DNA of 25,085 nucleotides, from IMG/VR virus record IMGVR_UViG_3300031673_000444, positions 1 to 25,085 of that record. The stretch is one strand, 5' to 3'. The notes beneath the pieces were generated by a model. The model was not told the origin of the DNA. It saw only the letters and a list, made by a program, of their open reading frames with translations, and ran no database searches. Both the position numbers and the translations under genes were made by a program. This document shows positions 1 through 25,085 of this stretch, piece by piece (within the stretch, counting starts at the first letter, position 1; every line of letters begins with the position of its first letter). Origin of the DNA: a virus.

Positions 1-56
1 TCAAATTTGAGAGTAGTCTCAGCAAAAACAAACAATACAAAAAACAAAAAATAATG
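1..56 (+). repeat. 56-bp leader repeat, copy A
   Basis: This stretch is identical, base for base, to 2202-2257 and ends in the start codon (ATG at 54-56) of the first small paralogous structural gene. It contains a short hairpin, TGAGA-GTAG-TCTCA at 8-21, followed by an A/C-rich unstructured tail leading into the ATG. The tail looks like the A-rich leaders Bacteroidota use in place of a Shine-Dalgarno site. Copy A begins at the first base of the window, so it may extend further upstream. A shared 5' UTR or control element is an inference. Confidence 0.95.
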
Positions 57-521
57 TCAAAACAAACATTACAGGCTGGGCGAGCTATAGAGGTGGTACC
101 AAGTGATACTATCAATATATCCAATCCAGCATCAAGAGTAATTTCTAGTACAACCACAGCTACTACAGCAAATAAGTTGACCGATTCAGCTGGGCTATTT
201 ACAACTACTAATCTAGTTCACATTGGAGATGTTATAATAAATACCACTGACAACACAACAGCGACTGTGACTGCTGTAGATAGCGCAACAGCATTAAGTA
301 TATCAGCAGATATAATGGCTAATACTGAGACGTATAAAATATTCCACAAAGCAGGTGATGGGTACACGTTATATATTGGTGGTGCTGGGAATATTTCAAT
401 GGAGATAGGCGGTGACACCATAGTATTCTCAGGGATAATAGGGGGTACCTTATTACCTGTTCACGTAACTCGTGTCAATTCTACACTTACTACTTGTACA
501 TTAATTCGTGCCTTAACTTAA
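54..521 (+). CDS. Small virion protein, fibre-cassette leader gene A (paralogue of 2255-2719)
   Basis: The 155-aa product is a likely structural or fibre-anchoring protein; its exact role is unknown. Three parts can be seen: an N-terminal segment with PSDTIN at about residues 17-22; a Thr/Ala-rich beta-type module at about 38-97 containing TAVDSATALSISADIM; and a C-terminal beta segment at about 104-155 with an LYIGGAG...GGD..VF pattern. The whole chain aligns with the 154-aa product at 2255-2719, with roughly half the positions alike by eye. The middle module recurs in the head gene at 17257-17775. There is no signal peptide, membrane segment or enzyme motif. It starts in the repeated 56-bp leader and lies 3 bases upstream of the fibre gene, so the two are probably co-translated. 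I recall such PSDTIN...LYIG proteins as phage virion proteins, but not with an assigned position in the particle. Confidence 0.8.
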   Translation: MSKQTLQAGRAIEVVPSDTINISNPASRVISSTTTATTANKLTDSAGLFTTTNLVHIGDVIINTTDNTTATVTAVDSATALSISADIMANTETYKIFHKAGDGYTLYIGGAGNISMEIGGDTIVFSGIIGGTLLPVHVTRVNSTLTTCTLIRALT

Positions 522-524
522 TAA

Positions 525-1919
525 ATGCAAAACTCAATCGGTATATTTATTGGGAGTATGATGACGGCAGCCTATAATATAGGAGCCAACTTAATGACGC
601 AATTAAAGTTTCGGTCTGAAGCGGATGGGGGCACGTTTGAAAATCTATACGGGGGAATTGACACTATAAATGACCTGCAATCCATAGGTTTGCTAGACAC
701 GGCTAGACTTATAATAACACCTAACGCTTATAAGAGCGGTGTATTGTACGGTACTTATCCAAATACTACTGATGCGGATATGGACTGGGTGCGAGCGACT
801 ACGGCAAATAGAACAAATGCTAGTTTAGTTTCAGCAAGCGTAGCAAGTGGAGTACCTAGAGTTTCATATCCTTTAGACGGTGGTAGACCTTTTGTGTTAT
901 CAGAGCCAGCGAGAACGAATGTATGTTTGCAGTCAGAAGATATGACAACTACGTGGAGTTCGACAAGATTAAACAAAACAGCAAACGCGACAACCGCACC
1001 CGATGGAACTACAACAGCCGATAAAATATATGATGACTACTCGGCTAGCGCATCTCATACAAATCAGCAGGTAAACGTATTAGTCACAGGTCAACAAGTA
1101 ATAAGTATCTTTGTAAAGGCAGGCGAATACACAAAGTTTTACATAGGCAATCACAGTATTGCAACGGTTAGCTGTTTTGATTTAACAACAGGAACAGTTG
1201 AGGGTAACATAGGTAGTTGTGTGGGAAGTATTGAAGCCTATCCAAATGGATGGTATAGAGTTTCAACGGTTATTACTTGCACAGCAGGCAACCTTTTAAT
1301 TATGGGAATGTATATTACCTATAATGCGACGTACACAACGATAGTAAATCACACAGGTGACGGAGCAAGTGGTGTCTATATTTGGGGTTGTCAAGTCGAA
1401 GCAGGAGCTTACATCTCAACATACATACCAACTACAACAGTTGCGGTTACAAGAGCAGCAGACTTAGGAACAGGCAGTGGAGTAGCTGCAACATTCAATA
1501 GTGAGACGGGTGTATTGTTTGTTGATATAGCGGCTTTGTATGATGACAGTACAAATCGGAGAATTAGTATTAGTGATGGGACATTCAACAATAGAGTTGT
1601 AATCAGTTTTGACACATCAAATAAAATACAATGTTATTACGTTGCTGGTGGAGTTTCTAGTGCCACCCCCTCATTTGTGAAAGATACAACAGTATTTTCA
1701 AAAATAGCTTTTAGATGGGCTGTTAATGATTTCGCTTTATGGGTAGATGGGACAGAGAGAGCAACGGATGTCTCAGGGAGTGTATGTTCCGCTAATACTC
1801 TTACAGCTTTTCAACTAACGGACGGTAATGGCGGGTTACCATTCTACGGCAAATTCAAAGCTATTATACACTATCCTGTTTATTTAGACGATACACAAAT
1901 GGCAAACTTAACAACATGA
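525..1919 (+). CDS. Phage fibre/spike protein with carbohydrate-binding and LamG-like domains
   Basis: The 464-aa product is a probable receptor- or glycan-binding fibre. Residues 1-125 form an N-terminal part that may attach to the particle. At about 129-305 is the block typical of phage head-spike-fibre/CBM-like proteins: it opens with ARTN, continues with TAPDGTTTADK, has an NGWYRVS strand, and closes with QVEAG...YIPTT. Residues 310-464 look like a concanavalin/LamG jelly roll, with FALWVDGTERA as the usual late strand. There is no catalytic motif or signal peptide. It follows the small paralogue by 3 bases and overlaps the next gene by ATGA. The second cassette carries an unrelated fibre at the same place, so this gene is probably an exchangeable adhesin. 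Head fibre versus tail fibre cannot be settled from sequence. Confidence 0.8.
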   Translation: MQNSIGIFIGSMMTAAYNIGANLMTQLKFRSEADGGTFENLYGGIDTINDLQSIGLLDTARLIITPNAYKSGVLYGTYPNTTDADMDWVRATTANRTNASLVSASVASGVPRVSYPLDGGRPFVLSEPARTNVCLQSEDMTTTWSSTRLNKTANATTAPDGTTTADKIYDDYSASASHTNQQVNVLVTGQQVISIFVKAGEYTKFYIGNHSIATVSCFDLTTGTVEGNIGSCVGSIEAYPNGWYRVSTVITCTAGNLLIMGMYITYNATYTTIVNHTGDGASGVYIWGCQVEAGAYISTYIPTTTVAVTRAADLGTGSGVAATFNSETGVLFVDIAALYDDSTNRRISISDGTFNNRVVISFDTSNKIQCYYVAGGVSSATPSFVKDTTVFSKIAFRWAVNDFALWVDGTERATDVSGSVCSANTLTAFQLTDGNGGLPFYGKFKAIIHYPVYLDDTQMANLTT

Positions 1920-2191
1920 AATTTATAAAAATACCAAAAGACAAGCAAAAGCATTATTTAGTTAGTGCAATACTGGCGCTAGTTTTAATTCTAGGAATAG
2001 GACTATTTAATCTTAAAGTAGGAATAATTGCAGGGCTTTTAATAAGTACAGGACTAGGACTAGCAAAGGAGTTTATTTGGGATAGATGGTTAAAGCGTGG
2101 CACGTTTGATGTCAATGATATAGCTTTTAATATATTAGGCGTTTGGAGTGGAGCGTTTTTAGCCGCAATAATAACAGAATTATTTTTTTAG
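1916..2191 (+). CDS. Small membrane protein, possibly DUF2279/YfiM-like
   Basis: The 91-aa product has about three hydrophobic segments (roughly residues 13-33, 34-50 and 70-88) separated by a polar stretch. The polar stretch has GLAKEFIWDRW and then GTFDVNDIAFNILG, a GKEx(3)D...GxxDxxDxxxNxxG pattern that I associate with the DUF2279/YfiM family of small phage and bacterial membrane proteins. The N-terminal DKQKH also fits that family. Its start overlaps the fibre stop (ATGA), and it is the last gene before leader copy B. It ends with TAG followed at once by TAA. A part in lysis or membrane modification is possible but not shown. Confidence 0.6.
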   Translation: MKFIKIPKDKQKHYLVSAILALVLILGIGLFNLKVGIIAGLLISTGLGLAKEFIWDRWLKRGTFDVNDIAFNILGVWSGAFLAAIITELFF

Positions 2192-2201
2192 TAATAAGAA
2201 G

Positions 2202-2257
2202 TCAAATTTGAGAGTAGTCTCAGCAAAAACAAACAATACAAAAAACAAAAAATAATG
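2202..2257 (+). repeat. 56-bp leader repeat, copy B
   Basis: This is an exact copy of positions 1-56, ending in the ATG (2255-2257) of the second small paralogous gene. The hairpin TGAGA-GTAG-TCTCA lies at 2209-2222. The identity stops at the start codon: just inside the two genes the sequences are only partly alike. So the non-coding leader is far better conserved than the coding sequence it introduces, which points to a regulatory role, recent recombination, or both. Confidence 0.95.
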
Positions 2258-2719
2258 CCAACACAAAAATTACAAGTAGAAAGAGCTATAAATGTTATAC
2301 CTAGCGACACAATTAACTTACCCGATCCAGCTAAGAAAATTTTAAATAGCACGGCAACTACAACCACAGCTAATAAGCTAGTAGACTCAACCAAGGATTT
2401 TACAACTAACGGAACAGCAATAGGTAATATTATTTATAATACGTCTACTTCATTAGTTGCAACAGTCACAGCTATCGATAGCGCAACAACACTTTCTATA
2501 TCAGCAGATATAATGCTTGACACCAACGCTTATGTCCTTTATGCAAGCGCAGCCCCTAGTGCATTATTTTTCATTGGAGTGGCAGGAGACTTGAAGGTAA
2601 CTACCTACGGAGGAGAAGAAGTTTTATTTACTGCTCATCCAGCAGGGTACGCGCCGTTAAATGTAAAAAGAATATGGTCAACGACAACGACCGCAACTAA
2701 CATAATAGCACTTTGGTAA
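2255..2719 (+). CDS. Small virion protein, fibre-cassette leader gene B (paralogue of 54-521)
   Basis: The 154-aa product matches the first-cassette protein over its full length. It shares PSDTIN at 17-22, TANKLVDS at about 38-45, TAIDSATTLSISADIM at about 72-87, and the C-terminal FFIGVAGDLKV...GGEEV.F...NVKRI segment that ends in ALW. The C-terminus resembles a beta domain seen at the ends of various phage structural proteins. The start lies in the second copy of the 56-bp leader. The next gene, a different fibre, begins one base after the stop (TAATATG), so this protein is probably made with, and may seat, that fibre. A duplication of the first cassette followed by divergence is the simplest origin. 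The function is inferred from context only. Confidence 0.8.
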   Translation: MPTQKLQVERAINVIPSDTINLPDPAKKILNSTATTTTANKLVDSTKDFTTNGTAIGNIIYNTSTSLVATVTAIDSATTLSISADIMLDTNAYVLYASAAPSALFFIGVAGDLKVTTYGGEEVLFTAHPAGYAPLNVKRIWSTTTTATNIIALW

Positions 2720-2720
2720 T

Positions 2721-3926
2721 ATGGGATTAATAATAGGAATGGACACGTCTCCAACAACAACAACAGCATCAGGAGGAAGGGCATGGGTACGTAATCCCGA
2801 CTGGCTCGCCCTACCTACTGTCGTGTCAGGGGACGACATGATGTATGGACTTTTTGCTGTTTATGAAAATGCATACAATCATGTAGGAATAAGTTTATCA
2901 GGAAGCAATCCAGTAGGCAATATAGACTGGGGTGATGGGACTACAAGTTTAAGTTTTAACAGTACTGTAAAACAAGAAAAAGTGTACTCTTACGCGGCAG
3001 TTACAGGCAGTGTACTTGTAGATGATTTTGGGGATAATTACAAGATGGTGATTATTGAGGTAGAAATATTAAATAATGCAACTGCTATTTATATAGATAG
3101 AAGCCCTACAACGGGGTTTGGACAAAACGCAGCAGTAAACTGGCTTGATGTTATTATAGATTGTGCAACCATGACTGTACTTTCTGTTCGCAATGATCAG
3201 GTGAGTTCATTACTACAGAGGTTGCAGATTATTGATAACGCTATTACTTCACTTTCTTTTGTATATTCAACACTACCGGCTTTAAGGATATTACAAGCAG
3301 ACTTTTCTTCAAATACAGGAGCAGCATCGTATGCGTTTCAACAAGTTGGTGATATAAGACAGAATGATGATTCTGCCGTCAACATAAACATGCCAAGCGC
3401 TACCACGGCTACCTCTGCTTTTACAACATCCAGTGCAACAGCACTCGGCACAGTAACTTTAACAGCAGCTACAGACGTGTCATCAATTTTTACAGTTTGC
3501 AAGGACCTCGTTAGTATTGGGACTATGGATTTTTCAACAGCAAGTATCATGGGTAGTGCATTTTCCTATTGCTACAGCCTTCGCACTATTGGGAACATAA
3601 CAACAACAACGGCATTAAATGGGTCCTGCGCTTCGATGTTTAGAGGATGCGGTCAATTAAGAGGTGTTAATATTTCTAATATGAACAATGTTACATCGCT
3701 CTCTGCCGCTTTTACCGACACAGGGTCTCTCACATCTGTTATACTCACAGGGTTGACGAAAACAGTAGACTTACAATACAACATGATGGATGCTGATGCT
3801 ATAGACGCTTTGTTTACTAGTTTAGGGACAGCAGTTGCACAGACGATTTCTGTAGACAACAATCCAGGTGCAGCAACGTGTGACCCAACAATAGCAACAG
3901 CAAAGGGCTGGACAGTAGTAGTATAA
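2721..3926 (+). CDS. Phage fibre protein with PKD-like and BspA-like repeat domains
   Basis: The 401-aa product is a probable host-binding fibre. Residues 1-30 have a Thr-rich stretch (TSPTTTTA). Residues about 50-105 look like a PKD/surface beta domain, with the IDWGDGTT signature and a KVYSYAA strand. Residues about 115-345 are repeat-like, with recurring units such as LRILQADFSS, DFSTASIMGSAFSYCYSL and MFRGCGQLRGVNISNMNNVTSL. This is the BspA-type leucine-rich (DUF285) style common on Bacteroidota surfaces and their phages. The C-terminus (DADAIDALFTSLG...ATAKGWTVVV) is the usual cap of such fibres. It occupies the same cassette position as the lectin-like fibre at 525-1919 but shares no domain with it. 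Binding to host surface protein or glycan is inferred. Confidence 0.8.
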   Translation: MGLIIGMDTSPTTTTASGGRAWVRNPDWLALPTVVSGDDMMYGLFAVYENAYNHVGISLSGSNPVGNIDWGDGTTSLSFNSTVKQEKVYSYAAVTGSVLVDDFGDNYKMVIIEVEILNNATAIYIDRSPTTGFGQNAAVNWLDVIIDCATMTVLSVRNDQVSSLLQRLQIIDNAITSLSFVYSTLPALRILQADFSSNTGAASYAFQQVGDIRQNDDSAVNINMPSATTATSAFTTSSATALGTVTLTAATDVSSIFTVCKDLVSIGTMDFSTASIMGSAFSYCYSLRTIGNITTTTALNGSCASMFRGCGQLRGVNISNMNNVTSLSAAFTDTGSLTSVILTGLTKTVDLQYNMMDADAIDALFTSLGTAVAQTISVDNNPGAATCDPTIATAKGWTVVV

Positions 3927-3937
3927 AAATAGAAATT

Positions 3938-4111
3938 ATGTTTTATAAAAAAGATAGTAATACAGATTGGAAACAAGCATCAGGAAAAATTCACCTCCCT
4001 GATGGAACAATATTGTCTAAAGATAATAAATTATCTAAAAGTGGATGGATATGGTTACCAAAACCTCCTATAGAATATACAGACTGGATAAATACTAAAA
4101 TACACTTTTAA
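3938..4111 (+). CDS. Small hypothetical protein (57 aa)
   Basis: A 57-codon reading frame runs from the ATG at 3938, eleven bases after the fibre stop, to the TAA at 4109-4111. The product is polar, basic and Trp-rich. It begins MFYKKDSNTDWKQASG, has a central HLPDGTILS strand, and has W-I-W-L-PKPP towards the end. The A-rich leader before the ATG matches the other genes here, and the frame fills a gap that would otherwise be 214 bases long. The LPDGTILSK...GWIWLPKPP pattern suggests a small beta domain, perhaps a fibre accessory. I do not recognise the family. Confidence 0.6.
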   Translation: MFYKKDSNTDWKQASGKIHLPDGTILSKDNKLSKSGWIWLPKPPIEYTDWINTKIHF

Positions 4112-4140
4112 TGTGAATATAATGTAGCAAACAATTTGTT

Positions 4141-4434
4141 ATGACTGAAACACAAGAAATACTAAAGGCGATAGAATCCGCAAATGGCGGGTATTGGCTT
4201 CCTATAACAATAATTGGCGGCGGAGCTACCATGATACTCGGCCTACTGCTTTTTATATATAATCTGCACCTAAAAACAAGTAACGGGAAGCATAAGGCAA
4301 GCGAAGACACGCAAAAAGAGCTGAAAGAGAACTTGGTAGAGCTTAGAATCTTATCTCAAAAATATGATACAAAATTAGAGAGCCACCAAGGACAAATCAA
4401 TGAAAACAGAAGAAATATAAAAGAAGCAGGATGA
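4141..4434 (+). CDS. Holin-like membrane protein with C-terminal coiled coil
   Basis: The 97-aa product has a short N-terminal polar region, one membrane segment at about residues 18-42 (from YWLPITIIGGG to LLLFIYNLHL), and a charged helix at about 45-95 with heptad-like Leu/Ile spacing (ELKENLVELRILSQKY). The single membrane helix plus soluble coiled coil resembles XhlA-like and other small phage lysis proteins. It overlaps the next membrane gene by ATGA, and that gene overlaps the endolysin, so the three are one translationally coupled lysis unit. Which of the two small membrane proteins is the actual holin cannot be decided; this one could instead be an antiholin. Confidence 0.6.
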   Translation: MTETQEILKAIESANGGYWLPITIIGGGATMILGLLLFIYNLHLKTSNGKHKASEDTQKELKENLVELRILSQKYDTKLESHQGQINENRRNIKEAG

Positions 4435-4652
4435 GCAAGTTTGTAAATGACATGTTAAAGGAGCGCGACGGCAAATGGAGCCGTAAAAGCTGGTATGCTT
4501 TCTTGTCGTTCTTCTTAGGCGTTGGCTATGAATTTGGGCTGGGATTCTTTATAGAAACAAAAGAATACGTATTTATAACTTTGCTTGGAGTCACCACAGC
4601 GGTTATTTTTGCAACAGTAGCGGATAAGAAAAATACGAAGCACGAACTATGA
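4431..4652 (+). CDS. Small two-helix membrane protein, holin candidate
   Basis: The 73-aa product has a basic N-terminus (MLKERDGKWSRKSWY), two hydrophobic helices at about residues 21-41 and 45-65, and a charged tail (DKKNTKHEL). The size, two-helix topology and charged tail are those of a class II-type phage holin, which opens the inner membrane for an endolysin without a signal peptide. It overlaps the preceding membrane gene and the following amidase by 4 bases each (ATGA), typical of a lysis operon. No sequence family is recognised with certainty. Confidence 0.6.
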   Translation: MSKFVNDMLKERDGKWSRKSWYAFLSFFLGVGYEFGLGFFIETKEYVFITLLGVTTAVIFATVADKKNTKHEL

Positions 4653-5335
4653 GGATTAGAGATATTTGCAAGAACATAACAAAGGCTTTTACGAAGGTTA
4701 AGCCAGAAAGTAAATGGCTGTATCTTATAGATCCAGGACACGGCGGAATCAATCCAACAACCCAAGAATATGTTACATCAGGCAAACGATCACCTCGATT
4801 TGACGACATGTCCATATTGTACGAGGGCGTCAATAACCGTGACAATGCATCGCGCATCATAAAAGCATTACGTAAAAATGGCATGGAAGCTATTGACATT
4901 GTAGATGACTGGCGCGACATTTCATTATCTGCAAGAGTAAGAGACGCTAACGCTTTGGCAAAAACAAGGAAATGCGTTTACATATCGATACACTCGGACG
5001 CTCAAGGCATGGGAAAGGAATGGATGCCGGCTAGCGGGATCAGTGTTTACACTTCGCCAGGCAAAACAAAATCTGATATTTTTGCTGACTACATGATACA
5101 GGCGCTTGAAAATAATTTCAATGAGTCAGTAAAATGGCGCTTTGACTCATCTGACGGAGACAAGGATAAGGAAGCGCATTTCGCAGTGTTAACAGGAACC
5201 AATTGCCCCGCGATACTAATGGAATTGGGGTTTCACACAAACAAGGTTGAGGCAACCCGTATGTTGACGGATGAATGGAAGGACAAAATGGTATTGGCTG
5301 TAGTAGAAGCTTGTAAAAAATGGGAAGATGAATAA
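4649..5335 (+). CDS. Endolysin: N-acetylmuramoyl-L-alanine amidase (Amidase_3)
   Basis: The 228-aa product is a zinc amidase that cuts the bond between N-acetylmuramic acid and L-alanine in peptidoglycan. The family signature is complete: LIDPGHGG with zinc ligand H31, a Glu ligand in the LYEGVNNRD stretch (E59), SIHSDA with H115, and the catalytic Glu in ILMELGFHTN (E192). Residues 1-23 are a short basic lead; there is no signal peptide and no separate wall-binding domain, so export would depend on a holin. Length is typical for a catalytic-domain-only phage amidase. It sits between the two small membrane genes and the spanin-like pair and overlaps its neighbours by 4 and 8 bases. Confidence 0.92.
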   Translation: MRIRDICKNITKAFTKVKPESKWLYLIDPGHGGINPTTQEYVTSGKRSPRFDDMSILYEGVNNRDNASRIIKALRKNGMEAIDIVDDWRDISLSARVRDANALAKTRKCVYISIHSDAQGMGKEWMPASGISVYTSPGKTKSDIFADYMIQALENNFNESVKWRFDSSDGDKDKEAHFAVLTGTNCPAILMELGFHTNKVEATRMLTDEWKDKMVLAVVEACKKWEDE

Positions 5336-5615
5336 TAAGCATCAAGGTATAATGATGATATATGTCTTAGTGGTGAGCATCGCTCTTGTAGTGGTTTCAA
5401 TACTATTTGCGAAACATGAATGCGAAGTGTGCGAAGAGCCAAATAATGAACTGCTAGAACGACAATTAGAAGAGTCAAATTTAAAAATAGAGTTTTATGA
5501 AAGCGAAATTGATAAGAACGGCAATATTTGGGGTTATACTCCTAGCCAGCTTGACAGTTCACGCGCAAGCAATTACGAGAAGTATATGCGAGGGCGTGTG
5601 TTACACGGCAAATGA
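5328..5615 (+). CDS. Inner-membrane anchored coiled-coil protein, i-spanin (Rz)-like
   Basis: The 95-aa product has one N-terminal membrane helix at about residues 8-28 (MMIYVLVVSIALVVVSILFA) and then a charged helical region. The helical region includes NELLERQLEESNLKIEFYESEI, which has coiled-coil heptads. That is the layout of an Rz-type inner-membrane spanin. It lies immediately after the endolysin (8-base overlap), and its 3' part overlaps a second gene in the +1 frame for 119 bases, the same geometry as Rz/Rz1. Met9 or Met10 could be the true start. The call rests on topology and context; there is no diagnostic motif. A CEVCEEP pair of Cys just after the membrane helix could allow disulfide-linked dimers. 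Confidence 0.55.
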   Translation: MNNKHQGIMMIYVLVVSIALVVVSILFAKHECEVCEEPNNELLERQLEESNLKIEFYESEIDKNGNIWGYTPSQLDSSRASNYEKYMRGRVLHGK

Positions 5616-5880
5616 AGACAAGGCCGCTCAAGAATGCTGGGCTAATTCTCCACTGAAAGATAGCGTTATATCTGAGCAGAAAAGAATAATTGATTTAGTA
5701 CAGTCCGAACTATCGGTGGTCCAACATAGCAACAATGTCTTAGCAGAGGCCAATACAGTGCTCACGCAGGACAATGAAGAGCTGACATTAAAACTACCCC
5801 GACGTTTCAAATGGGGGTTAGGAATAGGCGGTGTCGGAGGGGTATTGATAGGAATAGGGGTAAGTCAATTAATAAAATAA
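5497..5880 (+). CDS. Exported coiled-coil protein with C-terminal membrane helix, spanin-like (nested)
   Basis: The 127-aa product has an N-terminal signal-like sequence (basic MKAKLIR, hydrophobic core, then VHAQA at residues 21-25, a good signal peptidase I site). A coiled-coil stretch follows at about 50-100 (IDLVQSELSVVQHSNNVLAEAN), with a glycine-rich hydrophobic C-terminus at about 105-127. The first 119 bases lie inside the previous gene in another frame. An exported partner overlapping an Rz-like gene is expected to be the outer-membrane spanin, but there is no lipobox: Cys31, Cys35 and Cys47 come after the signal and without an LxxC context. The C-terminal membrane helix instead recalls the topology of unimolecular spanins. 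The spanin role is inferred; the nested arrangement is seen. Confidence 0.55.
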   Translation: MKAKLIRTAIFGVILLASLTVHAQAITRSICEGVCYTANEDKAAQECWANSPLKDSVISEQKRIIDLVQSELSVVQHSNNVLAEANTVLTQDNEELTLKLPRRFKWGLGIGGVGGVLIGIGVSQLIK

Positions 5881-5887
5881 TTATAAC

Positions 5888-5895
5888 TAACTTTA
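5888..5895 (+). promoter_or_regulatory. Possible -7 box (TAACTTTA) just before a start codon
   Basis: TAACTTTA differs by one base from TAnnTTTG and ends five bases before the ATG at 5900. If used, transcription would start at or next to the start codon, giving a leaderless message. There is no clear -33 element, so this is tentative. Confidence 0.3.
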
Positions 5896-5899
5896 CGTC

Positions 5900-6163
5900 A
5901 TGTCAGAAGTAAAAAATTATGCAGATATAACTCCAGTAGCAGGGATGAAATTTGTTGTTAGCGGCGCAGACGCATCACAAACAACAGGGAACGCAGATAT
6001 TGACGCGCTTGCCACGTATCTAGGGACACTTGTGGTAGTTGTCGCAGCACCAGCATCAGCAGGCGCAGCGGGTGTCGCAGGACAGGTAGCAATTGCAGCA
6101 GGGTATTTTTATACATGCGTAGCAACAAACACATGGCAACGTGTAGCAACGGCTACTTGGTAA
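5900..6163 (+). CDS. Small virion-type protein
   Basis: The 87-aa product has an N-terminal segment (KNYADITPVAGMKFVVSGAD), a low-complexity Val/Ala/Gly middle, and a C-terminal GVAGQVAIAAGYFYTCVATNTW strand pair ending in ATATW. That last pattern (GxAGxxAxxxxYxYxCVATNxWxRxxxxxW) is common at the C-termini of phage fibre and head-decoration proteins. A TAACTTTA box ends five bases before the start codon, so the message may be nearly leaderless. The gene opens a run of four compact genes between lysis and packaging. The position in the particle is unknown. Confidence 0.65.
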   Translation: MSEVKNYADITPVAGMKFVVSGADASQTTGNADIDALATYLGTLVVVVAAPASAGAAGVAGQVAIAAGYFYTCVATNTWQRVATATW

Positions 6164-6164
6164 T

Positions 6165-6443
6165 ATGAGCGGAGCGGCAGGATCACCATCGACAGGTGCT
6201 GAGTTAATAAAACTGGTTAACTCAGAAAACACTCAGCAGCACAAGTACGCTAGCTTAACTGACATAGCTGAGTTTGTCGCGTTGTCAGGATCAAATGCAG
6301 ACGTGTTGATGATAGCACTGTTGCAAGACATAAGCAAGAAGTTAGACGGCCTTGGGGACATGGCTGTAGATTTAAAAATAAATAATATGTACTTGTCTAA
6401 AATTACAGGCGAGCACTTCACAGATCAAGATATAGAGTCATGA
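6165..6443 (+). CDS. Hypothetical phage protein in virion gene block
   Basis: The 92-aa product begins one base after the previous stop (TAATATG) and overlaps the next gene by ATGA. Residues 15-45 read ELIKLVNSENTQQHKYASLTDIAEFVALSGSNAD, a mixed alpha/beta stretch. The second half (ALLQDISKKLDGLGDMAVDLKINNMYLSKITGEHF) looks helical with possible coiled-coil spacing. There is no signal peptide or enzyme motif. Its place between proteins of virion type suggests a minor structural component. The family is not recognised. Confidence 0.55.
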   Translation: MSGAAGSPSTGAELIKLVNSENTQQHKYASLTDIAEFVALSGSNADVLMIALLQDISKKLDGLGDMAVDLKINNMYLSKITGEHFTDQDIES

Positions 6444-6997
6444 AAATAGAAGATGGTAAAGGTAAAAATGGGGATTGTTCCGTTAGTGTTGCACAAAGAT
6501 TAAACGTATCTGCAAAAACAAGAGATAGAGTATTTTATGTAAGTAGGGATGATGAACAGGCTTTTAATGCTATTATGCCCTCATTTAGTGCTGCGGCTGG
6601 TGAATATGTATTCTATTTAAAAAATAGTTCTTCAACTAAAAATATATTTTTACACTCTATAGAGTTTCACTCGTTACAAGCAGTACATTGGAAAGTCTGG
6701 CAAGTAACTGGAACTGCTGCTGGAGGAACTGTAATAACACCTTCTAATCTGAATCTAGGAAGTGGTAGGACAGCAGAAGCTACCTGTATGGGCGGAGCCG
6801 CTACAATTACAGGCTTAACTCTTGGTAATCAAATAGGAACCCATAGAACTCAAGCTACGGGAGAGGCGGGCATGAATTTTGGGCAAGGATTAATTCTTGC
6901 TCCTAACACAGCTATTGTAGTTGAATATGATACAGGAACAACAGGTTTATGTGAGATAGATTGCGTCTACCATTATGAACCTATTGGATTCTCTTAA
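6440..6997 (+). CDS. Conserved virion-type protein (beta-rich)
   Basis: The 185-aa product starts with IEDGKGKNGDCSVSVAQRLNV, a pattern I recall from a conserved family of phage structural proteins. It continues with beta strands: RVFYVSRDDEQAFN, EFHSLQAVHWKVWQVTGTA, a Gly/Thr-rich turn region, and AIVVEYDTGTTGLCEIDCVYHYE at the end. No enzyme residues or membrane segments are seen. The next gene also opens with an IKDGTG motif and ends in a similar strand pair, so the two may be distantly related or form one substructure. The stop codon directly abuts the next ATG. Confidence 0.6.
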   Translation: MKIEDGKGKNGDCSVSVAQRLNVSAKTRDRVFYVSRDDEQAFNAIMPSFSAAAGEYVFYLKNSSSTKNIFLHSIEFHSLQAVHWKVWQVTGTAAGGTVITPSNLNLGSGRTAEATCMGGAATITGLTLGNQIGTHRTQATGEAGMNFGQGLILAPNTAIVVEYDTGTTGLCEIDCVYHYEPIGFS

Positions 6998-7627
6998 ATG
7001 AGTGGTGTATCGGTAGATATTAAAGACGGGACAGGCTCTAAGCATAGATTAAAGATCACTCCTGACAATGAAGCTTTAGTCACTCAGGCTCCTTACCCTC
7101 CGTTTCTACCTCAAAAAATCAGACCGTTTAGGCAGTACATGACTGTGGATGGTTTGTCTAGCGGCAGCAAGGACATGGGGGTGGACGGCAGTGTCACCAA
7201 TGTAGAGTTTTACATACCAGCAGTTGAAGGGTACGATAGATATATAACCGCTATGAACGTGCTAATTGGTTACGGCACAAGCGCTCAACCATATCAATTT
7301 GCAGACGGCGCGGCCTTAACCAATGGATGTAAAATCCAGTACCTATCGTTAAAAGGGAGTGTAGATCTCCATGAAGGAATAAAGTCTAATCAAGACATGT
7401 TTAGACTGACTGATGATCCTATAACGTCACTATGGGAAATAAGGGGAATTAACGCGCTGAATGATTACGGCTACCTAATAGCCTTAGACTTAAAAGTCAT
7501 AAGCTCTGAGTATGGCATTAAACTCGACGAGGGAACATCTCAAAGGTTAAGCATGATAATAAAAGACGACTGCACAGCGGCAGATTCTTTTAATATTATC
7601 ACTTACGGTTTCGAGAGATTCGCTTAG
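6998..7627 (+). CDS. Conserved virion-type protein (beta-rich)
   Basis: The 209-aa product begins VSVDIKDGTGSKHRLKITPDNEAL, then APYPPFLPQKIRPFRQYMT, then a VDGSVTNVEFYIPA strand and an EGYDRYITAMNV strand. It ends with FNIITYGFERFA. This overall pattern matches a conserved phage structural family that I remember next to tail or neck genes, but its role has not been defined as far as I know. Start and stop are tight: no gap from the previous gene, TAG stop, then 45 bases to the next gene. It is soluble and has no signal peptide. It is probably a virion component working with the 185-aa neighbour. Confidence 0.6.
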   Translation: MSGVSVDIKDGTGSKHRLKITPDNEALVTQAPYPPFLPQKIRPFRQYMTVDGLSSGSKDMGVDGSVTNVEFYIPAVEGYDRYITAMNVLIGYGTSAQPYQFADGAALTNGCKIQYLSLKGSVDLHEGIKSNQDMFRLTDDPITSLWEIRGINALNDYGYLIALDLKVISSEYGIKLDEGTSQRLSMIIKDDCTAADSFNIITYGFERFA

Positions 7628-7643
7628 CGTCTTGTTTTTTCAT

Positions 7644-7651
7644 TATCTTTA
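7644..7651 (+). promoter_or_regulatory. Possible -7 box (TATCTTTA)
   Basis: TATCTTTA differs by one base from the Bacteroidota -7 consensus TAnnTTTG. It lies in the 45-base gap before the gene at 7673, with an A/T-rich leader behind it. No -33 TTG at a suitable distance is seen, so the call is weak. Confidence 0.3.
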
Positions 7652-7672
7652 CAGTAAATTAAATTTAATATA

Positions 7673-7936
7673 ATGAGTGAAAACAAAAGACTATCCCCTG
7701 ATGAGTTGAAAGAAGTTGTAGGTCTAACAGACAGCTTCCATAAAAATAGGGATGAATATGCTGATCTAAGCATTTACATCGAAAGGTTAAGAGCCAAGAA
7801 ATCAATTCTACTTAAAAAATTCGAAGAGTCAGAGCATTTATTAAAAGAATGCCATTACAGCCTCACATCAAAGTATGGCGATGTTGCTTTCGATTTTAAT
7901 GATGGATCCATACTCGAAAAAGAAGATGTCAAGTAA
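7673..7936 (+). CDS. Small coiled-coil hypothetical protein
   Basis: The 87-aa product is mostly helical and charged. Residues about 8-60 (ELKEVVGLTDSFHKNRDEY, then LSIYIERLRAKKSILLKKFEESEHLLKECH) have the Leu/Ile spacing of a coiled coil, and the last 20 residues (GDVAFDFNDGSILEKEDVK) look like a beta hairpin with an acidic tail. It is the first gene after the widest gap in this stretch and is preceded by a possible -7 box. It heads a run of overlapping genes that continues into the terminase and portal. The function is unknown. Confidence 0.6.
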   Translation: MSENKRLSPDELKEVVGLTDSFHKNRDEYADLSIYIERLRAKKSILLKKFEESEHLLKECHYSLTSKYGDVAFDFNDGSILEKEDVK

Positions 7937-8213
7937 TATCATACGTAAAATATCGATTGGACCCGACTACATGAAGTCCATGAACTATTCTGTAGGGCAG
8001 AAAGTTATTCGGAAATGGGATAATGGCGTGGAGTCATTTCACGAGATAGTTCATATCAAAGAAGTTGAAAAGCCCGAAACATCAGATACTCCCGAATATT
8101 TAATATTCATCGAAAACAGTGATGAGGAGTATTATGAGTGGAAAAAGGTTCAGAATATGCCAGTAGTTGTTGAGTATGTAACCGACTTCGAAGGCGATGA
8201 GGGCAGTAAATAG
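7926..8213 (+). CDS. Conserved hypothetical phage protein
   Basis: The ATG at 7926 gives a 95-aa protein beginning MSSNIIRKISIGPDYMKSM and overlapping the previous stop by 11 bases. The frame is open back to 7875, but starting there would add a hydrophobic, Met-rich stretch (MAMLLSILMM) that only reflects the other gene's codons. The body (SVGQKVIRKWDNGVESFHEIVHI, YLIFIENSDEEYYEWKKV, MPVVVEYVTDF) looks like a small beta-barrel. I recall IIRKISIG-type small proteins from Bacteroidota phages near head genes. The function is unknown. It overlaps the next gene by 17 bases. Confidence 0.65.
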   Translation: MSSNIIRKISIGPDYMKSMNYSVGQKVIRKWDNGVESFHEIVHIKEVEKPETSDTPEYLIFIENSDEEYYEWKKVQNMPVVVEYVTDFEGDEGSK

Positions 8214-8760
8214 CTTCATAGTAACCCCGCTAGGCGGAGAACTATTCAATAACTACAAGACTGTAGACGGCAAAAAGATAGCGGTGAGCACGAGTATCGA
8301 GGGTCACACAACAACCAATAGACACGCTGTTGTGACATCTGTACCAGGAAGATATAACGGACCAATAAAGGACGGGTACTTTTTAGTTGTGCATCACAAC
8401 ACGTTCCGGAAAACTTACGACATGCAAGGCGTTGAGAAATTCGCAGCGGGACACATACGCGATAACTACTACATGATTGACGACATAGAAATATTCGCTT
8501 ACCGCAAGTCGCAGAAGGACGCGTGGATACCAATTGAACCGTTTTGCTTTGTAGAACCTATACTCGACACGAATGACGACAACAAGAATGCAATGATTGA
8601 GCTAAACGGCATAATGAAATATTCCAATAAGGAGTTAACAGATCAAGGGGTTAACAATGGAGACCATGTTGTTTTTACTCCTGACAGTGAGTACGAGTTT
8701 ATGCTAGACGATCAAAAACTGTACAAGATAAATTCATCAAGCATATGCCTAAAACTATAA
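8197..8760 (+). CDS. Probable GroES-like co-chaperonin, two-domain
   Basis: The 187-aa product appears to hold GroES-fold features twice. In the first half, NRHAVVTSVP and GYFLVVHHNTFRK resemble the G.V..V......G.D.VV.H strands of GroES. In the second half, GDHVVFTPDSEYEFMLDDQKLYKINSSSI closely follows the GD.V.F...SEYE...DG..LY.....I pattern near the GroES C-terminus. Between them WIPIEPFCFVEPI could begin the second copy. Phage GroES-like proteins, such as T4 gp31, help host GroEL fold the capsid protein, and the position ahead of terminase, portal and capsid genes fits that. The length, about twice a single GroES, is compatible with two barrels. The call is from pattern memory and needs a profile or structure check. 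Confidence 0.55.
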   Translation: MRAVNSFIVTPLGGELFNNYKTVDGKKIAVSTSIEGHTTTNRHAVVTSVPGRYNGPIKDGYFLVVHHNTFRKTYDMQGVEKFAAGHIRDNYYMIDDIEIFAYRKSQKDAWIPIEPFCFVEPILDTNDDNKNAMIELNGIMKYSNKELTDQGVNNGDHVVFTPDSEYEFMLDDQKLYKINSSSICLKL

Positions 8761-9059
8761 AAGAACTTCGAGAAGAAATTATTGAGGGGTCACTGAAAAG
8801 TGTAGCTGAACTTATAGCATTTTCAGAGGTTGAAATATCAGCGCAAGGATTGGATGAGGGAGAAGCGCAATACGCTCGCAGACTACAATTGGTATCAGCG
8901 GCTAAACAAAAGGCTTCTTTTGACGCCTTTAAGTTAATGGACAAGATTGAGGAGGAAAAAAAGAAATTGGGTGAGGCTGAGGTAATAGTGCCAACCACTA
9001 CCACTGCGCCTACCAAACCAATAATAACGGATTTCAATGCGCCAGAAAAACGAGCCTAA
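8745..9059 (+). CDS. Small terminase subunit candidate
   Basis: The 104-aa product is largely helical (IKELREEIIEGSLKSVAELIAF, YARRLQLVSAAKQKASFDAFKLMDKIEEEKKKL), then has a Thr/Pro linker (VPTTTTAPTKP) and a short tail (DFNAPEKRA). It lies directly before the large terminase and overlaps it by 23 bases. This is where many tailed phages carry the small terminase, which recognises phage DNA for packaging. Helical content, size and position fit, but no helix-turn-helix DNA-binding signature is clear. A scaffold-like or terminase-accessory role is equally possible. Confidence 0.45.
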   Translation: MPKTIKELREEIIEGSLKSVAELIAFSEVEISAQGLDEGEAQYARRLQLVSAAKQKASFDAFKLMDKIEEEKKKLGEAEVIVPTTTTAPTKPIITDFNAPEKRA

Positions 9060-11304
9060 AGAATATTCATGGCCACTGTTGTACACGGTGGATGAAACCC
9101 ATATCGACAAAGCCGCTATATCTGCTAAAAACAGGGGTAAGTCATGGACGTATGGGTATCACGAGAAATATGACGTTATTGTAATATCAAAAAACGGTCA
9201 GATAGGAGAGGTATACGATATTGAGGGAATTAAGATTGCCCTACCGAAAACACCGAAGGCTATCCCGAAAAGAGAGAATAAATGGGTGGCGATTCCTGTA
9301 CCGAAAGAACTGGCGCGTATAAAGACAAGACTTGAATGGAGCGAGTACGACAACGAATTCAAGGCTAAGCATGTCCCATATATAGAGGAAGAATTTAACA
9401 GAAGGGAATTTGGGTATTGGTTTTACAACAACAGTGTGCCAACCTACATGACGGGGAAGCACTACATGTATCTTCAGCATTCCAAAACAGATACGGGGAG
9501 GCCCGATTTCAGAGAGGCCAACCGAATATGGCATATATTCTGGCAGGCGTGTATATCAGATGAGAGATCGTTCGGGATGATATATCTAAAGATTCGACGG
9601 TCTGGATTTTCCTTTATGGGAGCCTCTAGCGCAATTGAAACAGCAACACTAGCCAGAGATGCAAGTGTGGGTATGCTATCGAAAACCGGGGCTGACGCAA
9701 AAAAACTATTTACCGACAAGGTTGTTCCTATATCAATGGGGTACCCCTTCTTTTTTAAGCCTATACAGTCTGGACAGGACAGACCAAAATCGGCAATTGA
9801 ATACACTCTTCCTGCGTCAAGAATAACCAAGAAAAACATGCATGGAACGCATGAATACGATGAGTTTGACGCGTTGGATACAGTTGTCGATTGGAAGAGC
9901 ACGGATGACAATAGCTATGATGGACAGAAGCTCTTGGAGTTGCTGCATGACGAATCGAGTAAATGGGTCCTACCACTTAACATACTGAATAACTGGCGAG
10001 TAACTAAGACATGCTTAAGGCTAGGCGCAAAAATAGTTGGTAAATGCTGTATGGGATCCACGGTAAACGCATTGGCTAAAGGAGGCGCAAATTACAAGAA
10101 GCTGTACGAACTTTCGGACCAATCAGACAGAACCAAAAACGGTCAGACTAGATCGGGGTTATATAGATTATTCATACCAATGGAGTGGAACTTCGAAGGG
10201 TTCATAGATGAGTATGGATGGCCCGTGTTTGTTACCCCGAAAAAGCCTGTTATGGGTGTTGACGGCAGTTGGATAACGCAAGGAGTGATTGAGTATTGGG
10301 ACAATGAAGTTGAGGCGCGTAAGAATGATCCTGACGACCTGAACGAATTCTACAGACAGTTCCCAAGAACAGAGTCGCATGCGTTCAGAGACGAGTCAAA
10401 AGCATCAATCTTCAACCTGACTAAAATATACGAGCAAATAGACCATAATGACGGACTAGGGTACACAATGAAGCAAATAGCTAGAAGAGGTAATTTTAGT
10501 TGGAAGGACGGAAAGAGAGACACCGAGGTAGTCTGGACACCAGACCCTAAAGGGAAATTCAATCTAGGATGGATGCCAGGACCAAGCTTAACCAACAACG
10601 TAAGGAAACAAGGCGACTTGAAATTCCCAAAGAACAAGCATCTAGGAATGTTCGGATGTGACCCGTATGATATTAATGGAACAGTTGGTGGTGGCGGATC
10701 GAAAGGGTCACTTCATGGATTAACAAAAACAAATACGGATGACAACGTTCCGTCTAGTAGATTTTTCTTAGAATATATCTCACGCCCCCCAACCGCCGAA
10801 ATATTTTTTGAGGACGTGTTGATGGCTATACATTATTACGGTATGGAGATACTTGTGGAGAACAACAAGGTACGCCTGTTGGTATATCTAAAAATGAGAG
10901 GATACAGAGCCTTCGCTATGAATCGACCCGACAAGCCTACAAGTGCATTATCAAAGAATGAATTATCATTGGGGGGAATACCAAACTCATCTGTAGATGT
11001 TATTCAGACGCATGCTGATTGCATAGCCTCATATATTGAGGAGCAGGTAGGCTACGACAAGGAAGAGACATATAGAAGCTCAGAGAACTGTGGTGAAATG
11101 CCATTCATGGAAACTTTAAAAGACTGGGCGACATTCGATATAACAAACAGAACGAAACACGATGCCTCGATAAGTTCAGGACTAGCCATCATGGGGACGC
11201 GTAAACACAAGCTTACTCCGATCAAAGAAAGTTCGGAAATAAAGTTTAACTTTGCAATGTACGATAATTCAGGCACCACGAGTAAAATCATAAGAAATGG
11301 CTAA
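9037..11304 (+). CDS. Large terminase subunit (TerL)
   Basis: The 755-aa product is the packaging motor ATPase plus nuclease that pumps and cuts phage DNA at the portal. The ATPase half has a deviant Walker A (YLKIRRSGFSFMGASS, residues 183-198), Walker B LLHDESS (D305, E306), and a coupling-type motif GKCCMGSTVN (336-344). The C-terminal RNase H-like nuclease half has GCDPYD (D542), an acidic residue in ILVENNK (E608), and a late Asp in KHDASISSGLA (D709). These motifs resemble terminases of crAss-like and related large podoviruses. An N-terminal extension of about 170 residues precedes the ATPase core. The start overlaps the previous stop by 23 bases; the end overlaps the portal by 8 bases. 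Confidence 0.9.
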   Translation: MRQKNEPKEYSWPLLYTVDETHIDKAAISAKNRGKSWTYGYHEKYDVIVISKNGQIGEVYDIEGIKIALPKTPKAIPKRENKWVAIPVPKELARIKTRLEWSEYDNEFKAKHVPYIEEEFNRREFGYWFYNNSVPTYMTGKHYMYLQHSKTDTGRPDFREANRIWHIFWQACISDERSFGMIYLKIRRSGFSFMGASSAIETATLARDASVGMLSKTGADAKKLFTDKVVPISMGYPFFFKPIQSGQDRPKSAIEYTLPASRITKKNMHGTHEYDEFDALDTVVDWKSTDDNSYDGQKLLELLHDESSKWVLPLNILNNWRVTKTCLRLGAKIVGKCCMGSTVNALAKGGANYKKLYELSDQSDRTKNGQTRSGLYRLFIPMEWNFEGFIDEYGWPVFVTPKKPVMGVDGSWITQGVIEYWDNEVEARKNDPDDLNEFYRQFPRTESHAFRDESKASIFNLTKIYEQIDHNDGLGYTMKQIARRGNFSWKDGKRDTEVVWTPDPKGKFNLGWMPGPSLTNNVRKQGDLKFPKNKHLGMFGCDPYDINGTVGGGGSKGSLHGLTKTNTDDNVPSSRFFLEYISRPPTAEIFFEDVLMAIHYYGMEILVENNKVRLLVYLKMRGYRAFAMNRPDKPTSALSKNELSLGGIPNSSVDVIQTHADCIASYIEEQVGYDKEETYRSSENCGEMPFMETLKDWATFDITNRTKHDASISSGLAIMGTRKHKLTPIKESSEIKFNFAMYDNSGTTSKIIRNG

Positions 11305-13720
11305 GAAAGATGTCCCATTAATTGCTAAAGTTAATTTCCCCAACTATCTAGCTACTGACGCAGAAAAAGCAAATGAGTCATACGGACTCGATGTCGCGCA
11401 GGCTATACAGCATGAGTGGTTCAATCAAACTTCTAACGGCTCTTGTGGCTATTACGATAATTGGCTAGGCATTCACCGAAGTAGGCTATACTCTAGGGGA
11501 GAGCAACCTATCGGACAGTACCAAGACAGAATGAAGGTTAACGGGGACTTATCCAAGTTAAACTTAAACTGGAGCATAGTAAAGATCGTTCCGAAATACG
11601 TTGACATTGTTGTTAATGGGATGAACAATAGACTATTCACTCCAAAAGCTTTTGCACAAGATGTAACCTCATCAGAGGAGAGAGACCTATATCAAAGAAC
11701 AATTGCTGAAGACATGATCGCGCAGGAGTTCCTAAAGCAGACTATGGATGAATTCGGAATTGACGCTTTTAACATTCCACAAGATCAAATACCAAACTCA
11801 GATCAAGAACTTCAATTACACATGCAGCTTGAATTCAAGCCTGCGATAGAAATAGCCGAGGAAGAAGCGATATCTACAGTTTTTGAAATGAACAATTTCC
11901 TAAATATCAAGTATAGATACGATACTGACCAGGTAGTATTAGGAAGGGGCTTTGTAAAACACGAGTACCTGCACACAGAAGGAATCAAGATAAGCTATGT
12001 CGACCCTCAAAACACGATACACAGTTACACTGAGGATCCATATTACAAGGACGTGTTCTACTGGGGAGAAGTTAAAAGGATTCCTATATTAGAATTAAAG
12101 AAAATCAAGCCTAGCATTACTAAAGAAGAAATTGCACAAGTGATGGCTACGGGTAATTCATGGAGTTCAACCTACACGGTAATGAAGCCACATGCCGAGA
12201 CAGTTTTTGACAAGGACGTGACAAACGTGTTGTACTTCAGGTATAAGATGGACAAGAATTTCGTGTATAAAATTAAGACGCTTGAAAACGGAGGGCGAAG
12301 AGCCATAAGAAAAGATGACGAATTCAATCCAGAAGAAAGCGAATTTTTCGAGAGAGTTGAAAAGAAGATTGACGTATGGTATGAAGGAGTGTTAATACTG
12401 GGAACAAATATTCTATTGAAGTGGGAGTTGATGAAAAACATGGTTCGTCCTGAAGCCGCTACACAAAGAGCATATTCAGGATATATTGGCGTCGCTCCCA
12501 AACTATATAATAACACGTACGACTCATTAGTCGACAGGATGATACCTTTTGCCGATCTAATTCAATTGACACATTTAAAAACACAGCAGGTTCTACAGAA
12601 AATAGTACCGGATGGTGTATTTATAGATGCCGATGGACTTGTAGGAATCAACCTTGGTGACGGAGCCGTTTACGGACCTCAGCAGGCCTTAGATTTATAC
12701 ATGACAACGGGTAGTGTTATCGGAAGAAGCAAGACTGACGATGGTGAATTTAACAATGCGCGCATACCAATTCAAGAATTAACCACAAGCAGCGGACAGT
12801 CAAAACTGAACACATTGATAACCACGCTTAACAGTTACATGGGATCGATACAAAGTGTAACGGGGCTGAATGAGGCACGAGACGCTTCTAATCCTGATGC
12901 AAACTCATTGGTTGGGCTTCAAAAAATGGCCGCTTTAAATTCAAACACGGCTACAAGACATATTCTTGAGGCGGGGCTTGATATGACGAAGCAATTAGCA
13001 GAGGGGGTTTCGATAAGAATATCTGATGTATTAGAGCATGCTGAGGACGCACAAGAATTAGCGAATCAAATCGGGAAGTCGAATGTAGCTACTCTTGATA
13101 AGATCAAGGACTTACCATTATACTCTTTCGGAATATTCATAGAGGTTTCTCCAGACGAAGAGGAAAAGGCTAATGTAGAGACAAACATTCAGTTGGCATT
13201 GAAATCAGGAAGCATATTGCTGGAGGACGCAGAAGATATCCGTCAAGTGAAGAACCCGAAATTAGCGAATGAGCTACTGAAGCTAAAGACGCGAAAGAAA
13301 GAGGAAAAAGACCAGAAACAAAAGGAGTTCGACTTACAAGCACAAACAGCATCGGCAATACAATCCCAACAAGCAATAGCACAGGCTAAAATGCAACAAA
13401 TCGATGCTGAGGCTAAGGCAAAAACAGGGGTGGAGCAAGCTAAGACGCAAGGAGAAATTGCTGTATTACAAGAGTCCGCAAGACTCAAGGAGAAGCTTAT
13501 GGGTATAGAACACGCATACGCTATGGAGATTGAAGGGCAAGCAGTGGCACGGGCTTCTGATTTAGAGAAAGAAAAGGACGAGGCTAAGCTGAAGCGGATT
13601 GATAAGCAGTCATCTAATACATCCACAATGATAACCCAGCGTCAATCAGGAACGCCAGCAAGAACTTTTGAATCAACCAATGATACTATGGAAGATATAG
13701 ACCTAGGTGATTTTGGTTAA
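11297..13720 (+). CDS. Portal protein with long coiled-coil C-terminus
   Basis: The 807-aa product is the probable portal, the ring at one capsid vertex through which DNA enters and leaves. It follows TerL with an 8-base overlap and precedes the scaffold-like and capsid genes. The body (about 1-650) has portal-like content: an N-terminal helical clip region, a stretch around WSIVKIVPKYVDIVVNGMNNRLF, and SVIGRSKTDDGEFNNARIPIQEL followed by the helical TSSGQSKLNTLITTLNSYMGSIQSVTGLNEARD, typical of crown/stem helices in podovirus portals. Residues about 655-775 are a long Lys/Glu/Gln/Ala coiled coil (KKEEKDQKQKEFDLQAQT onward), ending in an acidic tail (DTMEDIDLGDFG). The size matches crAss-like portals. 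No other family fits this position. Confidence 0.82.
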   Translation: MAKKDVPLIAKVNFPNYLATDAEKANESYGLDVAQAIQHEWFNQTSNGSCGYYDNWLGIHRSRLYSRGEQPIGQYQDRMKVNGDLSKLNLNWSIVKIVPKYVDIVVNGMNNRLFTPKAFAQDVTSSEERDLYQRTIAEDMIAQEFLKQTMDEFGIDAFNIPQDQIPNSDQELQLHMQLEFKPAIEIAEEEAISTVFEMNNFLNIKYRYDTDQVVLGRGFVKHEYLHTEGIKISYVDPQNTIHSYTEDPYYKDVFYWGEVKRIPILELKKIKPSITKEEIAQVMATGNSWSSTYTVMKPHAETVFDKDVTNVLYFRYKMDKNFVYKIKTLENGGRRAIRKDDEFNPEESEFFERVEKKIDVWYEGVLILGTNILLKWELMKNMVRPEAATQRAYSGYIGVAPKLYNNTYDSLVDRMIPFADLIQLTHLKTQQVLQKIVPDGVFIDADGLVGINLGDGAVYGPQQALDLYMTTGSVIGRSKTDDGEFNNARIPIQELTTSSGQSKLNTLITTLNSYMGSIQSVTGLNEARDASNPDANSLVGLQKMAALNSNTATRHILEAGLDMTKQLAEGVSIRISDVLEHAEDAQELANQIGKSNVATLDKIKDLPLYSFGIFIEVSPDEEEKANVETNIQLALKSGSILLEDAEDIRQVKNPKLANELLKLKTRKKEEKDQKQKEFDLQAQTASAIQSQQAIAQAKMQQIDAEAKAKTGVEQAKTQGEIAVLQESARLKEKLMGIEHAYAMEIEGQAVARASDLEKEKDEAKLKRIDKQSSNTSTMITQRQSGTPARTFESTNDTMEDIDLGDFG

Positions 13721-13731
13721 AAATAAATAGT

Positions 13732-13739
13732 TAACTTTG
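13732..13739 (+). promoter_or_regulatory. Bacteroidota -7 promoter box (TAACTTTG)
   Basis: TAACTTTG matches TAnnTTTG exactly, 25 bases before the ATG of the scaffold-like gene. A TTTG at 13712-13715 could be the -33 element, with a spacer of 16 bases, slightly shorter than usual. It lies in the first real gap after portal and could start a transcript for scaffold and capsid. Confidence 0.55.
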
Positions 13740-13740
13740 T

Positions 13741-13765
13741 TCAAATCAAATTAAATCAAATAAAA
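13741..13765 (+). repeat. A-rich pentamer leader
   Basis: Five consecutive pentamers (TCAAA TCAAA TTAAA TCAAA TAAAA) run directly into the ATG at 13765. There is no G and only three C before the start codon, so the leader should be unstructured. It resembles the leader at 16435-16454. Confidence 0.7.
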
Positions 13766-14946
13766 TGGAAAACGACAAGATAGTCACGGTGACTTACGAG
13801 GATGGAGATAGTAAATCTTCTCAAGTTATAGAGCAAGAGTTAGTGGCCAAGGATGCGGCAGCAAAGGCGGCGGCAGAAGTAGAGGGAGCAACAACAACAA
13901 CGACAACACTACCACCCCCAGCGAGCGATGAGCCAGCAGCGGACGTAGTAATAGATAAAGATAAACCAGTCATCGAGACGCCATTGAGCGAATTAAATGA
14001 CGAAGATGTTCTTTCACATATTAGAAAAAAAACAGGCAAGGCAGATTGGGATTACAGCCAATTGGACGCAAAGCCAGTAGAAGTAGAGAAGATAGTTGAG
14101 GTGAAACAAGAATTATCACCTGAAATGTCTGCCTACGAAAAGTTTAAAGCAGAAACCGGGAGGGGACTTGGAGACTTCATGAAAGTCAATAAGGATTTCT
14201 CAAAGGAATCTGATGATGCTATTTTAGCCGAGTACACATCTCTGCAAAACCCAGACTTCGACGCTAAAGATGTTGACTTTGATTTAAGACAACAGTTTGG
14301 ATACAACGAAGACGATGAGGAGGTAGAGAAGCGTACAAAGGAAATAGCCAAAAAGAGAAAGCTTGGAGAAGCGAAAAAGTTTCTCTCTGATTACCAAGAA
14401 AAATACAAGGCACCGCTTGAGTCAAGTGACGGTCTTATTTCTGCGGAAAAGAGAGAGAAGTTTGCAAATTTCGAAGCTAATGAACAACGTGCAATTGATG
14501 ATCAAGCTGCGGCGGTCCAAAGAGCAGGTATTTTCTCTGAGAAAACAGAAGGTTTTTTTGCTAACAAGTTCGAAGGTTTCGAATTCAAAGTTGGAGAAGG
14601 GAACGCAATGTTTAAAGTTAATGATGCAGATTCTGTAAAGAAAACACAGTCTGACGCAAGGAACTTCATTAATAGACACTTAGATGAAAAGGGAATCTTA
14701 AAGGATCCAGCACAGTATCACAAGGAAATGTTTGCGGCGACCAACGCAGACAAGATTGCTAGCTGGGCGTATGAAATGGGAAAGGCTGACGCTGTAAAAG
14801 CGGATGCTGTGGCAACTAAAAATATAGATATGCCAACCAAGAAAGCCCCAGTACATGCAGCGACAAAAAATGGCACAACGGTCACTTACGAGTCGACCCC
14901 AGGGCAAGGCGGAGGAGGTCTGAAGGTGGGGAACAAATACACTTAG
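13765..14946 (+). CDS. Scaffolding-like or head-assembly protein
   Basis: The 393-aa product sits between portal and capsid, where scaffolding proteins lie. It is acidic and lysine-rich. Residues 1-35 include the strand VTVTYEDGD; about 36-60 is an Ala/Thr/Pro linker (a run of six Thr followed by LPPP); about 75-330 is predominantly charged helix with coiled-coil spacing (EKFKAETGRGLGDFMKVN, EEVEKRTKEIAKKRKLGEAKKF). The C-terminus (KNGTTVTYESTPGQGGGGLKV) is glycine-rich and repeats the TVTYE tetrad-plus-one seen at the N-terminus. Low complexity, charge and location support a scaffold that is lost or cleaved during maturation. No protease motif is visible. The role is inferred from position and composition. 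Confidence 0.65.
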   Translation: MENDKIVTVTYEDGDSKSSQVIEQELVAKDAAAKAAAEVEGATTTTTTLPPPASDEPAADVVIDKDKPVIETPLSELNDEDVLSHIRKKTGKADWDYSQLDAKPVEVEKIVEVKQELSPEMSAYEKFKAETGRGLGDFMKVNKDFSKESDDAILAEYTSLQNPDFDAKDVDFDLRQQFGYNEDDEEVEKRTKEIAKKRKLGEAKKFLSDYQEKYKAPLESSDGLISAEKREKFANFEANEQRAIDDQAAAVQRAGIFSEKTEGFFANKFEGFEFKVGEGNAMFKVNDADSVKKTQSDARNFINRHLDEKGILKDPAQYHKEMFAATNADKIASWAYEMGKADAVKADAVATKNIDMPTKKAPVHAATKNGTTVTYESTPGQGGGGLKVGNKYT

Positions 14947-14973
14947 AAAAAACAATTAGTAAATTAAGAAAAA

Positions 14974-16383
14974 ATGGCAGGTTCAGTATCAGCGTCACCA
15001 GGGGTTAGTTTAACACCTACGGCGACCAAAATCGCGTTACCAACAAATTACATAACTGACTTCAGTTTCATCAATCAATATCTTCCGGATGTTCATGATG
15101 CAGAATTTGAAGCTTATGGAAATCGTTCGGTAGCATCTTTCTTGAGATTAGTAGGGGCAGAGATTCCAACTAACTCGGATTTAATCAAATGGGCAGAACA
15201 AGGGCGTCTGCACACAAAGTACGAGGACGTAGTAACAGCAACTGCTGACGCTGCGGATACAACAGTATTCACTCGTACAGGTGGCTTAACGTTCAATTTT
15301 AGAGCGAACCAAACTCTTATATTTTCAGATAATGCTGCTGATATAATTGCAAAGGGAGTTGTCTCTGCTATTAACGCAGCAAACACGCAATTGACTGTTG
15401 AGTGGTATGAGGCGGCTGGGCAACCAACTGGGTTCAATGCATCAGCAGCAATTACAACTTTTGTTTTCGGATCAGAATTCAAAAAAGGGTCTGCTGGAAT
15501 GGTTGGAGCGTTAGAGTCTGTAGATTCTTTCTACGATAATAAGACTATCATCATTAAGGAGAAGTATACTGTATCCGGTTCTGACATGGCTCAGATTGGA
15601 TGGGTTAATACAACTACTGAGAGTGGTGGTGGCGGATACTACTGGTTTTTGAAATCTCAAGGAGATACTCGTACTCGTTTCGAGGATTACACTGAGATGT
15701 CAATGATTGAGGCTGTTTCTGCTGAAAACGCATCTGGAGCTGAAGTATTCCTATCTGATAACACAGGTGGAGGAAACGCAGGCAGCGAAGGTATGTTCGA
15801 GGCTATCGAGACAAGAGGTAATGTTTGGGCAGGAGGAAATCCATCTACATTAGATGATTTTGATGCTGTTATCGCTCGACTTGATAAGCAAGGAGCTATT
15901 CGTGAAAACGTTTTATTCCTTGATAGAGGATTCTCAAACGACATGAACGGAATGCTTGCTGCTCAGAACAGCTTAGGATCAGGAGGAACGTCTTACGGTG
16001 TGTTTAACAACAGCGAAGATATGGCGATTAACCTTGGTTTTGACGGGTTCAAGAGAGGTTATGAGTTCTACAAGACTGATTGGAAATACTTAAACGATGC
16101 AACGCTTCGTGGAGGTTTAAATGGTGGTGCAGTTCATGGAGTAATGGTTCCAGCAGGAACAATGTCTATCTACGATCAAGTAATGGGTAAAAACGCAATG
16201 CGTCCATTCTTACACGTACGATACAGAGCTTCTGAGCACACTAGCCGTCTTTATCAAACATACATGACTGGTGGTTCTTCACCAAATCAGACTGATGATA
16301 TTGATGAAATGAACGTTAATTTCTTGACTGAAAGAGCTGTATGTACAATGGGTGCAAACAACTTCTTCATATTTAAAGGATAA
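14974..16383 (+). CDS. Major capsid protein
   Basis: The 469-aa product is the likely head shell subunit. The N-terminal pattern, LPTNYITDFSFINQYLPDV, then AYGNRSVASFLRLVGAE and SDLIKWAEQGRLH, is one I associate with crAss-like capsid proteins, and 469 aa is the right size. Residues about 85-168 form an inserted beta-rich domain between the RLH strand and FGSEFKKGSAGM. The rest, with YTVSGSDMAQIGW and NVLFLDRGFSND in the core and a C-terminal TERAVCTMGANNFFIFKG, is compatible with the HK97 fold. Codon choice is unlike most neighbours: by hand count ATA is 4 of 22 Ile codons, and Arg is mostly CGN. That suggests selection for high expression. It is followed directly by an intrinsic terminator. 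Confidence 0.82.
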   Translation: MAGSVSASPGVSLTPTATKIALPTNYITDFSFINQYLPDVHDAEFEAYGNRSVASFLRLVGAEIPTNSDLIKWAEQGRLHTKYEDVVTATADAADTTVFTRTGGLTFNFRANQTLIFSDNAADIIAKGVVSAINAANTQLTVEWYEAAGQPTGFNASAAITTFVFGSEFKKGSAGMVGALESVDSFYDNKTIIIKEKYTVSGSDMAQIGWVNTTTESGGGGYYWFLKSQGDTRTRFEDYTEMSMIEAVSAENASGAEVFLSDNTGGGNAGSEGMFEAIETRGNVWAGGNPSTLDDFDAVIARLDKQGAIRENVLFLDRGFSNDMNGMLAAQNSLGSGGTSYGVFNNSEDMAINLGFDGFKRGYEFYKTDWKYLNDATLRGGLNGGAVHGVMVPAGTMSIYDQVMGKNAMRPFLHVRYRASEHTSRLYQTYMTGGSSPNQTDDIDEMNVNFLTERAVCTMGANNFFIFKG

Positions 16384-16394
16384 GAGTGCTAGAC

Positions 16395-16424
16395 GGGGGA
16401 GGCATGGCTTCCCCCTTCTTTTTG
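16395..16424 (+). terminator. Intrinsic terminator after the capsid gene
   Basis: A 9-bp hairpin (GGGGGA, one G-T wobble, GC, loop ATG) spans 16395-16415 and is followed by TTCTTTTTG. It lies 12 bases beyond the capsid stop. It would end or attenuate transcripts coming from the scaffold/capsid region. Confidence 0.88.
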
Positions 16425-16434
16425 TAATTAAATT

Positions 16435-16454
16435 AAATAAAATAAAATAAAATA
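16435..16454 (+). repeat. Tandem AAATA pentamer leader
   Basis: Four exact tandem AAATA units occupy 16435-16454, two bases before the ATG at 16457. Together with the flanking AT-only bases this forms an unstructured leader. The pentamer period matches the leader at 13741-13765. Confidence 0.75.
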
Positions 16455-16456
16455 GA

Positions 16457-17212
16457 ATGAAAAGTAATGTAAAAGTGTATAGGCTTACGCCTAAGCAAAA
16501 AAGTCCGCCAACGTTCGCTATCGCGACAAAATCATCAAGAAGCAAGGATCTCACTTGGTATGACCCCAAGAAAAAAGAGCGGAGAGAGATTCGTCAATGC
16601 GACAATCAAAAAAGTATCTTTGTCGATGAGCAAGACAAGAATGCCCGTCTTTCTCATATATTATTCGAGAAAGGAGTGTACACAATTCATAATGAATACC
16701 CTGCAAAACAGGAGTTCATGGCTCATCACCCAGACAATATAGCTAATGGAGGATCATACTTTTATGAAGTGGATCACAGTAAGGCTGCTCAAGCTGAATT
16801 AGACGAGTTAGAATTCAACTTCTTAGCAGAGAAAACTTCTCGTGAATTAGGAGTTGAGGAAATGTTGGCTGTTATGCGAAAAATCAAGCCTGATGTTGTT
16901 GACATAATGGAGCCAACTGAGATTAAGAGAGATTTACTTTTATTCGCATCAAACAATCCCAAGGAGTTCATGAGAATAGCCAACAGCATTGAAACCACTA
17001 ATTCTGACATGGTAGAACGTGCTATTGAGGCAGGGATCATTAGATGGAAGAACAACAAGACAGAAGTGTTCAGAAATTTCCCAGACGACAAGAAAATGAT
17101 GTTAAGAGCCGAGCCTGAGCAAGACCCGGAGGAAGCGCTTACGTTTTATTTAATGTCAAAGGAAGGAATGGAAGACTTCAATATGATTGAGTACCTTCTA
17201 AATAAAGATTAA
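16457..17212 (+). CDS. Conserved post-capsid virion protein
   Basis: The 251-aa product lies right after the capsid gene and its terminator, with its own AAATA-repeat leader. The N-terminal half (residues about 1-90) is basic and strand-rich (TPKQKSPPTFAIATKSSRSKDLTWYDP, ILFEKGVYTIHNEYPAKQEFM, HHPDN). The C-terminal half is helical (ELDELEFNFLAEKTSRELGVEEML; TEIKRDLLLFASNNPKEFMRIA). I remember proteins with this order (FEKGVYTI..., RDLLLFA.NNPKEF) beside capsid genes of several phage groups, without an agreed function. It is probably a minor head or head-completion protein. There are no membrane or enzyme motifs. Confidence 0.6.
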   Translation: MKSNVKVYRLTPKQKSPPTFAIATKSSRSKDLTWYDPKKKERREIRQCDNQKSIFVDEQDKNARLSHILFEKGVYTIHNEYPAKQEFMAHHPDNIANGGSYFYEVDHSKAAQAELDELEFNFLAEKTSRELGVEEMLAVMRKIKPDVVDIMEPTEIKRDLLLFASNNPKEFMRIANSIETTNSDMVERAIEAGIIRWKNNKTEVFRNFPDDKKMMLRAEPEQDPEEALTFYLMSKEGMEDFNMIEYLLNKD

Positions 17213-17218
17213 TTTGGT

Positions 17219-17226
17219 TATCTTTG
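17219..17226 (+). promoter_or_regulatory. Bacteroidota -7 promoter box (TATCTTTG)
   Basis: TATCTTTG matches TAnnTTTG exactly, 30 bases before the ATG at 17257. No -33 TTG at a suitable distance is seen. It would allow separate expression of the head auxiliary gene. Confidence 0.5.
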
Positions 17227-17256
17227 TAACCAATATAAACCCATAAAATTTTTAAC

Positions 17257-17775
17257 ATGGCAAAATTTATCAAGGTTCCGCTTCAAGACGTACTTGACGC
17301 AGGAACAGATGCTACGGGTACAGCAAGCAAACTGACTGTAGCGTCAACAGCAACATTCACTATTGGTGATTATGTTCACAACACAACTGACGGCACTTAT
17401 GCCACCATCACGGCTATTGATAGCGCAACTGTAGCATCAATTAGCGCTGACATTATGGATGCCGCTGAGGTATACATTGTTTATTCAGCAACAGTTTCTT
17501 CAGTTTCAAGAACTATCTCTGCGGAGAGATTCCTTATGGCTGCTCAAGCAACTGCCGCTGCCAATGCGATCGGTGTAACAACTGTTCAGTATGCTTCAGG
17601 TGGTTTAGACACGTTAACTGCGACTCACGCAGGTAATTTGTTAGCAACAAGAACAATTGCGAAGGCTTTTGATGACGCCTTTATTAAAGCGTTCACTAGC
17701 GGTGTAAATCCAGATGGATTCTCTACACTTGTAATGCCTTCAGGCACAGGAATGTTTACATTGGCTATTGCATAA
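17257..17775 (+). CDS. Head auxiliary/decoration protein with a domain shared with the fibre-cassette proteins
   Basis: The 172-aa product lies two genes after the capsid gene and is bracketed by its own -7 box and terminator. Residues about 21-77 contain KLTVASTATFTIGDYVHN and TAIDSATVASISADIM, clearly the same module as in the proteins at 54-521 and 2255-2719. The remaining 95 residues (SRTISAERFLMAAQATAAANAIG to PSGTGMFTLAIA) are Ala/Thr-rich and have no counterpart in those proteins. Codon choice resembles the capsid gene. Separate transcription, position and small size point to an abundant head-surface protein. That is an inference, and a connector role remains possible. Confidence 0.65.
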   Translation: MAKFIKVPLQDVLDAGTDATGTASKLTVASTATFTIGDYVHNTTDGTYATITAIDSATVASISADIMDAAEVYIVYSATVSSVSRTISAERFLMAAQATAAANAIGVTTVQYASGGLDTLTATHAGNLLATRTIAKAFDDAFIKAFTSGVNPDGFSTLVMPSGTGMFTLAIA

Positions 17776-17797
17776 TAGCACAAGCTAAAATCATTTG

Positions 17798-17829
17798 AAA
17801 AGGGCATCTACAATGGTGCCCTTTTTTTG
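17798..17829 (+). terminator. Intrinsic terminator after the head auxiliary gene
   Basis: A 9-bp perfect stem, AAAAGGGCA (17798-17806) with TGCCCTTTT (17817-17825), closes a 10-base loop and continues into a T-run to 17828. It lies 22 bases past the stop of the preceding gene and ends that transcript. Confidence 0.9.
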
Positions 17830-17831
17830 TT

Positions 17832-17839
17832 TATCTTTG
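17832..17839 (+). promoter_or_regulatory. Bacteroidota -7 promoter box (TATCTTTG)
   Basis: TATCTTTG matches TAnnTTTG exactly and lies four bases after the terminator T-run and 17 bases before the ATG at 17857. No convincing -33 TTG is seen. It probably starts the neck/tail transcript that continues to the end of the window. Confidence 0.55.
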
Positions 17840-17856
17840 TCTAAAACTCAGGCGTT

Positions 17857-18564
17857 ATGATTAATGATGTAAGGAATACTGTTCTTGCTATAATGAATAA
17901 GGACAATAATGGGTATCTTACTCCTGATCAATTCAACTTATACGCTAAGCAGGCTCAGTTAGAAATCTTTGAGTCTTACTTTTACAGTAAAAGTAATGCG
18001 GTTAATAAAACAAACGCTCATATGCACACGAGTGGGCTTGGGGACATATCAAAACGACTATCAGAAGTTATAGAACGATTCACTGTTGAAGGGATTCCTG
18101 TTTGGAATGGCACAACATTACGATACACTATACCTACAGACGCTTATTCATTAGGAACAGTCACGTATTTGGCTACAGGGGTAGAGATTGAGCATATGGC
18201 TCATAATAAAATACTGAACCTTAACAGTTCAATGGACACTGCTCCCTCAACGACCTATCCCGTGTACACTATTATAGCATCGGAAATGCAGGTATACCCT
18301 AACACGATCACAACCACAGGGCAAGTAGTACAATACTACGTTCGTTACCCAGCGGATCCAAAATGGACATACAATGGTCTATCAGGAGGAGAGCCTATAT
18401 TTAACCAATCAGCAGGTGATTATCAGGACTTTGAAATTTCAAAGGATGACGAGAACAACCTTATAGAAAAAATATTGCAGTTCGCAGGAACACAAATAAG
18501 AGAGCCGGAAATTGTTCAGTCAGCAAAAACTGACGAGGTTCAAGAGAAACAAGAGCAGTTATGA
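17857..18564 (+). CDS. Neck/connector (ring-type) protein
   Basis: The 235-aa product begins MINDVRNTVLAIMNKDNNGYLTPDQFN and LYAKQAQLEIFESYFYS. This NK...GYL(T/S)P..FN...KQAQLEIFE pattern recurs in crAss-like and related phages in genes following the capsid gene, where ring or head-tail adaptor proteins lie. The middle is beta-rich (LRYTIPTDAYSLGTVTYLATG; VQYYVRYPADPKWTY) and the C-terminus is a charged helix. It heads a transcript after a strong terminator and overlaps the next gene by ATGA. The ring/adaptor role comes from position and remembered family, not from motif. Confidence 0.65.
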   Translation: MINDVRNTVLAIMNKDNNGYLTPDQFNLYAKQAQLEIFESYFYSKSNAVNKTNAHMHTSGLGDISKRLSEVIERFTVEGIPVWNGTTLRYTIPTDAYSLGTVTYLATGVEIEHMAHNKILNLNSSMDTAPSTTYPVYTIIASEMQVYPNTITTTGQVVQYYVRYPADPKWTYNGLSGGEPIFNQSAGDYQDFEISKDDENNLIEKILQFAGTQIREPEIVQSAKTDEVQEKQEQL

Positions 18565-19445
18565 CAAACGGATATATAACTAATTACCAGTACTATTTAA
18601 ACGGCGGGACAGCTCCCTTATCGATTAATCATGGGTCTGGGCAGCACATATCAATAACCGATATCATCAATAACTACATGTTGGTTTTTGTTGGCGATGA
18701 TAAAATGGTTGACAATGTAGCTAAGCACATTGTCCGTTTTCACGCAAAACAAGCTGTGAAGGGGTTGAACTACGATTCAATTAGATCATTTCAGGCACTG
18801 GAATTTGTCATAGGCACTGATCTGAATTTAGTCATGCCTCCAGATTATGTTAATTACGTTCGGCTATCTCAAGAAGTGAACGGGGTGTTGTACCCGCTAA
18901 CAGAGAACAGAGCAACAATGTCTGCCAGCGCATACCTAGAAGACAATACAGGGGAATTACTGTTTGCAGCGAACGGGGAAGTGCTGGTCGGAACATCAGA
19001 GCTAGATGCTACAAGAGTGGCAGGCACCGCTACAGGGACAGATGTTGAATATCCTGGGTGTAAATATTACTCAGTAGGGAGTATGTACGGCAGCGACCCG
19101 TCCAAGATGAATGCTAATCCCAAGTTTGAGATTAACATGAGGGCAGGCGTTATAAATTTTGACTCAACAATGTCAGGCAAGACAGTTGTTCTTGAGTACA
19201 TTTCAGACGGAATGGAGAACGGTGATGACGCGAATATAGTTGTACATAAATTTTTCGAAAAGTATTTATACTCATATTTGACTTATGAGATACTAGACTC
19301 AAAGTACGGAGTATCGGCGGTCAAGATATTAGAAGCAAAAAAGAAACGTGCTGCTGAATTAGCAAACTCTAGGATAAGAATAAGCGGGATCAATCCTGAA
19401 AAACTATTGATGCTTATTAGAGGGCAAAACAAATGGATTAAGTAA
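18561..19445 (+). CDS. Neck/connector (ring-type) protein
   Basis: The 294-aa product overlaps the preceding connector gene by 4 bases and is followed 2 bases later by the large tail gene. Features include an N-terminal HGSGQHISITDIINNYMLVFVGDDKM, a helix-rich HIVRFHAKQAVKGLNYDSIRSF, then strands (LEFVIGTDLNLVMPPDYVNYVRL). A helical C-terminus includes KILEAKKKRAAELANSRIRI. Position and size agree with a ring or tail-tube-like neck protein of a podovirus such as crAss-like phages. No enzyme motif, signal peptide or membrane segment is present. Confidence 0.65.
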   Translation: MTNGYITNYQYYLNGGTAPLSINHGSGQHISITDIINNYMLVFVGDDKMVDNVAKHIVRFHAKQAVKGLNYDSIRSFQALEFVIGTDLNLVMPPDYVNYVRLSQEVNGVLYPLTENRATMSASAYLEDNTGELLFAANGEVLVGTSELDATRVAGTATGTDVEYPGCKYYSVGSMYGSDPSKMNANPKFEINMRAGVINFDSTMSGKTVVLEYISDGMENGDDANIVVHKFFEKYLYSYLTYEILDSKYGVSAVKILEAKKKRAAELANSRIRISGINPEKLLMLIRGQNKWIK

Positions 19446-19447
19446 GC

Positions 19448-22400
19448 ATGGCTGAGTTAAAGAGAATTTTCTTGCGTGGATCCATGAACAAGGATCTTGA
19501 TGAGCGCATGGTGGCTGACGGCCAATATCGAGATGCGTTGAATATTAACGTCGTAGATGCCGAAGGAGAAGACGCGGGGTCAGCCAGAAACCATTTAGGG
19601 AATGCTCAAATCGGGTCTTTATCAGACACCGCTGGGCAAGCCGTAAATAATGCACGTACAATCGGGGCTGTGGCTTACGAGGCAGAAAACTTGATTTACT
19701 ATATAGTAGCTTCCGATAATTTTGATGGTATATATGAATATAGTGAAATCACAAATGGCATATCAAGGGTGCTTCAGTCAAATAAGGTGAATCCAAGCAC
19801 GGCTAGTAAATTCAATTTTGATCAAGACTTTTATATCACAGGGTTTAATTATATTGATGGGTTTTTATATTGGACTGACAATAATAACGCCCCTAGAAAA
19901 ATAAAAATTGACAGGGCTAAATCCTATAATATTGATGATGACAGGATTAACGATGATATCACTGTAATTATTACAGCTCCAATTTACGCACCAACTATTG
20001 ATATGCAAGACACGCAGAATCAAGAGAACAACATGGAAGAGAAGTTCCTAGAGTTCTCCTATAGATGGATAACCGTTGACGATCAATACACTCCAATGGC
20101 GCCCTTTTCAGGTGTAGCATTTACACCTGGGTCGTACGCTTTAGATTACGGGTCTGGAGAGAACAAGGCGATGCTTAATACGAAGAACAGGGTAAAAGTG
20201 ACGTTTAGAACCGGGAATAGATTTGTTACGGGGGTAGAGCTACTTGTTCGTGATTCATCCACGACCAACATTGCAGTCGTAGAGTCTTTTAATAAGGATC
20301 AGCTAGGCATCTTAAACGACAGTGTTTGGAGTTTTGATTTCGCTAATAGTAAAAAATACAGGCCAATCGCGTCAAATCAAAAAGGGCGTCTTTCGGATTA
20401 TGTACCTTTAAAGGCTAAATCTCAAGAAATAATAGATCGGAGGCTAATATACGGGGATTACGTGCAGCATTATGACATAAAAGACAATAACAGCCTTGAT
20501 ATACTAATAGATTATAATGTTGATTTTGTATACAAACCAACACTTATTTATAGCCCAATACAAACCTTTAGAAGTGACAGGGATTTGGAAATTGGAATTG
20601 AGTATGGTGACGAGTACGGAAGATTGACGACCGTTCTTACATCTGAAAACAACACCGTATATATCCCCCCAGAGAACTCAGTGACAGGGAATAGCTTAAA
20701 GATTGACATAATAAACAAGCCTCCAGAGTTCGCCACTAATTACAGGTTAGTTATAAAGCAGACGAGAGGCAAGTATTACAATATATTTCCTATACTGTAT
20801 TACGCAGACGGTACTTATCGTTATTTCTTAATAAATGATTTTGATTTAGATAAATTTGCAGTTGGAGACTATGTTATATTTAAGTCGGACCTAGAAGGAG
20901 CGACGCTATCAAACAAAAAATACAAGGTGCTTGAGTTAGAGAATAAGGCGGTTGACTTCATATCAAGCACTTCATCACCTGAACTAGCTGGATTATATTT
21001 TAAAATAAAAGTTGACAGCAGTTTCGAATTCAACCCCGCAGCATTATTTTCATATGATTTTGAAGGTTACGGAGCAAACAATCTGTCAGGGGGGCAATTC
21101 TTAGCTCCACCAGTCCATGATAGATTTTCTGTAGCAGAAAATCCTATTCATTACGGATCAGGCATAGCAAATGTATTGTCGGTAATAGGCAATGCATTTT
21201 CTGGTCCAGCAGACCTAAGAATTACTATTGAAATTGTCAGTCAGACCACATTCAGGTATACAAGCGCTGTGGGAGGATCATCGTCATGGACAACTGCCTC
21301 GATATCAAGTGGGTCAACTCCTATAAATGTAGGAGGTATAACAGCGATAAATATACAATGGTCACTAGGAGGGTCACCTTTTGTAGTTGGAGACAAGTGG
21401 AAAATAAATTGCAGAACCTCTTTCGATTTCGGAGGCAATATATTCGGTGGGAACGGACTGCCAGGGCAATGGTCAACGGCAGGAACGACAGGAATTTACG
21501 ACTGGGGAGGGGCTGTTATTTTGCCGGGACCAGGGTGGTCGCCAACAATCTCTCCTGAAACAGACAGGGCTATAGAGGCGGGAGCAGTAATTGGAATAGA
21601 GATCTTGACTGACACTTATAATGCTGGACAACCAACCGCTATTCAGTATTTTCCGCCGTCAACCGTAGACTATGTCAACATAGAAGAATGGTTTATAGAA
21701 TCTGGGGCTTACCAAGCCTTTGTCCACATGGTCGGTGATCCTTTAGACCCGACAAACCCACTAGCAGCAACAGATGTGGGGGCTAAGGGGGTAACATTCA
21801 GGAGAGGATCTAACTACTTAACTAGTTTTCTTCCTTCAATGTCACTTGGCGTTGTTGGGGCTGGGGTGATGAGCCAAGGATCATCAATAACTTCAGAAAC
21901 TTTGAATTATCCTGTGAGAATGATAATACAGGGTTTTCAAACGGTTGCCGCAAGTGATTTTAATGTGGTGCAGGCTAGTATAAGTGTGCAGCAAGCAGAG
22001 TTTTTGGCTATTTGCGAGACGGTACCTCCAGAAGCTGACGCCGACATTTATCACGAAACGTCTAGGACATATCCAATATCAGGAGGGGAGCATAAGGTGT
22101 TATGGGCGTATCAAGACTTCACAACGCCCACCTACGCAAGCCCAGCTCCAACAGGATACACAAATCTAGGACAATTGATACCAGGCGACACCCCGTCAGG
22201 AATAGATCCTCACACATTTCAAGTTGGCGATCAAGTCGAGGTACACACGTCGGCGTCTCCGTATGCATCAATACCAGGAATGCACACTGTTCTATGGGTC
22301 GAGGATAAGTACAATATAATTATAGACTTAATATTCCCTGGGAATGGGGCTGCAACGGGAGGGACGATAGGATTTTATCATGACCAAACTGAAGAGAAAG

Positions 22401-23473
22401 ACCAAGTGATTGTAGGTAACAACTGCATAACCCCAGCGACACTGCTTATTAATCCAGTAACAAACACTAATAGTACATTTAACGCGTATGCATTTGGCAC
22501 GGGCTTAGAGACAGATCGAATAAGGGATAATTTCAATTCTACCACCCTTGAGTACAGTCCTAGAGTAAGCACTGTAATAGAAGATTACAAGCAAGAGAAC
22601 CGCATAGCATCTTTGACGTATAGTGGACTATATAAAAGTGAATCATCCATAAATAATTTGAATGAGTTTAACTTGTCATTGCAAAATTATAAAAATCTAG
22701 ACCCGGAATACGGGAGCATACAAAAGCTTTTCTCCAGAGACAATGACCTAGTTGTAATGCAAGAGGATAAAATTAGCCGTGTTCTTTACGGGAAAAATCT
22801 TTTAAGTGATGCAGTAGGTGGAGGAACTATAACCTCTGTACCGCAAGTACTTGGAACTCAAATCCCCGACAAGGGTGAGTGGGGTATTAGCTATAATCCG
22901 GAGAGTTTTGCTAAATGGGGGGATTCGTTTTATTTCACAGACGCTAGAAGAGGTACTGTTTTGAACATGTCAGGAGAAACAATAGTGAGCATTTCGAAGC
23001 TTGGAATGAAAAGTTATTTTAGAGATTTAATGAGGGGCAGTCTAAACACTCAAAAACTAGGGGTGTACGACCCTTATAATGGTCATTATATATTAGCTTC
23101 AAACGCGAACACATCGAAGCCATGCAGGTTAACATTAAGTAGGCCTGGAGGAACTTATTCGGCTGACCAAAACCCAAATATTGAATTTGTAGGTAATGAC
23201 AAGCCTGATTTTTCAGTGTACAGTAATACATCATGGACTGTAGGCATTGTATATTCAGCGGGATCAGGATGGGTGACTGGATGGCCAACGTCAGGGGTTG
23301 GTGACGAGGGAGTATTCTTAGGCGTCTCAGACAACAATACAGCAGTAACAAGAACAGCTACAATAACATTTACATTTTGTGGCGGTTTAACTGCAACATA
23401 CATAGTAACACAAGGTCCTGGAAAGGTGATAATAGTTAAGCCTTGGGTTTTAACAACAATATCCAAAATATAA
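19448..23473 (+). CDS. Large tail stabilisation/muzzle-like protein with C-terminal BACON domain
   Basis: The 1341-aa product starts with LKRIFLRGSMNKDLDERM and GQYRDALNINVVDAEGEDAG, the opening typical of the crAss-like tail 'stabilisation' proteins, which form the end of the short tail. The body is strand-rich, with blocks such as FSYRWITVDDQYTPMAPFSG, RFVTGVELLVRDSS and LYYADGTYRYFLINDFDLD. A Gly/Ser-rich middle (about 545-930) follows, then the conserved-looking IQKLFSRDNDLVVMQEDKISRVL and YFTDARRGTVLNMSGE. Residues about 1254-1323 look like a BACON domain (FSVYSNTSWTV, RTATITFTF, VTQG), a carbohydrate-binding fold of Bacteroidota. It may let the tail tip touch host or mucus glycans. The start follows the connector gene by 2 bases; the stop overlaps the next start. 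Confidence 0.78.
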   Translation: MAELKRIFLRGSMNKDLDERMVADGQYRDALNINVVDAEGEDAGSARNHLGNAQIGSLSDTAGQAVNNARTIGAVAYEAENLIYYIVASDNFDGIYEYSEITNGISRVLQSNKVNPSTASKFNFDQDFYITGFNYIDGFLYWTDNNNAPRKIKIDRAKSYNIDDDRINDDITVIITAPIYAPTIDMQDTQNQENNMEEKFLEFSYRWITVDDQYTPMAPFSGVAFTPGSYALDYGSGENKAMLNTKNRVKVTFRTGNRFVTGVELLVRDSSTTNIAVVESFNKDQLGILNDSVWSFDFANSKKYRPIASNQKGRLSDYVPLKAKSQEIIDRRLIYGDYVQHYDIKDNNSLDILIDYNVDFVYKPTLIYSPIQTFRSDRDLEIGIEYGDEYGRLTTVLTSENNTVYIPPENSVTGNSLKIDIINKPPEFATNYRLVIKQTRGKYYNIFPILYYADGTYRYFLINDFDLDKFAVGDYVIFKSDLEGATLSNKKYKVLELENKAVDFISSTSSPELAGLYFKIKVDSSFEFNPAALFSYDFEGYGANNLSGGQFLAPPVHDRFSVAENPIHYGSGIANVLSVIGNAFSGPADLRITIEIVSQTTFRYTSAVGGSSSWTTASISSGSTPINVGGITAINIQWSLGGSPFVVGDKWKINCRTSFDFGGNIFGGNGLPGQWSTAGTTGIYDWGGAVILPGPGWSPTISPETDRAIEAGAVIGIEILTDTYNAGQPTAIQYFPPSTVDYVNIEEWFIESGAYQAFVHMVGDPLDPTNPLAATDVGAKGVTFRRGSNYLTSFLPSMSLGVVGAGVMSQGSSITSETLNYPVRMIIQGFQTVAASDFNVVQASISVQQAEFLAICETVPPEADADIYHETSRTYPISGGEHKVLWAYQDFTTPTYASPAPTGYTNLGQLIPGDTPSGIDPHTFQVGDQVEVHTSASPYASIPGMHTVLWVEDKYNIIIDLIFPGNGAATGGTIGFYHDQTEEKDQVIVGNNCITPATLLINPVTNTNSTFNAYAFGTGLETDRIRDNFNSTTLEYSPRVSTVIEDYKQENRIASLTYSGLYKSESSINNLNEFNLSLQNYKNLDPEYGSIQKLFSRDNDLVVMQEDKISRVLYGKNLLSDAVGGGTITSVPQVLGTQIPDKGEWGISYNPESFAKWGDSFYFTDARRGTVLNMSGETIVSISKLGMKSYFRDLMRGSLNTQKLGVYDPYNGHYILASNANTSKPCRLTLSRPGGTYSADQNPNIEFVGNDKPDFSVYSNTSWTVGIVYSAGSGWVTGWPTSGVGDEGVFLGVSDNNTAVTRTATITFTFCGGLTATYIVTQGPGKVIIVKPWVLTTISKI

Positions 23474-25085
23474 TGTCGGAAAGAAAAGCAACTCAAACAT
23501 TCGCCTACACGGGCAGTGTAGAATACTCTTTTGATAATATAGTACTAAACAACAACGGTCCCTCTTCATTAGACACAATAATAAAGGGAGTTGGGGGCGT
23601 AGACGCTGTTCCTTATGACGGCGCAACAGTCACCCTTAAAACCGGGACTATCGGGGCTTATTCAGACGTGAAGGACTTGCAACCTTCAATGAACAATAAA
23701 ATGTACTACCTTATAACTGATAAGGAATATGACGATGTTCAAGACAAGGCGCTTGTCCTGTCTTTAGCTACCGAAATCCCAGTGTCTATTGTGAGCAGTA
23801 AATACGAAGGGTCATTTGTATTTAGAAACCCAAATGGATACGGGATATTATACTTGATATGGGATTACTCAGACAATATGGGGACGGGAGCGGCATCATA
23901 TAATGGAGGGGAGGTAACTAAATATATAGACGTTGACTTTGGGTCACCACTAGGGTTAACAGGTATTAATTATGAAGTGACTGATACTCCTGCAAGAGTG
24001 GTGTTAACTCAAGGGGTTACAGTACTATCAGACACGGGGTACGTAGGACTGAACTCAACAGCAAATTATAACGCTCTAATAGCAGCGGGGGTACCGGACA
24101 GCGACATAAATCTTACGTCCCCGTATGATGGATTGGTAAATAACGGGATAGGAAACACTTTATACAAAAAGACTAGTTCTGACGGGGAAGTTTTAATCAC
24201 GACATATTCTCCATTATCCAGTACGGCATGGGCATTGAACACAATCGCGCCATATTTAAACAGTTTCTTCATAGATCTTACAGCATCTACAACAGCAGCC
24301 TTAGCCTGTGCGGAATGCCCAACCACGACCTATTACTTTAACGGAACCGGGCTTACTCCCGTTACCGGAGACACTATATATTCTGCATCAGATGGGTCAG
24401 CGGTATTTGTGGGTGACGATAAATACTATTTAATGGATTCAACAACATGTGCAGGCGCTCCAGTAGTGTTTGCAAAATGGATGTTGGTAAGCAATTTAGG
24501 CATAGTCATAAATACAGGCACATGTAATTGCCAGCAATTTTCGGTTCCATTTATAAGTCAAATCGATATAGAGATGCTTAACAGCAAGGCGACACGAATA
24601 GAACTGCAAGCGTCGGGGTCGCCAACGTCTTGGGCATTAACCTCGACATGTAATTCATACACTATTAGTGGAGGTGATAAAGGTGTAATGTTTACTTATA
24701 CAGATTGCGACGGGCAATCTAAAACTGACGTAGCAGGGGTAGAGGAAAAAATACCAGTATGCGCGACGGGGTTACCTGTTATAACTTCAGGTGTAGGCAC
24801 TGTAACATTGGGTGACGTATGTATACCGGAATCACTGCCTAACGGGATGTTCTTTGATATGGAGTCAGGCGCGATTCACGGAGTACCAGGTAGCACAGGG
24901 ACGTACTCCATAACCGCAACCGCAACAAACTGTTTCGGGACAAGCTTAGCTAAAACAATAAGCATAAATGTGGTAAGCGAGGCGAGTCTAAAACCTTTCG
25001 GAATCGACGAAGGAGAGCCACAAGACACGGGCGACGCGGCATGTGCGTTAACAGCTTTCTCATGCGTGCTCATGTTCCATAGTGG
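23473..25085 (+). CDS. Partial tail protein with Ig-like (He_PIG) region, 3' end outside window
   Basis: The start codon overlaps the previous stop (TAATG) and the frame stays open to the end of the window: 537 complete codons and two bases. Early residues (MSERKATQTFAYTGSVEYSF) lead to a strand-rich region with PSMNNKMYYLITDKEYDDV and FVFRNPNGYGILYLIWDYSD, a pattern I recall from phage tail proteins. The middle is Cys-bearing (CAECPTTTYYF, TGTCNCQQF, STCNSYTISGG). Near codons 445-500, ESLPNGMFFDMESGAIHGVPG then TYSITATATNCFG is a clear He_PIG-type Ig-like unit. It is probably a tail fibre, hub-attached or host-contact protein. The truncated C-terminus could hold the binding domain. Confidence 0.7.
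   Translation, partial: MSERKATQTFAYTGSVEYSFDNIVLNNNGPSSLDTIIKGVGGVDAVPYDGATVTLKTGTIGAYSDVKDLQPSMNNKMYYLITDKEYDDVQDKALVLSLATEIPVSIVSSKYEGSFVFRNPNGYGILYLIWDYSDNMGTGAASYNGGEVTKYIDVDFGSPLGLTGINYEVTDTPARVVLTQGVTVLSDTGYVGLNSTANYNALIAAGVPDSDINLTSPYDGLVNNGIGNTLYKKTSSDGEVLITTYSPLSSTAWALNTIAPYLNSFFIDLTASTTAALACAECPTTTYYFNGTGLTPVTGDTIYSASDGSAVFVGDDKYYLMDSTTCAGAPVVFAKWMLVSNLGIVINTGTCNCQQFSVPFISQIDIEMLNSKATRIELQASGSPTSWALTSTCNSYTISGGDKGVMFTYTDCDGQSKTDVAGVEEKIPVCATGLPVITSGVGTVTLGDVCIPESLPNGMFFDMESGAIHGVPGSTGTYSITATATNCFGTSLAKTISINVVSEASLKPFGIDEGEPQDTGDAACALTAFSCVLMFHS

Follow-up and report, generated by a model that had tools for sequence, protein, structure and literature searches.

In Cluster K mycobacteriophages, the non-structural half of the genome carries 11-19 copies of a 13-bp asymmetric motif (SAS), which stand ahead of different gene families (PMC3203893). 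In T4-like phages, promoter early stem-loops (PeSL) have been put forward as drivers of modular shuffling (Arbiol 2010 and Comeau 2014, as cited in PMC4503421), and HGTV-1 carries a PeSL-like motif (PMC3950731). In Flavobacterium, a Kozak-like rule favours A at positions -3, -6, -12 and -13 relative to the start codon, and promoters follow the rule TAHHTTTG (PMC6847099). Here we analyzed a leader that precedes two adaptor-fibre cassettes in a complete IMG/VR virus record (G000; linear, a single contig of 25,085 bp), which we call the window.

A first-pass annotation had reported an exact 56-bp repeat before two partly alike genes, and this was borne out. Positions 1-56 and 2202-2257 match at 56 of 56 positions, i.e., 53 non-coding nucleotides plus the ATG, and the first difference between the copies is the base after the ATG (T57 versus C2258). 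No third copy was found in the 25,085-bp window with up to 3 mismatches allowed. The 5′ boundary at 2202 is dictated by the contig start and not by observed divergence: the first base of copy 1 is also that of the contig, so the left edge of this copy is the contig end and the repeat may extend further upstream. The features are listed in Table 1.

Table 1. Coordinates of the two cassettes, of the elements of their leader and of the palindrome array in the closest complete relative.
Feature	Position	Strand	Basis or remark
Leader copy 1, non-coding	1-53	+	56/56 identity with 2202-2257; left side cut by contig end
Hairpin/dyad TGAGA-GTAG-TCTCA, copy 1	8-21	+	-5.3 kcal/mol, z -1.7
A-rich unstructured run to ATG, copy 1	23-53	+	A at -3, -6, -12, -13
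Adaptor gene 1, 155 aa	54-521	+	C-terminal match to phrog_12296 'tail fiber protein'
Fibre gene 1, 464 aa	525-1919	+	phrog_5939 tail protein, 6.8e-50; weak Laminin_G_3
ORF91, small membrane protein, closes cassette 1	1916-2191	+	Weak VanZ/DUF2279
Leader copy 2, non-coding	2202-2254	+	Inside 63-bp gap from ORF91 stop (2191) to ATG 2255
Hairpin/dyad, copy 2	2209-2222	+	Same fold and dyad search
A-rich unstructured run to ATG, copy 2	2224-2254	+	Sequence and composition
Adaptor gene 2, 154 aa	2255-2719	+	phrog_12296, 3.7e-10
Fibre gene 2, 401 aa	2721-3926	+	BspA-type LRR; LRR_5 4.9e-05, under curated cut-off
GTGTCGTTAACGACAC palindrome array	L190 (MW202828.1 12000-60850) 31746-43170	n/a	14 exact copies

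The leader was searched for outside the window. Its exact 27-, 24- and 18-mers gave no match in IMG/VR, a DNA search against the phage collection gave none, and no Rfam family was found. The 56-mer was absent from every relative examined, and no donor was seen. The first-pass annotation had taken absence from related phages as a sign of chance duplication or of an assembly artefact. The absence holds literally. Chance duplication is ruled out, because 0 of 100 dinucleotide shuffles yielded such a repeat; an assembly effect retains some probability, as the contig breaks off at copy 1. The presence of both copies in one genome is for the same reason only presumed. The contig might join or end at a site where a strain mixture carries alternative cassettes behind a common leader, an explanation that we regard as quite improbable. 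The first base of the contig is the first base of the repeat, as expected where an assembly graph branches at a common k-mer, 56 would equal k+1 if the assembler used the common k of 55, and the relatives have a single adaptor. Against such a join, fibre gene 1, ORF91, the leader and adaptor gene 2 follow one another with no further repeat between them, base composition changes little over the junction, and reads are usually longer than 56 bp. Moreover, two different cassettes would still have one identical leader.

The large terminase matches phrog_6681 and the portal matches phrog_6547. By terminase, the nearest named phage is Caudoviricetes sp. MW202828 (60%), with further matches to Maribacter phage Panino, Flavobacterium phages elemo (Elemovirus; about 40%), and Cellulophaga and Tenacibaculum phages. 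The best terminase match overall was 63%, and the window has no close relative. From these similarities we assign the virus to a podovirus group of Flavobacteriia hosts (Elemovirus/MW202828-like), and therefore the expression rules of Bacteroidota should apply to it. The window also encodes a 1341-aa protein (19448-23473) whose N-terminus partly matches the crAss muzzle protein (E 7.5e-9) and whose C-terminus weakly matches BACON. A Crassvirales-like affiliation was rejected, since MW202828, Panino and Elemovirus are the named phages closest to the window and the muzzle match is only partial.

The two fibres showed no detectable similarity to each other, and a search with fibre 1 as query found no close relatives. 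In the relatives, the adaptor often follows a small basic gene and precedes a fibre of about 200 to 1060 aa, and the fibre behind this single adaptor is hypervariable in length and sequence. The search with an alignment as query found homologs in 402 stretches, and the 80 best of these were retained. Among 93 homolog-bearing loci, many of them so short that a distant second copy could be missed, the window alone has two full adaptors, which suggests that the second cassette was gained in this lineage. Both adaptors share a module, NTT..ATVTAxDSAT..SISADIM (261-317 and 2459-2515). It recurs at 17401-17457, within a gene (17257-17775) downstream of the capsid region, and the same pairing is seen in loci L012 and L013.

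The adaptors are paralogs with 75 of 153 amino acids identical (49%), and are thus about as distant from each other as they are from adaptors of other phages (50-54%). Their nucleotide identity falls from 0.71 over the first 25 codons to 0.33-0.40 at the 3′ end. At the 73 degenerate positions with an identical amino acid, the same codon is used in 26, and 24.9 are expected at saturation. A tree built from 73 adaptors places the two window copies on long branches and pairs them in only 12% of its bootstrap replicates. Because synonymous sites are saturated and no clade is supported, the gene split is old, and the leader identity is either much younger than the split or held by very strict selection. 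With 53 of 53 positions identical, the leader stands far above the flanking paralogous sequence with its saturated synonymous sites, which is the pattern looked for in gene conversion. Recent tandem duplication of the whole cassette was rejected, since the fibres are dissimilar, the adaptors are saturated and their sisterhood is unsupported.

We then turned to the signals within the leader. It is 58% A, and its A positions and low structure near the ATG are those of a Bacteroidota A-rich translation leader; such Flavobacterium leaders (PMC6847099) share with it the A at -3, -6, -12 and -13 and the unstructured region near the ATG, but they are a general mRNA feature and not a repeated sequence. 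The hairpin noticed in the first-pass annotation is present, but it is weak and has no demonstrated role: at -5.3 kcal/mol it is modest, and 16 of 200 shuffles fold equally well (z = -1.7). Its dyad has no further copy in the 25-kb window at up to 3 mismatches, and the 19 matches to a relaxed hairpin pattern were set aside as chance, since they lie in unrelated contexts without an A-rich leader running to an ATG.

The statement that the leader is not a standard promoter also holds. The Bacteroidota sigma-A -7 element TANNTTTG is not in the leader, which has only the variant CAAATTTG at 2-9, ~44 nt upstream of the ATG, and sigma-70 promoter matches near the leader are at shuffle background. Promoter-like TAWCTTTR sites, which fit the TAHHTTTG rule (PMC6847099), are instead found at 5888, 7644, 13732, 17219 and 17832, in five intergenic + strand gaps, and none lies in the - strand gaps of the window. 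No + strand terminator was found at the leader, and a candidate terminator of ORF91 was rejected, as its hairpin is not followed by a T run. In 17 of 60 distinct leaders of relatives, TATCTTTG precedes the adaptor ATG, by 16-21 nt in 16 of them (0.04 expected from shuffles) and by 52 nt once; the window leader lacks TATCTTTG. The adaptor thus often has its own promoter, and this, together with the five TAWCTTTR sites, would suit a promoter module in which CAAATTTG is a degenerate -7 element and the dyad at the transcription start an operator. We consider such a module very unlikely: Flavobacterium promoters almost always have T at -12 (PMC6847099), where this leader has C, and CAAATTTG lies ~44 nt from the ATG, as against 16-21 nt.

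As in PeSL, a repeated intergenic stem-loop module stands beside exchangeable genes, for which it is thought to supply shuffling homology. The window differs in that its module has two copies only, precedes late fibre genes and combines a weak, terminator-less hairpin with no clear promoter. The early promoter plus stem-loop terminator of PeSL was not found at the leader (no TANNTTTG and no + strand terminator), nor was a high copy density, with two copies in 25 kb. SAS/ESAS (PMC3203893) resemble the leader in being a conserved block at translation starts with differing coding sequence behind, and ESAS has an upstream inverted repeat; the window's block differs in being 53 nt long, A-rich, and present twice ahead of paralogs. 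SAS/ESAS lie a few nt from the translation start, and in both window copies the identity reaches the ATG. However, the 25 kb examined holds two copies before paralogs and not 11-19 before different families, and the 13-bp consensus GGGATAGGAGCCC is absent from the A-rich leader. Because the copy number and motifs that define SAS/ESAS and PeSL are lacking, we do not file the leader under either, though both would probably act in a comparable manner.

Repeats at gene starts were also found in the relatives. Tandem fibre paralogs in L116 (6473-8511), L148 (7588-10432) and L108 (1707-4787) have near-identical starts and diverged cores. In L116 and L148, the first 25 codons are 0.99 and 0.96 identical, the cores 0.36-0.8, and exact repeats of 60 and 71 nt, respectively, run across the start codon; in L108 and L116, identical 3′ blocks also flank the diverged cores. 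These paralogs resemble the window's pair in the near-identical start, the diverged core and the tandem arrangement in the fibre region, but their identity covers the start codon and first codons, whereas that of the window is almost wholly untranslated. L133 and L157 have 34-40-nt repeats spanning start codons. In L108 (2484 and 3561) and L157 (2155 and 3250), an identical promoter leader of 25-26 nt, CCAACATAA..TTATTATCTTTGTA, is repeated ahead of two non-homologous genes. Finally, MW202828, the closest complete relative, carries 14 exact copies of the perfect 16-bp palindrome GTGTCGTTAACGACAC; 8 of the 14 lie no more than 45 nt ahead of an open ATG, A/C-rich DNA follows several of them, and several copies are inside coding DNA. 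A 'repressor protein' is annotated in the same stretch (L190:28230-28706). The palindrome looks like an operator or a start-associated element of MW202828. Gene-start repeats are thus a recurrent trait of these phages and take various forms.

A rival explanation is that the leader is a sequence-specific control element through which a phage or host factor, binding it as an RNA hairpin or as a DNA operator, would co-regulate the adaptors, with purifying selection preserving the identity. In its favour, the identity goes exactly as far as the ATG, MW202828 also combines a palindrome, an A/C-rich run and an ATG, and the promoter-bearing leaders of L108 and L157 stand before non-homologous genes. 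However, the A-rich spacer, where drift would be tolerable, is also perfectly identical, the hairpin is weak, and there is neither a third copy in 25 kb nor an Rfam family; the MW202828 palindrome differs in sequence, and several of its copies lie in coding DNA. We therefore consider such an element unlikely. The control role proposed in the first-pass annotation is plausible mainly as that of a general A-rich translation leader, with no known bound protein, no Rfam family and no copy found in another phage.

Of the possibilities raised there (control element, homology arm or gene conversion), an arm or conversion is best supported by the saturated codons and by the starts and leaders of the relatives. 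On balance, the probable explanation is a recent recombinational homogenisation or transfer of the 5′ arm of the cassette, which doubles as an A-rich translation leader. The adaptor and fibre cassettes would belong to the region in which a Bacteroidota podovirus varies its receptor-binding proteins, and the leader would be the conserved arm on the upstream side of such a swappable cassette. The leader would recently have been copied between the cassettes, or brought in with one of them, by homologous recombination, either through gene conversion or through capture of a cassette with the leader as upstream homology; this would have made the leaders identical without erasing the differences between the long-diverged coding parts. 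At the RNA level, the leader would be an unstructured, A-rich region for initiation as is typical of Bacteroidota, without a Shine-Dalgarno sequence, and would give both adaptors one translation start context. The direction of the recombination and the enzyme are inferred, as is the part of the leader in driving translation. In elemo, a cultured relative, an Erf-like ssDNA annealing protein is annotated. Annealing proteins of this class use short homologies, and with such a protein in elemo, short-homology exchange in the group is plausible.

The leaders of the relatives bear on both recombination and selection. Their identity often exceeds that of synonymous codons, although it is low in some pairs, and the fibres behind them differ: over 50 nt upstream, in pairs that are not independent and in segments that sometimes include the end of the upstream gene, leader versus same-codon identity was 0.98 versus 0.53 for L107/L111, 1.00 versus 0.69 for L157/L167, and 0.92 versus 0.41 for L110/L111. 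Selection alone could account for these conserved leaders. It would also explain why the identity in the window ends exactly at the start codon, a point against recombination, as random conversion tracts need not end there. A broader reading, which we put forward only tentatively, is that recombination keeps blocks around the gene start (the leader, the start codon and the codons just after it) identical, and that these blocks, which have expression signals built in, act as arms by which adaptor-fibre cassettes are swapped or stacked, so that the receptor-binding tip would be diversified recurrently in the group.

If the leader is a remnant of conversion only, it is an example of ordinary phage mosaicism. 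If it is both a recombination arm and an expression signal, it would explain how fibres can be gained or swapped without loss of expression, and start-proximal identity blocks would then provide a sequence handle for variable fibre loci in metagenomes.

Follow-up and report, generated by a model that had tools for sequence, protein, structure and literature searches.

A phage contig with two probable head-spike modules: paralogous bases, identical leaders and unrelated fibres

The viral contig analysed here (25,085 nucleotides in all, referred to below as the window) opens with two modules, at positions 1–1919 and 2202–3926, each consisting of a leader, a protein of about 155 residues and a fibre gene. 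As judged from their sequences, the modules are two copies of the "spike base plus fibre" kind with a different fibre on each, a known device with which virus-like particles hold on to sugars of the bacterial surface. We think it probable that two head spikes are encoded here, of the type found in RcGTA, the gene transfer agent of Rhodobacter; in that case each base would sit on the capsid and hold its own fibre, and both spikes could occur together on one virion. The features are as follows.

1–53, + strand: leader copy A, with the near-promoter TCAAATTTG, a hairpin at about 7–22 and an A-rich stretch
54–521, + strand: base A, 155 aa, head-spike base of the Rcc01079 family (NF048002)
525–1919, + strand: fibre A, 464 aa, Rcc01080-related head-spike fibre (NF048003, phmmer)
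1916–2191, + strand: small membrane protein of 91 aa, between the modules (ORF list, profile matches below cut-off)
2202–2254, + strand: leader copy B (identity to copy A)
2255–2719, + strand: base B, 154 aa, head-spike base protein (NF048002, AlphaFold model, VIA-align)
2721–3926, + strand: fibre B, 401 aa, candidate BspA/LRR-type adhesin (LRR_5 below cut-off)
17257–17775, + strand: 172-aa protein with the same kind of barrel (blastp to the base inserts)

The two parallel cassettes reported in the preliminary description are real: the leaders are identical at 53/53 bases (56/56 counting the ATG), the bases are paralogous and a fibre gene starts directly after each, 3 nt past base A and 1 nt past base B. 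The start assigned to the first cassette, position 54, leaves leader copy A just outside. The 91-aa membrane protein between the modules, with matches to VanZ, YfiM and DUF2279-like profiles that all fall under cut-off, probably does not belong to the spike. For 10 further proteins of the window, PHROGs gave only families for packaging, head, tail or unknown function.

Bases A and B share 75 of 153 aligned residues, and both exceed the 28-bit cut-off of profile NF048002, base B with 51.4 bits and base A, a modest match, with 33.1 bits (placed at 369–515 by a genome search); none of the 14 control genomes contains a match to this profile. At the level of sequence, the family membership of both bases is thereby established. 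Each protein comprises an N-terminal arm, an inserted barrel and a core (residues 1–25, about 26–101 and about 102–155 in base A; positions 2255–2329, 2330–2554 and 2555–2716 in base B). Only base B was modelled with AlphaFold (pLDDT 93.3), and VIA-align matched the model to the Carin1 spike base 8cjz_h with Z 10.5 (rmsd 1.5 over 70 residues) and to 6tb9_A1 with Z 9.8, the remaining listed chains reaching Z 8.0 or less. Foldseek gave a probability of 1.00 at weak E-values of 0.03–0.08 and no match under E 0.001, so that the fold assignment rests on VIA-align together with sequence. On this model, base B is predicted to have the small jelly-roll fold of solved spike bases with an extra barrel of about 75 residues. 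Core-type relatives also have sequence matches to two solved proteins, Rcc01079 at E 0.002 and the spike base of Carin1 at E 1e-6, and the barrel recurs in the 172-aa protein (about 17314–17490), where it is 50–61% identical to both base inserts (blastp, E 7e-11 to 7e-12). In an exploratory comparison, identity between A and B was under expectation in the core (z −3.2) and over expectation in the insert (z +2.5). The arm that would face the capsid is kept in both bases, whereas their cores differ to an unusual degree, which suggests that each probably holds its own fibre. The small protein had been proposed to act as an adaptor, and this is very probably correct given its membership of the head-spike base family and the many fibres found behind similar bases; by the same membership, a protein seating adhesins in this way is a component of a kind already known.

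Fibre A scores 136.3 bits against the spike-fibre profile NF048003 (cut-off 36), with the domain at 897–1460; the same profile has matches in 5 of the 14 control genomes, above cut-off in 3. A phmmer comparison with Rcc01080 (6tb9_F3) gave E 3.4e-30 and homology over about 235 residues, which places fibre A in the spike-fibre family on sequence grounds. It had been described as a lectin/LamG-like fibre, a label that falls short: the Laminin_G_3 match (16.6 bits) is below the Pfam cut-off of 27.6 and the main domain is that of GTA head-spike fibres. Fibre A is probably glycan-binding. Its N-terminus carries an anchor-like stretch, QNSIGIFIG (528–554). We defined an anchor by alternating hydrophobic and small residues within the first ~15 residues; simple counting of the alternation separated poorly and was replaced by a matrix, on which fibre A scores 17.9 bits, a value equalled by 6 of 1740 control N-termini and by 7 of 5000 shuffles of its own. 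The RcGTA peptide itself fails this matrix, which is therefore no general test.

Fibre B has no significant similarity to fibre A (best E 0.78), confirming that the two are unrelated, and no match to NF048003 up to E 1, so that we do not class it with Rcc01080. Two domain labels given to it in the preliminary description fall short. Its LRR_5 (BspA-like) match, with the repeats at about 3483–3764, reaches 23.7 bits and so lies under the Pfam gathering score of 27.7; no PKD family matches up to E 1, and the PKD label comes down to a WGDG motif, which lines up with relatives carrying weak PKD hits. The DUF285 cut-off is passed by the fibres of two relatives (L003 and L004). The start of fibre B, MGLIIGM, is short and weakly anchor-like, scoring −2.1 bits on the matrix (equalled or exceeded by 301 of 1740 controls); a looser pattern, drawn post hoc after MGLIIGM had been seen, occurs in 6 of 118 downstream ORFs and in none of the 1740 controls. 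A structure model of fibre B was unusable (pLDDT 44), and with fibre B as the query no relative was found in viral_contigs.

The proteins might instead be tail-fibre adaptors or minor virion proteins, with both fibres on the tail, but we consider this unlikely. PHROGs does label the base family 'tail fiber protein', the modules adjoin lysis genes and lie away from the major capsid gene at 14974–16383, and phages of this kind are podovirus-like relatives of Elemovirus, a group for which we found no report of head spikes. The capsid is favoured by the match of the bases, in both sequence and fold, to the capsid spike bases of RcGTA and of Carin1, whose PDB entry title specifies a mature capsid, and by the match of fibre A to the RcGTA head-spike fibre.

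Having two bases is uncommon among relatives. We surveyed 160 contigs (the best 80 among 417, together with the best 80 among 286 confirmed), the first base survey leaving out four non-base HMM matches (two L016/L017 barrel proteins, an L221 fibre and the 17257 protein). Two of the 160 have two bases; neither is among the 82 contigs that extend 3.5 kb or more to each side. In relatives an ORF begins within 10 nt past the stop codon of 105/162 bases, and an N-terminal motif of the ORFs behind bases likewise favours the base-plus-fibre reading. Bases were also counted over whole records in one set of 50 loci and another of 44 records (35 long A1/A2 contigs, 6 of a two-base lineage and 3 named phages). 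Among the 42 base-carrying records at least 40 kb long, 41 have one base, the sole exception belonging to this second lineage; Flavobacterium phage elemoE_6-9C, a cultured relative grown on Flavobacterium sp. BAL314, likewise has one. A scan of genome_contigs with the base alignment yielded no confirmed relative. In the second lineage, whose base has 119 residues, two bases are present in 9/9 contigs, 8 of them distinct (the contig of L289 was searched in part, and the first base of L281 is truncated). Two-base phages thus recur.

It is conceivable, though we give it little weight, that only one cassette is active and the other, perhaps A, is a decaying or transitional paralogue left after a new spike was acquired. 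The prevalence of a single base would fit, as would the C-terminus of base A, with T in place of the terminal W found in 91% of relatives, and its departures from consensus at columns conserved in at least 85% of relatives (agreement at 26/34), though base B agrees at only 27/34. Yet both base ORFs are intact, with identical leaders and closely coupled fibre genes, and the second lineage retains its pair throughout.

Fibres change faster than bases, and in relatives similar bases precede many different fibres. Between L287 and L288 the bases are 99 and 95% identical and the fibres 59 and 43%; across the second lineage, fibre bodies have been exchanged while both bases stayed nearly constant, which supports exchangeable adhesins. 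The preliminary description had set a fixed pair of cassettes against that idea: in this lineage the number is indeed fixed, but the fibre bodies are not. The fibre behind base 1 there lacks an anchor and starts 16–62 nt downstream. Single-linkage grouping of the downstream fibres lumped 55 of 81 in one group and was not used.

The match between the leaders was reached in 0/100 shuffles, and there is no third copy within the window. The base genes match at 52.5% of bases, against 53/53 in the leaders, and the coding sequence beside the leader is saturated at fourfold sites (10/38 identical); this difference in sequence conservation is the only hint of swapping through the leader. The hairpin, folded on copy B, has −5.3 kcal/mol (z −2.7), and the near-promoter sequence listed above may act as a promoter. 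An exact 27-base leader pattern had no match in viral_contigs, a set that may omit records near the window. Switching by inverted repeats and an invertase was set aside, as the leaders are direct repeats and positions 1–5000 hold one weak inverted pair. The first base of the contig falls either within leader copy A or right at its edge, which leaves the region upstream out of view. We regard as rather doubtful a more elaborate version with mixed vertices (base-A/fibre-A and base-B/fibre-B) and the leader, perhaps with arm and insert, as a recombination port. Exchange would then keep the leader homogeneous as the core and fibre behind it are replaced, populations would differ in the spike cassettes they hold, and the contig end at the leader might mark variants or further cassettes upstream. 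That an assembly chimera joined the alternative cassettes of two strains at a common leader is very improbable, for although the contig begins at or inside the repeat and the 53/53 leader adjoins saturated coding sequence, copy B is continuous with unique upstream sequence (the 91-aa gene) and other contigs independently show two-base arrangements.

The preliminary description knew of no system with this arrangement, which overlooks two. In RcGTA, as described in the cited account, five copies of the base together grip a single fibre at its N-terminus (PMC7296036); the likeness extends to the base family, the jelly-roll match and the order of base gene (Rcc01079) and fibre gene (Rcc01080). The RcGTA spike as described has a single base and a single fibre, whereas two bases with identical leaders are found here, each with a ~75-aa barrel that the RcGTA base lacks, and one fibre body is replaced by a BspA/LRR type. 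The Carin1 base, of the same small fold, has 92 residues and likewise no insert. In the relevant part of the phi-crAss001 report, two unlike head fibres, a gp21 trimer and a gp29 dimer, share one capsid and its authors propose two binding specificities (PMC10172136); those fibres are unrelated and bind two kinds of hexon pocket directly, whereas two paralogous bases here would either have a single kind of site in common or compete for it. The comparison is by function only. The HFTV1 turret, likened from its description in the text cited, is also a two-part capsid spike (a gp30 hexamer as base, a gp31 trimer as sugar-binding-like head; PMC12494034), but on hexamers and of one type per virion. 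Ackermannviridae, in the sections cited, carry several exchangeable receptor-binding proteins per virion on branched tail spikes and exchange them via conserved N-terminal domains (PMC11414711); these are unrelated proteins in one branched complex on the tail. The parts are thus known and the doubled set-up is unusual; our searches of the open-access literature turned up no report of a phage with two head-spike bases.

For two RcGTA-type head spikes, we propose by homology that each base would use its N-terminal arm to assemble as a pentamer at a vertex of the capsid, with the N-terminal peptide of a fibre plugged into it. Fibre A is a true spike-fibre relative, and fibre B would be an adhesin of the unrelated BspA/LRR type carried on an equivalent mount. 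With a different fibre on each module, one virus may recognise two surfaces, and the particle could bear two receptor specificities on its head. The analysis links a class of Flavobacterium-phage-like adhesins, most of which carry the annotation hypothetical or tail fibre, to the solved head-spike mechanism, and the two lineages offer paralogous bases with unlike fibres for testing whether one capsid uses two receptors. A general rule is suggested as well, that a small base and a short N-terminal fibre anchor can mount almost any adhesin body.

The window, a fragment that makes up the whole 25,085-base virus record, carries two modules head to tail at its left edge. Each opens with one 53-base leader, followed by a 155-aa or 154-aa protein and, 3 nt or 1 nt on, a fibre gene. 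The two-module layout of the preliminary description is correct.

Features of the window
1–53: leader, first copy
54–521: base A, 155 aa
525–1919: fibre A, 464 aa
1916–2191: 91-aa membrane-protein gene, between the two modules
2202–2254: leader, second copy (identical to the first at 53/53 positions; none expected by chance)
2255–2719: base B, 154 aa
2721–3926: fibre B, 401 aa
17257–17775: virion-region protein with the same small barrel as the bases (50–61% identity to their inserts)

Genes for a spanin- or holin-like protein and for an amidase endolysin lie downstream of fibre B; together with the 91-aa gene they resemble the opening of a lysis block. The large terminase has its relatives among Flavobacteriia phages, namely Elemovirus, Cellulophaga and Maribacter phages and, at 60% identity, an uncultured podovirus of 60.8 kb. 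Many related contigs have a small gene ending like CGC..R.D.LNR.FPY upstream of the base (e.g. L285:1808–1978, L287:2775–2945), a position which in the window would fall beyond the left edge.

Bases A and B score 33.1 and 51.4 bits against the NCBIfam "spike base protein, RCAP_Rcc01079 family" (curated cut-off 28), Rcc01079 being the head-spike base of the Rhodobacter gene transfer agent (RcGTA). Among solved chains, a profile of shorter relatives matched the Carin1 spike base (E 1e-6) and Rcc01079 (E 0.002), with a third chain matched only at chance level (E 0.11). The same two proteins ranked top when a base B model built with 70 relatives (pLDDT 93) was compared with 995 chains using VIA-align (Z 10.5, rmsd 1.5, 70 residues; Z 9.8, rmsd 3.2, 76 residues), the third-ranked chain reaching Z 8.0. 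The family match and the fold match of base B bear out the earlier proposal that the small protein is an adaptor seating adhesins, a role already known as that of the RcGTA spike base. In pairwise comparison the fibres indeed show no significant similarity. Fibre A has a GTA spike-fibre domain (136 bits), with residues 89–324 matching the RcGTA head-spike fibre Rcc01080 (E 3.4e-30). A profile search for this domain in fibre B found none; fibre B has weak BspA-type leucine-rich repeats, a WGDG motif and a poor structure model. The LamG, PKD and BspA labels first given to the fibres each fall under the Pfam cut-off in both, but the same-position fibres of relatives L003 and L004 pass Pfam for DUF285, the BspA-like repeat family.

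RcGTA has eleven head spikes, in which the N-termini of a base pentamer fix the base to a capsid pentamer, and the one fibre per spike occupies five hydrophobic pockets of the base with its residues 2–10, (iso)leucine alternating with small residues; the fibre binds the capsule (PMC7296036). By analogy, the base/fibre pairs here would be likely to function in the same manner. In relatives, the ORFs directly 3′ of the spike base have in common an RcGTA-style N-terminal motif (consensus about [YFQ]I[AGS]I[AG]N.I[G]). With a nine-column anchor matrix, fitted on 58 non-redundant N-termini with the window left out, fibre A scores 17.9 bits (reached by 6/1740 control ORFs) and fibre B −2.1 (reached by 301/1740). 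Because the RcGTA peptide itself scores only −1.2, the matrix captures the anchors of this group rather than anchors in general. The fibre B start, MGLIIGM, resembles that of some relatives, MGLAIGIGN; a pattern devised post hoc from the fibre B start fits 6/118 downstream ORFs and 0/1740 controls, and alignment puts this start onto the anchor of the L003 fibre, which no more than suggests an anchor in fibre B. Many relatives (L202, L245, L254, L237, L183, L204 and others) have a 46–57-aa anchored protein directly after the base where a long fibre would otherwise stand, as though anchor and adhesin had become separate proteins.

In the base B model, residues about 25–100 are predicted to form a separate small beta barrel within the jelly-roll. 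With VIA-align Z of 6–8 this barrel matches those found in tail, capsid and ATPase proteins; the arrangement is a common one. The domain is also carried by the proteins at 17257–17775 and at L016:14002–14496, and looks mobile between structural proteins. Read by eye, the barrel has another insertion point in the L004 base and is apparently doubled in that of L199. Identical residues between bases A and B number 15/25 in the arm, 41/75 in the insert and 19/53 in the core. Measured against 69 relatives in an exploratory analysis, the two inserts resemble each other more than expected (z +2.5) and the two cores less (z −3.2), and a contrast this large occurs in 27/2346 pairs of relatives. The cause could be that the cores became specialised for different fibres, or that exchange took place in the 5′ part.

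Since the leaders match at every position beside coding sequence saturated at fourfold sites (10/38 identical), they were recently homogenised, or are extremely constrained, or result from assembly. A break caused by the repeat would fit with the contig's start at the leader. The leader has a small 5′ hairpin (folding z −2.7) and then an A-rich stretch, and its CAAATTTG is one base away from TAnnTTTG, a Bacteroidota promoter element that is over-represented in front of the relatives' bases (26/117 vs 3.3 in shuffles). The plainest reading is a strong promoter followed by a leader that is stable and unstructured; possible swapping of cassettes at the leader is a bolder one. TAnnTTTG-like elements also precede other late genes (13720–13765, 17212–17257 and 17775–17857), the spike leader having the one-off version only.

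A single base is present in 41/42 base-holding records of 40 kb or more searched whole (35 records plus G004, G010, G022, G023, W01 and W02), and a search of three more distant named phages (Panino, phi18:3, phi38:1) found a base in 0/3. The 42nd record, G021, has two bases, and its lineage is marked by a first base of a distinct, 119-aa type. Scanning for this type gave 9 contigs, 8 of them distinct (L288 and L289 are identical across 16,354 bases), with an ordinary second base 2.2–3.6 kb downstream in 9/9. The first base is followed 16–62 nt on by a repeat-rich fibre lacking the anchor and beginning MGTSL or MGSTL (MGNTL in one); anchored proteins and spike fibres come after the second. Hence the combination of two bases with unlike fibres has arisen or been maintained in at least two lineages; two bases each with a fibre within 3 nt occur only in the window.

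In this second lineage fibres have in effect been exchanged over near-constant bases. With identities computed over the longer protein, so that length change counts, the first fibres of L285 and L286 are 46% identical vs 96 and 100% for the bases, the protein after the second base being unchanged (100%). Fibres vs bases give 59 and 43% vs 99 and 95% for L287/L288, and 57 and 47% vs 95 and 96% for L290/L291. Fibres of 496–850 aa built of NNTA/AIGY repeats (L286:631–3183, L288:8377–10071) differ in length between near-identical phages. In the spike regions of L114, L288 and L290, putative endonuclease ORFs with a GIY-YIG or HNH look sit among or next to the base and fibre genes and could drive cassette mobility.

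The same adhesin kinds occur in three arrangements. In L225 (6480–10550), DUF285 repeats, a PKD-like stretch and LamG are fused in a single anchored fibre of 1357 aa, whose nine DUF285 stretches are the PARCEL-repeat family in NCBIfam; L004 has one base, then a DUF285 fibre and, further downstream, a spike fibre; and in the window they are spread over two bases. A single RcGTA-type spike base is known, and what is new is the doubled, divergent spike, with which one virion might plausibly carry two specificities.
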